Positions 1 to 64,000 of a stretch of DNA of 64,000 bases are shown in pieces. Position 1 is the stretch's first letter. Each line of letters begins with the position of its first letter. The DNA comes from Ignavibacteria bacterium. Lineage in GTDB: Bacteria > Bacteroidota > Ignavibacteria > Ignavibacteriales > Ignavibacteriaceae. The translations under genes were made by a program, and so were the position numbers. The stretch covers positions 62,001-126,000 of the forward strand of contig JAJTBZ010000097.1 in NCBI GenBank assembly GCA_021286645.1. Direction: 5' to 3'. The notes beneath the pieces are model-generated. The model did not search any database, had not been told where the DNA came from, and was given only the letters and a program-made list of their open reading frames with translations.

Positions 1-2
1 AG

Positions 3-1778
3 AACTATTCATATAACGCTCGTTTAAGCCAGAGTCTCTCGAATAGCGCAGCCTGGAACCTTAACTTAGGTTACACTTTATTCAACCGTAAACGCGGTGA
101 TGGTGTTTTCTTTGATAATATTGATGCTTATGGCGATACAATTGCCAATAAAGCATTGACCTTACAGGGCAGTTATGTTGGTCAGGACGCAAATAAGTTA
201 TTCTTTGCTCATGGTTCAACCTATAGCTCAGGCTTCTATGAAAGAACCAGAAACTCTAAATTATCTGCTGATTTCGATTTTACGAATCAGTTCGGTAAAC
301 ATCTGGTAGAATTTGGTGCCGGCGTTGCTTATCATACAATTCGTTATTATTTAATGAATCCCGCCAGAGCGGTTGCAATTGATAATGCCGGTCCGAACAG
401 TAAATCATTGTTAGTCCGTTCTGCTTTAGCATTACCTACCATGATAGGTTTTGACGCTACCGGACAGACCATGACAGATTCAGACGTTGATCAATTTATC
501 TCTACAGATACCTATACCATGCAGGCTGCACCAAAGCATCCGCTGGTTGGTTATGGCTATATTCAGGATAAATATGAATTAAATGACCTCGTTATTAACG
601 TTGGTTTACGTTTCGACTATTTTGCTTCAAAAGCAGATGTATTGAAAAATGAATCAATGCCGATTTACGGTGGTTTAGATTCTACCCGTCTTGATAAAGG
701 CGATTTGAAAATTAAAGATCCCGAAGTGCACTTCTCACCACGTATTGGTGTTGGTTTCCCTGTTACCACCTCAACAGTATTCCATGCTATGTATGGCCGG
801 TTCATTCAGGAACCTTCGTTACAGGATATCTACACGAATTACGATGCTTTGAAGGGTTTCGAAACTGCCGGATCGCAGTTACAGGGTGTTAACACCGGTA
901 ACTTGAGCAGTGAAGTTACAACACAGTATGAAATCGGTTTCAGACAGTTAATTGCAAACGGCTCGGGAATGATTAACTTAACCGCGTTCTATAAAAATAC
1001 TGTTGGTTTAGTAAATGACGATAACATTTTCTGGTATACCATGCCGGGTAGTGCCCGCGGCCAGTCATACGGCCCGGAAAACACTGACTTTGGTACAGTA
1101 AAAGGTATTGCGCTTGCATTAAGTGTAAACAAGATCAGTTATTTCTCGTTTAACTTAGACTATACGTATTCGTTAGCGGAAGGTACCGGTTCATCAACCA
1201 CATCTTCACAAACAGCTGCTTTCCGTAACTCATCGGGTGAAACACCAAAAGTAATTGCTCCGCTGGATTTCGATCAGCGTCATACCGGTGTGTTAAACAT
1301 CGATTTCACGATTCCTGAAAATGAAAATAACTCAATTTTACGTGCAATCTCTGCAAACCTGATATTCTCGTTCCAGAGCGGTCGCCCGTATACTCCGTTA
1401 CTTCAACAGGATATTACCCCTGGTGGCGCGAGCAACCTGGGTGAAACAAAAGGATATGTAAACTCTTCATATATGCCAGGTTCTTCACGTATCGATCTTC
1501 GTGTAGAGAAACGCATCTTTGCAGATAACTTTACTATTACTCCTTATGTAGTAGTTGAAAACCTGTTAAACAGTGAAAATATTGTTAACGTATTCCGTTC
1601 TACCGGAAGCGCGACAACAACAGGCTATCTGAATACAACAGAAGGTGCCGCTAAGGCAGCAAGTAATCCGAACTATGCTTCCGATTATATGGCTTTAGAG
1701 CACACGCCAATAAATTTTGGTATTCCCCGTTTAATTAAACTGGGTATCAAAGTTAATTTCACCGGCAGCTCAATGTAA
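3..1778 (+). CDS. TonB-dependent receptor, C-terminal part (5' truncated by window edge)
   Basis: The frame is open from base 3 with no stop, so the gene begins outside the window; the TTG at 156 is only an internal codon. About 591 residues are visible. Alternating polar and aromatic stretches with many Tyr/Phe/Asn strand ends, and a YEIGFRQ-type strand followed by a Tyr-rich barrel repeat, are typical of the beta-barrel of outer-membrane TonB-dependent receptors. The plug domain and signal peptide would lie upstream. The chain ends in an aromatic-poor strand (LGIKVNFTGSSM). A large secreted protein and a PorV-like protein follow directly, a layout in which receptor, cargo and export factor may work together (inference). 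The transported substrate cannot be told. Confidence 0.85.
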   Translation, partial: NYSYNARLSQSLSNSAAWNLNLGYTLFNRKRGDGVFFDNIDAYGDTIANKALTLQGSYVGQDANKLFFAHGSTYSSGFYERTRNSKLSADFDFTNQFGKHLVEFGAGVAYHTIRYYLMNPARAVAIDNAGPNSKSLLVRSALALPTMIGFDATGQTMTDSDVDQFISTDTYTMQAAPKHPLVGYGYIQDKYELNDLVINVGLRFDYFASKADVLKNESMPIYGGLDSTRLDKGDLKIKDPEVHFSPRIGVGFPVTTSTVFHAMYGRFIQEPSLQDIYTNYDALKGFETAGSQLQGVNTGNLSSEVTTQYEIGFRQLIANGSGMINLTAFYKNTVGLVNDDNIFWYTMPGSARGQSYGPENTDFGTVKGIALALSVNKISYFSFNLDYTYSLAEGTGSSTTSSQTAAFRNSSGETPKVIAPLDFDQRHTGVLNIDFTIPENENNSILRAISANLIFSFQSGRPYTPLLQQDITPGGASNLGETKGYVNSSYMPGSSRIDLRVEKRIFADNFTITPYVVVENLLNSENIVNVFRSTGSATTTGYLNTTEGAAKAASNPNYASDYMALEHTPINFGIPRLIKLGIKVNFTGSSM

Positions 1779-1808
1779 TATTAACTGCATAAGAAGGAAC
1801 GATTTTAT

Positions 1809-4800
1809 ATGAAAAAAACACAATTAATAACAAAATCAACACTCCTGTTGGTGCTGGGCTTGTTTTTTGTTCTGGTCTTTGTAACCTCACGCGTTCTGGC
1901 AGAAGGTGATAAATCGAAGACTGTACCAAACAGCCTGCTAAAAACTAATACAACAGGTTCTGTTTTTACATTTGACATTAATAACATGGTTCTTCCCCTG
2001 GATAATAAAGGCGTTATCGCTGAACTTGACCTTGGTGATGGTAAAAAAGGTGCAAAGTATCAGGGTATCGTTTTCTTATTCTCCGGAGGATTTTTCCTTT
2101 CTGGTTATTCCAATGGCGAATTATTCGCGAACGGTGTTATGGGTGCTTCGTTAGTTAACGACTATGTACCCGGACCGGTTGGTTCAAACAGATTTGATAC
2201 AAAGAATGTTATTTATACTGTGTCATCTTTAGATAAACAAGGAAGCGATGCATATAAGGATTGGGCAACTGCCGTAAGCCTTGGCGCAGACTTTGTTGAC
2301 TTAAATGGTGATGGAGTATATGACCCGAATATTGACAAACCAGACGTTTTAGGTGACGTAACCGCATGGTGCGTATATAACGATGGTTTAGAAAAATCGA
2401 AACGCCGTTATACCGACGTTGATCCTAAAGGTATTGAAGTTGCTCAAACTGTATTCGCGTTCAAATCGAAGAGTACAATTGGTAACATGGTTTTCGTACG
2501 CTATCGTGTAACCTACAAAGGCCTCGATGCTACAAGTCCCGATAAATTAGATTCAGTCTATTTCTCGGTAGCAGTAGATCCTGATTTAGGAAACTATGCA
2601 GATGACCTGGTAGGTTGCGATACTACAATCAGCGCGGGTTTTGTGTATAACAATGGTCCGGATGCTATGTTTGGCGCCAATGCGCCCTGCTTCCTAATGG
2701 ACTTCTTCCAGGGCCCGATTGTTTATCTTCCCGGCGAAACATTCGTAGATAACAACAACAATGGCATTTTCGATGCTGGTGATACACCAATCGATACCGC
2801 TCATAATAACAGGGGCCGTTTAAAAGGTCAGTTATTATTACCGGGTGCTAAAAATTTACCGATGACTTCGTTTACCGAATATATGCAGAGCCACCCGACC
2901 CATGGCGACCCGAACACCCGTTTTGAAGTTCGCAATTATCAGATTGGTGGTTTAGGAAAATTAGGTGATCCTGTTAACCCATGTACATGGACATTTGGTA
3001 ATGGTTCAACATTATCAAATTGTGCTCAGATCAATCCGAAATTTATGTATTCAGGCGATCCTGTTGCAGGTACCGGCTGGATTAATAATAACCCGATCGA
3101 TCAGCGTATGATGGCAAACACCGGAACATTTACTTTATGGAAAAACAAACCAATTGATATCGTAGCTGCTTATGTTATCGGTCAGGATGCAGCAACCTCG
3201 TTAAAGAGTGTTAACGTTGCAAAGAAGAACGATATCATTGCCCAGAAAATTTTCGATAACAATTTCCCGTCAGTACCTCCTCCACCATCAGTGGAATATT
3301 CGGTTAAAACGGGTGCAGATTTTATCGATATTTCATGGCCGACCAGCGCGCAGGTTTCCTATAAGCAGATCGACTCGATCATGAGTGTTGAAAAACGCTT
3401 CCAGGGATACCAAATAAACGCTTATAGAATGAATAACACCAATGATCAGATTAGCGGTGTTACAAATAAAACTGAAGTAGGTCACTGGGCAATTAATAAT
3501 GCAGTAAAGAATCTGTATTCATTAAAGTCAGATGGCGGTATTACATTGACCTTACCTACTGCTGATGCTGATTACCTGTTAGACTCAGTAACATATGCAA
3601 CTCCTTCAACAGGATTCCTGCATTGCAAAATTACTCGCGATCCTTTCAGCACATCACAGTCTCCGCTGCCGTTAATTAAGGGTAGAACATACTACTTCTC
3701 GATAACGACACAGACACTGAATCATTTTGTTGATCCGAAAACAAAGAAAGCTACAATTGTAAACCGTACGACAAAGACTTATGGTCCTGCCGGAGATTAT
3801 GTTGATTCAACAGGTTCTGCTTATGAAGAATTTGTTACCAACCTGATCCCAGTTGTGTTCGGTAACGATATGTATGCACCTTCTGTAGCGAGTGCTACGG
3901 CAACACCTTCATCAGCAAATACTTCAACTGGTGATGTACGCTTTATTGTTCAGGATGCAACAAAATTAACAGGCGATACATATTCAGTTTCGTTTGAAAA
4001 AATTGCAAATTCTTCACCATATAATGCAAAATGGACATTGCAGAATGTAACAAAGAATAAAGTTCTTACTACCTCGACAGATTATAACTTCAACTTGAAT
4101 GATTATTCAGGTTTAGCTTATGACGGTTTATTGGTACGTGTTAAGAGCCTTACTTTGGGAGCAAAAGATTTTGCAAGCGCAGATTATAAATCTGTTAACA
4201 AGAAATGGTTCCAGGATTTTGATGGTACCGCAACCGGTTTGTTCTATGCCGGTAATGATAACACGACACCGACAATGAGCACGGAAATGGCTAAATTCTC
4301 TACATATACGACTTTTGATAAAGCTCGTAATATTGAAGTTCGGTTTGGCGATTCATCGTATGCTTACCGGTATTTGCACGGAATGCGCGGAACCAGCGTA
4401 TTGGTTCGTAAAAAAGCTGCGTTATATGCCGAGGATATTACTGTAGCAGATACAACAAAGAACGGTGCTATTGGCAAGTTCGGAGTTGGCTTTGTAAAAG
4501 TACCTTTCTCTGTATGGGTATATGATACTTTGGCTGGTGATAAACGCCAGGTAGCAGTTGCATTTATGGAACGTAATAAATTAAGCGACTTTAATTACAT
4601 GGGTAATCCTGATGGTAACTGGGATCCGGGTAAAAACATGAAGTCTGGCGAATTTATTATTGCATTTGATGCTCCTTATGATGCAACCGGAAATCAATCA
4701 TTATTTACCGGAAAATTCCTTGATTCAACCGGTAAATTTGTTCAGGTTGACGCTGATTTATTGCAAGGGTACACGGTGCCGGCAGCAGTTCGCGACTCAT

Positions 4801-5348
4801 CGAACCTGAAAGTTATTGCTAAATCGCCATTATTTAATGCATTGTGGGTAATTGGAATGATTCATGATACTGCGAACCATACATTTACCAGCGGTGACGT
4901 ATTGAAAGCACAAATCTCAGCGCATCCATATACTTCGAAAGATGTATTTTCATATACGACGCGTGTGGGTGGCTCTTTAACAGATGGTGAACAAAAATCG
5001 ATCTTTGATAAAGTTACGGTATTCCCGAATCCGTTGTTTGCATACAACCCGTATACCGGTTTAGATCCGACTAATAACCCTGATGATCCGTTTGTAACAT
5101 TTGGTAACTTACCGAAGGACGTTACAATTAAGATATTCTCATTATCAGGCCAGTTGGTACGTACATTACATTCAGATGGCACTCCATTCCTTAAGTGGGA
5201 TTTAACAAACGAAGCACACGGCAGAAGTGTTCGTGGTTTACGCGTAGCTTCGGGTGTTTATATCGCGATTGTCAGCTCGCCTCAATACGGCGATAAGATA
5301 CTGAAGTTCTCGGTTATCATGCCTCAGAAGCAGATACCAAGATACTAA
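1809..5348 (+). CDS. Large secreted protein with calcium-loop-like motifs and C-terminal sorting-like domain
   Basis: An 1179-residue protein that starts with a signal peptide (basic MKK, then a hydrophobic stretch to about residue 30, VLAEG). Asp/Asn-rich loops at about residues 164-172 (DLNGDGVYD) and 313-329 (DNNNNGIFDAGD) resemble EF-hand or thrombospondin-3 type calcium loops. The middle looks like beta-sandwich, Fn3-like modules. The last 90 residues (VFPNP..., IKIFSLSGQLVRTL, SGVYIAIV) match the FlgD/type IX sorting-domain fold, though the NPFNP core is degenerate and the tail is extended. An AGAAGGAA ribosome site lies before the ATG. It sits 30 bp behind the TonB receptor and before a PorV-like gene. 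Export to the cell surface is inferred; the function is unknown. Confidence 0.75.
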   Translation: MKKTQLITKSTLLLVLGLFFVLVFVTSRVLAEGDKSKTVPNSLLKTNTTGSVFTFDINNMVLPLDNKGVIAELDLGDGKKGAKYQGIVFLFSGGFFLSGYSNGELFANGVMGASLVNDYVPGPVGSNRFDTKNVIYTVSSLDKQGSDAYKDWATAVSLGADFVDLNGDGVYDPNIDKPDVLGDVTAWCVYNDGLEKSKRRYTDVDPKGIEVAQTVFAFKSKSTIGNMVFVRYRVTYKGLDATSPDKLDSVYFSVAVDPDLGNYADDLVGCDTTISAGFVYNNGPDAMFGANAPCFLMDFFQGPIVYLPGETFVDNNNNGIFDAGDTPIDTAHNNRGRLKGQLLLPGAKNLPMTSFTEYMQSHPTHGDPNTRFEVRNYQIGGLGKLGDPVNPCTWTFGNGSTLSNCAQINPKFMYSGDPVAGTGWINNNPIDQRMMANTGTFTLWKNKPIDIVAAYVIGQDAATSLKSVNVAKKNDIIAQKIFDNNFPSVPPPPSVEYSVKTGADFIDISWPTSAQVSYKQIDSIMSVEKRFQGYQINAYRMNNTNDQISGVTNKTEVGHWAINNAVKNLYSLKSDGGITLTLPTADADYLLDSVTYATPSTGFLHCKITRDPFSTSQSPLPLIKGRTYYFSITTQTLNHFVDPKTKKATIVNRTTKTYGPAGDYVDSTGSAYEEFVTNLIPVVFGNDMYAPSVASATATPSSANTSTGDVRFIVQDATKLTGDTYSVSFEKIANSSPYNAKWTLQNVTKNKVLTTSTDYNFNLNDYSGLAYDGLLVRVKSLTLGAKDFASADYKSVNKKWFQDFDGTATGLFYAGNDNTTPTMSTEMAKFSTYTTFDKARNIEVRFGDSSYAYRYLHGMRGTSVLVRKKAALYAEDITVADTTKNGAIGKFGVGFVKVPFSVWVYDTLAGDKRQVAVAFMERNKLSDFNYMGNPDGNWDPGKNMKSGEFIIAFDAPYDATGNQSLFTGKFLDSTGKFVQVDADLLQGYTVPAAVRDSSNLKVIAKSPLFNALWVIGMIHDTANHTFTSGDVLKAQISAHPYTSKDVFSYTTRVGGSLTDGEQKSIFDKVTVFPNPLFAYNPYTGLDPTNNPDDPFVTFGNLPKDVTIKIFSLSGQLVRTLHSDGTPFLKWDLTNEAHGRSVRGLRVASGVYIAIVSSPQYGDKILKFSVIMPQKQIPRY

Positions 5349-5413
5349 ACAATTGTGAATCTGAAAGTGATTGAATAATCGCTTTACACTTAAAGAAAAA
5401 GGAGTTGTTTTAC

Positions 5414-6427
5414 ATGAAAAAAATATTAATTCTTCTGGTTACAATCGCGACCTTAGCGTTTGCCGGTGATGTATCCCGTAAGGGTACAACGGGGGCTGAG
5501 CAGTTGCTGATCCCTGTAGGTGCCCGGAGTATAGCTACCGCGGGTGCGTTCCTGTCTAATGTAACTGGTGTTGAAGCAATTTACTATAACCCCGCAGGAC
5601 TTGATGTTGCTAAACGGACGGAAGCAATCTTTTCCTTCATGTCTTATATAGCAGATATTAACGTTTCCTATTTCGCTGCTGGTACCCACCTTGGCGATTT
5701 TGGTAGCGTTGCATTAAGTTATAAGGGTTTCGATTTTGGAGATATTCCGGTAACTACAAATGATGCTCCTGATGGTACAGGTGCAACATATACGCCGGGA
5801 TTCTTTACCATGGGTCTTACCTATTCGAAAATCATTACTGATCGTGTAACCGCTGGTGTTACCATCAATATGATTCACGAAGGTATTATGAATACATCGG
5901 CTAACGGTGTAGCTGCAGACTTTGGTGTTCAATATCGTTTCCCTGAACATTTATCTCTCGGTGTTGCAGTGAAGAACATCGGTTCTAACATGCGTTATTC
6001 TGGTCAGGATTTACAACAGAAAACTAGCGTACCGAATGCAAACATCAATTCTAAGTTAGCTTCTTTCGAAGCTGTTACTGAAGATTTTGAAATACCCAGT
6101 TATTTCGAAATGAGCGTTGCCTATGACATGAATCTTGATGAAGATAATGGCGTATTGGTTGGCTCAACTTTCAGAAACAATAACTCGATGGAAGATCAAC
6201 TGAAAGTTGGTTTGGAATATGGTTTCAAGAAAATGTTCTTTGTAAGAGCAGGCTATGATATGCTTACAACGAACAATTCCGAGTCAATTTATGGTTTATG
6301 TCTTGGTGCCGGGTTCCAGTATACTTTATCTGAAGGCATGCAGATATCTCTCGATTATGCATACCGCCAGGTAAAAAACTTCCCGAAAGACAACCATGTA
6401 TTCACTTTGAAACTTGGTCTTGACTAA
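5414..6427 (+). CDS. PorV/PorQ-like outer-membrane protein
   Basis: A 337-residue protein. I chose the ATG at 5414 because AAAAAGGAG ends at 5404, nine bases upstream, and because it gives a clean signal peptide (MKKILILLVTIATLAFAG). The TTG at 5405 would only add MFY. After the signal peptide comes the motif of the PorV/UPF0164 family: a Gly/Ala-rich segment (VGARSIATAGAFLS) then YYNPAGL near residue 55, followed by barrel strands. In type IX secretion PorV is an outer-membrane shuttle that receives cargo from the translocon. Its position after a secreted protein supports an export role for that neighbour. A perfect terminator follows. Confidence 0.8.
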   Translation: MKKILILLVTIATLAFAGDVSRKGTTGAEQLLIPVGARSIATAGAFLSNVTGVEAIYYNPAGLDVAKRTEAIFSFMSYIADINVSYFAAGTHLGDFGSVALSYKGFDFGDIPVTTNDAPDGTGATYTPGFFTMGLTYSKIITDRVTAGVTINMIHEGIMNTSANGVAADFGVQYRFPEHLSLGVAVKNIGSNMRYSGQDLQQKTSVPNANINSKLASFEAVTEDFEIPSYFEMSVAYDMNLDEDNGVLVGSTFRNNNSMEDQLKVGLEYGFKKMFFVRAGYDMLTTNNSESIYGLCLGAGFQYTLSEGMQISLDYAYRQVKNFPKDNHVFTLKLGLD

Positions 6428-6436
6428 TCGATAGTT

Positions 6437-6466
6437 AAAGCGCCCCGGAAGGGGCGCTTTTTTTAT
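6437..6466 (+). terminator. Rho-independent terminator after the PorV-like gene
   Basis: A perfect 10-bp stem (AAAGCGCCCC, loop GGAA, GGGGCGCTTT) followed by a run of T. It starts ten bases after the stop codon and closes the receptor/cargo/PorV operon. Confidence 0.93.
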
Positions 6467-6540
6467 TTGTAGCGATCGTTTCTCATTGAAAATCTCTCCG
6501 GAATCAGCTAAATTTATATTCTTAGTAATAGGAAAAATAA

Positions 6541-7932
6541 ATGAAAAAAATTCTCTTCCTCCTTCTTTTATGTATAGTGCCGGCTATTGCTCAAACCAAA
6601 GAGTTTAAAGTTGACTTTGACTATGCCCGATTCCATTATACCGATTCAACATCATTGTTTGAAATTTATTATATGTTTTATCAGCAGTTGTTCACCCCCG
6701 TGCAATCAAACGGGAAAATGGTTATTCGTGGTGAACTAAACGTAATGATTAGAAAACTGGGTAGTATTGATACGGCAGTTAATAAGAAAATGCAATTTGT
6801 ATCACCTGTTAACGATTCGGTGCATAATACATTGGTTGGTTCTTTGGCGTATGCATTGGCTCCGGGAAAATATGTCTGTAAATTTACCGGGAGGGATATA
6901 TCCGTAGCCGATAGAATGCAAGTTTCTGATTTTGAAGTAACTATTCCGCCTGTGGAGAAAAAAAGACTTACCATTTCTGATATCGAAGTTTCGAATAAAA
7001 TTGTTAAATCGGAAGACACTGCATCGATTTTCTATAAAAATACTTTCGAAATTGTGCCGTATGCTGCATGTACTTTTGGAACAAATTTGCCGGTGGTTTA
7101 TTATTATTCCGAGCTATACAATTTGGATAAACTTACCGAAGGCGGATCCGAAATTTTAAAATATGAGTGCAAGCTGCAAAATGCTAATAATGTAGTAGTT
7201 GCAAATAAAACAAAGGTATATTCGCGTAAGAATGGTTCAGTTGTAGATGTTGGTACATTTAACGTAAATAAACTACCTACAGGTACATATACATTGGTTT
7301 TCTCGCTTTCCGATTCTTTAAGAAAAGTGAAAGTAATGAACAGTAAAAAAATATATGTGTATTCTCCCGGTGTAGTTGATTCGTTGGCTAATATTACCGC
7401 CGATGAGGCATACCTGGCATCAGAATTCGCTACATATTCTCAGGAAGAATGTGATGAATGTTTTCGGCAGTGCAAATATATTGCAACGGGCGGTGAAATA
7501 TCCCAGTGGAGTACGTTAAAGAACCTGGCTGCTCAAAGAAAATTCTTATTCCTCTTCTGGAATAACAGAGATGATAACAAGCAGACTCCTGAAAATGAAG
7601 CGAAGAACGAATATTTTCAGAGAGTGCAGGATGCAAACTCAAAATACTCATCATTCCGGAAGCCGGGTTGGCTCTCAGACCGTGGTCGAGTCTTGATAAA
7701 ATATGGCGATCCCAATGAAATTGAACGTTTCCCCAGCACCATTGATAAGAAGCCATATGAAATTTGGCACTATGATAATCTGCAAGGTGGTGTGATATTT
7801 ATATTCGCAGATCTTAATGGATTTTCTGAATATGAATTGATTCACTCCACAGCCCAAAGCGAACTTCGAGATGAAAATTGGGAGAGAAGAGTAGTACCGT
7901 TGAATATTAAGAATAGTAATGATGGTTATTAA
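6541..7932 (+). CDS. GWxTD domain-containing protein
   Basis: A 463-residue protein with signal peptide (MKKILFLLLLCIVPAIA) and AGGAAAAATAA ribosome site. The N-terminal part looks like beta-sandwich modules. At about residues 370-400 it has PGWLSDRGRVLIKYGDPNEI, the conserved core of the GWxTD domain (here GWLSD), followed by EIWHYD and a short strand-rich end. The GWxTD family is found in Ignavibacteria, Gemmatimonadetes and relatives, and its function is not established. The stop codon overlaps the start of the acyltransferase by one base, so the protein may serve envelope assembly (inference). Confidence 0.8.
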   Translation: MKKILFLLLLCIVPAIAQTKEFKVDFDYARFHYTDSTSLFEIYYMFYQQLFTPVQSNGKMVIRGELNVMIRKLGSIDTAVNKKMQFVSPVNDSVHNTLVGSLAYALAPGKYVCKFTGRDISVADRMQVSDFEVTIPPVEKKRLTISDIEVSNKIVKSEDTASIFYKNTFEIVPYAACTFGTNLPVVYYYSELYNLDKLTEGGSEILKYECKLQNANNVVVANKTKVYSRKNGSVVDVGTFNVNKLPTGTYTLVFSLSDSLRKVKVMNSKKIYVYSPGVVDSLANITADEAYLASEFATYSQEECDECFRQCKYIATGGEISQWSTLKNLAAQRKFLFLFWNNRDDNKQTPENEAKNEYFQRVQDANSKYSSFRKPGWLSDRGRVLIKYGDPNEIERFPSTIDKKPYEIWHYDNLQGGVIFIFADLNGFSEYELIHSTAQSELRDENWERRVVPLNIKNSNDGY

Positions 7933-8807
7933 TGGATTTGCAAAATAAACTTGAGTTTTTCCTTTTTCAGGTTTTTTCGCGGATTTTCTCAATATTAGGC
8001 CTCAGAGCTACCCGCTATCTCGGGAAAGCTCTGGGGGCTTTATTTTTTTATTGTATTCCTATCAGAAAAAAAGTGGTTATAAAAAACCTTAAGATCGCAT
8101 TTCCTGGCTATCCTTCTTCACAAATATCCCGGCTGGCACGTAAGAATTATGAGGCATTGGGAATGACTTTTGCCGAGATACTTTATTTACCGGCTCTAAC
8201 CAAAGAGCGCCTTGTAAAGGAAATGAAATTCCCGAATATAGAGGATGTGCGTAAAGTTTTGCAGAGAGGCAAGGGTCTGGTTATGATGACAGCCCACTTT
8301 GGTAACTGGGAGTACAGCGCGCTTTCTATGGGGTTACAACTTGGTAATGAACTGGCAGTTATTGTTAAAAACCAGAGAAACCCGTACGTTGACAAATGGA
8401 TGAATGACGTCCGCACCCGATGGGGGAACGCGATTGTTCCACTAGGTATTTCGATTAAAGAAATTATGCAGCGGTTGCGCGATAAAAAGCCCGTTGCGAT
8501 GGCCGCGGATCAACGGGGCCCCGAGGAAGGAATCCGTGTTCAGTTCTTTAATACACCCTCGGCAGTATTTACCGGTCCGGCCGCATTAGCCCTGAAATGC
8601 AATGCCCCGCTTATTATAGGGTTCCCGATTCGGTTACCGGACTATACCTACGAAATGAAGTTCTATGAAATCTCAATGGAAGGTTTGCCTGCCAATCAGA
8701 ATGATGCAGTGCAGGAATTAACACAGCGTCATACTACCATACTGGAAGATATTGTACGGAAATATCCCGATCAGTGGTTTTGGATGCATAACAGGTGGAA
8801 GTATTGA
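7932..8807 (+). CDS. Lipid A biosynthesis acyltransferase (LpxL/HtrB family)
   Basis: A 291-residue member of the late lipid A acyltransferase family, which moves secondary acyl chains onto lipid A precursors at the inner membrane. The catalytic HX4E motif is seen as AHFGNWE (His122, Glu127), preceded by a hydrophobic N-terminal anchor and followed by the ADQRGP and WFWMHNRW motifs of the family. The ATG overlaps the stop of the GWxTD gene by one base, and the heptosyltransferase gene overlaps its 3' end, so all three are probably co-transcribed. Which acyl chain or position is used cannot be told. Confidence 0.9.
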   Translation: MDLQNKLEFFLFQVFSRIFSILGLRATRYLGKALGALFFYCIPIRKKVVIKNLKIAFPGYPSSQISRLARKNYEALGMTFAEILYLPALTKERLVKEMKFPNIEDVRKVLQRGKGLVMMTAHFGNWEYSALSMGLQLGNELAVIVKNQRNPYVDKWMNDVRTRWGNAIVPLGISIKEIMQRLRDKKPVAMAADQRGPEEGIRVQFFNTPSAVFTGPAALALKCNAPLIIGFPIRLPDYTYEMKFYEISMEGLPANQNDAVQELTQRHTTILEDIVRKYPDQWFWMHNRWKY

Positions 8808-9832
8808 GCGACCGAATTCTGGTAATTCATACTTCGTTTCTCGGCGATGCAATACTCGCTCTGCCTTTTATTCAGGAATTAGCCAAAGTATATGCTGGTC
8901 ACGCGATTGATGTTATAACCTCGCCGCGAGGCAAAGATATATTTGCAGCCTCTCCTTATGTCACCCGTGTTCTTGTTTTGGATAAACGGGGAGAACACAG
9001 GTCCCTGTTAAAGTCCATAAAGTTTGCACGTGCATTGCGAAATGAAGGATATGGAAAAGTATATTCCTTGCACAGGTCTTTCCGTACAGCGTTGCTGGTG
9101 TGGGCTCTTAAGATACCGGTAAGCCTGGGATTCGATACTTCCGCGGCCGCGTTTGTTTATACACGTAAAGTTGCATATCACAAAAATTGGCATGAAGTAG
9201 CCAGGAATTTAGCCTTTCTTGATGAAACGAAATATGAAGAGAATTGGAAAATTCAGCCCGAGATTATTTCTGCGGGATTCCGTACATTGGTTGATGAAAT
9301 ATTATCGGGTTTGAATATTCAGCCCGGGTTCATTGCAATTGCTCCGGGATCGGTTTGGCAAACAAAGCGGTATCCACAAGAACATTTTCTTACATTGATC
9401 CGAAAATTTCAGACGAACGGATTTACCATTGTTCTGCTGGGAGGTAAAGATGAGGAAAAGACTTGCGATTGGCTTTCTGACCAGACGGATTGTGTTACCC
9501 TAGCAGGTAAATTGCCAATTGTAGCGGTTAAAGAATTGCTGGAGCGTGCTGCCTTACTGATAACAAACGACAGTGGTTTAACTCACTTGGGAATGTCAGC
9601 CGCATGCAGGGTTTTAACAATTTATTGTTCTACAATCCCGGAGTTTGGATTTTACCCGTATAGCCCCCATAGCGCTTATATAGGTAAAATTGATATTCCG
9701 TGTAAGCCTTGCGGAATTCATGGCCATAAAGCGTGTCCGGAGAAGCATTTCGCTTGTGGATATCAGTTGATGCCGGATGATGTTTATACCAGTGCGGAAG
9801 CATTGCTAAGAAAAGGAAATAATGGAAACTAA
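8804..9832 (+). CDS. Glycosyltransferase family 9 (heptosyltransferase, WaaF-like)
   Basis: A GT9 protein of about 342 residues. The N-terminus reads DRILVIHTSFLGDAILALPF, the first Rossmann strand of heptosyltransferases; the second half has IAIAPGSVWQTKRYP and ITNDSGLTHLGMSAA, the nucleotide-sugar binding motifs. I favour the TTG at 8804: it overlaps the stop of lpxL (TTGA), has AGGTGG five bases upstream, and matches the conserved start. A GTG at 8795 would add three residues. Cysteines near the end (CKPCGIHGHKACPEKHFAC) are the usual C-terminal cluster. The likely role is adding heptose or another sugar to the LPS core. Confidence 0.88.
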   Translation: MSDRILVIHTSFLGDAILALPFIQELAKVYAGHAIDVITSPRGKDIFAASPYVTRVLVLDKRGEHRSLLKSIKFARALRNEGYGKVYSLHRSFRTALLVWALKIPVSLGFDTSAAAFVYTRKVAYHKNWHEVARNLAFLDETKYEENWKIQPEIISAGFRTLVDEILSGLNIQPGFIAIAPGSVWQTKRYPQEHFLTLIRKFQTNGFTIVLLGGKDEEKTCDWLSDQTDCVTLAGKLPIVAVKELLERAALLITNDSGLTHLGMSAACRVLTIYCSTIPEFGFYPYSPHSAYIGKIDIPCKPCGIHGHKACPEKHFACGYQLMPDDVYTSAEALLRKGNNGN

Positions 9833-10457
9833 AGAATTTAATATTGACGAAGAATTTAATGAGTCTGTGCAGGCTGCACAGAAAATATTTTTTGAAGGCG
9901 GCGTATTTGTATATCCTACTGATACAATATACGGCTTTGGTGCGAATCCTTTTAATAAAGAAGCCATTTACCGCATCACCCGCATAAAACAACGCGATGA
10001 AAGTAAGGGTTATATTCTATTGGCGAACGATATGAATATGATAATGCGGTATGTGGATTTGCGCAAGGATAGTGAAATCGATTTTCTAATGTCAATCTGG
10101 CCAAATCCTGTAACAGTAATTCTACCCTTGAAAAAAGAACACGCGGGGTTGTTGCAAAAACAAACAGTCGCGTTCAGGATACCCAACCATACATTCTGCC
10201 TCAAATTGATAAGTCAGGTTAATATGCCTTTGGTTTCGACCAGTGTAAACCGTAGTGGTGAAGTTCCTATAAACGATGCAACAATGGTGCGGCAGGAATT
10301 TAAAGATGAACTGGATGCCATATTTTATAGCGTAAAATTACAGTATAATTTAACTTCGACAGTAATAAATCTTGCCGGGAATACTCTTGAACTTATTCGG
10401 GAGGGCAGGGTTCCATTTGATGAAATTTACAACAAGTACAGGAAGCTGGTAGGGTAA
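9822..10457 (+). CDS. tsaC: L-threonylcarbamoyladenylate synthase (Sua5/YciO/YrdC family)
   Basis: A 211-residue YrdC-domain protein. It makes threonylcarbamoyl-AMP from threonine, bicarbonate and ATP for the t6A37 modification of ANN-decoding tRNAs. The signature is clear: FVYPTDTIYGFGANPF, KQRDESKG, the PLVSTSVNRSG loop and STVINL near the end. It is a stand-alone YrdC domain without the Sua5 C-terminal domain. The start codon lies within the last codons of the heptosyltransferase gene. Confidence 0.9.
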   Translation: METKEFNIDEEFNESVQAAQKIFFEGGVFVYPTDTIYGFGANPFNKEAIYRITRIKQRDESKGYILLANDMNMIMRYVDLRKDSEIDFLMSIWPNPVTVILPLKKEHAGLLQKQTVAFRIPNHTFCLKLISQVNMPLVSTSVNRSGEVPINDATMVRQEFKDELDAIFYSVKLQYNLTSTVINLAGNTLELIREGRVPFDEIYNKYRKLVG

Positions 10458-10463
10458 AATTCT

Positions 10464-11384
10464 ATGACAACCCAGGTGCTTATTGGAAAAGTCATTGGAG
10501 TATTTAAGAGCGTAAACCTTAAACAGGTTATGTCGTTTATCGGTCGATTCCGATTTTCCGTAACTGTTGTACCCGAAGGTACTTCGTACATTAAGGCGAA
10601 GACGTATTCTTTCTTGAAGCTTGCGTTGTTTTTATGGGTTTTTGGAACATTTTCTGCGATTATTACCGGCATTCTGATGGTTTATACCCCCATAAACCGG
10701 TTGTTCTTTAATCAATCATTTCAGTTATCGCATTACCAGGTTGAGCAGTTAAAAAAGCTTGATGGGCAGATAAAGGGCTTAAGCAGGGAAGTTGAAGGGC
10801 TCCGTGAAGATAATCAGAAGCTGGAAAATGCAATAATGCTGGCAGATACCAACGCGCTGAATGGTTATAAAAGGCGGGCGCAGCAACAGCAGAATGCAGC
10901 TCGGGTGAAAAATGGCGGCGGTTCAATAGCAGATATGGTAGAATACCTGTTGAATGCAATTCACGATATATCGGCTGACAGGGATCAGCAAAAAGCCGGT
11001 GCGGCCAAATCAATGGATATTCGTTTCCGTCGTCCCTGCGATGGTTTTATATCAAACCATTTTCGGCCTTCTGAGGGGCATTTGGGAATAGATTTTTCAC
11101 TAAATATTCGCACGCCGGTATACGCTTCCGCTAATGGATATGTGGTTTTTGCCGATTATACTGCCAATGATGGCAATATGATAGTAATTGTACATGCGGA
11201 TGGATATATTTCGGTATATAAACATTGTTTTCAGTTGGTGAAGCAAGTGCGTGCCAGGGTAATGCAAGGAGAATTAATTGCGTTATCGGGTAATACGGGT
11301 CGGTTAACCACCGGGCCGCATCTTCATTTTGAATTATGGCAAAATGGGGTATGTATCGATCCTGAACAATATTTGTCAGAATAA
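10464..11384 (+). CDS. M23 family metallopeptidase, membrane-anchored with coiled coil
   Basis: A 306-residue protein: an N-terminal cytoplasmic part, one membrane segment at about residues 50-75, a coiled coil (QVEQLKKLDGQIKGLSREVE) and a C-terminal LytM/M23 domain. Zinc ligands are visible as GHLGIDF and PHLHFEL, with the intermediate YKHC. Such enzymes cut peptidoglycan cross-links. The next gene, 12 bases on, is a bactofilin. Bactofilin plus M23 peptidase is a known cell-shape pair (for example CcmA with Csd1 or its relatives in Helicobacter), so a role in local wall remodelling is inferred. Confidence 0.88.
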   Translation: MTTQVLIGKVIGVFKSVNLKQVMSFIGRFRFSVTVVPEGTSYIKAKTYSFLKLALFLWVFGTFSAIITGILMVYTPINRLFFNQSFQLSHYQVEQLKKLDGQIKGLSREVEGLREDNQKLENAIMLADTNALNGYKRRAQQQQNAARVKNGGGSIADMVEYLLNAIHDISADRDQQKAGAAKSMDIRFRRPCDGFISNHFRPSEGHLGIDFSLNIRTPVYASANGYVVFADYTANDGNMIVIVHADGYISVYKHCFQLVKQVRARVMQGELIALSGNTGRLTTGPHLHFELWQNGVCIDPEQYLSE

Positions 11385-11396
11385 GAAGGAGTACGT

Positions 11397-11780
11397 ATGA
11401 AGTTTAAGAAGGAAAGAGATGCCGCGTTGGAAGACGTTTCCATTATCAGTGAAGTAATGGAAATTCGGGGTGATATCGTTACCCTGGGCAGTATTCGGCT
11501 CGATGGCAAAGTGTACGGCAATATAAAATCGGGTGGAAATGTTACCATAGGCAACCTGGGAGAGGTACATGGCGATATCCACGCGAAATCCATCGCGAAT
11601 GGCGGAATAGTAGCCGGTTCGGTATTTATGGAAGAGAAAATTACTCTTGAATCGAAATCTTCGTTAAAAGGAGATTTACACGGTAAAATTTTGGTAATAG
11701 AAGAAGGCGCGGTATTTATTGGCAAGAGTGAAATGAAGCAACCTGAACCGGTAGCAGCGCCAGATGCCCAAGCAGAATAA
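11397..11780 (+). CDS. Bactofilin (polymer-forming cytoskeletal protein)
   Basis: A 127-residue protein with the bactofilin beta-helix: short repeats such as IRGDIVTLGSIRLDGKVYGN, VHGDIHAKSIANGGIVAGS and LKGDLHGKIL. Charged N- and C-terminal tails flank the core. Bactofilins polymerise without nucleotide into filaments at the inner membrane and recruit wall enzymes. AAGAAGGAG precedes the ATG. The 3' end overlaps the AtpZ-like gene by 17 bases. Confidence 0.92.
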   Translation: MKFKKERDAALEDVSIISEVMEIRGDIVTLGSIRLDGKVYGNIKSGGNVTIGNLGEVHGDIHAKSIANGGIVAGSVFMEEKITLESKSSLKGDLHGKILVIEEGAVFIGKSEMKQPEPVAAPDAQAE

Positions 11781-11994
11781 ATCGGGCGTTCAGGAAGCTG
11801 CCTCATATCTTGGCTTAGGCTTAAACCTGGCTATCACCTTCATTGTTTTTGTATATTTAGGGAAGTGGGCCGATACGCATTATGGCAGAACGGACGGGCT
11901 GTTTGTAATTATAGGCGCGGCCTTAGGGTTCTTTTCAGGATTGTATCATTTTATTAAATCGGTACTTCATTTGGAGAAAAAATCGAAAGTATGA
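11764..11994 (+). CDS. AtpZ/AtpI-family ATP synthase accessory membrane protein
   Basis: A 76-residue protein with two membrane helices (LNLAITFIVFVYLGKWAD and FVIIGAALGFFSGLYHFI) joined by a short polar loop. This is the AtpZ/putative F0F1-ATPase subunit layout, usually first in F-type ATP synthase operons and linked to c-ring assembly or magnesium uptake. It overlaps the bactofilin gene upstream and the next membrane protein by four bases. Confidence 0.85.
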   Translation: MPKQNKSGVQEAASYLGLGLNLAITFIVFVYLGKWADTHYGRTDGLFVIIGAALGFFSGLYHFIKSVLHLEKKSKV

Positions 11995-12389
11995 ACGACT
12001 ATACCCGCTTTTTACGTAAGCTTAATATATTACTGATAACGGTGTTTATCGTTGTTTTTGGGCTGTATTTAGGTAAAGTATTATCCCGTGAAATGCTGAT
12101 AATAATTTTAACGGCAAAAATATTGAACAGTTTGAACTTTTTACTTGGTATGAAAGTTCATTTAAAAGCGCTGAGGAAATCCCAGGAAATATTCATGATG
12201 CTGGTTTTTGGATCAATGGGTGTACGGATTTTTGCCCTTTTGGCCCTAATAATTATTTGTTATAAATTATTGAATGTTAATTTTTATTCGTTTATTTTAG
12301 TATTCTTTGGTTTTTATATTTTCTTTTTATCTTTGGAAATATATTATTTACTGAAATTTGAACATCGAAACAGATTGATAAATGACTGA
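11991..12389 (+). CDS. Small membrane protein of the ATP synthase operon (AtpI/subunit I-like)
   Basis: A 132-residue protein with four predicted membrane helices and few recognisable motifs. Its place between the AtpZ-like gene (ATGA overlap) and atpB (8-base overlap) is that of the fast-evolving subunit I of F-type ATP synthases. The assignment rests on position and topology more than on sequence. Confidence 0.7.
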   Translation: MNDYTRFLRKLNILLITVFIVVFGLYLGKVLSREMLIIILTAKILNSLNFLLGMKVHLKALRKSQEIFMMLVFGSMGVRIFALLALIIICYKLLNVNFYSFILVFFGFYIFFLSLEIYYLLKFEHRNRLIND

Positions 12390-13227
12390 TACATTACATA
12401 CCGTAGCAGACACTGTTGCCCGGGCTGCCGAAGGCGGCCATGGAGCTGAAGATAATTGGATTATGCATCACATCCTGGACGGTAATGTTCTGGATTTTAA
12501 GCCCTTTGGTGAAATTCACTTACCTACTCTACACCTATTCGGATATGATTTACCCATTACGAAACATACCGTATTCTTATGGGTGGTTGCCTTATTAATG
12601 ATTTTTGTATTGCGTGCCGCGGCAAAAAAATACAAAAAGTCAATGGTGCCTTCGGGTGTGCAAAACATGCTGGAAATTATAATCGTGTTCGTACGCGATG
12701 AAATTGCAAAAAACACTATTGGGAAGGGATATGAAAACTTTCTGCCCTACCTGCTAACCGCGTTCTTTTTTATTCTGTTTTCAAACTTTTTGGGTTTAAT
12801 TCCATTTACCGCAACAGTAACAAGCAATATTACCGTAACGGCGGTGTTGGCAACACTTTCTTTCCTTACCATTCAGTTGGGTGGTATGAGGAAAAATGGT
12901 GTATTTGGCTATATGAAGGGATTAGTACCGCATGGAATACCGATAGTATTTTTACCGGTAATAGCAGTAGTTGAGTTTATCGGGCTGTTCACCAAGCCTT
13001 TTGCTCTGGCCATACGTTTGTTCGCGAACATGACCGCCGGGCATATTGTAATTTACGCGCTCTTTAGCCTGATATTTGTAATGAAATCTTTCGGGATAGC
13101 ATTCTTATCGGTGCCAATGGCGCTGTTTGTATATTTTTTGGAAATACTTGTTGCCTTATTACAGGCATATATATTTACAATGCTGTCATCCTTGTTTATA
13201 GGAATGGCAGTTCATCAAGAACATTAA
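12382..13227 (+). CDS. atpB: ATP synthase F0 subunit a
   Basis: A 281-residue integral membrane subunit that forms the proton half-channels next to the c ring. Conserved segments are FILFSNFLGLIPF, then EFIGLFTKPFALAIRLFANM containing the essential arginine, followed by GHIVIYAL and the last helix LVALLQAYIFTMLSSLFI. The N-terminus is longer than in E. coli and His-rich, as in other FCB bacteria. Confidence 0.95.
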   Translation: MTDTLHTVADTVARAAEGGHGAEDNWIMHHILDGNVLDFKPFGEIHLPTLHLFGYDLPITKHTVFLWVVALLMIFVLRAAAKKYKKSMVPSGVQNMLEIIIVFVRDEIAKNTIGKGYENFLPYLLTAFFFILFSNFLGLIPFTATVTSNITVTAVLATLSFLTIQLGGMRKNGVFGYMKGLVPHGIPIVFLPVIAVVEFIGLFTKPFALAIRLFANMTAGHIVIYALFSLIFVMKSFGIAFLSVPMALFVYFLEILVALLQAYIFTMLSSLFIGMAVHQEH

Positions 13228-13265
13228 TTTATTCAAATCATAATATTCTTTTTTAGGAGGATCCT

Positions 13266-13484
13266 ATGAATTTAGCTCATTTAGCAGCAGGACTCGGTGC
13301 AGGTTTAACAATTATTGGTGGTGCTTTTGGTATTGGTAAGTTAGCCGCTGCAGCAATGGAAGCAAGTGGTCGTCAGCCCGAAGCAGCAAACGTAATCAGA
13401 ATTTCTATGATTATTGCTGCCGCTCTTATCGAAGGTATCGCGCTGTTCGCGCTCGTTATCTGCTTCCAGTTAGCAGGCAAATAA
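13266..13484 (+). CDS. atpE: ATP synthase F0 subunit c
   Basis: A 72-residue two-helix hairpin. Helix 1 has the packed glycines GAGLTIIGGAFGIGKL, the loop reads ASGRQPEA, and the carboxylate that carries the ion is Glu56 in IIAAALIEGIAL. The glutamine in helix 1 and the Glu-Ser pair of sodium-type c subunits are absent, so proton coupling is more likely (inference). TTTTAGGAGG is a strong ribosome site, in keeping with the high copy number of subunit c. Confidence 0.95.
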   Translation: MNLAHLAAGLGAGLTIIGGAFGIGKLAAAAMEASGRQPEAANVIRISMIIAAALIEGIALFALVICFQLAGK

Positions 13485-13580
13485 ATTCTAAACAACGGGT
13501 GTTATACCTGGAAACGGTATGAACTGCCGTAACAGGCTATTGCTCCCGATTTTATTATCCATTTTATTAATGGTACAATT

Positions 13581-14132
13581 ATGATTTTAGGAAATGTACT
13601 TGCATTTGCTGCAATGTATTCAGAAGGCGGTGAAGGCGGGGGCGGTTTGCTTTCCGTTAACCCCGGTCTGGCATTCTGGACGGTATTAACCTTCCTGTTG
13701 CTGCTGGTTATTCTGCGCAAAGTGGCCTGGACTCCAATACTGCAAGCCCTTGATGAGCGTGAAGCAAAGATAAAAGAATCTTTGGAACAGGCCGAGAAGG
13801 CACAGAGCGAGGCTAAGGCGCTTATCGAAGAAAATCGGCAAAATATGTCGAAGGCCGAAGATGAAGCCCGGAAACTTCTTGCCGATGCACAGAAGATTGC
13901 TGAACGGAATATTGAAGCGAGCAGAGGCGAAGCAAAAGCGCAAGCAGAGCGTATTATTGCCGATGCACAGCAGGAAATTGACCGCAAGAAGCAGGAGGCC
14001 CTTAATGAAATTAAAGGCCAGATTGCCGAGCTTTCGGTAGCCATTGCTGAAAAAGTGATTAGAAAAAACCTTTCTGAACAAGTTCAGAAAGATGTCATTG
14101 ATCAATATATCAACGAATTGCAGAAGAACTGA
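13581..14132 (+). CDS. atpF: ATP synthase F0 subunit b
   Basis: A 183-residue stator subunit: one N-terminal membrane helix (LAFWTVLTFLLLLVILRKVAW) followed by a long charged helix rich in Glu, Lys, Ala and Gln up to the C-terminus. It links the membrane part to subunit delta and alpha. A 96-bp gap separates it from atpE. It is followed directly by atpH. Confidence 0.93.
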   Translation: MILGNVLAFAAMYSEGGEGGGGLLSVNPGLAFWTVLTFLLLLVILRKVAWTPILQALDEREAKIKESLEQAEKAQSEAKALIEENRQNMSKAEDEARKLLADAQKIAERNIEASRGEAKAQAERIIADAQQEIDRKKQEALNEIKGQIAELSVAIAEKVIRKNLSEQVQKDVIDQYINELQKN

Positions 14133-14134
14133 TT

Positions 14135-14686
14135 ATGAATTGGTCTAAGACAGCAAAGGTATACGCTGAAGCGCTATACGATTTTGCATCGGAACAAAAC
14201 CGGATCGATGCAATTACCAGCGATGTAGCAACTGTTGCGGAAATCATTAATGGTTCCCGTGAGCTCTCGCAGGTTGTTGCTAACCCGATTGTCAAGCCAT
14301 CAGATAAGCATGCAATTCTCTTACAGGTTCTGAAAGACGGAGTCTCGGCAGAGTTTCTGCAATTTCTTGCATTATTGCAAAAGAAAAACAGAATTGATGT
14401 ATTACCCGAAATGCTAGATGCATTTAAGGCAATACGCGATGACCGCCAAAGTATTTTACGTGTACAGGTAAAATCTGCTACGGCACTAACTGATGAACAA
14501 CTGGAAAGCCTTCGGAACAGCCTGCAAAAACAATATTCGCGTAATATTATTTTTTCACAGGAAATCTCCCCTGATGTATTAGGTGGTTTTGTTCTGAAAG
14601 TAGGAGATACGATTATTGATGCTTCTATGGCAAACAAACTTATTGAATTAAAGAAAAAGTTTATAAATACGAGTCTCTCTGCATAG
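14135..14686 (+). CDS. atpH: ATP synthase F1 subunit delta
   Basis: A 183-residue OSCP/delta subunit that joins the b stalk to the top of F1. The N-terminal helical domain (SKTAKVYAEALYDFA) and the C-terminal motif PDVLGGFVLKVGDTIIDASM are typical. It starts two bases after the atpF stop. Confidence 0.93.
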   Translation: MNWSKTAKVYAEALYDFASEQNRIDAITSDVATVAEIINGSRELSQVVANPIVKPSDKHAILLQVLKDGVSAEFLQFLALLQKKNRIDVLPEMLDAFKAIRDDRQSILRVQVKSATALTDEQLESLRNSLQKQYSRNIIFSQEISPDVLGGFVLKVGDTIIDASMANKLIELKKKFINTSLSA

Positions 14687-14715
14687 AGTAAGAGGCTTAT
14701 AGAAGGAAATACATT

Positions 14716-16266
14716 ATGGTTGATATTAGACCTGACGAAATTATAGCGATAATCAGAAAACAACTTTCTGGTCACGAAAGTGAAGCTGATATATATGAAG
14801 TCGGTACAGTATTACAGGTAGGTGATGGTATCGCCCGTGTTTACGGCCTTACAAATGTAATGGCCAGCGAATTGGTGGAATTCCCGAACGATGTTTTTGG
14901 TATGGTGCTTAACCTGGAAGCAGACAGCGTTGGCTGCGTGCTTTTCGGCGAGTCGAAGCTGGTTAAAGAAGGTGATACAGTAAAACGTACCGGTAAAGTT
15001 GCTTCTATGCCTGTTGGCGAAGCGATGCTGGGCCGTGTTATCAATCCCCTGGGATTCCCGGTCGATGGTAAAGGAACAATAAATACAACGGAAATTTTGC
15101 CAATTGAGCGTAAAGCATTAGGTGTTGTTGACCGTGCACCGGTGAAAGAACCTTTACAAACCGGTATTACTGCAGTAGACGCCATGATTCCTATCGGCCG
15201 CGGGCAGAGAGAATTAATTATCGGTGACCGCCAGACGGGTAAAACGGCGGTTGCTATTGATGCTATTATTAATCAAAAATATACCCATACTGAAGAAGCC
15301 AGAAAAATTGGTATCAATCCCGTGTACTGCGTGTATGTAGCCGTTGGACAGAAACGCTCTACGGTTGCACAGGTGGTTTCGAAATTGCAGGAACATGGGG
15401 CTATGGAGTATACAACCGTTATTGTAGCTTCGGCTTCGGATCCGGCCCCACTTCAGTTTATCGCGCCATATTCCGGTGCTACTCTGGGTGAGTTTTTCCG
15501 CGATAATGGTAAGCATGCTCTGGTAGTCTATGATGATTTATCGAAACAGGCAGCTGCTTATCGTGAACTTTCGCTGTTATTACGCCGGCCCCCGGGACGT
15601 GAAGCGTATCCGGGCGACGTATTCTACCTCCATTCACGTTTACTTGAACGTGCATCGAAACTAAGCGAAAAATTAGGCGGCGGTAGTTTAACGGCACTTC
15701 CTATTATTGAAACACAGCAAGGTGACGTTTCCGCGTATATTCCTACAAACGTAATTTCTATTACCGATGGCCAGATATATCTTGAGTCCAATTTATTCAA
15801 CGCGGGTGTACGTCCTGCAATTAACGTAGGTATTTCGGTTTCTCGTGTTGGCGGTAACGCTCAGGTTAAAGCAATGCGTAAAGTTGCCGGTACCATGAAA
15901 CTTGATTTAGCCCAATTTAGGGAACTTGAAGCATTTGCAAAATTTGGTTCAGACCTTGATGCTTCAACCCAGAGAACCCTTTCACGTGGTGCGCGCCTGG
16001 TTGAATTACTTAAACAGGGGCAGTATGCGCCAATTCCGATGGAAAAACAGGCAGTCTCTTTATTCCTGGGTACTAACGGATATATGGATAGTCTTCCGGT
16101 TGTAGATGTAAAGCGGTTCGAGAGCGAATTTCATTCATATGCTGAAATGAAATATGCTGTCATTTATACATCAATTCGCGAATCGAAACAAATATCGGAT
16201 GATATTGTTGCGTTGTTAAAACAAGCTGCCGAAGAGTTTTTACGGGGCTTTAAAAAGAGCGAATAA
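14716..16266 (+). CDS. atpA: ATP synthase F1 subunit alpha
   Basis: A 516-residue subunit of the catalytic hexamer. The Walker A motif is [15 protein letters not shown] at about residues 170-184; [20 protein letters not shown] and the ATP synthase signature [13 protein letters not shown] are present. AGAAGGAAA precedes the ATG. The beta subunit that shares the catalytic sites with it is not encoded next to it. Confidence 0.97.
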
Positions 16267-16276
16267 GGAATAAAAA

Positions 16277-17158
16277 ATGGCAACATTACGGGATATTCGC
16301 AATAGGATTAAAGGAGTACAGAGTACTCAGAAAATTACCAAGGCAATGAAAATGGTCGCGGCGGCTAAACTCCGCCGTGCCCAGGATAATATTATTAATG
16401 CCCGTCCTTATGCAAAGAAAATATCCGGTATTTTATCCAATTTGGTTACCGAAGAACAACGAGCGGGTAATACGTTCCTGTTGCAACGCCCTGTTAAAAA
16501 CGTTCTGTATGTGGTAATAACATCAGATAGAGGGCTGTGTGGTACCTTTAATACCAATATAATTAAAGAAGCTCAGCGGAATATAGAAGCAGATAAGCAG
16601 AGCGGGCTTACAGTACAATTGTTTTGTATTGGTAAAAAAGGCACAGAGTACTTTACCAAACGGAAGTATTCACTTATTGGATCAAAAATCGGGATATTTC
16701 ATAAACTTACATTCGATTCGGCATTAAGCGTTGCAAATACTATTATAAGCGGCTACCAGTCAGAAGAATACGATCTCGTGAAAATTGTATATAACGAGTT
16801 CAGATCGGTAGTTTCACAGAAAGTTGTATGTGCACAATATTTGCCGGTCCCGTTGGAAAATTCTACGGGTAAGACAGAATTGGCAGATACGAATTATATT
16901 TACGAAAAAGATCAGGCTTCCATTTTCGAGTACACACTTCCGAAACACCTTCGGGCACATATGTGGAAAGTGCTTTTGGAGTCAAACGCGTCTGAATTCG
17001 GAGCGCAAATGACTGCAATGGATAATGCGACTACCAACGCGGGTGAACTGATAAAATCCTTAAATATTAAATACAATAAGGAACGCCAGGCTTCTATTAC
17101 AACAGAAATTCTGGAAATTGTTTCCGGCGCTAACGCTTTAAAAGAAAGCAAAAAATAA
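16277..17158 (+). CDS. atpG: ATP synthase F1 subunit gamma
   Basis: A 293-residue rotor subunit. The N-terminal helix ATLRDIRNRIKGVQSTQKIT, followed by AMKMVAAAKLRRAQ, and the C-terminal helix MTAMDNATTNAGELIKSLN are the coiled-coil shaft that turns inside the alpha/beta ring; SDRGLCGTFNTN is the conserved central motif. The operon ends here; atpD (beta) and atpC (epsilon) do not follow. Confidence 0.96.
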   Translation: MATLRDIRNRIKGVQSTQKITKAMKMVAAAKLRRAQDNIINARPYAKKISGILSNLVTEEQRAGNTFLLQRPVKNVLYVVITSDRGLCGTFNTNIIKEAQRNIEADKQSGLTVQLFCIGKKGTEYFTKRKYSLIGSKIGIFHKLTFDSALSVANTIISGYQSEEYDLVKIVYNEFRSVVSQKVVCAQYLPVPLENSTGKTELADTNYIYEKDQASIFEYTLPKHLRAHMWKVLLESNASEFGAQMTAMDNATTNAGELIKSLNIKYNKERQASITTEILEIVSGANALKESKK

Positions 17159-17190
17159 ACAAATTCGGGATGTACAGATAGCTTTCACAC

Positions 17191-18495
17191 ATGCTGCAAG
17201 ATTTAAGTTCGAAATTCGATAAAATACTCAAGAAAGTTACCGGACAGGGTAAAATTACTGAGAAAAACGTATCCGATACATTACGGGAAATTCGCCGTAT
17301 TTTATTGGATGCGGACGTTAATTTTAAAGTTACCAAAGATTTCGTAGAATCGGTAAGTCAAAAGGCCATGGGGCAGGAAGTATTAGTTTCCGTTACTCCG
17401 GGTCAGTTGCTCACGAAAATATTCTTTGATGAATTGGTGGTATTGCTTGGTTCAGAAAGCGTTTCCATAACGTTGAACCCGGCAGGTATTACAAAACTGA
17501 TGGTAGTAGGGTTGCAGGGATCTGGTAAAACGACGTTTTGCGGCAAGTTGGCGAAACGATTGAAGAGCCAGGGACGGAAACCTTTACTTGTTGCGGCTGA
17601 TATTTACCGCCCGGCAGCTATAGAGCAATTAAAGATACTCGGAAAGAGTATTGATGTTCCGGTATTTTCTTTGGATATAAAGGATGCGCGGAAAATTGCA
17701 CAGGAGTCGATGGATTATGCCAAACAGGTAAATTGTGACACTATAATACTTGATACAGCCGGCCGTTTACATGTTGATCAGGACATGATGACGGAGGTAA
17801 CAGATATTAAAAAAATCATAAATCCTGAAGAAGTACTGTTCGTGGTTGATTCCATGACGGGTCAGGATGCTGTAAACTCGGCGAAAGCGTTTAACGAGCA
17901 GGTAGCGTTTGATGGTATCGTATTAACGAAAATGGATGGCGATGCCAAAGGCGGATGCGCGTTATCGATTCGCAGTGTTGTCGGAAAACCAATCAAATTC
18001 ATTTGCAATGGTGAAAAACTCGATGCGCTGGATGTATTCTACCCGGATCGTTTGGCTTCGAGAATTTTGGGTAAAGGCGACATAGTCTCTCTGGTTGAAA
18101 AGGCTCAGGAACAGTTCGATGAAGATGAAGCGGCTGAGTTGGAAGAGAAATTACGGAAAAATCAGCTTGACTTTGATACTTTTTTGAAGCAGATTAAGAT
18201 GATAAAGAAAATGGGCTCGATATCTTCGCTGCTGGGAATGATTCCCGGCTTAGGTGCGCAGATAAAAGATGCCCAGATCGATGAAAAAGCTTTGGTGCGG
18301 GTTGAAGCAATAATTAACTCGATGACCAAAGAAGAACGGAAAAAGCCGAAAATATTGAATGGAGGACGCCGAAAACGCATCGCGAGAGGCTCAGGAACCT
18401 CGATTCAGGACGTAAACCGGTTAGTAAAACAATTCAACGATATGCAGCAATTATTTGCTCGTATGAATAAAGTTGGATTTAAAGGTCGTTTTTAA
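17191..18495 (+). CDS. ffh: Signal recognition particle protein Ffh (SRP54)
   Basis: A 434-residue GTPase that binds signal sequences of nascent membrane proteins with SRP RNA and docks on FtsY. N domain at residues 1-90; G domain with GLQGSGKTTFCGKLAKRL, DTAGR and TKMDGDAKGG; M domain from about residue 300 with GMIPGL and RRKRIARGSGTS, the RNA-binding signature. Length is normal for the family. It lies 32 bp after atpG and 44 bp before rpsP. Confidence 0.96.
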   Translation: MLQDLSSKFDKILKKVTGQGKITEKNVSDTLREIRRILLDADVNFKVTKDFVESVSQKAMGQEVLVSVTPGQLLTKIFFDELVVLLGSESVSITLNPAGITKLMVVGLQGSGKTTFCGKLAKRLKSQGRKPLLVAADIYRPAAIEQLKILGKSIDVPVFSLDIKDARKIAQESMDYAKQVNCDTIILDTAGRLHVDQDMMTEVTDIKKIINPEEVLFVVDSMTGQDAVNSAKAFNEQVAFDGIVLTKMDGDAKGGCALSIRSVVGKPIKFICNGEKLDALDVFYPDRLASRILGKGDIVSLVEKAQEQFDEDEAAELEEKLRKNQLDFDTFLKQIKMIKKMGSISSLLGMIPGLGAQIKDAQIDEKALVRVEAIINSMTKEERKKPKILNGGRRKRIARGSGTSIQDVNRLVKQFNDMQQLFARMNKVGFKGRF

Positions 18496-18539
18496 GTAAA
18501 TTGTAAGTTGAATATTTTTTTTTACGGAGGAAATCAAAT

Positions 18540-18950
18540 TTGGCAGTTAAATTAAGATTGCGCAGAATGGGAAAGAAGAAACAGCCGATATATAAAATTG
18601 TTGCGGCTGACTCACGTTCACCTCGCGATGGTAAATATCTCGAGTCGATCGGACTTTATAACCCGAAACAAGATCCATATACTTTAGAGATTAATGAAGA
18701 TCGTGCTTTATATTGGTTAAATGTAGGCGCGCAGCCAACTGAAACAGTAAGAAGTTTACTGAGACAGAAGGGCATTACTCATAAAAAAGAACTCCTGAAA
18801 CGTGGTCTTAGCGAAGAACAGGTTCAGGCAGAAATGGAAAAGTGGGCAAATGCTAAAGTAGCAGTTGCGCCTGCAAAAAAGAAAAAAGAAACAGCGGTTA
18901 AAAGTACTACAGAAGTGAAGGGCGCTTCTTCTGAAGAAGCAGCTGAATAA
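18540..18950 (+). CDS. rpsP: 30S ribosomal protein S16
   Basis: A 136-residue S16. The core AVKLRLRRMGKKKQPIYKIV opens the protein, followed by ADSRSPRDGKYLE and a Lys/Ala/Glu-rich tail of about 40 residues that many short S16 proteins lack. The start is TTG at 18540: no ATG is possible in this frame near the conserved N-terminus, and ACGGAGGAAA lies nine bases upstream. It heads the rpsP-khpA-rimM-trmD-rplS block. Confidence 0.95.
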   Translation: MAVKLRLRRMGKKKQPIYKIVAADSRSPRDGKYLESIGLYNPKQDPYTLEINEDRALYWLNVGAQPTETVRSLLRQKGITHKKELLKRGLSEEQVQAEMEKWANAKVAVAPAKKKKETAVKSTTEVKGASSEEAAE

Positions 18951-18957
18951 GCTGCTT
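18937..18957 (+). terminator. Hairpin over the rpsP stop codon (possible attenuator)
   Basis: An 8-bp perfect stem (AAGCAGCT, loop GAATA, AGCTGCTT) that covers the rpsP stop. Only a short T-poor stretch follows, so it is more likely an mRNA-stability or partial attenuation element than a full terminator. Confidence 0.35.
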
Positions 18958-19010
18958 TAGTCTGTACGGGAACATTTCAAGCGCCCGTAGGCGAATTAGG
19001 AGGTACTACA

Positions 19011-19262
19011 ATGAAAGAGTTCATTGAATATATAGCCAAGTGTATTGTTGATGACCCGATCCAGGTGGAGGTAACCGAAAAGTCATCAGAAGAAAAAAAA
19101 CTTGTGCTTTCGCTTAAAGTTGGGCCAAACGATATCGGTAAAGTTATCGGTCGTGAAGGCAGAACAGCGCAGGCAATGCGTACTCTATTAGCAGCGGTAG
19201 CTGCAAAAGAGGGAAAACGAGTAATTCTGGAGATTGATGACAGACCAGCACAACAATCCTGA
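19011..19262 (+). CDS. khpA: KH-domain RNA-binding protein
   Basis: An 83-residue single KH domain with the GxxG loop in the form DIGKVIGREGRTAQAMRTLL. KhpA proteins bind small RNAs and affect cell division and ribosome-linked processes. It is preceded by TTAGGAGG and sits between rpsP and rimM, its usual place. Its end overlaps the start of rimM. Confidence 0.92.
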   Translation: MKEFIEYIAKCIVDDPIQVEVTEKSSEEKKLVLSLKVGPNDIGKVIGREGRTAQAMRTLLAAVAAKEGKRVILEIDDRPAQQS

Positions 19263-19776
19263 TAAGTTCTTTGTTGTTGCTCAGTTTGAATCAGTTTACA
19301 AAGATACACCGTTTCTAAAAACAAAAGTATATACCGATTTCCCTGAGCGCCTAAAACCAGGGAAAACAGTCTTAATTGATTTCTTCGGCCAGATGAAGCC
19401 GTTAGTAATTGACGAAGCCAATATGAAAAATACGGGATGCCTTCTGAAATTACGAAACTTCTCTACGGCTTCTGAAGTAAAGGTATTAGTAGGAAAGTAC
19501 TTATACATTGATGCCTCTGAAGCAGAGGTATTGCCGGAAGATCAATTCTATGTACATGACCTTATAGGCAGTGAAATAGAAATGGCAGATGGTAGCATAC
19601 TTGGCCGGATAACAGATGTTCTGTTATTGCCGGCTAATGATGTTTATACAGTAGTAACTCCGGAGGGCGCGGAAGTGTTAGTTCCCGCAACTAAGGAAAT
19701 TATTTCCGGGTTTTATAAGGACCAGAAAAAACTGGTTCTCAAAATAGGAAGAGCTTTTTTTGGCGATGAGAATTGA
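19237..19776 (+). CDS. rimM: Ribosome maturation factor RimM
   Basis: A protein of about 179 residues that helps 30S maturation around S19. N-terminal RimM beta-barrel (residues 1-90), then a PRC-barrel with DLIGSEIEMADGSILGRITDV and LVPATKEII. I chose the ATG at 19237; a TTG three bases earlier would add one residue. It overlaps khpA by 26 bases and trmD by about 11, so the genes are translationally linked. Confidence 0.92.
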   Translation: MTDQHNNPDKFFVVAQFESVYKDTPFLKTKVYTDFPERLKPGKTVLIDFFGQMKPLVIDEANMKNTGCLLKLRNFSTASEVKVLVGKYLYIDASEAEVLPEDQFYVHDLIGSEIEMADGSILGRITDVLLLPANDVYTVVTPEGAEVLVPATKEIISGFYKDQKKLVLKIGRAFFGDEN

Positions 19777-20446
19777 TTTAATTACCGCTGTACCGGAATT
19801 ACTGGACAGCCCGTTAAATACCAGCATACTCAAAAGGGCTCAGAATAAAGGACATGTTGAATTTAATGTCCATAACTTACGCGATTACGCGCATGATAAA
19901 CATCGATTGATCGATGATAAGCCATTTGGCGGTAAAGCCGGAATGGTTTTAAAACCCGAACCGTTCTTTGAATGCATTCGAAAACTTCAAAACGAAGTGC
20001 ATTATGATGCAATTATCTATCCCTCGCCACGGGGTAAAATATTCTCGCAGCAGGATGCGAACCGGTTATCGATGGTAAATAATATTTTATTTGTTATCGG
20101 GCACTATAAAGGTATCGATGAACGCGTATACGAGAAGTTTCGTGGTGAAGAATTTTCGATTGGAAATTTTGTTTTGACAGGTGGTGAATTACCTGCATTG
20201 CTGATGGCTGATGCCATTGTCAGGGTAATTCCGGGCGTATTGAACGATAGTGAGTCGGCTCTATCCGATTCATTTCAGGATGGAGAGATTATAGGTGCTC
20301 CATGTTATACACGGCCTGCAGTTTACGAAGATATGAAGGTTCCTGAAGTGTTACTATCGGGTAACCACCAGGCTGTCCAGGAATGGAAACTGGAACAGTC
20401 GAGGATTTTGACAAATAATTGGAAAAAAATAAATAACTTGGAGTGA
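19766..20446 (+). CDS. trmD: tRNA (guanine37-N1)-methyltransferase
   Basis: A 226-residue SPOUT methyltransferase that methylates G37 of tRNAs to prevent +1 frameshifting. The N-terminus [17 protein letters not shown] and the trefoil-knot motif [19 protein letters not shown] with [11 protein letters not shown] are diagnostic. The ATG at 19766 matches the family start; a TTG at 19760 would add two residues. The gene overlaps rimM. Confidence 0.95.
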
Positions 20447-20451
20447 TTAAG

Positions 20452-20805
20452 ATGTTTAGTCTTGAAAATATTTTACCGGCACAACAGACGGTAGACTATC
20501 CGAATTTCAAAGCCGGCGATCACGTTCGTGTTCATGTTCGCGTTATCGAAGGCGATAAAGAAAGAATTCAGCCGTTTGAAGGTGATGTTATCAGCATTCG
20601 CGGTAGCAAAGAAAGCAAAACTTTTACCGTCCGTAAGATGTCTTCAGGCATTGGCGTTGAAAGAATTTTCCCGTTCTTTTCACCAAAAATTGCTAAGGTA
20701 GAATTATTGAAAGAAGGTTTTGTTCGCCGCGCTAAATTATATTACCTGCGGAATCTCTCAGGTAAAGCTGCGAAAATCAAAACCAAAACTACCAGCAAAG
20801 CGTAA
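20452..20805 (+). CDS. rplS: 50S ribosomal protein L19
   Basis: A 117-residue L19 with the core [28 protein letters not shown] and [20 protein letters not shown], then [10 protein letters not shown] and a basic tail. L19 lies at the subunit interface. The ATG at 20452 is chosen because GGAG at 20440-20443, which lies over the trmD stop, is eight bases upstream; the GTG at 20443 is inside that site. A terminator follows. Confidence 0.95.
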
Positions 20806-20840
20806 CTCTATAGTTTTTCGTTTTGTTGTGCTATTGAACA

Positions 20841-20871
20841 GGAGGCGTCGTATCTTACGCCTCTTTTTTTA
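20841..20871 (+). terminator. Rho-independent terminator after rplS
   Basis: A 7-bp perfect stem (GAGGCGT / ACGCCTC, extended by a G-T pair) around an 8-base loop, followed by TTTTTTTA. It ends the long same-strand block that begins at about 6541. Confidence 0.88.
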
Positions 20872-20956
20872 TTTTAAACTTACATCTTCAATTGTTATTT
20901 TCTCATCCACATGGCAGAGCGTTTTCTACGCGTGATTAAACCTAATTAATTTTATA

Positions 20957-21664
20957 ATGCAGATACCAGAAAATTATAATCCTGTAAGAACTATTCGTGA
21001 ATTACCGTTATTTTCTGAACTGCCCGTTGAGGTGTTGCGGCAGATTACCGAGTTTTGTCGGAATATAAGATTTTCGAAAGGCGAGGTTATTTTCTATGAA
21101 GGTGAAAGTTTTAATGGCTTCTATATAGTACTAAAAGGATTAGTTAAAATTTACAAAACATCGGCTGCAGGTTCCGAAACCGTATTGCATCTTGTTGCCC
21201 CGTTTGAATCTTTTGCCGAGGTGCCTCTGTTTCAGGGGCAGCAGGTTTATCCTGCATCGGCTCAGGTGCTGGAAGACTCTAAATTACTTTTTATACCCGC
21301 CGCCCCGTTCCTAAAATTCCTTGAAGAAAATCCTAAGGCATGCCTGAAGATTATTACCGGCTTTTCGCATAAGCTAAGGATTTTAACTGCTCGTGTTGAG
21401 GATCTTACTACGAGGGACGTACATAATCGCCTGGCTATGTTTCTTCTGGCTAATGCCGAACAAAGTGATATCTCGGGTACAATGAAAATTGTGCGGCTTA
21501 CTTTCCAGAAAACGGATCTGGCCGGTTACTTGGGAACAATTACCGAAACTTTATCTCGAACTTTTAACCGGTTGCAAAAGGAAGGAATTATCCGTGTTAC
21601 CGGCAAAACTATTGAAATACTCGATGAATCTCACCTGAAAAAACTCGCTGAATTAAAAAAATAA
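20957..21664 (+). CDS. Crp/Fnr family transcriptional regulator (DNR/FNR-like)
   Basis: A 235-residue regulator: cyclic-nucleotide-binding-like beta-roll (residues about 15-130), dimer helix, and winged helix-turn-helix with LTFQKTDLAGYLGTITETLSRTFNRLQ. The recognition helix carries E-T-L-S-R, the pattern by which FNR and DNR read TTGAY half-sites. It lacks the N-terminal cysteine cluster of [4Fe-4S] FNR, so it may sense NO through heme like DNR, or another signal (inference). No strong ribosome site is seen. A matching palindrome lies just after the gene, before the DUF438/hemerythrin gene. Confidence 0.88.
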   Translation: MQIPENYNPVRTIRELPLFSELPVEVLRQITEFCRNIRFSKGEVIFYEGESFNGFYIVLKGLVKIYKTSAAGSETVLHLVAPFESFAEVPLFQGQQVYPASAQVLEDSKLLFIPAAPFLKFLEENPKACLKIITGFSHKLRILTARVEDLTTRDVHNRLAMFLLANAEQSDISGTMKIVRLTFQKTDLAGYLGTITETLSRTFNRLQKEGIIRVTGKTIEILDESHLKKLAELKK

Positions 21665-21669
21665 TAAAA

Positions 21670-21683
21670 CTGACTTAAGTCAA
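21670..21683. promoter_or_regulatory. FNR/DNR-type operator before the DUF438 gene
   Basis: TGACTTAAGTCA at 21671-21682 is a perfect 12-bp palindrome; with its flanks it differs at one base from TTGACTTAAGTCAA, the DNR/NnrR form of the FNR box. A TAAATT that could serve as a -10 lies at 21706-21711; a start near 21718 would put the operator centre at about -41.5, the class II activator position. The upstream gene encodes a matching regulator. Confidence 0.7.
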
Positions 21684-21747
21684 AGGATTCGGCTTGCCAT
21701 CCCCCTAAATTTTACCATTCAATTATTAAATGTTTGAAAGGTAAAGC

Positions 21748-23265
21748 ATGAGCGAGTTAATAAATAACCAAAGAAATAGAATAAATGAACTCAAGGCGCT
21801 CCTTGCTCAACTTCAAGAGAAAGAAGATATCGAGAGTGTTAAAGCACGCATTTCCGAAGCATTTAAGACTGTTGCGTATGAGGATGTAGTTGCAGCAGAG
21901 CAGGAACTTATTGCGGAGGGGACTCCAATTGAAAACATGCTTGAACTATGTGATTTACATGGCTCGGCGTTGCACGGTTTAATTACTGATGCCGGGCATG
22001 AAATCCCCGCCGGGCACCCCGTCTCTACATATAAAAAAGAAAATCGGGCAATACGTATTATATGTGGGCAAATTCAGAAAGCTCTGCATGATTTACTGTT
22101 GATAGAAGAACCTGTCGATAAACAGTCGAAAATAGCCGTAGTACAAATGCAATTAAATGAATTGATGGATATCGAAAAACACTATACCGTTAAAGAGAAT
22201 GTTCTATTCCCTTATTTGGAAAAGTACAAAATAACGGGTCCATCAACGGTAATGTGGGGGAAAGATGATGAAGTGCGAAATAAGCTCAAAGATACACAAT
22301 TGCAATTCGCAAACTTGCAACGCCTGGCGAGTAAACAGCAAACAGAGTCCACGATAGAATCTTTCAATTCAGCAGTCACTTCTATAACAGAAATGATTCA
22401 GAAGGAAGAAGAAATACTTTACCCTATGTGCATGGAGACATTTTCTGAATCAGATTGGGCCGAAATTTATAAGGCTGGCAGAGCAATTGGATTTACGATA
22501 ATAGATGAACGTGATGAATGGATCCCCGAAGGAAGTAGAGATTTGCCGGCAAAGATTTTGGATGAAGCGGGAATGATCCAATTGCCTTCAGGAAAAGTAA
22601 AGACAGCCGATTTGCTTGGAATATTTTCCGTTTTACCGGTTGACCTGACCTTTGTAGATAAAGATGATACCGTGCAATTTTTTACAGAAGGGCCCGATAG
22701 AATTTTCGAGCGCAGCCGGGCAATAATTGGAAGAAAAGTACAATATTGCCACCCTCCACATAGCGTGGCCATTGTAGAGAAAATACTGGAAGACTTCAAA
22801 TCAGGTAAAGAGAGCAAAGCCGATTTTTGGATACAGTTACACGGAAAATTCATTTACATAAGTTATTTCGCGGTAAGAAGTGAATCAGGTGAATATCTCG
22901 GTACAGTTGAAATGTCACAGGACTTGAGTTATTATCGAGCGCTTGAAGGGGAAAAACGGATTCTCTCTTATGGCGAAAAGGAAATAAATGAACGTGATAA
23001 AATGAAAACAGAAAAGAAAGAAGAAGCAATGCAACAAGAGGATAAAACTTATATTGTTTATGATGCCCGGCAGGATTTGGCAAATGGTATTCATCCGGCA
23101 GAAAAAGTGTTGTCCGATTTGAATAACATGCCTCATGGAATTTCATACAGGCTGATTACCCCTTTCCCGCCAATGCCTTTAATTACCAAAGCTAACGCCG
23201 CAGGATTTCGACATGAACAGATTCCGGTGAGTGAAACAGAGCATGTAACGGTGTTTTTCCGGTAG
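21748..23265 (+). CDS. DUF438 / hemerythrin-like / PAS / DUF2249 protein
   Basis: A 505-residue multi-domain protein. DUF438 helical domain at residues 1-80; hemerythrin-like HHE domain at about 85-250 with AGHP, EKHYTVKENVLFPYLEKY and EEEILYPMC; PAS domain at about 290-400 containing GRKVQYCHPPHSVAIVEKIL; DUF2249 at the C-terminus (YIVYDARQDLANG). The family is tied to nitric-oxide or oxygen stress and Fe-S repair by analogy with the hemerythrin protein YtfE/ScdA. At MWGKDDEVR an Asp appears where relatives often have His, which could change the di-iron site. Probably controlled by the regulator upstream. Confidence 0.85.
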   Translation: MSELINNQRNRINELKALLAQLQEKEDIESVKARISEAFKTVAYEDVVAAEQELIAEGTPIENMLELCDLHGSALHGLITDAGHEIPAGHPVSTYKKENRAIRIICGQIQKALHDLLLIEEPVDKQSKIAVVQMQLNELMDIEKHYTVKENVLFPYLEKYKITGPSTVMWGKDDEVRNKLKDTQLQFANLQRLASKQQTESTIESFNSAVTSITEMIQKEEEILYPMCMETFSESDWAEIYKAGRAIGFTIIDERDEWIPEGSRDLPAKILDEAGMIQLPSGKVKTADLLGIFSVLPVDLTFVDKDDTVQFFTEGPDRIFERSRAIIGRKVQYCHPPHSVAIVEKILEDFKSGKESKADFWIQLHGKFIYISYFAVRSESGEYLGTVEMSQDLSYYRALEGEKRILSYGEKEINERDKMKTEKKEEAMQQEDKTYIVYDARQDLANGIHPAEKVLSDLNNMPHGISYRLITPFPPMPLITKANAAGFRHEQIPVSETEHVTVFFR

Positions 23266-23296
23266 TCAATAGACTTCAGAACCTCAATCAAAAGTA

Positions 23297-23326
23297 CGGG
23301 TGCATTGATTTTCAATGCGCCCGCTT
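23297..23326. terminator. Hairpin between convergent genes (probable bidirectional terminator)
   Basis: A 12-bp stem with one G-T pair (CGGG-T-GCATTGA, loop TTT, TCAATGC-G-CCCG) between the DUF438 gene and the end of the chemosensory operon. T-runs are short on both strands (CTTT, ACTTTT). Confidence 0.6.
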
Positions 23327-23341
23327 TCCCAATAAATTCAA

Positions 23342-24622
23342 TTACAGTGGCAGGGCAATATAGAATGTGCTTCCCTTATGAAGTTCGCTGCTAAACCAAA
23401 TTTTACCCTGGTGCCCCTCAACTATTTTTTTAACAATAGACAATCCCAAACCAGTACTACGTTCACCACCGGTTGTTTTTACGCTGGTCTTGGCAAAAGG
23501 TTGAAAGAGTTTTGATTGCTCTTCTTTTGGAATGCCCTGACCTTTATCAACCACCATAATTATAGCCTGCTTCTCATTACGAGAAAGCAATACACTTATT
23601 TCACTGTTCGGGTATGAGAATTTAATAGCATTCGATATCAGGTTATTCATAACCTGCTCAATTTTAACAGAATCCACGTAAGCGTTTAGGTTTTTTAATT
23701 CAGTGCTGAAAAGCAGGTTGATGTTTTTCTTATCTGCAACAGCTTTATTCAAACGGGTATTATTACGAATCAGGCTGACCAAATCAGTTTCAGTAACATT
23801 TAGATTTAATTTTCCTGCTTCAATTACAGAAAGATCCAGTAATTCATTTAACAAGTCCAGTACATACTCGCTTGACTGTTTTATAATCGTCATAAACTCA
23901 TGTTCGGATTCACTAAACTTCGATGAAGCTTCCTCAAGCAGTATCATACTGAATGAAAGGATAGCGCTGATGGGGTTCCGGAGGTCATGTGCAGCAATAC
24001 GAAGAAATCGGTCTTTATCCTCATTGAGTTTTTGAAGTTCAATATTCTTCTGTCCGAGTTCCCGATGTACGGTAAGCAGTTTTTGATTAGCTTCGACGAG
24101 TTCCGAATTTTTTTGAATTGCATTTTCGTATGTCGAAAGGAGCAAATCGATAATCTGCATCCGATTTGAATTAATAAAATATTTCCGCCCGCCGAAATAT
24201 ATATCGATACCCATATCGGTGCCGATATTATTTGCCCGCATTTCCTTGTTTAAGAGAATATAGCTGATGCGCGAAAGCAGAAAATGTTCATTATACGGTT
24301 TGGTAAGAAAATTATCCGCCCCCGCCTGCAAACCTTTAATAACATCCTGAGGGTCAGAGAGATTAGTAAGCAGCATGAAGGGAATTTCTCGAAACTGAAT
24401 ATCTTCTTTAATCGATCGGCATAAAACATATCCATCCATTTCCGGCATAACGATATCGGAGATAACCATATCGGGTTTTTCTTCCTGAATCATGCGTAAA
24501 GCCGAGGCACCTTCACGAGCGCAGCGGACAATATATCCATTATGCTCAAGAATATACCGCAGTTGTTCTAACTGGGTAGGGCTGTCTTCAACAATTAAAA
24601 TCTGACTTTTTCTTCCGTCCAT
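23342..24622 (-). CDS. Response regulator-histidine kinase hybrid (REC-HisKA-HATPase), putative output of the chemosensory operon
   Basis: A 426-residue soluble protein. REC domain at residues 7-125 with acidic pair Glu12/Asp13, phospho-acceptor Asp56 and Lys108; a linker with IDIYFGGRKYFINSNRMQII; a coiled coil; HisKA with His212 in FLRIAAHDLRNP; HATPase with NLISNAIKFSYP, DKGQGIP and STGLGLSIV. There are no membrane segments. It is the last gene of the operon, where Wsp systems have the REC-GGDEF protein WspR. It is therefore likely to be phosphorylated by the CheA protein at its REC domain and to pass the signal on through its own kinase to an unknown partner (inference). Confidence 0.85.
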   Translation of the reverse strand: MDGRKSQILIVEDSPTQLEQLRYILEHNGYIVRCAREGASALRMIQEEKPDMVISDIVMPEMDGYVLCRSIKEDIQFREIPFMLLTNLSDPQDVIKGLQAGADNFLTKPYNEHFLLSRISYILLNKEMRANNIGTDMGIDIYFGGRKYFINSNRMQIIDLLLSTYENAIQKNSELVEANQKLLTVHRELGQKNIELQKLNEDKDRFLRIAAHDLRNPISAILSFSMILLEEASSKFSESEHEFMTIIKQSSEYVLDLLNELLDLSVIEAGKLNLNVTETDLVSLIRNNTRLNKAVADKKNINLLFSTELKNLNAYVDSVKIEQVMNNLISNAIKFSYPNSEISVLLSRNEKQAIIMVVDKGQGIPKEEQSKLFQPFAKTSVKTTGGERSTGLGLSIVKKIVEGHQGKIWFSSELHKGSTFYIALPL

Positions 24623-24678
24623 AAATTCTATCTTACATAATGGTGATTACAAAATATATAAAAAAAAGATCGAATAAC

Positions 24679-25722
24679 TCACATATTCTTGTGTGCCAGG
24701 TCAACTTTGTTAAGGTATTCAATGATTTCATCGGGAGAAAGTTCGAAAGTGGCAGCATGCAACTTTCGTGCTTCGCCGGGAATACCAAATATTAACGAAG
24801 ATTGTTCATCCTGAATAATAGTAACACTGCCTGTAGCTTTTACCTGAGCCAATTCGTATGCTCCGTCTTTGCCCATACCCGAAAGCAGAATACCTACAGA
24901 TTTGTTCGGAAAACTACTCGCGATACTCCGCATTAAAACTGATATAGAAGGGCGCACGCCGTGTTCGCGGGGTGAGGATGTAAGTTTAAGTATTAAATCG
25001 GGTGTAATAGTGACATGAAAATCATCCGGAGCAACATAACAATACCCGGGCAGGATTTTTTCGTTATGCCTGCCTTCTACTACAACAACTTTCGATGACA
25101 TATTGAGCCATGATACAAAGCCATCGAGAAATCCCGAAGTAATATGCTGTACGATAATGATCGGTAAGCTGAATCTATCATTCAGACCGGCAAGAATTGC
25201 CTCAATAACCTGCGGCCCCCCGGTTGAAGCGCCTATGGCCACAACAGCAGGCAGGGGCAGAGAAGAATTATCATCGGGACCTTTTGCTGCAGTTGTTCTG
25301 CGGTTTAGCCGACGTACTACTTTTATTTCAGACATGAGTCGTAGAGTCTGAAGAAATAATCGCGAGGTTTCATTCTTCGGGTTGTCAGAGCCAGGCGAAG
25401 GCTTCCCTACAAGCGAAACAGCTCCTGCCTGTAGGGTTTTAAATACATCATTCTGATTATTGGGGTCAAGGTTTGTGCTAATAACAACAATGGGAACTGG
25501 AGCCGTTGTCATGATTTGAGTAGCAGCGTCAAGTCCGTTTAAGCCGGGTAAGGATGCATCCATGGCAATAACATCGGGCCTGAGCGATATTGCAAGTTTC
25601 ACTGCATCGTGACCATTATCTACAACCCCGGCAATTTGAAACCTATTATCACTTTCGATGAGATGAATCAGGTGTTCCTGTATTTCAGGGGCATCTTCGG
25701 CGAGTAAAACACGAATGCTCAT
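24679..25722 (-). CDS. cheB: Protein-glutamate methylesterase CheB (WspF-like)
   Basis: A 347-residue protein: REC domain with Asp55 as acceptor (VIAMDASLPGLNG), then the CheB catalytic domain with IGASTGGPQVIEA (Ser), VQHI (His) and SGMGKDGAYEL (Asp) forming the triad. It removes methyl groups from the receptor to reset signalling. Its ATG overlaps the cheA stop by four bases. Confidence 0.93.
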   Translation of the reverse strand: MSIRVLLAEDAPEIQEHLIHLIESDNRFQIAGVVDNGHDAVKLAISLRPDVIAMDASLPGLNGLDAATQIMTTAPVPIVVISTNLDPNNQNDVFKTLQAGAVSLVGKPSPGSDNPKNETSRLFLQTLRLMSEIKVVRRLNRRTTAAKGPDDNSSLPLPAVVAIGASTGGPQVIEAILAGLNDRFSLPIIIVQHITSGFLDGFVSWLNMSSKVVVVEGRHNEKILPGYCYVAPDDFHVTITPDLILKLTSSPREHGVRPSISVLMRSIASSFPNKSVGILLSGMGKDGAYELAQVKATGSVTIIQDEQSSLIFGIPGEARKLHAATFELSPDEIIEYLNKVDLAHKNM

Positions 25723-28082
25723 ACAATCAGCCTTTGAATGGTGTCAATTAATACGGATTGATCAAAACTGGATTTGACGATATATGCATTCGCCCCTGCT
25801 TCAATGCCTTTTTCTCTATCTTCACGTTTGGAAAGCCCGGTAACAAGTACAACAGGCATTTCCCGCAATTTATTTTCCTTACGAATCGAGGCGGTTAATT
25901 GAAAGCCATTCATCCGTGGCATTTCAACGTCAGAAACAACTAAGTCAAAATTACCGGTACGCAATTGGGTAAGAGCGTCCATGCCGTCAATCGCGGTTTT
26001 CACAAAGTAGCCAATCGATTCAAGAATATCTTTGACAAGCATGCGGGATGTAATAGAATCATCCACAACGAGTATATTTTTCTTTACGTGCGCAGCTTTA
26101 GCAGTTTGGCTGTTCCCGGTAACTGCCTCATGTTTTATTGCTGAAAATACCAGATCGCGGGTATTGAGTATTGGAATTACCTTACCGTCTCCCAGAATAG
26201 TTGCGCCGGCAATGTGTTTAATGCGGATTATTTGCTTGTTGAATGGTTTTACAATAAAATCAGTCTCATCAACAATGTCATCAACAATAAAGATTGTTCT
26301 GAAGTTATCGGCGCTTAAAACAATACCGGTATAATATTCTGATTCGGGAAATTCTTTTCGCGAGATTTCTAAAATATCCTGTAAATATGTTACCAATACC
26401 GGCACTTTCCCAATTAGGGCACTTTTTCTATTTTCAACCGTTTTAATATCGGTGTTTTTAATACGGAGTACTCTATCTGTTTTTGTCGTGGGCAGAATAA
26501 AATATTGTTCATCGCAACGTACTTTTATACCACGCATTGCAGCAATGGTAAGAGGCAGGCTAAAAATGAATCTGGACCCTAATCCGGGTGTAGTTTCGAC
26601 CCGTACACTGCCATCGAGGCGTTCAATATTTTCTTTTACAATAGCCATTCCAAGCCCTCTGCCGCTGATATCGGTAATGGCGGGACTGGTAGAGACACCG
26701 GAGCGGAAAATCAGCTGTAACTGTTCAGTTTCGCTTAAATGCTTTCGTTCATCCTGACTCAACAATCCTTTTTGCAATGCCGATTCAATCAATTGATTTA
26801 CATCAATTCCTTTTCCATCATCGCTTATATCTATTTCTACCCGATTATTTTCGACCTGGGCAATTTTTAAGCGAATAATGCCACGGGGTGATTTGTTCTT
26901 TTGAGCTCTGATATCAGGACGTTCGATACCATGATCGATAGCATTGCGGAGTATATGAAAAATCGGATCTTTAATCTGTTCAAGAATTCGCTTGTCGACT
27001 TCAATTTCAACCCCTTCGGAAATAAACTCAACATCTTTGCCTAAATCCTTCGCGAGATCATGAATCATCCGGGGGAGTATATCGAGTAATTCCGAAAAAG
27101 GTAAAATCATAATTTCTTTCAGATCCTCAGTCATCTGTGCGAGTTGCATTCCCAGCTGTTTCGTGTTCTGAAATGTGAATTTTTGCAGGGCGCGGAGTTG
27201 CTTTTCCGAATTTTCAAAAAACGTATAATTCCACTCTAAAAAATCCAGTAACCGTTCAACATCGGCTTTGGGTAAAGCCCCTTCTGTTTCACGCGAAAGC
27301 TTTTCTGATTTGCCTCGCAAAGAGTTAAAGTACGAAGAATTTTTGCGCCATTCTCGTTTCCAGCTTTGCAGAAGGTAAACAGTAGATTGCAGTTCTTCCG
27401 AGAGATGATTGAAGTTGATACGGGAAGCGAGCATTTCTTCCGCCAATAAGTATAGCTTATCCAGGCGAGTAGAAGAAATTCTGAATGACTCAATTGCCTG
27501 AATCTTTCCCTGTTTCTTACGCCGTTGCACGGGTTGAGCAATTTCTTCTTCAGATTTCTGCTCGTCTTTAGGCTCTGGTCGCATTGCTTCCCGAGGCTGA
27601 TTCTGTTCTGCTGCAGGAGAGTACTGTGTGACGAAGTCACGAAATTCGGCGGGTATTTCATTATTTACCGGTTCAGGTCTGGGCGCAAATAATGCTTCTG
27701 CCAGCTGACCGGATAGTTGTGAAAGTTCGCCTGCAATAGCAATTTGTTCGGGTTCATCATGCGAGAGGAAGGCAGTAATTGTATCAACGGTTCTATGGAA
27801 TAGATCGAACAATTCCGGATATGGTTGCATTTCATGTTTCTTGAGTGCAGAGAAAACACTTTCAAGATTTTGGCAGGTGAATTCGATGTCTCTTAGTTCA
27901 ACCGCGCGTGCCGCACCTTTCAGGCTGTGGACTTCCCTATAAATTGTTTCAAGAACCGCCTGCCTTTCTTCGCCCGGTTGCAGATTTTCATAAGAAATCA
28001 GTCCATCGGAAATATTTTCCAGATGTTCTACTGCTTCGGCCCGAAACGTGTTCAGCAACCGCTGAAAAAAATTCTTATCCAT
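25719..28082 (-). CDS. cheA: Hybrid chemotaxis kinase CheA-REC (WspE-like)
   Basis: A protein of about 787 residues. HPt domain with His52 in EVHSLKGAARAVEL; a linker with no clear CheY-binding P2 domain; dimerisation helices; HATPase with HILRNAIDHGIE, DDGKGI and SGRGLGMAIV; CheW-like P5 domain; C-terminal REC with VVSDVEMPRMNGF. HPt-CheA-REC is the layout of WspE and FrzE. The ATG at 28082 gives the usual HPt start; a GTG one codon earlier is also possible. It lies seven bases after the receptor gene. Confidence 0.93.
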   Translation of the reverse strand: MDKNFFQRLLNTFRAEAVEHLENISDGLISYENLQPGEERQAVLETIYREVHSLKGAARAVELRDIEFTCQNLESVFSALKKHEMQPYPELFDLFHRTVDTITAFLSHDEPEQIAIAGELSQLSGQLAEALFAPRPEPVNNEIPAEFRDFVTQYSPAAEQNQPREAMRPEPKDEQKSEEEIAQPVQRRKKQGKIQAIESFRISSTRLDKLYLLAEEMLASRINFNHLSEELQSTVYLLQSWKREWRKNSSYFNSLRGKSEKLSRETEGALPKADVERLLDFLEWNYTFFENSEKQLRALQKFTFQNTKQLGMQLAQMTEDLKEIMILPFSELLDILPRMIHDLAKDLGKDVEFISEGVEIEVDKRILEQIKDPIFHILRNAIDHGIERPDIRAQKNKSPRGIIRLKIAQVENNRVEIDISDDGKGIDVNQLIESALQKGLLSQDERKHLSETEQLQLIFRSGVSTSPAITDISGRGLGMAIVKENIERLDGSVRVETTPGLGSRFIFSLPLTIAAMRGIKVRCDEQYFILPTTKTDRVLRIKNTDIKTVENRKSALIGKVPVLVTYLQDILEISRKEFPESEYYTGIVLSADNFRTIFIVDDIVDETDFIVKPFNKQIIRIKHIAGATILGDGKVIPILNTRDLVFSAIKHEAVTGNSQTAKAAHVKKNILVVDDSITSRMLVKDILESIGYFVKTAIDGMDALTQLRTGNFDLVVSDVEMPRMNGFQLTASIRKENKLREMPVVLVTGLSKREDREKGIEAGANAYIVKSSFDQSVLIDTIQRLIV

Positions 28083-28088
28083 CACGGG

Positions 28089-29840
28089 TTATACTTTGAA
28101 TACAGCAATAGTTTCATGAAGCTTTTCAGTTAACATCTGTAAATTCCGTGCAGAAGACTCCAATTCCCGTGTGATAATTGCATTCTGTGAACTGGCAACC
28201 TTGATATTATCCATGGCAATGGCAACCTGCTCCATGCCAATAAATTGTTCCTGACTGGAGGCGTTGGTTTGTATAGAGATATCGGTGAACATAGTAATTG
28301 TATCTGTAAGATTCCGAATAGCTTCGCGTGTTTGCTCGGAAAGGGTTACTCCGGCATTTACAATTTTTTCACCTTGCTCTGTTGCCAATACTGTTGCATT
28401 GATGGCGTTCTGAATATCATTTAACACCGATTTAACCTGAGCCGTAGCCTGTTTACTCTGTTGTGCAAGGCTTTTAATTTCCTGTGCTACAACTACGAAG
28501 CTTTTGCCATGTTCTCCGGCGCGCGCGGCTTCAATTGCGGCGTTAACAGCGAGTAAATTCGATTGCTCGGCCAAGTCATTAACCGATGCGATAATATCGC
28601 CAATCGCCCGGCTTTGTTCGGTTAGCTTTATGATGCTTTCACCGATAATCTCCATTTGATTACCAATGTTCTGAATTCCACGAATCGTATCTTCCGTAGA
28701 GCGAACGCCTGTTTCAGATATTTCGGAAGCACGCTGCGCGATTGTATTAATTTCACGGGCTTTTCTACTCAATACTTCTGAAGTCTTTTTTACCTCTTCA
28801 ATTGTTACAGTGGTTTCGCCAATAGCAGTTGCAGTTTCATTCGAACTGGCGCTTAATTGGGATACGGCGCCAAATATTTTATTCGTGGCATTTGAAAGAA
28901 CTTCTATGCTGTCTTTTGATTCAGCAATTACTGTTCTGAGACGTTGGCCCATTGTATTCAGTGAACGCACAATTGCATCTTTATCGGATTTTTGCGCGAG
29001 GGTAATCGATAAATCCCCGTCGGCAATGCTATTGGTAATTCTGCCGAGCTCTTTAATTGAATTAAGCATTGAAAGAAACGCGGTATATAGTTTGCCGATT
29101 TCATCACCTCTGTTTTGCACCGGGATATCAATTTCGACATCGCCTGATGCTAATCGGGTAGAAGCTTCCGCAAGGGTGTTAATGGGGTTGGATAGAATTT
29201 TATTTGCCTGCACTAAGGTTACGGCAGTAATAAGGAAAAATAACACGGCTGTCCAAAGGAAAACTACTATTGTTTTTACAATCTGGGTATTGGTATCCTG
29301 AAAATGGGCAGTGATATCTTTCTGTGAGGACGCCACAAAGTGCATTACTTTTTGTGAAATTTCATTAAACTGGGCGGCCTGTTGTGCATAAATGCTGTCG
29401 GTATCTTCAGTTGATGGATGGGAACGCATTATAAGCATATGCGATTCGGTAAGTTTGCGGTAATCTTCAAACAAAACTGCAAGGTTTGAAATTTCAGTAC
29501 CGTATAAGTCATCATTTTTCGATAAACTGCCAAGACTCTTAAAAAGCGCATCAATAACAACGTTATATGAAGCGAATTTCCGTTCAAGCCCTTGTACCTG
29601 CTTACTTCCATTTTTTGAAAGTGATTGGAGAATTTCCATTCTGAAGAAAGAAAGTTCATCGTGAAGTTTTAGGGCGTTACCCTGAATTTGGAAGTATTTA
29701 CCGGAAAGATCTTCCTGCCTTTCGCGGATTTTATTCACATTATTGTATGAATAATACACAATTGCTAACAGGATGGAGGAAAGCAATCCGAGAATAACAC
29801 CAATTTTGGTGCGCAGGGATAAATTCATAAACCATTGCAT
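28089..29840 (-). CDS. Methyl-accepting chemotaxis protein
   Basis: A 583-residue receptor: membrane helix at about residues 10-31, a periplasmic helical sensor of about 155 residues, second membrane helix at about 190-212, HAMP domain, and a long signalling coiled coil with the hairpin tip LAEQSNLLAVNAAIEAARAGE. The sensor looks like a four-helix bundle; the ligand is unknown. The gene lies between cheW and cheA and is the only receptor in the operon. Confidence 0.93.
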   Translation of the reverse strand: MQWFMNLSLRTKIGVILGLLSSILLAIVYYSYNNVNKIRERQEDLSGKYFQIQGNALKLHDELSFFRMEILQSLSKNGSKQVQGLERKFASYNVVIDALFKSLGSLSKNDDLYGTEISNLAVLFEDYRKLTESHMLIMRSHPSTEDTDSIYAQQAAQFNEISQKVMHFVASSQKDITAHFQDTNTQIVKTIVVFLWTAVLFFLITAVTLVQANKILSNPINTLAEASTRLASGDVEIDIPVQNRGDEIGKLYTAFLSMLNSIKELGRITNSIADGDLSITLAQKSDKDAIVRSLNTMGQRLRTVIAESKDSIEVLSNATNKIFGAVSQLSASSNETATAIGETTVTIEEVKKTSEVLSRKAREINTIAQRASEISETGVRSTEDTIRGIQNIGNQMEIIGESIIKLTEQSRAIGDIIASVNDLAEQSNLLAVNAAIEAARAGEHGKSFVVVAQEIKSLAQQSKQATAQVKSVLNDIQNAINATVLATEQGEKIVNAGVTLSEQTREAIRNLTDTITMFTDISIQTNASSQEQFIGMEQVAIAMDNIKVASSQNAIITRELESSARNLQMLTEKLHETIAVFKV

Positions 29841-29849
29841 AAGGAAATC

Positions 29850-30392
29850 CTAGTCATCATATTGTAAAATGATTTTTTTGTCACTAATAAGGGCTTTACC
29901 ATTGAGTACAATTAATCGGTCAGTAGTAATACCAATCAGGTATTCTTCCCGGGTGGCACCGAGGTTAGCAGTATTTTTAATAATTGAAGATTCAGGAATA
30001 AGTTGAATACCACGGATACGATCGACAAGTATGCCAAAGGTCATAGCGCCATCGCGCAGTATTATTACTCTGTTAAGATCGCTTATCGGGCTGCCGGGTA
30101 AATTAAAAAATTTTCTGATATCCAGAACAGACATTACTTCCCCGCGTAAATTAATAAGTCCCAGCACGAAAGCAGGGGTATGGGGCAAGGGGGTAATTTC
30201 CTTTAAGGGGATTACTTCAAGAACATACTTCGCTTCAATGGCGTATTGCTCGAATGCCAATTGAAAATGCAGAACTTCCAGACCCGAGCTTTCCTCACCC
30301 ACAGTTAGCGGTAGCGCGATTGCCCGGGCCCGATTTCGGAGAATTTCCTGATCGCAGCCCGGAGTTCCCAATGGTTGTTTATTTGTTATCAC
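29850..30392 (-). CDS. cheW: CheW-like coupling protein (second copy)
   Basis: A 180-residue single CheW domain (LHFQLAFEQYAIEAKYVLEV, then GLINLRGEVMSVLDIRKFF). It couples the receptor to CheA. The start is GTG at 30392, overlapping the cheR stop as GTGA. A 35-residue N-terminal extension precedes the domain. Two CheW genes flank cheR, as wspB and wspD flank wspC. Confidence 0.9.
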   Translation of the reverse strand: MITNKQPLGTPGCDQEILRNRARAIALPLTVGEESSGLEVLHFQLAFEQYAIEAKYVLEVIPLKEITPLPHTPAFVLGLINLRGEVMSVLDIRKFFNLPGSPISDLNRVIILRDGAMTFGILVDRIRGIQLIPESSIIKNTANLGATREEYLIGITTDRLIVLNGKALISDKKIILQYDD

Positions 30393-31879
30393 AAATTCTC
30401 CATTGCTTTTTCAATTATCGTGAGCAATTCTGCGGCTGAAATGTTTTCGAGATCAGGAAAAGACGCGAGGGCATCCATCTTTTGTAATATACTGGCAGTA
30501 GTTTCGAAAGTCTTTTTACTTTCTCTTGGCCGGTGCATGCGTCGATACAAATTTGCAAGAGTGAAATAAGCCGGTACATAATCGGGGTCGAGGTATAGAG
30601 CTTTTTGCAAAGAAGAAACAGCCTCTGCCATTTTTCCCTGTTCCTGGAGAATGTTGGCATAGAATACATGTAAGCGGGGTGATGTTTTTAACTTAATAAC
30701 GGCTGTTCTGCCCAGAAGCTCGGCTTCAGTAAGTCGACCCGTGTTTGCATAAGATTTAAGGAAATACTCCATTACAGTTTCGCGCTGTACATCGGATAAC
30801 GAGTCGAAAGTATTTACACGTGCCTTCTGTTCGTATAACTTAATTACTGTGGTATATTCAGCTGCATTATACAGTACTTCAATTTGTTCAAAAAGCTGTA
30901 ATGCATATTCAGGAGTATCAGTTCTGCCATCCGGAAGGTTGCCGGGTGCTGCCTGAACACGCTGAATAATTTGTCGAGGCAATGTTTCGGTTACCAACGG
31001 GGCCGGAGTAATTGCCGGTGGCTCATTAGCGGGCAGTCCGAGAGATTTTTGAAAGTATATAACGCTTCCTTCTTTATGTGTAATGAAGCGCTTCTCTGCC
31101 TGGTGAGCCAGCTCGGTAAGACTGAGAAACAAATGCCCGTTATTCGCAAGGGCGTTATAAAAACCCTGAAGTACTCTTTTCCGCCCGTTTTCATCAAAAT
31201 ACATAATTACATTTCTACAAAAAATAAAATCGAGTCCTGTAGTTTTTGTAATAGGTGAAGGGTACGACTCCTCGAAAAGATTAAGATAATTCAATTGAAC
31301 GAGATTGCGGATTAAATCGCGCAGTTGGAACTCGGTATCGGAGTATTTGGTAAAATATTTGTCGATGAGATGCTTTTCAACGCCGCGGAAAGACCAGGGG
31401 CGGTATATGCCTTTTCGTGCTTTTTCGAGTGAATTTGCATTAATATCAGTCCCTAAAAGAGAGATGTCCCATGATGCAAAATCGGGAATCGCTTCTGCAA
31501 CAACCATCGCTAGCGTGTATGGCTCCTCGCCGGTAGAACATCCGGCGCTCCAGATCTTCAATGACTTTGTTGACTTTCTTCTTTCGGAAGCCAGACGCAT
31601 AAGCAGGCTTTTGAATCTATCGATTACCGGGCGTTCGCGGAAGAAATATGTTTCGCCAATGGTTAAGTGCTTTTGCAGGGTCTGTTTCAACTCAAGAGTC
31701 ATTGGTCTGTTGAGAACAACAATTACGAAAGCGGGTAAATCGGAAACATGGTATTCCTGTGCCGCATTTAATAAGCCGTATTCCAAATCGGCCTGCTTCT
31801 CGGGAGGAAAATTCAACCCGACATTAACCCGGATATACGAAGCAATTTTTTCATACAGGTCTTCAGTAAGCTGTAACAT
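30389..31879 (-). CDS. cheR: CheR methyltransferase with TPR repeats (WspC-like)
   Basis: A 496-residue protein: CheR domain with GETYFFRERP, the SAM-binding motif WSAGCSTGEEPYTLAM and DFIFCRNVIMYFD, followed by a linker and C-terminal TPR repeats (residues about 390-470, for example AVSSLQKALYLDPDYVPAYF). It methylates receptor glutamates. The ATG at 31879 is chosen because GGAG lies seven bases upstream and the CheR domain starts there. The CheR-TPR fusion is the WspC layout. Confidence 0.93.
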   Translation of the reverse strand: MLQLTEDLYEKIASYIRVNVGLNFPPEKQADLEYGLLNAAQEYHVSDLPAFVIVVLNRPMTLELKQTLQKHLTIGETYFFRERPVIDRFKSLLMRLASERRKSTKSLKIWSAGCSTGEEPYTLAMVVAEAIPDFASWDISLLGTDINANSLEKARKGIYRPWSFRGVEKHLIDKYFTKYSDTEFQLRDLIRNLVQLNYLNLFEESYPSPITKTTGLDFIFCRNVIMYFDENGRKRVLQGFYNALANNGHLFLSLTELAHQAEKRFITHKEGSVIYFQKSLGLPANEPPAITPAPLVTETLPRQIIQRVQAAPGNLPDGRTDTPEYALQLFEQIEVLYNAAEYTTVIKLYEQKARVNTFDSLSDVQRETVMEYFLKSYANTGRLTEAELLGRTAVIKLKTSPRLHVFYANILQEQGKMAEAVSSLQKALYLDPDYVPAYFTLANLYRRMHRPRESKKTFETTASILQKMDALASFPDLENISAAELLTIIEKAMENL

Positions 31880-31883
31880 AAAA

Positions 31884-32357
31884 TTACTCCGTTGACTCGG
31901 GAAGAATTGCCAGCAGAGTGGCAAGTTGTTGGTTGAGATGAGAATCAAAAAAATTTAAAAAATCGAGAATCATAAGCGATTCAAAACCGTCGCACGAGAC
32001 TGACCTGATCAATTTTTTTTGTGATAAACCCGAAAATTGCACTGTGGTATCGGCAATTTCCAGCTCCTGGTAGCCAGACAGTTCGTCAATAATTATAGCG
32101 AAGTTTAGTGACGGCGTATTTATAATCAAAAAGTATTGCGCGGGGTGAACGGGTTTTCGTTGTGTATGGAATACATTGGACAAATCCATAACCGGCACCG
32201 GAGTTCCATGATAGATAAAATACCCTAATACAGACTGAGGGGCATCGGGTAGGGGAGTTATTGCAACCGCGCGGATAATGTATTGCACCTGCCCCACGGG
32301 CACTGCTACAACTGACTGATCTACCGTAAATACTACTACCGGTTCCGAGTGCGACAT
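31884..32357 (-). CDS. cheW: CheW-like coupling protein (first copy)
   Basis: A 157-residue CheW domain (VFTVDQSVVAVPVGQVQYII, VLGYFIYHGTPVPVMDLSNVF). It is the first gene of the operon; its stop lies four bases before the cheR start. It is divergent in sequence from the second CheW copy. Confidence 0.88.
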   Translation of the reverse strand: MSHSEPVVVFTVDQSVVAVPVGQVQYIIRAVAITPLPDAPQSVLGYFIYHGTPVPVMDLSNVFHTQRKPVHPAQYFLIINTPSLNFAIIIDELSGYQELEIADTTVQFSGLSQKKLIRSVSCDGFESLMILDFLNFFDSHLNQQLATLLAILPESTE

Positions 32358-32463
32358 ATTGAATTTGGTAAAGGTTTTTGGTGACTTTAAAATACTGAAT
32401 TACATTTTAATAAACTATTAAAGCATTTATATAACCACGTGATGTGGAATTGATATCACAAAG

Positions 32464-33630
32464 CTAAAGAACAAAAACTTTCGCAACTTCCAGCAGTAAC
32501 GAAGGCTGGTTAAATAACGCGGCAGTAAATAACCTTCCCAATGTGCGTTGGTCTGCTGGTACTTTATTAATTGTAATGGCAAGATTATTAAAATGGTCAT
32601 CGCTGAAGTTATAAATTCCTTCTTTCAGCTTATTGTAAATTTCATGGCGCTTACCTATTCGGTTATGCCATGCTTTATCATACGAGAGAATATGTTCTGG
32701 TTTATTGAGTAAAATTGCATCGGCTGCAATGCTGCCTGCAATCTGTCCTCCTATCATTCCTGTAGCAATACCGCCTCCGCTTAAAGGGTTCACATGGCGG
32801 GCTGCATCACCAACCAGCATTATTCCAGGGGCGGAGATCCTATCAAGTGATAGCTGGCAAGGGACACCGCCGGAAACCTTGCTTAAAATGGGGGCGCCGG
32901 GATATTTTTCGAGCATAAAATCATTGAGATATGAAAGGGCCGATTTCTTTTTATTAATATCGCCGCTGATACCTAACCCGATATTCGCTTTGTTATTGCC
33001 TTTCGGAAAAATCCATAAATAGCCATGGGGCGCGTATTTCTGTCCGAAATAAAAATGCAGTGTATCCTGTTCAACAGGTATATTGGCCGCGGTTACCTGA
33101 ACAGCGCTTTCCATATCACGAAAGTCAGAGTGAGTTTGTAACCCAGCCCATCTTCCTACCCGTGATTCAATACCATCAGCGGCGATAACAATTTTCCCGC
33201 GAACGGAAATCTGTTCACCCTGAAATTCATACGTAACTCCGTTGATTGTACCATTATCAAAGGTTAAACCATTTACATAGGCACGGGTTATGATATGAGC
33301 GCCTGCTTCCGCGGCAGTGCGGGCAAGTTCGTAGTCAAAAATTCGTCTTTCGAGAACGAGCGAAGGCATGTGTGCTTCGAGTGTGGCTACTCCTCCATCG
33401 GGTGCATAGAAAGAGAATTTATGGATTTTTGCAGCTACCCAGCGATCGTCAATATCGATAAATGGCACGATACTTTCGCGGCTTACAGCTTCACCGCAGC
33501 GCACCGGGTACCCGATATCGCGGTCCTTTTCCAACAGTAATACCGATACACCTTTTTCAGCCGCGAATCTGGCAGCCATGGACCCGGCAGGGCCGCCACC
33601 TACAACAATAACATCGTACTCAGAATTCAT
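32464..33630 (-). CDS. Geranylgeranyl reductase family FAD-dependent oxidoreductase
   Basis: A 388-residue flavoprotein. N-terminal FAD-binding motif VIVVGGGPAGSMAARFAAEK, then the GGR signature YPVRCGEAVSR, the second FAD motif GIMLVGDAARHVNPLSGGGIATGM, and a helical C-terminus. Members saturate isoprenoid chains (chlorophyll, archaeal lipids, menaquinone). In a heterotrophic FCB bacterium, reduction of a menaquinone or other polyprenyl side chain is possible, but the substrate is not shown by the sequence. No gene of the same pathway lies next to it. Confidence 0.87.
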   Translation of the reverse strand: MNSEYDVIVVGGGPAGSMAARFAAEKGVSVLLLEKDRDIGYPVRCGEAVSRESIVPFIDIDDRWVAAKIHKFSFYAPDGGVATLEAHMPSLVLERRIFDYELARTAAEAGAHIITRAYVNGLTFDNGTINGVTYEFQGEQISVRGKIVIAADGIESRVGRWAGLQTHSDFRDMESAVQVTAANIPVEQDTLHFYFGQKYAPHGYLWIFPKGNNKANIGLGISGDINKKKSALSYLNDFMLEKYPGAPILSKVSGGVPCQLSLDRISAPGIMLVGDAARHVNPLSGGGIATGMIGGQIAGSIAADAILLNKPEHILSYDKAWHNRIGKRHEIYNKLKEGIYNFSDDHFNNLAITINKVPADQRTLGRLFTAALFNQPSLLLEVAKVFVL

Positions 33631-33740
33631 TCAATACTTACCCTGACAATAAATAACTATTTGGTAAAGATAAAATATTTTACGTAATAACTTTGTATTG
33701 AATTGGGATAGTGAGCGTTATTACTGCTATTTTTGTGTAT

Positions 33741-34451
33741 CTAAGGTAAGGGAGAGCGCAGCAGACGAAAGCCGGTACGCGTGAAAAGCACCATTAATAT
33801 GGCAAGGAAAAAATAGCCTGCATAAAAGAATAGCCGAATAAACGTGAGATCCAACGGAAGTCCGGAGTTAGTAGTGATATCCATGAGTACTGAATAGAGC
33901 TTAATACCCATAATACCACCGATAAGCATATATACTACCACCCCGAAAAAATAGGCACTGCCAACTACTCTGCAAAGTTTATGCTCAATTATCAGGAATA
34001 TACTTACGGCAATTCCGATAGCGGCAAGGAATAAATCGATAGTTACGAAAAAATCCAAAGTGCCGGATACCTGATTTAATGTAGTAAATATAGGGTTTTG
34101 CGCGAGTATTGCCTGAGCAGAGCCGGGCATTTGTACCCGTGCGGTTTGCGGGTTGGTTACTGCTGCTATATTATCAGCCGGATTCTCCGCCGCAAAAAAC
34201 AGATTCATTAGAGAAAATATCGAGAGTAAAATTCCGGTTTTCCGGTGATAGCTGCTGCCTTTGGGTTGTGAAGAAGGGCCATGAAGTGCATTCTTTTTGA
34301 TTTCCTGCATATACTGTTTTGAACAGGAGGCGGATTTGCAAATATATTTGTCATTTACAAAATAGAGGCATTCATTACAGAACCATTGGCCGCATACACT
34401 GCAAGAATGGGCGGCTTCGTTAAAACGATGATTTGCGCATTTATCGGTCAT
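33741..34451 (-). CDS. Zinc-finger (B-box-like) multi-pass membrane protein
   Basis: A 236-residue protein of unknown function. The N-terminus holds paired Cys/His residues (CANHRFNEAAHSCSVCGQWF, then CNEC and CKSASC), a treble-clef B-box-like zinc finger. Four hydrophobic segments follow from about residue 85 to the end. The frame is open further upstream, but the ATG at 34451 is preceded by AAAGGAAG and gives the finger at the start. Such finger-plus-membrane proteins occur in several bacteria with no proven role. Confidence 0.7.
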   Translation of the reverse strand: MTDKCANHRFNEAAHSCSVCGQWFCNECLYFVNDKYICKSASCSKQYMQEIKKNALHGPSSQPKGSSYHRKTGILLSIFSLMNLFFAAENPADNIAAVTNPQTARVQMPGSAQAILAQNPIFTTLNQVSGTLDFFVTIDLFLAAIGIAVSIFLIIEHKLCRVVGSAYFFGVVVYMLIGGIMGIKLYSVLMDITTNSGLPLDLTFIRLFFYAGYFFLAILMVLFTRTGFRLLRSPLP

Positions 34452-34532
34452 GGCTGCTTCCTTTGTTGCGTTAAAAATACGCAGATATTCGGAGAGAATC
34501 AATACGAAGGCGAAAGGTTTGGAGAGGATAAA

Positions 34533-34562
34533 AAAAGGGCCCAATAAAAATTGAGCCCTTTC
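34533..34562 (-). terminator. Rho-independent terminator after the repeat-containing secreted protein
   Basis: Read on the minus strand: AAGGGCTCAAT, loop TTTTA, ATTGGGCCCTT with one mismatch in the stem, then a run of T. Confidence 0.88.
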
Positions 34563-34576
34563 GTGCGAAAACAAAA

Positions 34577-37387
34577 TTACTTAAGCAGTGTAAGCTTTTT
34601 CGCTGCTGTGTAGCCTTCGGTTCTTAATACATAAATATACATACCGCTTGGTAAACCAGCTGCATTAAATTCAACTGTATAACGACCAGTTGACTGGCTG
34701 TTGTTTACTAAGGTTTTTACTTCATGACCAAGAACATCATATACTTTTAAGCTAACTTTACCGGCATATAAAACCTGATAGGTAATCTGGGTAGTCGGGT
34801 TGAACGGGTTAGGATAGTTTTGTTCAAGCGAATAATTCAGATCTTTCAGTTTTTCTTCTTTAACTGAAGAAGCAGGAGTAACATCACCGGCAACGCGTGG
34901 CATTAACTGATAGCCGGAGCTGTAAGGAGCGCCTACTTTATACTGACTTAGAACACCAACGATATCGAAAGCTGCAGATGGCGCAGTTTGGCCGACTAAA
35001 GTTGTACCGGTTGTGATACGAACTGAAAGAGTATCATTGCCGTTCTTTAAGGTATAGTTTGTATTGGCAGCCCAGGTAGCAACCGGGTTTAATAAGGTAA
35101 CGTTCTTTATTTTAATTAAAGAACCTTCATACTGTTCCAGGCCATTCCATGCCTGACCAACAACCTGAGGAATAGTAACAACAGCAGGCGTAACGGTTTG
35201 GTTTGAATCAAGTTTCGTGAATGAGCTAACCGGATTCATTTCAGTAAGGCCGTTGTAGTTAACGATTTTACCGGTAACCTGAACGAGGTAACCGGCCTTC
35301 ATCTGGCCTGAGAAAGCAGTGGTGCCACGGCCATAAACAGCCAAACCACCAGTCGCATCCTGCATGTATGAAGGGCTGTTGAATTCATTACCAACGGTAA
35401 TGATACCCTTAACGGTAACAACTTTTCCTGTATCCTGTGAGACACCATTTGCATCATTGGTGCGAACATGGCTGATATTAAGAACACCGGAAGCTGTAGC
35501 GATTGTAAAGACAGCATTGGAAGCATCAAAAACTGATGAATTTGAGGCATCGGATACTTTTACTTTGCACTGTGTCGAAGGTGTGTTAGGAACGGTCCAT
35601 GCATAGGTGCCATTATTTGTAGCAGAGGCAACAACTGCTGCCCATGAGGTACCGTTATCTGTGGTATAGTCGATTTTAACGTTAGCGATTGTACCGGTGC
35701 TTGTCCAGGTAATGTTCTGGGTGGCGGCTACAGTTAAGTTTTCACCACCATTCGGAGCGGTAACGGTAATGGAAGCGGTGGTTCCACCTGTGGTGATATC
35801 ACCGGAAACGCGGGGTAATAACTGGTAACCCGTGCTGTACGGAGCGCCAACTTTATACTGGCTGAGTACACCAACGATATCGAATGTACCGGTAGGAGCG
35901 GTTAAACCAACTAATGATGTACCGGTGGTAATACGAACTGAAAGTGTATCAGTGCCATTCTTTAATGTATAGTTTGTATTGGCAGCCCAGGTAGCAACCG
36001 GGTTTAATAAGGTTACATTTTTAATCTGGATTAATGAGCCTTCATATTGCTCAAGGCCATTCCATGTTTGACCAACAACCTGCGGAATAGTAACAACAGC
36101 AGGAGTAACGGTCTGATTCGAGTCTAGTTTTGTGAAAGTATTTACCGGGTTTATTTCGGTAAGGCCGTTGTAATTTACAACTTTACCAGTCAGCTGAACG
36201 AGGTAGCCGGCTTTCATCATACCTGAAAATGCGGTTGTGCCGCGGCCATACACAGCAACGCCACCGGTGGCATCCTGAATGTATGAAGGACTGTTAAATT
36301 CATTGCCAACGGTAACAATACCTTTAATAGTTACAACTTTGCCGGTATCCTGTGAAACACCATTCGCATCATTGGTGCGTAAGTGGCTGATATTTAATAC
36401 GCCGGAAGCTGTGGCAATGGTAAACACTGCGCTTGATGTGCCGAATACTGTTGCATTGGATGCATCAGAAACTTTTACTTTGCATTGTGTAGCAGGAGTA
36501 TTGGGAACTGTCCATGCATAGGTGCCATTATTTGTAGTTGTTGCTGCAACAGCTGCCCATGTAGAACCATTATCGGTTGTATAATCGATTTTTACGTTAG
36601 CGATTGTACCTGTGCTCGTCCATGTAATATTCTGGCTGGCACCAACTGTTAAGTTTTCGCCGCCATTAGGAGCAGTAACAGTAATTGTTGCTGTTGTTCC
36701 ACCGGTAATAATATCGGCGGCAACGCGAGGCATTAACTGGTAACCTGTGCTGTAGGGAGCGCCGACTTTATACTGACTGAGTACACCAACGATATCGAAG
36801 GTGCCTGTTGGAGCAGTTTGACCTACCAAAGAAGTACCGGTGGTAACTCTTATTGATAAAGTGTCGGTGCCATTTTTAATTGTATAATTCGTATTTGCAG
36901 CCCAGGTAGCAACCGGGTTCAGAAGAGTAACATTTTTAATTACAATGAGTCTGCCTTCGTATTGCTCATAACCGTTCCAAGCCTGACCGACAACCTGAGG
37001 TATAGTAACCTGTAAAGGCGTAACAGTTTTATTGGAATCGATTTTTGTAAAAGAGCTAACCGGGTTCATTTCGGTAAGCCCATTGTAGTTAACGATTTTA
37101 CCAGTAACCTGAACGAGGTAACCAGCTTTCATCTGCCCTGAGAAAGCAGTGGTGCCGCGGCCATATACTGCTAAACCGCCAGTGCTATCCTGTAAGTATG
37201 AAGGACTGTTGAATTCGTTGCCGACGGTAATGATACCCTGAACAGTAACTGTTTTTCCGGTATCCTGTGAAACGCCATTCGCATCATTGGTGCGAACATG
37301 CGAAAGTGGAGTAACTGTCTGACCGAAACTGCATACGGTAAGCAGCGCGGCAAACAAGAAGGTTAATAGCCTCTTAGAAAGATTCAT
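34577..37387 (-). CDS. Secreted protein with three OB-fold-like repeats, Ig-like modules and type IX sorting domain
   Basis: A 936-residue protein. Signal peptide MNLSKRLLTFLFAALLTVCS; then an OB-fold-like module (residues 29-235: VTVQGIITVGNEFNSPSYLQ, VQVTGKIVNYNGLTEMNP) and an Ig-like module (about 240-325: VTAPNGGENLTVGASQNITW). The pair is repeated at 334-638, and a third OB-like module runs from 639 to about 837. The end carries the type IX type-A sorting domain (EQNYPNPFNPTTQITY, YVLRTEGYTAAKKLTLLK). The neighbours offer no functional hint. Probably surface-bound or released; ligand unknown. Confidence 0.85.
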   Translation of the reverse strand: MNLSKRLLTFLFAALLTVCSFGQTVTPLSHVRTNDANGVSQDTGKTVTVQGIITVGNEFNSPSYLQDSTGGLAVYGRGTTAFSGQMKAGYLVQVTGKIVNYNGLTEMNPVSSFTKIDSNKTVTPLQVTIPQVVGQAWNGYEQYEGRLIVIKNVTLLNPVATWAANTNYTIKNGTDTLSIRVTTGTSLVGQTAPTGTFDIVGVLSQYKVGAPYSTGYQLMPRVAADIITGGTTATITVTAPNGGENLTVGASQNITWTSTGTIANVKIDYTTDNGSTWAAVAATTTNNGTYAWTVPNTPATQCKVKVSDASNATVFGTSSAVFTIATASGVLNISHLRTNDANGVSQDTGKVVTIKGIVTVGNEFNSPSYIQDATGGVAVYGRGTTAFSGMMKAGYLVQLTGKVVNYNGLTEINPVNTFTKLDSNQTVTPAVVTIPQVVGQTWNGLEQYEGSLIQIKNVTLLNPVATWAANTNYTLKNGTDTLSVRITTGTSLVGLTAPTGTFDIVGVLSQYKVGAPYSTGYQLLPRVSGDITTGGTTASITVTAPNGGENLTVAATQNITWTSTGTIANVKIDYTTDNGTSWAAVVASATNNGTYAWTVPNTPSTQCKVKVSDASNSSVFDASNAVFTIATASGVLNISHVRTNDANGVSQDTGKVVTVKGIITVGNEFNSPSYMQDATGGLAVYGRGTTAFSGQMKAGYLVQVTGKIVNYNGLTEMNPVSSFTKLDSNQTVTPAVVTIPQVVGQAWNGLEQYEGSLIKIKNVTLLNPVATWAANTNYTLKNGNDTLSVRITTGTTLVGQTAPSAAFDIVGVLSQYKVGAPYSSGYQLMPRVAGDVTPASSVKEEKLKDLNYSLEQNYPNPFNPTTQITYQVLYAGKVSLKVYDVLGHEVKTLVNNSQSTGRYTVEFNAAGLPSGMYIYVLRTEGYTAAKKLTLLK
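34877..37303 (-). repeat. Three in-frame tandem repeats with a 915-bp period
   Basis: The marker GCATCATTGG recurs at 35451, 36366 and 37281, exactly 915 bases apart. Units: 36389-37303, 35474-36388 and a shorter 34877-35473 lacking the Ig-like part. The copies are very similar over hundreds of bases, which points to recent duplication or gene conversion. Confidence 0.9.
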
Positions 37388-37410
37388 CTATTATTGCCTT
37401 TATGTATGTT

Positions 37411-37438
37411 TATATATATGTGATTAAGTAATATTCAA
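37411..37438 (-). promoter_or_regulatory. Putative promoter of the repeat-containing secreted protein
   Basis: On the minus strand TTGAAT, 16 bases, TATATA, followed by a short leader with AAAGG before the ATG. The same TTGAnn-16-TATATA layout precedes the other type IX cargo gene at 54952. Confidence 0.4.
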
Positions 37439-37784
37439 CACCATTAAAATCTGAGTAAGCTTCGCCCTGCTGTTATTCAGCTTGTCTGTAATTTTCGACT
37501 ATCTGACGGCTTGGAAAGGGCAGCTACCACAGAAACTTCAAAATTGAGCCAAGCAATTTATCAAAAATAATATTGCTGACGAATTGAAAAATTATGGCAG
37601 TATTAAATGATTATTAATTGTTCATGAAGCTGTTACGAAAGGGTAATAAAAGTAATACAATAAAGATAAACAACGTAATTAAATAAGCCAAAAAGCGCAG
37701 AGTGGCAGAAAAAATAAATTTTTAGTAGTAATTGCGCATGGGGGGGGAGCAGTAATATCGCTTTGCCACTACAGGCGAAAGCAA

Positions 37785-37815
37785 ATTACGGGACCTTCAG
37801 ATAAGGCCCCGTAAT
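37785..37815 (-). terminator. Hairpin after the slipin gene (possible terminator)
   Basis: An interrupted stem (ATTACGGG-A-CCTT, loop CAGAT, AAGG-C-CCCGTAAT) lying 13 bases after the slipin stop. The T-run after it on the minus strand is weak (TTGCTTTC). Confidence 0.5.
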
Positions 37816-37827
37816 GGTAAAATATCT

Positions 37828-38709
37828 TTACTTTTCCGTCTGTTGTGCCAGGCCGGTTAAACCGCCAACTGCTCCCAGATTCATTGATTCAAGGGCGGAT
37901 GAAGGAACGATTATAAGCGAACCTTTTTCTTTTAGTCCCTCAAACAGCATATTCATACCCCGAAGTTGTAAAGCTACCGGGTTATTTTTGTATTGCTCAC
38001 TTGCAAGTGCAAATTTTTCGGCAATTTCAGTTTCGGCGGTACCGAGAATAACGCGTGCCTGGCGTTCACGTTCGGCCTGCGCCTGTTTACTCATCGCGTT
38101 AGCCAGATTTGCCGGGATAACAACATCACGGATTCCAACGGTATTGCAGGTAATTCCCCAGGGACTCGTATGCTCATCCAGAGTATTTTGCAGGTCTTCT
38201 GCAATTTTTTCACGGTGTTGCAGCAGGTCGGCCAGTTCATGCTTGCCTATATTATCGCGTAAGCCGGTTTGTGCAATGTATGATACAGCCGCCATATAAT
38301 CCTGTACCTCCAGGGCTGCTTTTTCCACGTCCCATACAGTCCAGTAAACAACTGCATCGACGTTTACCGGTACTGTATCTTTCGTAAGGGTTTCTTCTGC
38401 TTTAAAATAGGTAGTACGGACACGCTGATCGATGTAACAGGCGACACGGTCAATAATAGGTATAATGAAAAACAAACCGGGGCCGCGAAGCCCGATGAAT
38501 TTACCCATCCGCAAAATTGGCGCCTTTTCCCATTGATTGGCAATGCGGAATGATGAAGCAATTAATATGGCGAAAATTAACCATGCTTCAATATAGCCAT
38601 GAGGCAATTGGAAATAAATCTGGCAGGCGATACCGAATCCGCCCAATACAAGGAAAATCGATATGGCGATTGGGTTAATGCTATTGCGATACATATCATT
38701 AGGGTTCAT
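37828..38709 (-). CDS. SPFH/band-7 membrane protein (slipin, stomatin-like)
   Basis: A 293-residue protein: two hydrophobic segments near the N-terminus (about residues 15-55), the SPFH domain (GLRGPGLFFIIPIIDRV, then VDAVVYWTVWDVEKAALEV), and a helical C-terminus rich in Ala/Glu (QAQAERERQARVILGTAETE). Slipins oligomerise in membrane microdomains and often pair with an NfeD protease partner; none is seen here. Its ATG overlaps the stop of the GntR gene by four bases, so the regulator probably controls it. Confidence 0.9.
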   Translation of the reverse strand: MNPNDMYRNSINPIAISIFLVLGGFGIACQIYFQLPHGYIEAWLIFAILIASSFRIANQWEKAPILRMGKFIGLRGPGLFFIIPIIDRVACYIDQRVRTTYFKAEETLTKDTVPVNVDAVVYWTVWDVEKAALEVQDYMAAVSYIAQTGLRDNIGKHELADLLQHREKIAEDLQNTLDEHTSPWGITCNTVGIRDVVIPANLANAMSKQAQAERERQARVILGTAETEIAEKFALASEQYKNNPVALQLRGMNMLFEGLKEKGSLIIVPSSALESMNLGAVGGLTGLAQQTEK

Positions 38710-39083
38710 ATATTCCCTTTCCGTTTGGAAATTTCGTTAATTATTTCATGTGAGGTAAAACCATAGGAGGCCGCAATGCTTAGAAATTCGGAGCATATAG
38801 CGGTAAGTTTTTTCTGCTTTTCATCTTCCTGTAACTCGGGTGGGCGGGCGCTGATAAAAGTGCCGGTACCTTGCTGAGTTTCAAGGAATTTTAGTAGTTC
38901 GAGTTCCTTATATGCCTTAGCCACCGTGTTAAGGTTAATCTTCAGCTCTACAGCCAAAGCCCGTACGGTGGGTAGTTGTTCACCTACCTTCAAATTGCCC
39001 GAGGCAATCCCAAATCGGATCTGGTCGGCAATTTGCTTGTAATAGGGGATTCCGCTCCTGGGGTCTAACGAAAATACAATCAT
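38706..39083 (-). CDS. GntR family transcriptional regulator (YtrA-type)
   Basis: A 125-residue regulator. Winged helix-turn-helix with IPYYKQIADQIRFGIASGNL, GEQLPTVRALAVELKINLNT and VAKAYKELE, followed by a short helical tail instead of a large ligand domain, as in the YtrA subfamily. The ATG at 39083 (AGGAA upstream) fits the family; the open frame continues further upstream through the operator. It forms an operon with the slipin gene and is probably autoregulated through the inverted repeat at 39101-39140. Confidence 0.88.
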   Translation of the reverse strand: MIVFSLDPRSGIPYYKQIADQIRFGIASGNLKVGEQLPTVRALAVELKINLNTVAKAYKELELLKFLETQQGTGTFISARPPELQEDEKQKKLTAICSEFLSIAASYGFTSHEIINEISKRKGNI

Positions 39084-39100
39084 AGATATTCCTGTTTCTA

Positions 39101-39140
39101 ATATTACTATTGTAATATACAAATAGTACAATAGTAATAT
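39101..39140. promoter_or_regulatory. Perfect 14-bp inverted repeat, likely GntR operator
   Basis: ATATTACTATTGTA (39101-39114) and TACAATAGTAATAT (39127-39140) are exact reverse complements separated by 12 bases. The pair lies 18 bases before the GntR start, over its likely promoter. YtrA-type GntR proteins bind long AT-rich inverted repeats of this kind. Confidence 0.75.
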
Positions 39141-39300
39141 ATGGGAATAGCCATTCAATGTCAAGATAATTCTTTATTTTTTTGTACAGTTAAGCAGTAT
39201 GGTATTATAGCCGGTCCTTTTTCCCGGCTTTCCTAAAAGTAAAGTTTTGCGTAAATTACTCTTTAATATTTACATTTTCGCATCAGAATGCTGCGAAATC

Positions 39301-39354
39301 GGCGGTACCCTATAGTGCGGGTGAGTCGGACTAATCATTGGGTGCAATGCACCC
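39301..39354 (+). promoter_or_regulatory. Leader of the glycan operon: ops-like element and hairpin
   Basis: GGCGGTACCCTA at 39301-39312 shares 9 of 12 bases with the ops/JUMPstart core GGCGGTAGCGTG, including the first seven. GGGTGC-AAT-GCACCC at 39340-39354 is a perfect 6-bp hairpin 19 bases before the rfbF start. Both could act in transcript elongation control of the glycan genes, but neither is proven. Confidence 0.3.
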
Positions 39355-39373
39355 GCAAAACGAATGTCATTAT

Positions 39374-40150
39374 ATGAAAATAGTATTATTGGCAGGCGGT
39401 CTGGGTACCAGGCTGGCAGAGGAAACTACCGTTAAACCGAAACCTATGGTAGAAATTGGCGGGTATCCGATACTCTGGCATATTATGAAAATTTATTCAC
39501 AATATGGGTTTAATGATTTTATTATCTGTTTAGGATATAAAGGATTTTTAATTAAAGAGTATTTCTATAATTACTACCTGCATAAGTCCGATGTAACGAT
39601 CAATTTAGCCGATAACTCCACAGAGATTCACCGTAACCTTTCCGAACCATGGAAAATTACTCTCGTGGATACCGGATTAAATACGTTAACCGGCGGCAGG
39701 CTGAAACGTGTGCAAAAGTATGTTGGTGATGAAACGTTTATGATGACTTACGGGGATGGCGTTGCCGATGTGAATGTACCCGCGTTGATAGATTTTCATA
39801 AAGGACATAAACAGATAGCCACGCTAACGGCAGTGCAGCCAACCGGCCGGTTCGGTGCCCTGCAAATCGACCCGGATAATACCATATCGGTATTTAAAGA
39901 AAAACCCACGGGTGACGGCACATGGGTAAATGGCGGCTTCTTTGTTCTTGAGCCAAAGGTGTTTGATTATATTGAAGATGACGCTACCATGTTTGAACGG
40001 GCCCCGTTGGAAAATTTGGCGCGCGATGGGCAATTAAACGCGTATCATCATCAGGGTTTCTGGATGCCAATGGATAAGCTTTCTGATAAACATGAACTGG
40101 AAAAAATGTGGAGCAGCGGCAGCGCTCCGTGGAAAATCTGGAATGATTAA
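39374..40150 (+). CDS. rfbF: Glucose-1-phosphate cytidylyltransferase
   Basis: A 258-residue nucleotidyltransferase that makes CDP-glucose from CTP and glucose-1-phosphate, the first step to CDP-3,6-dideoxyhexoses. Motifs: LLAGGLGTRLAEETTVKPKP, GGYPILWHIMK, MMTYGDGVADV and GTWVNGGFFVLEPKVFDYI. The ATG at 39374 matches the family N-terminus; the frame extends 36 bases upstream to another ATG without support. Length agrees with RfbF. It overlaps rfbG by eight bases. Confidence 0.93.
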   Translation: MKIVLLAGGLGTRLAEETTVKPKPMVEIGGYPILWHIMKIYSQYGFNDFIICLGYKGFLIKEYFYNYYLHKSDVTINLADNSTEIHRNLSEPWKITLVDTGLNTLTGGRLKRVQKYVGDETFMMTYGDGVADVNVPALIDFHKGHKQIATLTAVQPTGRFGALQIDPDNTISVFKEKPTGDGTWVNGGFFVLEPKVFDYIEDDATMFERAPLENLARDGQLNAYHHQGFWMPMDKLSDKHELEKMWSSGSAPWKIWND

Positions 40151-41243
40151 AAAAATGCAGCTATTTAATGATATATATAACGGTAAGAAAGTTTTACTTA
40201 CCGGCGATAGTGGCTTTAAAGGGTCATGGCTGGCGATCTGGCTGCGTGAAGCAGGGGCAGATGTCTATGGATATTCACTTCCGCCAAAAAGTTCGCAGGA
40301 TAATTTCGTTACCTGCAATTTAGCCTCGAGAATCACGCATCAGGACGGCGATATTCGGGATCAGAAAATGTTTCAGGCTTTCGTAGAAAAGGTACAGCCG
40401 GATATCATGTTTCATCTCGCTGCCCAGCCATTGGTGTTGGAATCATACGAAGATCCGCGTTATACGTTCGAAACTAATGTTATGGGTACCGTTAATTTTT
40501 TTGAAGCAGCCCGCTCCATTCACTCGGTAAAAGCTGCAATAAACATTACAACTGACAAGTGTTATCAGAATAACGAATGGATTTGGGGTTACAAAGAAAC
40601 AGATCCTCTTGGCGGCAAAGATCCCTATAGTGCATCAAAAGCGGCCTCGGAAATAGTGACGGGAGCCTATTCGCATTCATTCTTCCGGAATGGCGAAACC
40701 CATATAGCATCGGTTCGGGCGGGCAATGTTATTGGCGGAGGTGATTGGGCCGACTATCGTATCGTTCCCGATTTTTTCCGTTCGCTAAAAGAACAAAAAG
40801 AATTATATCTGCGTTTTCCTCAGGCAACACGGCCCTGGCAGTTTGTACTTGAACCGCTGGCGGGTTATTTGTTGCTTGGTCAGAAGTTATTGGAAGATGG
40901 AAAAGAATTTAGCGGTAGTTGGAATTTTGGCCCTGCTGGCTTTGATGAACACCCGGTGGAAGAGTTGGTGAGGGAATTGATTGTCCTGGCCGGTAAGGGG
41001 TCCTATGCAGTTGATTTAGAGAGCGAAAAGAAACATGAAGCTACTTTACTTAAACTGGATATCTCCAAAGCGCAGCGTTTTTTACAATGGATGCCAGTGT
41101 TGAATTTTAAGGAAACTATGCAATTTGTTTTTGACGGCTATATTGCCGAAGAAAACAATGATGATGTATATACAAAACGAGTTGAACAAATACAGAACTA
41201 TATACAGACAGGAAGAACAAAAGGAATCAGGTTTTTAGGATAG
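40143..41243 (+). CDS. rfbG: CDP-glucose 4,6-dehydratase
   Basis: A 366-residue extended SDR enzyme that converts CDP-glucose to CDP-4-dehydro-6-deoxyglucose using bound NAD. Motifs: VLLTGDSGFKGSWLAIWLRE (cofactor site), NITTDKCYQN, DPYSASKAASE (YxxxK) and ATRPWQFVLEPLAGYL. The ATG at 40143 overlaps the rfbF end; an ATG at 40155 would fit the family start as well. Ten bases separate it from rfbH. Confidence 0.93.
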   Translation: MIKKMQLFNDIYNGKKVLLTGDSGFKGSWLAIWLREAGADVYGYSLPPKSSQDNFVTCNLASRITHQDGDIRDQKMFQAFVEKVQPDIMFHLAAQPLVLESYEDPRYTFETNVMGTVNFFEAARSIHSVKAAINITTDKCYQNNEWIWGYKETDPLGGKDPYSASKAASEIVTGAYSHSFFRNGETHIASVRAGNVIGGGDWADYRIVPDFFRSLKEQKELYLRFPQATRPWQFVLEPLAGYLLLGQKLLEDGKEFSGSWNFGPAGFDEHPVEELVRELIVLAGKGSYAVDLESEKKHEATLLKLDISKAQRFLQWMPVLNFKETMQFVFDGYIAEENNDDVYTKRVEQIQNYIQTGRTKGIRFLG

Positions 41244-41252
41244 GATGTGTGA

Positions 41253-42569
41253 ATGAGTCATCAGGATATTAGGAAACAGATATTAGAATTAACGAAAGAG
41301 TATTACAAAGAGCGGTTCAGCACACCTCAATTTGAAAAAGGTAAAAGCCGTGTTAACTATGCCGGCCGTGTTTTTGATGAGCGGGAACTGGTTCAATTAG
41401 TTGACTCATCGTTGGATTTCTGGCTAACTGAAGGGCGGTATTCGGAAGAATTCGCCGAGAAAATAGCAGATTTCCTTGGTGTTAATAACGTGTTGTTGGT
41501 AAACTCAGGCTCATCGGCAAATCTTGTAGCATTTTCTGCACTTACCTCAGAAAAGCTGGGAGAAAGAAGGCTAAAGCCGGGCGATGAAGTAATTGCAGTT
41601 TCAGCGGGATTCCCGGCAACAGTTACACCGATAATACAGAATAACTGTATCCCTGTGTTTGTTGATGTCGATATACCAACGTATAATATCGATGTTGCAA
41701 TGATGGAAAAGGCAATAAGCGAAAAGACGCGATGTATTTTCCTGGCCCACACTTTGGGTAATCCGTTTAATCTTGACGCAGTAATGGAGCTTGCCCGTAA
41801 ATATAATTTATGGGTGATTGAAGATAATTGTGATTCATTCGGTAGTAAATACCGTGGCAAATATACCGGAACATTTGGGCATATTTCCACAATTTCATTT
41901 TACCCGGCTCATCATATAACCACCGGAGAAGGTGGTGCGGTAATAACTAATGATGAGCAACTCGCAAAGCTTATTCGTGCATTTCGCGACTGGGGACGTG
42001 ACTGTTACTGCGCCGGCGGTGAAAACAATACATGCGGTAAACGCTTCTCACAACAGTTTGGTACTTTACCATTTGGTTACGATCATAAATACGTGTATTC
42101 GGAAGTTGGCTATAATCTTAAAATGACCGATATGCAGGCGGCTATAGGTTCTGCACAAATGGATAAACTTGCAAATTTTTGCGAGAAAAGAAAACAGAAT
42201 TTCGAAAGATATAACAAGATATTCGGTAAGTACCCCGAGTATTTTATTTTACCAAAGGCTACAGAAAATGCTGAACCGGCCTGGTTTAGCTATATAGTAA
42301 CCCTGAAAGAGGGAACTCCATTTACCCGTGATATATTTACACGCTATTTAAACGAGAACCTCATTGAAACACGGAATCTGTTTGCCGGTAATATGGTTCG
42401 GCAGCCAGCCTTTATAGGAAAAAACTTTAGAATCGCGGATACGTTGAATAATTCTGATTATATAATGAATCATACATTCTTCATTGGCACTTACCCGGGT
42501 AATACCGAATTACAAATGGGTTATATCGAGGAAGTCGTTGATTCATTCATTACTGCCAACAAAGGATAA
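41253..42569 (+). CDS. rfbH: CDP-4-dehydro-6-deoxyglucose 3-dehydrase (E1, RfbH)
   Basis: A 438-residue PMP-dependent, iron-sulfur dehydrase that removes the C3 hydroxyl. Two hallmarks are visible. The lysine of normal aminotransferase folds is replaced by histidine (SFYPAHHITTGEGG, His220/221). The [2Fe-2S] cysteines lie at 193, 251, 253 and 261, exactly the C-X57-C-X1-C-X7-C spacing reported for Yersinia E1. These exclude a plain DegT aminotransferase. It needs an E3 reductase, which the next gene may supply. Confidence 0.95.
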   Translation: MSHQDIRKQILELTKEYYKERFSTPQFEKGKSRVNYAGRVFDERELVQLVDSSLDFWLTEGRYSEEFAEKIADFLGVNNVLLVNSGSSANLVAFSALTSEKLGERRLKPGDEVIAVSAGFPATVTPIIQNNCIPVFVDVDIPTYNIDVAMMEKAISEKTRCIFLAHTLGNPFNLDAVMELARKYNLWVIEDNCDSFGSKYRGKYTGTFGHISTISFYPAHHITTGEGGAVITNDEQLAKLIRAFRDWGRDCYCAGGENNTCGKRFSQQFGTLPFGYDHKYVYSEVGYNLKMTDMQAAIGSAQMDKLANFCEKRKQNFERYNKIFGKYPEYFILPKATENAEPAWFSYIVTLKEGTPFTRDIFTRYLNENLIETRNLFAGNMVRQPAFIGKNFRIADTLNNSDYIMNHTFFIGTYPGNTELQMGYIEEVVDSFITANKG

Positions 42570-42580
42570 TCCGGAATACC

Positions 42581-43264
42581 ATGGCAATTGTAAAAAAATA
42601 TCCGGTGATTGTTGAGCGCGTTGAAGAACGGATTACCGGAATTTATACGGTTTCATTTTCCTGCGCCAAGAAATTTAACTTTAACCCGGGGCAGTTTTTA
42701 CACTTAGCTCTCGATGCGTACGATCCCTCAATGCAATGGCCCGATTCGCGGTGCTTTTCTATGCAAAGTAACCCCGATGATGCATTGGTAACAATAACAT
42801 TTTCTGTAAAAGGAAATTTTACCCGTCGTATGGCTGAAGAATTGAAGCCGGGGAAAGAAGTATGGTTAAAGCTTCCTTACGGAACATTGTTCGATCGTGG
42901 ACACAGCCAGGCGCAATGTGTATTTATTTCCGGCGGAACAGGGATAACACCATATCTTTCACTCTTTACCCATTCTTCATTTGCCGAGTATAAACAACCG
43001 GTATTATACGCGGGATTTAGAAACAAGGCATGTAATATTTTTGAGTCTGAACTGAACACCGCGATACAAATTAACTCCGGCCTGCGTTATTGCCCTGTAT
43101 ACGAGGATACAGATGGTCTAATACCAGTTGAGGAAGTTTATTTACAATATCCCGGGGCAGTATTTTTTATCTCGGGTCCCCCGATAATGATTAAGAATTT
43201 TAAAGCAAAGTTTCTTCAACTTGGGTTGCCGGAAGGCAATATAATGATTGATGATTGGGAATAA
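42581..43264 (+). CDS. Ferredoxin-reductase-type flavoprotein, probable E3 partner of RfbH (lacks 2Fe-2S domain)
   Basis: A 227-residue protein with only the FAD-binding barrel (FNPGQFLHLALD, RCFSMQS, VKGNFTRRMAEELKPG) and the NAD(P)-binding domain (VFISGGTGITPYLSLF, FFISGPPIMIKNFK). Known E3 proteins (AscD/DdhD) are about 330 residues and begin with a plant-type [2Fe-2S] ferredoxin domain, which is missing here. Position directly after rfbH supports the E3 role. Electrons must either pass straight from FAD to E1 or go through a separate ferredoxin (inference). Confidence 0.8.
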   Translation: MAIVKKYPVIVERVEERITGIYTVSFSCAKKFNFNPGQFLHLALDAYDPSMQWPDSRCFSMQSNPDDALVTITFSVKGNFTRRMAEELKPGKEVWLKLPYGTLFDRGHSQAQCVFISGGTGITPYLSLFTHSSFAEYKQPVLYAGFRNKACNIFESELNTAIQINSGLRYCPVYEDTDGLIPVEEVYLQYPGAVFFISGPPIMIKNFKAKFLQLGLPEGNIMIDDWE

Positions 43265-43265
43265 C

Positions 43266-44144
43266 ATGCAGACAGTAGTTATTACCGGTGTAAACGGGTT
43301 TATCGGGAGTAATCTTGCACGGAAACTTTGTACGAAGTTTAAGGTTATTGGTATTGAAATGCCGCATTCCGGTCTGGAACGTATTGCCGGGCTTCCGGTT
43401 GATATCTACACACCAGAACCGGATAAATTGGATGAATTGTTTACCAAGCATCGGGTGAGCGGTATTATCCATACTGCCACACTGTATGGCAGGCAGGGTG
43501 AGGATGTAAAGAAAATGGTAGACTCAAATTTCATAATGCCTTTTACTTTGCTGGAAAAAGCGTTGCAAAACGGAGTTTCTTTTTTTCTGAACACCGATAC
43601 GGCTCTTGACCGCCTGACGAGTGCTTATTCATTAACGAAAAAGCAGTTTGCCGATTGGCTGGTATTTTATAGCGGGAAGATAAAGGCGGGTAATTTACAG
43701 CTTGAGCATTTTTACGGCCCGGGGTGCAATTCTACAAATTTTATAACACTGATGATAGAAAAAATGCTTCGCGGTGAAAAGAAAATAGATCTTACCGCGG
43801 GCATACAGAAGCGTGATTTCGTCTATTTTGAAGATGTATTAAAAGCCTACGATGTAATTATAGAGTATCTCAATAATTCCGGCACACAGAATGGCTATTA
43901 TGAATTTGAAGCCGGCAGTCCTGAGGTCTGGACATTGAAGGAAATAGTATTATACATAAAAGAGATAACCGGGAGCGCCACTGAATTAAATTTCGGTGCC
44001 GTTCCGTACCGTGAAAACGAAGTAATGGAATCGCATAGCAATACAGACTCTTTACAGCAGCTTGGCTGGCAGCCAATGGTGCCGCTGCGTGAGGGTTTGC
44101 GTATAACAATTAACCAGGAAAAGGTGCGGATATTAAATATTTAA
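43266..44144 (+). CDS. NAD(P)-dependent sugar reductase, probable CDP-paratose synthase (RfbS/RfbJ-like)
   Basis: A 292-residue extended SDR protein: VVITGVNGFIGSNLARKL at the N-terminus, IIHTATLYGR, and the catalytic SAYSLTKKQFADWL (YxxxK). The family reduces the C4 ketone of CDP-3,6-dideoxy-hexulose to paratose or abequose. Because a tyvelose epimerase follows, paratose is the expected product (inference from context). The ATG at 43266 follows GGGAATAAC; the frame extends 18 bases further upstream. Confidence 0.78.
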   Translation: MQTVVITGVNGFIGSNLARKLCTKFKVIGIEMPHSGLERIAGLPVDIYTPEPDKLDELFTKHRVSGIIHTATLYGRQGEDVKKMVDSNFIMPFTLLEKALQNGVSFFLNTDTALDRLTSAYSLTKKQFADWLVFYSGKIKAGNLQLEHFYGPGCNSTNFITLMIEKMLRGEKKIDLTAGIQKRDFVYFEDVLKAYDVIIEYLNNSGTQNGYYEFEAGSPEVWTLKEIVLYIKEITGSATELNFGAVPYRENEVMESHSNTDSLQQLGWQPMVPLREGLRITINQEKVRILNI

Positions 44145-45142
44145 TAACGGGTGGTTGTGGTTTTGTAGGCAGCAACCTGGCCCACGAAGTAATAAAGCGG
44201 AACGAAGAATTATTTGTTCTCGATAATTTATACCGCTCAGGCAGCGATAAAAACTATGTATGGCTTCAGGAACGAGGAAAATTTGCGTTCTATCATCGTG
44301 ATATCAGAAATGCCAATGATGTTGAAAATGTTATTAAAGATGTTAAGCCGGATGTGATATTTCATCTTGCCGGCCAGGTCGCCATGACTACCTCATTGCG
44401 AGATCCGCGAATGGATTTTGAAGTAAATGCCCTTGGTACATTAAATGTTCTTGAGGCGGTACGTAAGCACTCACCCGAAACGGCCATTTTGTATTCTTCA
44501 ACGAATAAGGTGTATGGCGACTTAGAGTATATTCAGTATGATGAAACCGATACCCGCTACATCCCGGCAGGTTATCCGGCCGGATTCTCTGAAGACATTC
44601 CATTGGATTTTCATTCGCCATATGGTTGCAGTAAAGGTGCCGCGGATCAGTATTTGCTTGATTTTTACCGTATGTACGGAACCCGTACCGTGGTGTTCCG
44701 GCATTCATCGATGTACGGGGGCAATCAGCATCCTACATTCGATCAGGGATGGATTGGCTGGTTTGTACAAAAGGCGCTTGAATACAAGCGCGGAATTTCC
44801 CGTGAGCAATTCTCCATTTCCGGAAGCGGGAAGCAGGTGCGCGATGTACTTCATGCAGATGATGTTGTTTCTGTATATTTTTCCGCCTGGGAAAATTTGG
44901 CGAAGGTGCAGGGTAAGGCCTTTAATATCGGCGGTGGAATGGCTAACAGCCTTTCATTGTTAGAATTATTCAAATTTCTTGAAGCTGAGCTTGATATTCC
45001 CATGAACTATTATAAATTACCGCCCCGGGAAAGTGACCAATTGGTATTCGTAGCTGATTATACGAAAATGCAGCAGCATACCGGCTGGGAAGCGAAAGTA
45101 GATTATAAAACAGGTCTGCGTAAAACCATTGATAAACTTTAA
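44132..45142 (+). CDS. rfbE: CDP-paratose 2-epimerase (tyvelose epimerase), probable ATT start
   Basis: A 336-residue extended SDR enzyme that turns CDP-paratose into CDP-tyvelose. From ATT at 44132 the protein reads KYLITGGCGFVGSNLAHEV, the conserved NAD-binding start. The frame closes with a TAA at 44111, and no ATG, GTG or TTG lies between that stop and the motif; the first GTG, at 44354, would delete the cofactor site. AGGAAAAGG lies seven bases before the ATT. Later motifs: LYSSTNKVYGD, SPYGCSKGAADQY and SSMYGGNQHPTFDQGWIGW, specific for this epimerase. It overlaps the previous gene by 13 bases. Confidence 0.88.
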   Translation: MKYLITGGCGFVGSNLAHEVIKRNEELFVLDNLYRSGSDKNYVWLQERGKFAFYHRDIRNANDVENVIKDVKPDVIFHLAGQVAMTTSLRDPRMDFEVNALGTLNVLEAVRKHSPETAILYSSTNKVYGDLEYIQYDETDTRYIPAGYPAGFSEDIPLDFHSPYGCSKGAADQYLLDFYRMYGTRTVVFRHSSMYGGNQHPTFDQGWIGWFVQKALEYKRGISREQFSISGSGKQVRDVLHADDVVSVYFSAWENLAKVQGKAFNIGGGMANSLSLLELFKFLEAELDIPMNYYKLPPRESDQLVFVADYTKMQQHTGWEAKVDYKTGLRKTIDKL

Positions 45143-45154
45143 ACTCCGGGCAGA

Positions 45155-46522
45155 ATGAATATTTCGGGAATAACTGACCGGATATTTCGGTTGATTGGCA
45201 AGGGTGATGACCGTACATCAATAGTCAAAAGAAATATCTTTGCCTCTTTCGGCTTAAAAGGCATAAGCATTGTAGTCGGGTTCCTAAATATACCGATTAC
45301 AATTAACTACCTGAACCAGACCCGGTATGGAATCTGGGTTACTCTTTCATCAATAGTGGCATGGTTTGCATTGTTTGATGTGGGCCTGGCAAATGGACTT
45401 CGGAATAAGCTCGCTGAGGCTTTGGCCAAAGGTGATAAGGAGTTAGCCCGTAAATACGTCAGTACTACCTACGCTCTTCTGACCATTATTGCTTTGGCTG
45501 GTATAGTGGTATTTCTTGGTGTTGAGCATTGGATAGATTGGACACGGGTACTAAATACTACTCCGGATTATTTTGTTGAATTGCAGCATTTAGTTCGAAT
45601 CGTTTTTATTTCTTTTTGTGTTCGTTTTGTTTTACAGATTATCAGTATTGTAGTAATAGCCGACCAAAAAACCGCCCTCGGCAATTCATTTGAAGTGATG
45701 TACAGCGTTCTTAGTCTCGCGGGAATCTATGTCCTGATTTTTCTACACAGCAGCTCGTTAATCAATTTCGGAATTGTTCTGGTGTTAATTCCGGTTGTGG
45801 TGCTGGGAGTCGCAACACTTATTATGTTCTGGGGTAAGTACTCGTTTTTACGACCTGGTTGGAAACACGTGCAGTTTATGTACGCGCGTGAATTAACGGG
45901 GTTAGGCGTGCAATTCTTTATAGTGCAGATAGCGGTAATTGTAATTTTCCAGACAAGCAATATTCTAATCGCGCAGCTATTTTCACCGGCGGAAGTAACT
46001 CCCTATAATGTAGCTTTTAAATACTTTAGTATCTTAACATCAGTTTGGGCTATTGTAATGGCTCCCATGTGGTCGGCCTTCACGCACTCGCTCGCGCAGG
46101 GCGATTACACCTGGATGCAGAAGGTGATGAGTAAATGCAATAAGTATATGATTTACTCTGTACTGATCGTGGTTGTAATGGGTATTTTCGCTCCGGTGCT
46201 TATTGATATATGGACAATGCATAAAGTTACTGTAAGCGAATTAATGATATGGATATTCGCGTTTTATACTTTAATAACGGTTTGGAATAATATTTACGCG
46301 TATTTTCTTAATGGAACAGGCGTAATCGATATTCAGGTTTATACTTCAATAATTGCCGCGGTTGTACATATTCCGCTGGCAATATTTTTAACAAAAAAAC
46401 TTCATATGGGTCCCGAAGGAATTGTACTTTCAATGGCAATAGCGCTTTCGGTGTTTGCCATCGCGGGACCTATAAAATCAAACTCAATAATGCGTAAATG
46501 GAAAAACTCGTCAGTATCCTGA
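45155..46522 (+). CDS. Polysaccharide flippase-like membrane protein (Wzx/MATE-like)
   Basis: A 455-residue protein with about 12 membrane helices and the N-terminal pattern of the oligosaccharide flippase family (LKGISIVVGFLNIPITINYL, GIWVTLSSIVAWFALFDVGL, GLRNKLAEALAKGDKELARK). Such proteins move lipid-linked glycan units across the inner membrane. Placed after the sugar-nucleotide genes, it may export a tyvelose-containing unit (inference). It overlaps the next gene by 25 bases. Confidence 0.85.
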   Translation: MNISGITDRIFRLIGKGDDRTSIVKRNIFASFGLKGISIVVGFLNIPITINYLNQTRYGIWVTLSSIVAWFALFDVGLANGLRNKLAEALAKGDKELARKYVSTTYALLTIIALAGIVVFLGVEHWIDWTRVLNTTPDYFVELQHLVRIVFISFCVRFVLQIISIVVIADQKTALGNSFEVMYSVLSLAGIYVLIFLHSSSLINFGIVLVLIPVVVLGVATLIMFWGKYSFLRPGWKHVQFMYARELTGLGVQFFIVQIAVIVIFQTSNILIAQLFSPAEVTPYNVAFKYFSILTSVWAIVMAPMWSAFTHSLAQGDYTWMQKVMSKCNKYMIYSVLIVVVMGIFAPVLIDIWTMHKVTVSELMIWIFAFYTLITVWNNIYAYFLNGTGVIDIQVYTSIIAAVVHIPLAIFLTKKLHMGPEGIVLSMAIALSVFAIAGPIKSNSIMRKWKNSSVS

Positions 46523-47412
46523 TTCCGGTATACAACAGGGAAAAACTAATTGCCCGGGCAATAGAATCGTCGAAAAGGCAAACCTATGCCAATATAGAGA
46601 TCATCATTGCTGATAATTGCAGTACCGATGGTACATGGCAAGTATTGCAGGATTATGCGGCGGGTGACGACAGGATTAAAATTTTCCGTAATGAAACCAA
46701 TATCGGGCCGGTAAAAAACTGGCTGCGCTGCGTGGAAGAATCGCGCGGGGATTACGTGAAAATTCTCTTTTCCGATGATTGGATGGATGATGATTTTATT
46801 AGCAAGGCAGTTCAGGCCATAGAAAGCAATCACGATGTAGCTTTTGTATTTTCAAAAGTGCAAATCGTGTTTGAAGACGGGCAGCAACGTACCGGCTACG
46901 ACATTTTTCCGGAGAATACAATATTCTCCTCAAGACATTTTATAACGCTCGCGTTTCTAAATGGTAATATATCTGCCTCACCGGGTTCTGCTTTATTCCG
47001 TAGACGTGATGTGGCGAAGAATTTGCTGGTTGAATTCCCTAATGATGAAGGGCTGGTATTTAACAATCTGGGGGCCGGGAATGATTTGTTTTTGCATTTG
47101 ATGACCGCCTACGAGTATAAAAATTTGGCATATCTTTCCGATACCAGTTGTTATTTCCTTTCGCATCGAAGTAGTTTTACCATGAGCACTCCCGAAGGGC
47201 TGGGAAAATATCATAATTACGCTAAATTGTATTTTATTAATCAGACGAATGACCAGTTTTTCGCGCGCATATTCAAATCGTTCCTTATTGTACAGTCGAA
47301 AAATCAGCCCGGGCTGTATAAGAAAGTTCCCGGCAGATGGAGTTTATGGTACGTGGTGCGGCTTTCTTTACGGAAGATGATATCGATTGCAGGGACGTAT
47401 TTAAGGAAATAA
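46498..47412 (+). CDS. Glycosyltransferase family 2
   Basis: A 304-residue GT-A enzyme: VSILIPVYNREKLIARAIES, IADNCSTDGTW and LFSDDWMDDDFI (metal-binding DxD-like motif). It probably adds a sugar to the growing glycan on the cytoplasmic face. The acceptor and donor cannot be read from the sequence. It is the last gene of the glycan cluster, and 204 bp of non-coding DNA follow before dnaN. Confidence 0.88.
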   Translation: MEKLVSILIPVYNREKLIARAIESSKRQTYANIEIIIADNCSTDGTWQVLQDYAAGDDRIKIFRNETNIGPVKNWLRCVEESRGDYVKILFSDDWMDDDFISKAVQAIESNHDVAFVFSKVQIVFEDGQQRTGYDIFPENTIFSSRHFITLAFLNGNISASPGSALFRRRDVAKNLLVEFPNDEGLVFNNLGAGNDLFLHLMTAYEYKNLAYLSDTSCYFLSHRSSFTMSTPEGLGKYHNYAKLYFINQTNDQFFARIFKSFLIVQSKNQPGLYKKVPGRWSLWYVVRLSLRKMISIAGTYLRK

Positions 47413-47616
47413 ACCGATTCCCGAGACAGCAGGGACACGTTCTGATTTAGGCCGGGAACCACGCTTTACAGCCCCTTTCGCCAGCCCCCCCGCTCATAAG
47501 CAGTAAACCTGAAAAAAATGTTAAAAAAAGCGGTTTTAAGCGAGAAAAATGAATATTTTCTTGCATGGAATTAGCCGGTTTTTTCGTATTTTTCCCTGTT
47601 ATAACGGAGAAAAAAT

Positions 47617-48726
47617 ATGAAATTTTCAATCAATAGTACTTCATTAGAAAAGCTTCTGAGTAAGGTTATTCCGGCCATCCCACCGCGGACGCCAATGCCT
47701 GTAATTGAGAACTTTTTATTTCAGATTCAGGAGAACCTGTTAACAGTAACCGGTACAGATTTGGACATGTTTATAACCTGCACCATGAGCATAGATGCAG
47801 ATGGAGAGTTCGAATCAATTATTCCTGCACGCTTGTTTTATGATTTAGTGCGTTCGATACCGGATAGCATTATTAACTTTGAAGTGACGGGAAACGGCAG
47901 CCTGAACATGCGTACCGACTTCGGTTCGTATCAGATTGGATATGCGGATTCATCGCAGTTCCCACAGGTACCCGCTATTACCTATACCAAGCAGGTTACC
48001 ATTATTGGCAGCGTATTAAAAAATGCAATCGATTTAACCTCATTCGCTGTCAGCAAAGAACCTATGCGTCCCGCTATGACCGGTATCTTGTTTGACTTTA
48101 CCGATGAAGGCCTGAAATTTGTTGCTACCGACGGGCACCGTTTGGTACGGTTTATTTATAAACCGCTTACATTTGAAGAAGCAGATCAGATAGTTGTACC
48201 GATTAAGGCAGTTGATGTATTACTGAAATTTGCCGGCGATTCACCGGTCTCGATTTCATATACGAATTCGAACATATTATTCCGTTTTGGCGAAATTACA
48301 ATGATTTCCAGCCTGATAAATCAGAAATATCCGGCATATAATTCCGTTATACCGTTAGAGAACGATAATCTGTTAACACTTGATAAAAAACCACTTATCG
48401 GTGCAGTGAAGCGTATGCTTTTATTCGATTCATCGAACTTCCCGAAAGTGAAAATTGGATTAAGCGAAAACATGGTGGAAATTTCATCGGAAGATATCGA
48501 TAAGGGGTCGCGCGGAACTGAAACATTGCAGTGCGATTACACCGGTGTACCGATGGAGATAGCATTTAATACACACTTCCTGTACGATATATTATCGCAC
48601 ATGGAGCAGGAAAAATTGGTATTTCGATTTGAATCACCCAGCAGGGCGTCATTAATTGAAGGAGCCGAAGCCGCAGAGGATAGAGAAATCCTTATGCTGC
48701 TTATGCCTGTACGATTGAATGTGTAA
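47617..48726 (+). CDS. dnaN: DNA polymerase III sliding clamp (beta subunit)
   Basis: A 369-residue clamp protein with the three-domain beta-clamp pattern (MKFSINSTSLEKLLSKVIPA, FVATDGHRLVR, and the C-terminal MLLMPVRL). AACGGAG lies upstream of the ATG. In most bacteria dnaA is just before dnaN; here the glycan cluster is. Confidence 0.95.
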   Translation: MKFSINSTSLEKLLSKVIPAIPPRTPMPVIENFLFQIQENLLTVTGTDLDMFITCTMSIDADGEFESIIPARLFYDLVRSIPDSIINFEVTGNGSLNMRTDFGSYQIGYADSSQFPQVPAITYTKQVTIIGSVLKNAIDLTSFAVSKEPMRPAMTGILFDFTDEGLKFVATDGHRLVRFIYKPLTFEEADQIVVPIKAVDVLLKFAGDSPVSISYTNSNILFRFGEITMISSLINQKYPAYNSVIPLENDNLLTLDKKPLIGAVKRMLLFDSSNFPKVKIGLSENMVEISSEDIDKGSRGTETLQCDYTGVPMEIAFNTHFLYDILSHMEQEKLVFRFESPSRASLIEGAEAAEDREILMLLMPVRLNV

Positions 48727-48729
48727 AGG

Positions 48730-49839
48730 ATGATTGTTCGTTCTCTATCATTACGAAATTTTCGAATACATCAGAGCAGTTCAATCGATTTTTCGGATAC
48801 ATTAAATTTTATTGTTGGTGGCAATGGCGAAGGAAAGACGAGTCTTCTTGAAGGGTTGTATTTCCTTTGTACCACCAGAAATTTTAAGGCGGCAGCTGAT
48901 AATGAGCTGCTGCGATTTGGCGAAGAGTCGTATGAGGTAAATGGTATTTTTCAGGATACCACAATACGGAAAGCACGAATTTATTATTCAGCGGCCGATA
49001 CCAAAAGACATTATTTACTAGATGGCAAATCGATTACACGGGCAACCGATGTCATCGGAAAGTTTCCGGTAGTATTATTAACGCCGGAAGATCACCAGTT
49101 GACGCAGGGTGGGCCGGCAGACCGACGGAAATTTATTGATTCCGTGATCTCCCAATCCAATGTTTTTTACCTGAGCACTCTCATAGAGTACAACCGAATA
49201 ATAAAACAGCGGTCGGCCTTGCTGAACTTGCTTAGGGAGCAGCGTCGGCATGATTATCTGGTAGAACTGGATGCGTGGGACGAATTGCTTGTAAAGACCG
49301 GAACAACGATAATAGAAATCCGGCAACAGTTCATTGAAGAGTTTAATCAGTTTATTTGCGAGGCGTATTCGCATATTATGCCGGGCGAAGAACAACCGGT
49401 AATATTATACCCGTTACTGCAAGGCAGTACAGAGATAGTAACCGAGTCGATTTTTGCCGAGCGGCTCGCGAAACGCAGGGAGGAAGAAATACGCCGGGCG
49501 GCTAATCTGACGGGTCCGCACCGTGACGACTTTATTTTTATGGTAAATAATACCGCTTTGAAAACATACGGTTCACAGGGGCAGCATAAAACATTTCAAA
49601 CTGCCTTACGGTTCGCTGAATTCTTCTATCTGAAAATGAAGGCTGGCACTACACCGATCTTTTTGCTTGATGATGTTTTCGGTGAACTGGATACGAAACG
49701 TTCCTCTCGAATAAGTGAATATTTGAAAACAGTGGGCCAGGCGTTTATTACCATCACTGATTTTTCCAATTACCGGTTTCTGGCAAAATCGGAACATGAT
49801 GCAACTATTATGGTATCGCGCGGGAGTATCGGAATATGA
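48730..49839 (+). CDS. recF: DNA replication and repair protein RecF
   Basis: A 369-residue SMC-like ATPase that loads RecA at gaps with RecO and RecR. Walker A: VGGNGEGKTSLLEGLYFLCT; RecF signatures LLTPEDHQLTQGGPADRRKF and GPHRDDF; Walker B FLLDDVFGELD. It starts three bases after dnaN and overlaps the DUF721 gene by four. Confidence 0.95.
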   Translation: MIVRSLSLRNFRIHQSSSIDFSDTLNFIVGGNGEGKTSLLEGLYFLCTTRNFKAAADNELLRFGEESYEVNGIFQDTTIRKARIYYSAADTKRHYLLDGKSITRATDVIGKFPVVLLTPEDHQLTQGGPADRRKFIDSVISQSNVFYLSTLIEYNRIIKQRSALLNLLREQRRHDYLVELDAWDELLVKTGTTIIEIRQQFIEEFNQFICEAYSHIMPGEEQPVILYPLLQGSTEIVTESIFAERLAKRREEEIRRAANLTGPHRDDFIFMVNNTALKTYGSQGQHKTFQTALRFAEFFYLKMKAGTTPIFLLDDVFGELDTKRSSRISEYLKTVGQAFITITDFSNYRFLAKSEHDATIMVSRGSIGI

Positions 49840-50123
49840 ACGAATCATATCGAAGATTAGGCAGCATCCTTCAGGTAGACCCCGAATGGAGGAAGCTTCG
49901 CGAAATGGTAAGCTCGCAGGAGGTGGTGGATAAATTTTTTGAAATCTGTCCGCAGTTTATCGGACACGTGGTGCCCATAAAGATGCAGAAGCAAGTATTA
50001 ACACTTGCTGTAGAGAACGCGGTATTAAGAAGCGAAATCAAGTTCCATGAACAGGAATTGATTCAAAAGATAAATGAATTTTTTAATGACCAACGGATTG
50101 ATAAAATCAAATTCCAGGCATGA
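49836..50123 (+). CDS. DUF721 protein (DciA-like helicase loader)
   Basis: A 95-residue DUF721 domain (VVDKFFEICPQFIGHVVPIK, then VLTLAVENAVLRSEIKFHE). DciA proteins load or control the replicative helicase in bacteria without DnaC. Its place in a dnaN-recF-gyrB run fits. The short size means only the core domain is present. Confidence 0.85.
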   Translation: MNESYRRLGSILQVDPEWRKLREMVSSQEVVDKFFEICPQFIGHVVPIKMQKQVLTLAVENAVLRSEIKFHEQELIQKINEFFNDQRIDKIKFQA

Positions 50124-50149
50124 GTTTTTATTAAGTTAGTGAGATAAAA

Positions 50150-52129
50150 ATGGCAAGTATGACCGAAATAGCAGCGCAAGATTATAGCGCTAAAAATATT
50201 AACGTGTTAAAAGGGCTTGAAGCAGTTCGCAAGCGCCCCGCCATGTATATTGGCGATATAGGCGTGCGCGGTTTGCACCACCTGATTAACGAAGTGGTCG
50301 ATAACAGTATTGATGAAGCCCTGGGTGGTTTTTGCGATACCATAAGCGTTGTAATTAACATGGATGGCAGCGTTACCGTAGAAGATAACGGGCGCGGTAT
50401 TCCGGTTGATATTCACCCTGAAGAAAAACGCTCTGCATTGGAAGTTGTAATGACGGTACTCCATGCCGGCGGTAAATTTGATAAATCATCCTATAAAGTA
50501 TCCGGCGGTTTGCACGGAGTGGGCGTTTCGGTAGTAAATGCTCTTTCTGAATGGCTGCGCGTTGAAGTACGCCGTGAAGAGCAAATATATTATCAGGAAT
50601 ACAGAATGGGCGATCCGGTAAGTAAAGTGGCTGTAATAGGCAAACTGAAAAAACCGGAAACAGGTACCCGAATTACGTTTATGCCCGATAAGTCTATTTT
50701 CAAACAAACGAAATTCAAATTTGATACTGTAGCAGAACGTATGCGCGAATTAGCATACCTGAATAAGACCGTTTCAATTGAAGTGAGAGATGAAATTGAA
50801 AATGAACAGGAAATTTTCCATTTCAAAGGCGGTATCATGGAATTCGTTAAATATCTCGATGCCTCCCGTGAAGCGCTCCATAAACCGGTTTACATTGAAG
50901 GTGAAAAAGATGGTACCCCGATTGAAATCGCTTTTCAATACAACTCAGGTTTTTCCGAAAATATTTGCAGTTACGTAAACAATATTAATACGCACGAAGG
51001 TGGTACACACCTTATTGGTTTTAAGTCGGCATTAACCCGAACGTTTAATAACTACGCGTCCAAAAATAATCTTATTAAAGATTCTAAAATATCGCTAACG
51101 GGTGATGATTTTCGTGAAGGTCTTACCGGAGTAATCTCGATAAAAGTGCATGAACCGCAGTTTGAAGGACAAACGAAAACAAAGCTTGGTAACAGCGAAA
51201 TTAAATCGGCGGTTGAAACATTAGTAAATGAAAAACTGGCTGAATACCTGGAAGAAAACCCGGGTGTCGGTAAAAAAATTATTGAAAAATCATTACGCGC
51301 GGCTGAAGCCCGCGAAGCTGCCCGTAAGGCCCGTGATTTAGCCCGTAGAAAAAATGCTCTGGAAAGCTTTGACTTACCCGGCAAGCTGGCCGATTGCTCA
51401 ATTACCGATCCTGAACATTGTGAAATATTCATCGTTGAAGGTGACTCGGCAGGCGGCTCTGCAAAGCAGGGACGTGACCGCCGCTTTCAGGCTATATTAC
51501 CTTTGAAAGGAAAGATACTTAACGTTGAAAAAGCAAAGTTAACCAAGATACTGGAAAACAACGAAATTAAAGCAATTGTTGCGGCTATGGGCGCGGGCAT
51601 TGGAACCGAATTTTCGATTGACCGCCTGCGGTACGGCAGAATTATACTTATGACCGATGCTGACGTTGACGGAAGCCATATCAGAACGCTTTTGTTAACA
51701 TTCTTATACCGCCATATGAAAGATCTTATTACTCAGGGTAATGTGTATATTGCCCAGCCCCCGTTATATCGGTTGAAAAAGGGCAAAGAAGAGTATTACG
51801 CCTATGATGACTCGGAACGAGATGAAATATTGAAACGCCTGAAAGCAAATGTAATTTCTGTAGAAGAAGCTGAAATCGAGAATGAAAACGAGGTTGAAGC
51901 TAAAGTTAAAGGTGTAACAATTTCGCGTTATAAAGGTTTGGGAGAAATGAATCCCGAGCAGTTATGGCAAACCACCATGAACCCGGATACACGCACGCTG
52001 TTACAGGTAACGCTTGAAAGCGCGGCAGCAGCGGATAAAATATTCGAGACTCTTATGGGAGATGAAGTTGAACCCCGCCGCGAGTTCATTGAAAAACACG
52101 CGAAATATGTTCGTAACCTTGATATTTAA
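50150..52129 (+). CDS. gyrB: DNA gyrase subunit B
   Basis: A 659-residue ATPase subunit. GHKL motifs EVVDNSIDEALGG, VEDNGRGIPVDIH and YKVSGGLHGVGVSVVNALS; Toprim motifs EGDSAGGSAKQGRDRRFQA and TDADVDGSHIRTLLLTF. Length is normal. It is 26 bp after the DUF721 gene and 29 bp before gyrA. Confidence 0.97.
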   Translation: MASMTEIAAQDYSAKNINVLKGLEAVRKRPAMYIGDIGVRGLHHLINEVVDNSIDEALGGFCDTISVVINMDGSVTVEDNGRGIPVDIHPEEKRSALEVVMTVLHAGGKFDKSSYKVSGGLHGVGVSVVNALSEWLRVEVRREEQIYYQEYRMGDPVSKVAVIGKLKKPETGTRITFMPDKSIFKQTKFKFDTVAERMRELAYLNKTVSIEVRDEIENEQEIFHFKGGIMEFVKYLDASREALHKPVYIEGEKDGTPIEIAFQYNSGFSENICSYVNNINTHEGGTHLIGFKSALTRTFNNYASKNNLIKDSKISLTGDDFREGLTGVISIKVHEPQFEGQTKTKLGNSEIKSAVETLVNEKLAEYLEENPGVGKKIIEKSLRAAEAREAARKARDLARRKNALESFDLPGKLADCSITDPEHCEIFIVEGDSAGGSAKQGRDRRFQAILPLKGKILNVEKAKLTKILENNEIKAIVAAMGAGIGTEFSIDRLRYGRIILMTDADVDGSHIRTLLLTFLYRHMKDLITQGNVYIAQPPLYRLKKGKEEYYAYDDSERDEILKRLKANVISVEEAEIENENEVEAKVKGVTISRYKGLGEMNPEQLWQTTMNPDTRTLLQVTLESAAAADKIFETLMGDEVEPRREFIEKHAKYVRNLDI

Positions 52130-52158
52130 GTAGTTGAAAGAATTGAACAGAGATATAT

Positions 52159-54621
52159 ATGTCACAACCAATGTTTGATAAAATTATTCCGATTTCACTT
52201 GAAGAAGAGATGAAGTCGTCTTATATCGACTATTCGATGTCGGTAATTGTATCGCGCGCGCTGCCCGATGTTCGCGATGGCCTTAAGCCTGTTCACCGGC
52301 GCGTATTGTTCGGTATGAGCGAGTTAGGGAACACACATAATAAACCGTATAAAAAATCCGCGAGAATCGTGGGTGAGGTTCTTGGTAAGTACCACCCGCA
52401 TGGCGATTCGGCCGTGTATGATACGATGGTTCGTATGGAGCAGGATTTCAGTTTGCGCTACCCGTTAATCGACGGGCAGGGTAACTTTGGTTCTGTTGAC
52501 GGTGACTCCGCAGCAGCAATGAGGTACACAGAAGCACGCATGTCCCGTATTGCCGATGAAATGCTGCGTGACCTTGATAAAAACACCGTGGATTTTTCAC
52601 CTAACTTTGATGATACGCTGCAGGAACCCAAAGTACTGCCCGCGTATTTACCAAACCTGCTTGTTAATGGTTCAAGTGGTATTGCAGTTGGTATGGCTAC
52701 CAATATTCCGCCGCATAACCTGTGCGAGGTAATAGATGGTTTAATAGCGCTTATTAAAAACCCGGAAATACCCATTGAAAAAATCATGAAACATATTACC
52801 GCTCCCGATTTTCCCACAGGCGGTATTATTTTTGGGTATGAAGGAGTTCGCGAGGCCTATATGACCGGCCGCGGCCGTATTATTGTACGTGCCAAGGCTA
52901 ATATTGAAACGATGAAAAACAATCGTGAAAATATTATTATTACCGAGCTGCCGTACCAGGTAAATAAGGCTAACCTTATCGAAAAAATTGCCGAGCTGGT
53001 AAAAGAAGGTAAGCTGGAAAATATCTCGAATATTCGTGATGAATCCGATCGTGACGGTATGCGTGTTGTTATTGAGCTAAAACGCGATGCACAGCCGCCG
53101 GTAGTTTTGAACCAGTTGTTTAAGCATACGCAAATGCAAACCACGTTCGGCGTTATTATGCTGGCGTTGGTAAATGGCGTGCCGAAAGTTCTTACTATCA
53201 AAGAAGTTATGCAGCACTTCCTGAAACATCGTATGGAAGTTTTGATTCGCAGAACAAAATTTGAACTTGAAGCGGCAGAACGTCGTGCACATATTTTAGA
53301 AGGTTACATCATCGCGCTGGATAATATCGACGAAGTTATCGAGACAATTAAGAAATCGCGCGATGTTGAGACTGCTAAAAATAACTTAATGCGCAAATTC
53401 AAGCTTAGCGAAATTCAGGCGAAAGCAATTCTGGATATGCGTTTGCAGCGCCTTACCGGTCTGGAACGCAAGAAGATAGAAGACGAATATCGTGAAGTTA
53501 TTAAATTAATCGAAAAATTACGCGGTATTTTGGATAGCGAAGAAAAACGGTACCTGATAATTCGTGATGAATTATTGGTTATTAAAGAAAAATATGGCGA
53601 CGACCGCAGAACGGAAATCGTATATAACTACGAAGAATTCTCGCTTGAAGATATGATAGCTGAAGAAGACGTAGTAGTAACCATTTCTCACCGTGGTTTC
53701 ATTAAGCGTTTCCCGGTAAGCGGCTACCGTAAGCAGGGAAGAGGCGGTAAAGGCGTAACCGGCGCAACCACATCGGATGATGACTTTATCGAACATATGT
53801 TTATTGCTTCAACGCACCAGTACATAATGTTCTTTACCGATAAGGGTAAATGCTATTGGCTGAAGGTACATGCAGTGCCGGAAGGCGGCAGGGCAACAAA
53901 GGGCCGGTCAATCCTTAACCTTATCGAGAAGGAAAAAGAAGAAAAGATTTCCGCTTTTGTATGCGTGAAGGACTTTACCGATGATCAGTTTATTATTATG
54001 TGTACCGAGCAGGGTGTTGTGAAGAAAACCGTGCTTTCCGCGTATGGTAATGTACGTCGTGGTGGAATAGCGGCAATTAACCTGAATGACAGCGATAAGC
54101 TTATTGGTGTAAAACTTTCTGATGGTACTCACGATATCGTAATTGGTACGGCGCATGGTTATGCAATCCGTTTCCATGAAAGCGACGTTCGTGATATGGG
54201 CAGAACAGCTACCGGTGTACGCGGTATTAATCTGGAAAAGAAAGATCGTGTAGTCGGTCTGCTTGCCATAAAACGCCAGTCGACGGTATTGGTTGTTACG
54301 CAGCATGGTTACGGCAAGCGCTCGGATATTAATGATTACCGCACTACTCACCGTGGCGGTAAGGGCGTTATAACCGTTAAGTGTAATGATAAAATTGGCG
54401 ATATGATTGCGATGATGGAAGTAACCGATTCCGAAGAACTGGTTATTATCTCCACCAAGGGCATGGTAATCCGCCAGAGCATTAAAGAGTTACGTGTTAT
54501 GGGCAGAAATACCCAGGGTAACCGTCTGATTCGTCTGAAAGAAGGCGATTCTATTGCCGATATAGCTAAAGTTGTACCGGATGACGATGCAACTGAAGGC
54601 GGCGAAGAAGCAGCGGAGTAA
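52159..54621 (+). CDS. gyrA: DNA gyrase subunit A
   Basis: An 820-residue subunit that cuts and rejoins DNA. Quinolone-region motif [15 protein letters not shown] (serine, the sensitive form), active-site tyrosine in [10 protein letters not shown], and the C-terminal pinwheel with the GyrA box QGRGGKG, which marks gyrase rather than topoisomerase IV. A short acidic tail ends the protein. A strong terminator follows. Confidence 0.97.
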
Positions 54622-54653
54622 CTCAACTCATTAATGCCTAAGCATTTACAATT

Positions 54654-54688
54654 AAGCCCCTTATGCCGGCAAGGCATGAGGGGCTTTT
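54654..54688 (+). terminator. Rho-independent terminator after gyrA
   Basis: A 14-bp stem with one G-T pair (AAGCCCCTTATGCC, loop GGCAA, GGCATGAGGGGCTT) followed by TT and a mixed tail. It ends the dnaN-recF-dciA-gyrB-gyrA run. Confidence 0.88.
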
Positions 54689-54903
54689 GTATTTATGATA
54701 AGATGGTTGAGAATGGTAATGGTGACGGGGATATGGGCTTACTTTGTGAACGGCTCACAAAAGTTGGCAGCGAAATTAAAAATCTTTCTTTTGGGGATTT
54801 ATTTAATTATATTATATGCTCATGGATTGGCTTTACTTGGAGAGGTTGCCTGTTCATGTACCCGGCATGTGGGCCGGGAGGCTTACCGATAGACAGTTAT
54901 AGT

Positions 54904-54931
54904 TTGAGCAAGGGAATTAGTTAACTATATA
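54904..54931 (+). promoter_or_regulatory. Putative promoter of the secreted protein at 54952
   Basis: TTGAGC, 16 bases, TATATA, then a short leader with GAAAGG before the ATG. Same layout as before the other type IX cargo gene. Confidence 0.4.
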
Positions 54932-54951
54932 TTATTAAATGAAAGGTACGC

Positions 54952-57429
54952 ATGAAGAAATTAAACAGATTCATGGTGTTGCTCTTTGCAGTATGCTTAA
55001 GTGGCATATTGTACGCGCAAGTTCCTGCTCCTGCCAACCTGGCGGTTGTACAGGAAGGCGGCACACAGTGGGTAGATGCGAAACTTACCTGGACAGCCCC
55101 AACCGGGGTTACCGGAGTGAAGTACACCGTTTACCGTAAAGACGGTGCTGTGGCCGATACAGGTGCTTTCAAAAAATACACATCCGGTATTTATCAGACC
55201 AACTTTGTTGACCAGTGGGTTACCCGCGGTAAAACGTATTCTTATTACGTGGTTGCAACAAAAGGAACGCAGAACAGTCCAAATTCTGATACCGTTCAAC
55301 TGGCCGTAACTGAAATTCAGTATGGTTATATAGCAGGTACGGTTACCAAAGAAGGCGCTGCTACACCTTTGGTAAAAGCGTATGTTAAAGTTATTCCTTT
55401 GGATTGGAATGCCGGCCCGGTTGATGGTTTATCAGCACAAACAGACAGCCTTGGTAACTTCAAGGTGAAAGTACTGCCTGGTAAATTCACGCTGTATTAT
55501 TCAGCTGAAGGCATGGTTCCGGAATATTATAATGATAAAGCTTCATTCGACTTAGCAGATACATTAGCTGTTGCTGCAAATGAAACCAAAACTGCAAGTG
55601 CAGCTTTAGCAGCAATTGCTCCTCCGGCTGCTCCTGTTAATCTTACCGCGGTTGCTGTTTCGCAAGGTAACCATATTGGTATTAAATTAGCATGGGCTAC
55701 TGCCAAGCATTGGTCAGATGTAACCTATATCGTATATCGTAAAGACGGTGGATTGAATGATACCGCCGCTTACAAGAAATACGATTGGGGTTTTATGGAC
55801 ACAACATATAACGACAACTGGGTTGTTCGTGGTAAAGTGTATTCATATTACGTAGTTGCTGCAAAAGGTAATTTGGTAAGTGATCCTTCCAATAAAGTTG
55901 AAGCTTCAGTTGCACCTCTTGCCTACGCAACTATTTATGGTAAGGTAACCAATGAAACATCGGGTGCCCCCATTGTAAAAGCACGCGTTCAGGTATTAGC
56001 TGCTACTTCTGCCGGCACACCGGCTGAAGGCTGCGCGCTCTATACCGATTCACTTGGTAATTACAAAGCTAAAGTAGCGGTAGGTACATACGTAGTGTAT
56101 TTCAGTGCTACCGGCATGATTTCGGAATATTATGACAATCAGGCTACTTTGCAGACTGCCAATAAAATTGCCGTTGTTGCAAATGATAGTGTAGCCGCAA
56201 ATGCTGCATTGGGTACCTTTGTTCCTCCGCCAACATATTATGTAAGCGGTAAAGTTACCAATAATGCAAATGTTGCTATGCGTGCAAATGTAACAGTTTT
56301 CAAATTACGCAGTAATACATTCCAGTATTATGCAAACGCTGCAAGAACAGACAGCCTTGGCGGTTATAAGATTAAAGTTAAAAAAGGCGATACATTAGTT
56401 GTATTCGCTCAGCCTTTGGATTATAACTACCTTCCTCAGTATTACAACCTGAAAAAAACGTTTGCTGAAGCAGACAGGGTTGTTGTAGCAGATAATGTTA
56501 CCGATATTAACTTTGTATTGGAACATAAGCCGGTATATCCTAATGGCATTAGCGGTGCAGTAAAAGATTCAGCAGGCCTCGGTATTGCAGCCCACGTTTC
56601 AGCTTACAAGCTGAAGGCAACCGGACAGGTTGAAAAAACATATGCTGTATTAGCAGATACTTTAGGTGTTTACTCATTTACGAACCTGTTACCAGGTAAG
56701 TACATTCTTCGTGTAGTTCCTATGAATGATTACCGTGCCACTTATTTCCGTTATGATGGCACCCAGGCACAGGATCGCAAAAAAGCTGATTCTGTAATGG
56801 TTGATTCTGCAGTTGTAGTTAACAACATTAACTTTGTTGTTGCACCCCGTACCAGCAGCGGTCATGGCCACATTACCGGTACAGTAAAGAATCTTTCACG
56901 TGAAGTTATTAACGGTGCATTCATGTACGCTCTCGACCAAAATGGTCAGGTAGCTTCATATGCAATTACCGATAAAAACGGTAATTATGAAATTGCCGAT
57001 CTGGCTCCCGGAATGTACTCAGTAGTTTCAGACATTCTTGGTTACAAACAATATGTTGCAGTTGATGTATCTATTGATTATGTAGCAAATTCAGAAAAAG
57101 TGCTGGCAGTTACTGTTACACCTGAAACCTACGGTACCAACGCTGTTATCGATAGCAAAGTTCCTACTTCATTTGTATTGAATCAGAACTATCCGAATCC
57201 ATTCAACCCCACAACAACCATATCCTACGCCATACCTGAAAAGATGCATGTTCGTCTTGCAGTTTATGATATGTTAGGACGTGAAGTTGCAGTTCTTGTT
57301 GATCAGGATCAGTCAGCTCAGAATTACCGTGTTGAATTTAACGCGGCAAAACTTTCATCAGGTATCTATTTCTACAAATTAGATGCTGGTAAATATTCTG
57401 TTACCAAAAAACTCACACTGATGAAATAA
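54952..57429 (+). CDS. Secreted multi-domain protein with Fn3-like and carboxypeptidase-regulatory-like modules and type IX sorting domain
   Basis: An 825-residue protein. Signal peptide MKKLNRFMVLLFAVCLSGIL; two Fn3-like modules (about residues 25-120 and 228-320; KYTVYRKDG and TYIVYRKDG mark both); five carboxypeptidase-regulatory-like beta-sandwiches (for example GTVTKEGAATPLVKAYVKV, TDSLGNYKAKV, GTVKNLSREVINGAF); and the type-A sorting domain (LNQNYPNPFNPTTTISYAI, YKLDAGKYSVTKKLTLMK). The modules suggest adhesion or scaffolding; no catalytic motif is seen. Expected outside the cell or on its surface. Confidence 0.85.
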   Translation: MKKLNRFMVLLFAVCLSGILYAQVPAPANLAVVQEGGTQWVDAKLTWTAPTGVTGVKYTVYRKDGAVADTGAFKKYTSGIYQTNFVDQWVTRGKTYSYYVVATKGTQNSPNSDTVQLAVTEIQYGYIAGTVTKEGAATPLVKAYVKVIPLDWNAGPVDGLSAQTDSLGNFKVKVLPGKFTLYYSAEGMVPEYYNDKASFDLADTLAVAANETKTASAALAAIAPPAAPVNLTAVAVSQGNHIGIKLAWATAKHWSDVTYIVYRKDGGLNDTAAYKKYDWGFMDTTYNDNWVVRGKVYSYYVVAAKGNLVSDPSNKVEASVAPLAYATIYGKVTNETSGAPIVKARVQVLAATSAGTPAEGCALYTDSLGNYKAKVAVGTYVVYFSATGMISEYYDNQATLQTANKIAVVANDSVAANAALGTFVPPPTYYVSGKVTNNANVAMRANVTVFKLRSNTFQYYANAARTDSLGGYKIKVKKGDTLVVFAQPLDYNYLPQYYNLKKTFAEADRVVVADNVTDINFVLEHKPVYPNGISGAVKDSAGLGIAAHVSAYKLKATGQVEKTYAVLADTLGVYSFTNLLPGKYILRVVPMNDYRATYFRYDGTQAQDRKKADSVMVDSAVVVNNINFVVAPRTSSGHGHITGTVKNLSREVINGAFMYALDQNGQVASYAITDKNGNYEIADLAPGMYSVVSDILGYKQYVAVDVSIDYVANSEKVLAVTVTPETYGTNAVIDSKVPTSFVLNQNYPNPFNPTTTISYAIPEKMHVRLAVYDMLGREVAVLVDQDQSAQNYRVEFNAAKLSSGIYFYKLDAGKYSVTKKLTLMK

Positions 57430-57444
57430 TCGGGCTTTAAAACA

Positions 57445-57479
57445 AAAACGGCGACCCGAAATTATCAGGTCGCCGTTTT
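57445..57479. terminator. Bidirectional terminator between convergent genes
   Basis: A perfect 12-bp stem (AAAACGGCGACC / GGTCGCCGTTTT) with an 11-base loop; T-runs follow on both strands. It serves the secreted protein gene and prmA. Confidence 0.92.
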
Positions 57480-57497
57480 TTATTTTAAAGAGTTATT

Positions 57498-58346
57498 TTA
57501 TTTTTTAAATACGAGGCAGATCCATTCATCGAGCGCGTCTTTATCGAGGAATGAGACACCCGCGGATGTGAATTTATTGACAATATCAGTTTCATCCTGA
57601 TGTAATAACCCCGAGAGAATGATAGTGCCACCCAGCCTGGTTTTTGCAATAAGCGCATCACAAATTTCCAATAGTACATTCTTCTGAATATTGGCGAGAG
57701 TTAAGTCGAATTCTGATTCACTCACACCATAAATATCCGCGGTGCGTATTTCCACCTGTTGCCGGCTTACATCATTCATTGCGCAGTTTTCCAACCCGTT
57801 ATCGTAACACCAATCGTCATTATCAATGGCAAGTGCGTATTGGGCACCGAGTTTAACAGCTGCAATGGCTAATACACCGGTTCCCGTACCCACATCGATA
57901 AGGCGAATCCCGGGATTAACATATTTTTCAAGTGTGCGAAGGACTAGTTTTGTAGTTTGGTGTTCACCCGTTCCAAAAGACATTTTCGGATCGATAACCA
58001 AAACTATTTCACCGGGAACGGCATTATATTCCTTGAAGCTGGGTCGGATGGTAATTTTATCGGTAACTTTAATTATGTTTAAAGATCTTTCCCACTCCTC
58101 GTTCCAATTTCGGTTTTCGAGAACAGCTTCTTCAAGAGTATAGCTATCGATGAGATTTCTTTCCTGCAACTCATCAAGGAAGCGTGTTGTTTTGGTTACA
58201 GCATCGGCTTCCTGAAAGAACAACTTAATAAAAAGTTCACCTTCTTCGAGGCCAATGGGGTTAAGTTCCCACAATAGTCCGGAAAGTTCTTCCATATCGA
58301 AGGGTGAAGTCTTTACAATTAATTCTGTGTAAAATTTATTTGGCAT
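57498..58346 (-). CDS. prmA: Ribosomal protein L11 methyltransferase
   Basis: A 282-residue SAM-dependent enzyme that methylates L11. N-terminal substrate-recognition domain (residues 1-80) and Rossmann domain with DPKMSFGTGEHQTT, LIDVGTGTGVLAIAAVKLGA and LANIQKNVLLE (the NPPF-like position). It lies nine bases after the P450-like gene in the same direction. Confidence 0.92.
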   Translation of the reverse strand: MPNKFYTELIVKTSPFDMEELSGLLWELNPIGLEEGELFIKLFFQEADAVTKTTRFLDELQERNLIDSYTLEEAVLENRNWNEEWERSLNIIKVTDKITIRPSFKEYNAVPGEIVLVIDPKMSFGTGEHQTTKLVLRTLEKYVNPGIRLIDVGTGTGVLAIAAVKLGAQYALAIDNDDWCYDNGLENCAMNDVSRQQVEIRTADIYGVSESEFDLTLANIQKNVLLEICDALIAKTRLGGTIILSGLLHQDETDIVNKFTSAGVSFLDKDALDEWICLVFKK

Positions 58347-58355
58347 ATATATCCC

Positions 58356-59702
58356 TTATTTATTACGTCTTTCAACTTTTGTAAACAACAGTTCTTTCGC
58401 GTGCAGAACAGGGGCTCCGGTAAGCTCGGGGGATTGTTTCTTATAGAACAATACGCGCGATTTATGTATAATCTGCACAAGTGTATATATTATTTCATAT
58501 CGGGCAAGTTCAGCTCCGGGCAGGCTATAGGCACCAAATTCGTAAGGTATCAGCCTGGAGCTGAGCTCTTTTTGATTGACGAATCTTTCCGGATTAAAAC
58601 TAAGAGGATCTTTCCCGAAACTGTTATTCCGGTGTAAAATCCATGGAGCAATGATAATCCAGCTATCTGCAGGAATCAGAATTTCACCAATTTTATCTGA
58701 ATCTGCCGCGAAACGTTGTAAAATCCAATGCGGGGGGTACAGGCGTTCAGTTTCAAATATTATAGATTGCAGTAACGGAAACATTGTGGCATAATCCGCC
58801 GGTGTGTTTGCATTTTCAATAGCTGCATCAACCTCAGTTTCCACTTTCTTTTTTAATCCGGGGGTGGTGTCAATGTTATGCAATACCAGGGTAATTGTTT
58901 CGGCCAGTGAAAAAGTGCACGCGTAGAGAATGGTTTTAACCTGATCGATTACCTGTTGATAAGTAATAGATTTGTTCCGGTATGCTGTATATAATACTTG
59001 CAGGAAAGTGCCACGGTCGCTGGTTACTTGCATAAAATCAGAACCGATATGGTCAACCATATCATCAAAAAATGTAATAGCCTCGCTGACAAATTGGGGC
59101 GTGTTTTTTAGTAGAGCAGCTTGTGCTGGTTTTCCGGCACATTTTTCTCTCAGCTTTATTATGTTGGGCAAGCTGTTGAAATCGAGTATATCCTGTAATG
59201 CTTCATGAAGTGAATCAGCGTTGATTTCCAAACCGGAAGCTATAAAATTCCGGGCGGTAAAGCGAATGATCAGGCGCAGCATTTCCGTTTCAATATTCAG
59301 TTTGTCATACGTGCCGCGTTTCTGAAACATTTCAGCGAACATCGAGTCAATTTCTTCCTGCATAACGGTAGTATACCCGGCAAACTGTTCGGGTTGAAAG
59401 GCGGGATGCAATAAATCGCGCATCAGCAGAAAATCTTCGGGCTCTGCCCGGAGAATGCTTTTGCCAAGCAATGGAGCAAGCGGATCTATTAAATCATTTG
59501 GTTTGTAATAGTCGGGTGTCCTTTCAAGAATTGAAAGTGCTGCCTCGGAATTATTTATAAAATAAGCCTGTTTATCGGCAATTTTTAATTGAATAACATC
59601 GCCGTCAAGCGCGGCAATTTTAGTAAGCGCCTCGAAGGGGTTCTTTTTTAATTGAGAACGAATACTCATTGCTGAAAAAAAAGATGGAGATAGTAATTTC
59701 AT
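58356..59702 (-). CDS. Cytochrome P450-like protein lacking the heme-ligand cysteine
   Basis: A 448-residue protein with the P450 fold in order: LLMRDLLHPAF (C-helix region), an I-helix-like ACTFSLAETITLVLHN, the K-helix ExxR as FETERLYPPHW, ILHRN, and FNPERF. Where the heme loop should read FGGGPRxCxG, the sequence is FGAYSLPGAELARYE (about residues 389-402): two residues shorter, with neither the cysteine nor the arginine. The frame is intact across the gene, so this is not a simple frameshift. Either heme is bound in another way or the protein has lost monooxygenase activity. It lies between prmA and a class II photolyase. Confidence 0.8.
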   Translation of the reverse strand: MKLLSPSFFSAMSIRSQLKKNPFEALTKIAALDGDVIQLKIADKQAYFINNSEAALSILERTPDYYKPNDLIDPLAPLLGKSILRAEPEDFLLMRDLLHPAFQPEQFAGYTTVMQEEIDSMFAEMFQKRGTYDKLNIETEMLRLIIRFTARNFIASGLEINADSLHEALQDILDFNSLPNIIKLREKCAGKPAQAALLKNTPQFVSEAITFFDDMVDHIGSDFMQVTSDRGTFLQVLYTAYRNKSITYQQVIDQVKTILYACTFSLAETITLVLHNIDTTPGLKKKVETEVDAAIENANTPADYATMFPLLQSIIFETERLYPPHWILQRFAADSDKIGEILIPADSWIIIAPWILHRNNSFGKDPLSFNPERFVNQKELSSRLIPYEFGAYSLPGAELARYEIIYTLVQIIHKSRVLFYKKQSPELTGAPVLHAKELLFTKVERRNK

Positions 59703-59745
59703 AGTCTGCTCGTTGGAAAATCACATAATTATAATAATAATATAT

Positions 59746-61089
59746 CTATTTTTTTAATAGAAGTGTATCGACGAAATGAATATAAGAAGATACGTCGAAT
59801 TTTCTTTTACACCCCGATTCATTCATATACCGAATCATGCCAAAGACGGGGCGTTCGCTCCAGGGGCGGTCATGTACCCCGCCAATAGACCAGGCGCAAC
59901 CTGTGTAGCCGTTTGGATCTCTTCCGTCAAGTTGGTACATGTTATTTAGCGTTATGGAAGTATGCAAAGCGGAGGCAGCATCTACTGACCATTCAAGAAT
60001 TTTTTTTGCCCAGTACATTCGAAGATAGCCTGGCATGCTACCCGTTGTAACCATCTGCAACTGTGCGGCGTTCCAAAGTTTGTCATGCGTAAGCCCATCG
60101 CGGAACTGCTCGAAGGAATAGATGTAATCTCTCGGATCATTTGCATGTTTATCCAATGTGGCTCGGGCCCATTCGGGGAAGCCCTCAACAGAGTCGTAAT
60201 TCCGGTTGAAATAGCAAAAATTATCTGCCAATTCACGGCGCACGATCAGTTCTTCAAGAAATGCTTCGGAGCTTTCAGAAGGAGTAACCGCCTGTTTAAC
60301 CAGTAATACAACTCTCTGTGCTGCAATATGGCCAAAATGAAGATACGGCGATAAACCGGAAGTCGCATTCGCGATCGGGTTATTTTTAGCTGTGCTATAT
60401 TTTTCAAGTGATTGAATAAATGCCTGTAATTTTGCCGAAGCAGCCGATTCTCCCGGTACGGGGTAGTAAGGGGAAACGGTATTGCTTTGGTCAAATTGTT
60501 CCGGGGCGGATGTGCCCAAATCTGTTGCGGCAAAGTAGTTCTGTACCGGTAATGCCGGAAAATCCTCCAGGAATTCGGGAAGCCTTCTATGTATTTTAGG
60601 CCTGATAGTATATGCCCCGTATTCTGTTTTATCGGAAGTGAGCAGACAGGGAACAATATTGTGAGCATCCACTTCGTAAAAGGGGATATTTATATTTTTT
60701 GCAATCTCTCTTTTCCAAATTCGCTTAATTTTTAACGGATCAAAATCCGAAATAAGGACTGAAATATCCAGTTGAGATATACATTCGGGAATCGACTCCT
60801 CCGGTTCGCCGGGAAGTAAAAGGAACGGGTATCCGGAATTAAGCAGGGTTGCACGAGTTTCATTGAGGCCTTGCAGCATAAACGTAAAATACGCGGGGGG
60901 CGCGTTAAGGAACCGGTTCGTAACCGAAAACGCGATTATGACACCCGTTTGAAGTTCTTTTGCAATTTGTACGGCAAACAATAATGCCCAATTATCGTGT
61001 GCCCGTTGATCACGACTCATCCAATACATAACGGGGCCTTGTTTTTGTATCCCTTTTTGTAAAAGTCGTACTCGTTTTGGATTTACCAC
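59746..61089 (-). CDS. phr: Class II deoxyribodipyrimidine (CPD) photolyase
   Basis: A 447-residue flavoprotein that splits cyclobutane pyrimidine dimers with light. Class II motifs: VMYWMSRDQRAHDNWAL, VDAHNIVPC, SGLSPYLHFGHIAAQRV, RRELADNFCYFNRNYD, GYLRMYWAKKILEW and LDGRDPNGYTGCAWSIGG. The GTG start at 61089 keeps the NPKRVRLL N-terminus that class II enzymes share. It lies upstream of the P450-like gene with a 43-bp gap, so they may be co-transcribed. Confidence 0.93.
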   Translation of the reverse strand: MVNPKRVRLLQKGIQKQGPVMYWMSRDQRAHDNWALLFAVQIAKELQTGVIIAFSVTNRFLNAPPAYFTFMLQGLNETRATLLNSGYPFLLLPGEPEESIPECISQLDISVLISDFDPLKIKRIWKREIAKNINIPFYEVDAHNIVPCLLTSDKTEYGAYTIRPKIHRRLPEFLEDFPALPVQNYFAATDLGTSAPEQFDQSNTVSPYYPVPGESAASAKLQAFIQSLEKYSTAKNNPIANATSGLSPYLHFGHIAAQRVVLLVKQAVTPSESSEAFLEELIVRRELADNFCYFNRNYDSVEGFPEWARATLDKHANDPRDYIYSFEQFRDGLTHDKLWNAAQLQMVTTGSMPGYLRMYWAKKILEWSVDAASALHTSITLNNMYQLDGRDPNGYTGCAWSIGGVHDRPWSERPVFGMIRYMNESGCKRKFDVSSYIHFVDTLLLKK

Positions 61090-61188
61090 GATTTACCAGT
61101 AACTGTTGTTTGAAAAATTTGCGGGGTAAAATAAGATATTTTTTTATTAAAAGAACGAAAAGGTTATAGGGATCAGGAAGAAAAAAAA

Positions 61189-61222
61189 CAGGGCATTTAA
61201 TTGGGAGATTACAAATGCCCTG
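61189..61222 (-). terminator. Rho-independent terminator after the ECF operon
   Basis: A perfect 10-bp stem (CAGGGCATTT / AAATGCCCTG) with a 14-base loop; on the minus strand a run of T (TGTTTTTTTT) follows directly. Confidence 0.88.
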
Positions 61223-61231
61223 GTGGAGATA

Positions 61232-61738
61232 TTAGCGTACTTCCGGCATGTCTGGTTTGGGCATGGGAGGGTGCTTCATGCCGTCGCATTGTGGTGGTCG
61301 TTGCATGTCATTATGATGCGGGGGACATGCATCGAATGCGGCACGCTGATCTTCAGATAACACTTTACGAATATCCTGTTGGCATCGCATCTCTGCTTTT
61401 TTTATAGCAGTTTTGTTGCTGCCGATTTCTTCAATTATTTTATCCAAAACTGCCAATGATGGGGCATCTTTTGTAGCTTCGGTACGTAACGAGGCTTCTA
61501 ACTCACCTATCTTATTTTGCAGCGGGAGAACAGTTTTCTGTAAAGACATATGCAGTTTTTTTATCTGTTCAGCCTGTTGAGCCGTAAGGCCCTCTATTGG
61601 CAGTGGGGGCGGGGGAGCCGGTTGATTAACCTCTATATCATGGGACCTCGCCGGTGCTTTATGTTCTTTCATTTGCGCGGACAATACAACTGTACCCAAG
61701 AGTACAATTATTGCAAGTTTACTGAGTCGGGATTTCAT
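61232..61738 (-). CDS. Spy/CpxP-like periplasmic protein
   Basis: A 168-residue protein with signal peptide (MKSRLSKLAIIVLLGTVVLS), a Pro-rich segment, and a helical core with LTAQQAEQIKKL and LSEDQRAAFDACPPHH, the LTxxQ-like pattern of Spy/CpxP proteins. The tail is rich in His, Met, Cys and Pro, which suggests metal binding (inference). It is the last gene of the ECF sigma operon. Confidence 0.75.
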   Translation of the reverse strand: MKSRLSKLAIIVLLGTVVLSAQMKEHKAPARSHDIEVNQPAPPPPLPIEGLTAQQAEQIKKLHMSLQKTVLPLQNKIGELEASLRTEATKDAPSLAVLDKIIEEIGSNKTAIKKAEMRCQQDIRKVLSEDQRAAFDACPPHHNDMQRPPQCDGMKHPPMPKPDMPEVR

Positions 61739-61765
61739 AACGCTTCCTTTTCGTTAATATAAGAT

Positions 61766-62272
61766 TTATCGGTTCATTGGCCCTTCGCCCGGATGAGCCG
61801 GCAATATCCGGGGCGGGGGCATTTTAGTAAACATTTCTGTTAGAACTTTATCAAATTTTTCAACCTGCTCTGGCTGCAGGTATGACCGGAGACGGATAAA
61901 GTGATGCATAGTCTCGCGATCCAGCTCAAGCATAAGTGCACAGGCTTTTCTGTAACATTCCATCGCCTGGGCGGTATCGGGGTTCGTACCGGTAATAAAT
62001 TTATATCCGTCGCTTTTCAGTTTCTGAGCTTCTTCATGCGCATCTTTAATTTTTGCAAAATGATGTTCCTGCTCGGTTCTAAACTGATCGCGCTGTTGCC
62101 CGGAGAGGTTCAATTCCCGTGCGATAAACTCTTCAGGCGGCAGTGGAGGGGGGGGGGCGCCATGTGGGGGCCGTGGCCCGCCAAACCACATTGTTGCCAT
62201 AAGGGCAACATTCATTATAATAAGAATGCCTGTAATTGTAATTAGTACCTTGTTTTTCTTCAATAAATCCAT
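61766..62272 (-). CDS. Membrane-anchored Spy/CnrX-like metal or stress sensor
   Basis: A 168-residue protein with one N-terminal membrane helix (VLITITGILIIMNVALMATM), a Pro-rich linker, and a periplasmic helical domain with LNLSGQQRDQFRTEQEHHF and LQPEQVEKFDKVL, as in heavy-metal-resistance sensors of the CnrX/ZraP type. Paired His residues (EHHF, MHHF) could bind metal. A tract of ten C codes for the proline run, where slippage would shift the frame. Probably senses a periplasmic signal for the sigma factor (inference). Confidence 0.72.
   Translation of the reverse strand: MDLLKKNKVLITITGILIIMNVALMATMWFGGPRPPHGAPPPPLPPEEFIARELNLSGQQRDQFRTEQEHHFAKIKDAHEEAQKLKSDGYKFITGTNPDTAQAMECYRKACALMLELDRETMHHFIRLRSYLQPEQVEKFDKVLTEMFTKMPPPRILPAHPGEGPMNR
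62148..62157. repeat. G10 (C10 in coding sense) homopolymer inside the sensor gene
   Basis: Ten G in a row on the plus strand, coding for the Pro run of the membrane-anchored sensor just after its membrane helix. Tracts of this length slip easily during replication and sequencing. Confidence 0.85.
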
Positions 62273-62282
62273 GGTAAATACC

Positions 62283-62567
62283 TTAGTAATTAAAATACTT
62301 ATTGCTTATAGCGGTTATGGTGCTTGTACGGGTATCTGCGACAGTATTTTGTGTATGAAGATTCTTAATAACAGTAACAACATTAAAACATACCAGTAAC
62401 AGAACGCAAATGTACATAGCCAGGCGTGGTTTTAGGTTTGCCTGCTTTTGTTTTGAGCGCAGTTCAATAGCTGCAACCACACGAGTAGCGAACCACGGGT
62501 CGAATTTCGGGTTCGGTTGATTGTCAAGGTTTTGTAAAATATCATCAGTTGAATCATTCTTTTTCAT
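62283..62567 (-). CDS. Small single-pass membrane protein, possible anti-sigma factor
   Basis: A 94-residue protein: about 45 cytoplasmic residues (FDPWFATRVVAAIELRSKQK), one membrane helix (LAMYICVLLLVCFNVVTVI) and a short outside tail. It lies 18 bases after the sigma gene, the usual place for an anti-sigma factor, and the FxxRVxxAI pattern is common in such short proteins. No zinc motif is seen. The function is inferred from context only. Confidence 0.6.
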   Translation of the reverse strand: MKKNDSTDDILQNLDNQPNPKFDPWFATRVVAAIELRSKQKQANLKPRLAMYICVLLLVCFNVVTVIKNLHTQNTVADTRTSTITAISNKYFNY

Positions 62568-62585
62568 ATATAACCTTTGTAGTTC

Positions 62586-63143
62586 TTACTTGCCTGTAAG
62601 TTGTTGCCGTAAATTTTGCTTAGCCCGGTGTAATAAAGATTCCACCGCCGGAACGGTGCTATGTAAAGTTTCTGCAACTTCCTGGTATGAAAGCCCCTCA
62701 ACTTTTGTGAGCAGGAAGGCAGCCCGTTGGTTTTCCGGAAGCCTGTCTATAGCTGCGTACAGTATCCTTCGTTTCTCATCCTCTGAGTACACTGCTTCGG
62801 GATTGTTCTTGTAATCCCGTAGGGCATTAGGCATAACCACTTTACCGGATAGATATTCTTTAATCCGGATTATCCGTTTCTTTCTCGCGGCTGATCGCTG
62901 AAAATCGATGCAGCGCGAAACGGCAATCTGGTAGATCCAGGTTGAAAGCTTGGATTTACCTTTAAATCCGTGAATTCCCTTAAAAACTTCAATGAACACA
63001 GTTTGAGCAATATCTTCGGCATCTTCTTTGGCGAACGCGAATTTGGATGTAATAGAGCGTACCATAACCTGGTACTCATTAATCAGGTGCGTAAAAGCCT
63101 CTCTGTCGCCTGATCGAAGTTTCTCTATTAATTCCTGTTCCAT
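62586..63143 (-). CDS. ECF-type RNA polymerase sigma factor
   Basis: A 185-residue sigma-70 family protein. Region 2: EYQVMVRSITSKFAFAKEDA, EDIAQTVFIEVFKGI and STWIYQIAVSRCID. Region 4: LPENQRAAFLLTKVEGLSYQ, EVAETLHSTVPAVESLLHRA. No region 3 and no extra domain, which fits the ECF group. It begins an operon with a small membrane protein and two Spy-like proteins, so an envelope or metal stress response is likely (inference). Confidence 0.92.
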   Translation of the reverse strand: MEQELIEKLRSGDREAFTHLINEYQVMVRSITSKFAFAKEDAEDIAQTVFIEVFKGIHGFKGKSKLSTWIYQIAVSRCIDFQRSAARKKRIIRIKEYLSGKVVMPNALRDYKNNPEAVYSEDEKRRILYAAIDRLPENQRAAFLLTKVEGLSYQEVAETLHSTVPAVESLLHRAKQNLRQQLTGK

Positions 63144-63341
63144 ATTCTCATTTGTTTTCTTGAATAATAAGACGGAATGAAAATTAAAAACCTTCGCCCA
63201 TTGCCTGGCAGCAGCGTATTAATTTTGTCCGTCTGTTTGGGTACTTTACAAACAGTAATTTTTATTATATTATAAATTATTTCGAATTGATTTTAGTAAT
63301 TTTTGATTGAATAACATAGAAACAGATATTGTAAGATACGT

Positions 63342-64000
63342 ATGAGTAATGATTATTATCGCCCGGGTGGTTTTGGAGGTTTTAGTTTTTTCCCTCCTGT
63401 AATAAAAAACTTGTTAATTATTAATGGCGCGGTGTTCCTGGTACAAATGCTTAGTATGTCCCGGTTTTCCGGCGCGTACGAGATAATTATCAGGACTTTT
63501 GGACTTATGCCCATAGCCAGTGGTGAATTTCAGGTATGGCAGTTGGTTTCCTACCAGTTTTTACATGGTAACTTTTCACACGTGCTGTTCAATATGATCT
63601 CACTCTGGATGTTCGGTATAGAGATAGAGAATTACTGGGGATCGAGAAAATTTTTAATTTTTTATTTGCTGTGTGGTGTCGGCGGAGGATTGCTTCAACT
63701 TTTATTGCCAATTGTTTTGGGAATGCCGCAAGCACCCACAATTGGAGCCTCGGGTGCTATTTATGGTGTAATGCTGGCCTTCGCATTGTTATACCCTGAC
63801 CGTTACATATATATATATTTCTTTATACCTGTTAAAGCAAAATATATGATTCTCGGCATGATGGTATTAAATATTTTAGGCATTGGTGATGGCGGCGGCG
63901 TGGCGTATCTGGCTCATATAGGCGGAGCGCTTACGGCGTTAATCTACCTGATGGCAAATCGCGACACGAATTTCTCCATATCCAATCTTTTTGGAATACA
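63342..64000 (+). CDS. Rhomboid family intramembrane serine protease (3' truncated by window edge)
   Basis: 219 codons are visible from the ATG at 63342 and the frame is still open at the window end. A Gly/Phe/Tyr-rich N-terminus precedes several membrane helices. Catalytic serine in GASGAIYGVML, oxyanion-loop motif HGNFSHVLFNMISLWMFG, and catalytic histidine in AHIGGALTALIY. It is divergent from the ECF sigma operon, with 198 bp between them; TTGATT-16-GATATT at 63303-63330 could be its promoter. Confidence 0.9.
   Translation, partial: MSNDYYRPGGFGGFSFFPPVIKNLLIINGAVFLVQMLSMSRFSGAYEIIIRTFGLMPIASGEFQVWQLVSYQFLHGNFSHVLFNMISLWMFGIEIENYWGSRKFLIFYLLCGVGGGLLQLLLPIVLGMPQAPTIGASGAIYGVMLAFALLYPDRYIYIYFFIPVKAKYMILGMMVLNILGIGDGGGVAYLAHIGGALTALIYLMANRDTNFSISNLFGI

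Follow-up and report, generated by a model that had tools for sequence, protein, structure and literature searches.

The P450psi locus

The window is the whole 64,000-nucleotide stretch of Ignavibacteria DNA that was analysed. On its minus strand it carries a gene, which we named P450psi, for a protein with the fold of a cytochrome P450 that lacks the heme-site residues (Table 1). The gene is a single uninterrupted frame of 448 codons with no stop, as the original prediction had stated, and its product matches the Pfam p450 family over residues 8-428 (E=3.2e-37). P450psi is the sole P450 of the window genome (G000), which is 99% complete.

The gene order in G000 is photolyase, P450psi, prmA, and then a convergent gene for a T9SS protein. 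The photolyase had been assigned to class II, and NCBIfam phr2 indeed identifies it as class II-type (E=1e-164, 1 bit under the model cut-off). The protein convergent to prmA (54952-57429, plus strand) is an 825-residue repeat protein whose C-terminal sorting domain resembles those of type IX secretion (NQNYPNPFNPTTTISY...), and it is syntenic in G001, a congener of G000. The neighbourhood further contains, at 61232-63143 on the minus strand, an ECF-type sigma factor, then a short predicted membrane protein and two proteins of Metal_resist/LTXXQ type; together these likely form an envelope-stress or metal-response operon.

Table 1. Features of the P450psi locus, with positions in the window and residues of P450psi
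Feature	Position	Strand	Basis
P450psi, P450-fold protein without heme-site residues, 448 aa	58356..59702	-	ORF, Pfam, predicted structure
C-helix EDFLLMR (89-95); heme-propionate Trp replaced by Phe91	59418..59438	-	alignment
Clade-specific motif LEINAD (158-163); LEINxD in all four psi members, rare in Cys-bearing relatives	59214..59231	-	alignment
I-helix oxygen-activation motif lost: YACTFS (260-265) against FAGxDT in relatives	58908..58925	-	alignment
ExxR motif ETER (317-320), kept	58743..58754	-	alignment
PERF motif FNPERF (369-374), kept	58581..58598	-	alignment
Degenerate heme loop YEFGAYSLPG (387-396), full length; Leu394 at Cys position, Tyr392 at Arg/His position	58515..58544	-	alignment
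prmA (ribosomal protein L11 methyltransferase), 9 nt downstream of P450psi; neighbour common to all four psi genes	57498..58346	-	
Class II-type DNA photolyase, 43 nt upstream of P450psi; conserved in same genus only	59746..61089	-	

Heme site of the window protein

The structural modelling that had been suggested predicts a full P450 fold for the window protein (AlphaFold, pLDDT 87.9, pTM 0.91), and the PDB matches listed for the model are all P450s (TM 0.8-0.85). The best structure and profile matches are CYP97 (LUT5/CYP97C1), CYP184A1, CYP170A1, CYP102 and CYP3A (PDB), active heme-thiolate enzymes that are 15-20% identical to P450psi in structural alignments. Of the inner parts of the model, residues 371-390, which run up to and into the heme loop, have some of the lowest confidence. 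Both the ETER and the FNPERF motif are present, as the original prediction had reported.

The window heme loop, IPYEFGAYSLPG, aligns without a gap to the IPFGQGPHxCxG of its relatives. The longer segment IPYEFGAYSLPGAELA aligns equally gaplessly to IPFGQGPHxCxGxRLA, with P386, G390 and G396 kept. Because the loop aligns in this way, Leu394 takes the place of the Cys and Tyr392 that of the His/Arg. The earlier description of a loop two residues short arose from an alignment slip, since IPYEFGAYSLPGAELA is full length against the closest relatives; the absence of both Cys and Arg was correctly recognized. The only cysteines of the protein are residues 188 and 262. The I-helix itself is present (248-279), as had been proposed, but its AGxDT motif is not, residues 261-265 reading ACTFS instead. 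P450psi accordingly has the fold and the ExxR and PERF motifs of a cytochrome P450, but neither the Cys of FxxGx(R/H)xCxG nor the I-helix (A/G)Gx(D/E)T. We infer that it has no heme-thiolate and no monooxygenase activity.

Cys-less orthologues in Ignavibacteriales

We looked for relatives in 59 close genomes, 80 genomes of the family, 164 of the order and 395 of the phylum. A search of the genome contigs with the window protein alone as query gave no match. The loop is normal in most of the family's P450s, with FGQGPHxCxG as its typical form, and a Cys loop was found in 84 of the 85 named P450 ORFs detected by profile, so that its absence is not a matter of chance. The sole exception belongs to G064, one of four Ignavibacteriales genomes, in two genera, with Cys-less orthologues: G000, G001, and the pair G013 and G064, which are congeners of each other. 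The loops of the other three orthologues read LPMGSVKASSEQF in G001, FSQGPRISIG in G013 (Cys to Ser) and FGYKEVSSFN in G064. The model of the G064 protein (pLDDT 78.9) falls below 50 in three inner segments: 99-115, ahead of the C helix; 212-226; and 422-426, in the heme loop.

The four Cys-less proteins form one clade (support 100/99), here called the psi clade, and the Cys loss is a single change on the tree. After the two long-branch members were removed, leaving G000 and G013, the support was still 99/99. Every sampled P450 outside this clade carries the Cys. P450psi is the only P450 in G000, G013 and G064, three of the four genomes; with no second P450 there, it is unlikely to assist another P450 of its own cell.

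The closest Cys-bearing relatives (e.g. L004, L005 and L007, with the FGQGPHxCxG loop) are about 22-29% identical to the window P450psi and resemble it in length and fold, but they keep the Cys, AGxDT and the C-helix Trp and do not lie beside prmA. On L004 (20-2835, minus strand; genome G003), two Cys-bearing P450s of the same group stand in tandem.

All four psi genes lie directly upstream of prmA. The stop of P450psi overlaps the start of prmA in G013, and the two genes are separated by about 17 nt in G064. G001 has the same order as G000, split over two contigs. P450psi is cut by the end of C11, which carries the photolyase before it, and by the start of C331, which continues with prmA and the T9SS protein, so that by synteny the two contigs would abut. 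None of the other 26 prmA loci examined, some of which end before the upstream gene, has a P450 upstream of prmA. The shared neighbour is prmA and not the photolyase, which is linked to P450psi in one genus only; in its place upstream stand an exonuclease III-type gene in G064 and an unassigned ORF beside a DNA methylase in G013.

These loci bear directly on the explanation that the window protein is a normal P450 damaged by a local deletion or assembly error in this genome alone. The original prediction had named this as its refuting case, to be recognized by close homologues with a normal loop, and had proposed aligning the loop with homologues from related genomes. In that alignment the syntenic orthologues also lack the Cys: three independently assembled genomes carry Cys-less orthologues at the same locus, and the window loop itself is full length with no deletion. 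We regard an error of this kind as having practically no chance of being the cause.

Constraint, rate and likely function

We compared conservation over 44 columns kept in at least 14 of 15 Cys-bearing relatives, 12 of which belong to the heme motifs. The three degenerate members retain the conserved residue in 6 of 36 cells of the heme-motif columns and in 53 of 96 cells of the other columns (Fisher p=5e-5). By region, the ratio of mean identity within the clade to that in Cys-bearing genera, a measure that partly reflects regression to the mean, is 0.28 for the C helix, 0.25 for the I-helix motif, 0.32 for the heme loop and 0.49 for the L helix, and 1.21 for D-F, 1.39 for G-H and 1.14 for the ExxR region. 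The ExxR and C-helix regions start from similar values in true P450s (0.45 and 0.44) and stand at 0.51 and 0.12 in the clade. The ExxR region, the F-G-H helices and the C-terminus are conserved in the clade at least as well as in true P450s. Moreover, all members of the clade share 17 residues, including L158, E159, I160, N161 and D163, that Cys-bearing relatives seldom have. The pattern of the clade is that of a heme site lost and a protein body retained.

Heme or another porphyrin might still be bound, with a different protein ligand or none (e.g. Tyr392 in the window protein, Ser in G013), and serve other chemistry. Such binding would be in line with the full-length loop, where a Tyr stands two residues ahead of the Cys site, and the host has ferrochelatase. 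Engineered Cys-to-Ser P450s retain heme, and the G013 protein keeps 8 of the 12 heme-motif columns, Cys to Ser being the sole change at its ligand position. But the Tyr is not conserved within the clade, conservation in the clade is lowest at the heme-site columns, and the window protein has lost the Arg/His, the C-helix Trp and AGxDT together. Because the heme-site residues vary among the four members and several heme-binding features were lost jointly, the altered cofactor site put forward in the original prediction finds no support for the window protein. Overall we consider non-Cys heme binding improbable, and from the residues present it appears less likely for the window protein than for that of G013, whose site is mostly intact with Ser.

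The G013 orthologue (L022:9681-11057, minus strand) has Ser at the heme-Cys position and keeps the C-helix Trp, the I-helix motif as AGFET, and the loop Arg. In its Ser for Cys it resembles the engineered P411 enzymes, and it is a candidate for a natural serine-ligated P450.

The psi proteins are only 30% (G000-G001) and 35% (G013-G064) identical within their genera, where prmA is 55% and 63% identical. The Cys-bearing P450s are 71-98% identical within genera whose prmA is 67-96% identical, so their evolutionary rate, unlike that of the psi clade, is about that of prmA. Since the Cys-less clade diverges far faster than prmA and the Cys-bearing P450s do not, the Cys loss accompanies a much higher rate. 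The earlier statement that the rest of the fold is well conserved thus holds for the predicted fold but not for the sequence, in view of the 30% identity to the same-genus orthologue. Among the psi genes codon position 3 is saturated (0.65-0.68 different), and position 2 differs at 0.35-0.42; with synonymous sites saturated, we used codon-position divergence in place of dN/dS as the gauge of selection.

Such a rate would also be expected if the gene were decaying under weak or no constraint after the Cys loss, the window frame being a lucky survivor held in register by the operon. Most genomes of the family have no related gene at the P450psi site, and G001 has lost the C-helix segment and has an in-frame TAA near the contig end (L025:41-43, nt 41-43 of contig C331), in a flanking frame that is otherwise coding-like. 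This TAA may be a genuine recent break or an error at the end of the contig, and it makes the evidence for decay in this one member weak but not negligible. Decay fits poorly, however, with three of the four frames being intact despite saturated synonymous positions; neutral drift at 0.3 changes per site would be expected to place about 17 stops in the gene. Nor does it fit a Cys loss common to two genera, or the retention of ExxR, PERF-region and E-H helix residues, including the 17 clade-specific ones. We consider decay unlikely, though it keeps more weight than the other alternatives.

We therefore favor the view that the gene probably encodes a P450-fold pseudoenzyme, whose Cys was lost in an ancestor and which selection has kept as a heme-free scaffold or binding protein. 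The original prediction of a selected pseudoenzyme instead of decay is best supported, by Cys-less orthologues in two genera, three of four intact frames, position 2 below the saturated position 3, and loss specific to the heme site, with the G001 TAA leaving some room for decay. The ancestor of at least two Ignavibacteriales genera would have had a true P450 with an FGQGPHxCxG loop upstream of prmA, and the Cys that ligates the heme of this P450 was then lost. Drift would afterwards have affected the remaining residues that contact the heme, together with part of the face for the redox partner (C helix, L helix), in three of the four lineages sampled, while the ExxR core and the framework of the E, F, G, H and I helices stayed under selection. 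The heme-free scaffold would most likely bind a protein or a ligand through the conserved E-F/G-H face with its LEINxD motif, and P450psi may be made together with PrmA from the closely spaced gene pair. PrmA is a candidate partner on the basis of gene order. A more specific version, in which the heme-free P450 fold is a dedicated partner of co-translated PrmA or of the L11 methylation step, a P450-derived regulator outside secondary metabolism, alongside a naturally serine-ligated G013 orthologue, is a long shot.

Well-documented Cys-less P450s are mainly glycosyltransferase helpers in actinobacterial antibiotic clusters. Among them, EryCII/DesVIII (TIGR04515) share with P450psi a P450 fold without the heme Cys and a kept K-helix and I-helix framework, and their activation of glycosyltransferases by contact suggests, by analogy, a possible parallel for P450psi. 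The heme region appears poorly ordered in both, with raised B-factors in EryCII (PMC3391682) and the lowest internal model confidence in P450psi. EryCII has no C and C' helices, whereas both are predicted in P450psi (88-102), and EryCII/DesVIII come from actinobacterial macrolide clusters, whereas P450psi arises inside an ignavibacterial P450 group. Membership in TIGR04515 was rejected: the window protein did not match the family model at E<=1, nor did anything in its genome at E<=10, the best clade member (P0003) scores 27 bits against a family cut-off of 343 bits, and no glycosyltransferase gene lies beside the window P450psi, which is flanked by the photolyase gene and prmA. EutEFG, a putatively inactive P450 complex of an actinobacterial terpene cluster with a suggested structural role (PMC11574762), is likened to P450psi by description, not sequence, both being proposed as structural and not catalytic. 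Searches of the literature for a Cys-less P450 lineage in Ignavibacteria, and for P450s naturally ligated by serine, brought up no directly relevant work.

The observation is broader than first noted, covering a small clade of Cys-less P450s in Ignavibacteria; P450-derived pseudoenzymes are already a known kind. If our reading is true, this would be a second independent lineage away from antibiotic clusters, implying that the P450 fold has been recruited more widely for non-heme work. Because one member has changed little beyond Cys to Ser and others are without the whole site, the psi clade provides an ordered, stepwise route from heme enzyme to pseudoenzyme.
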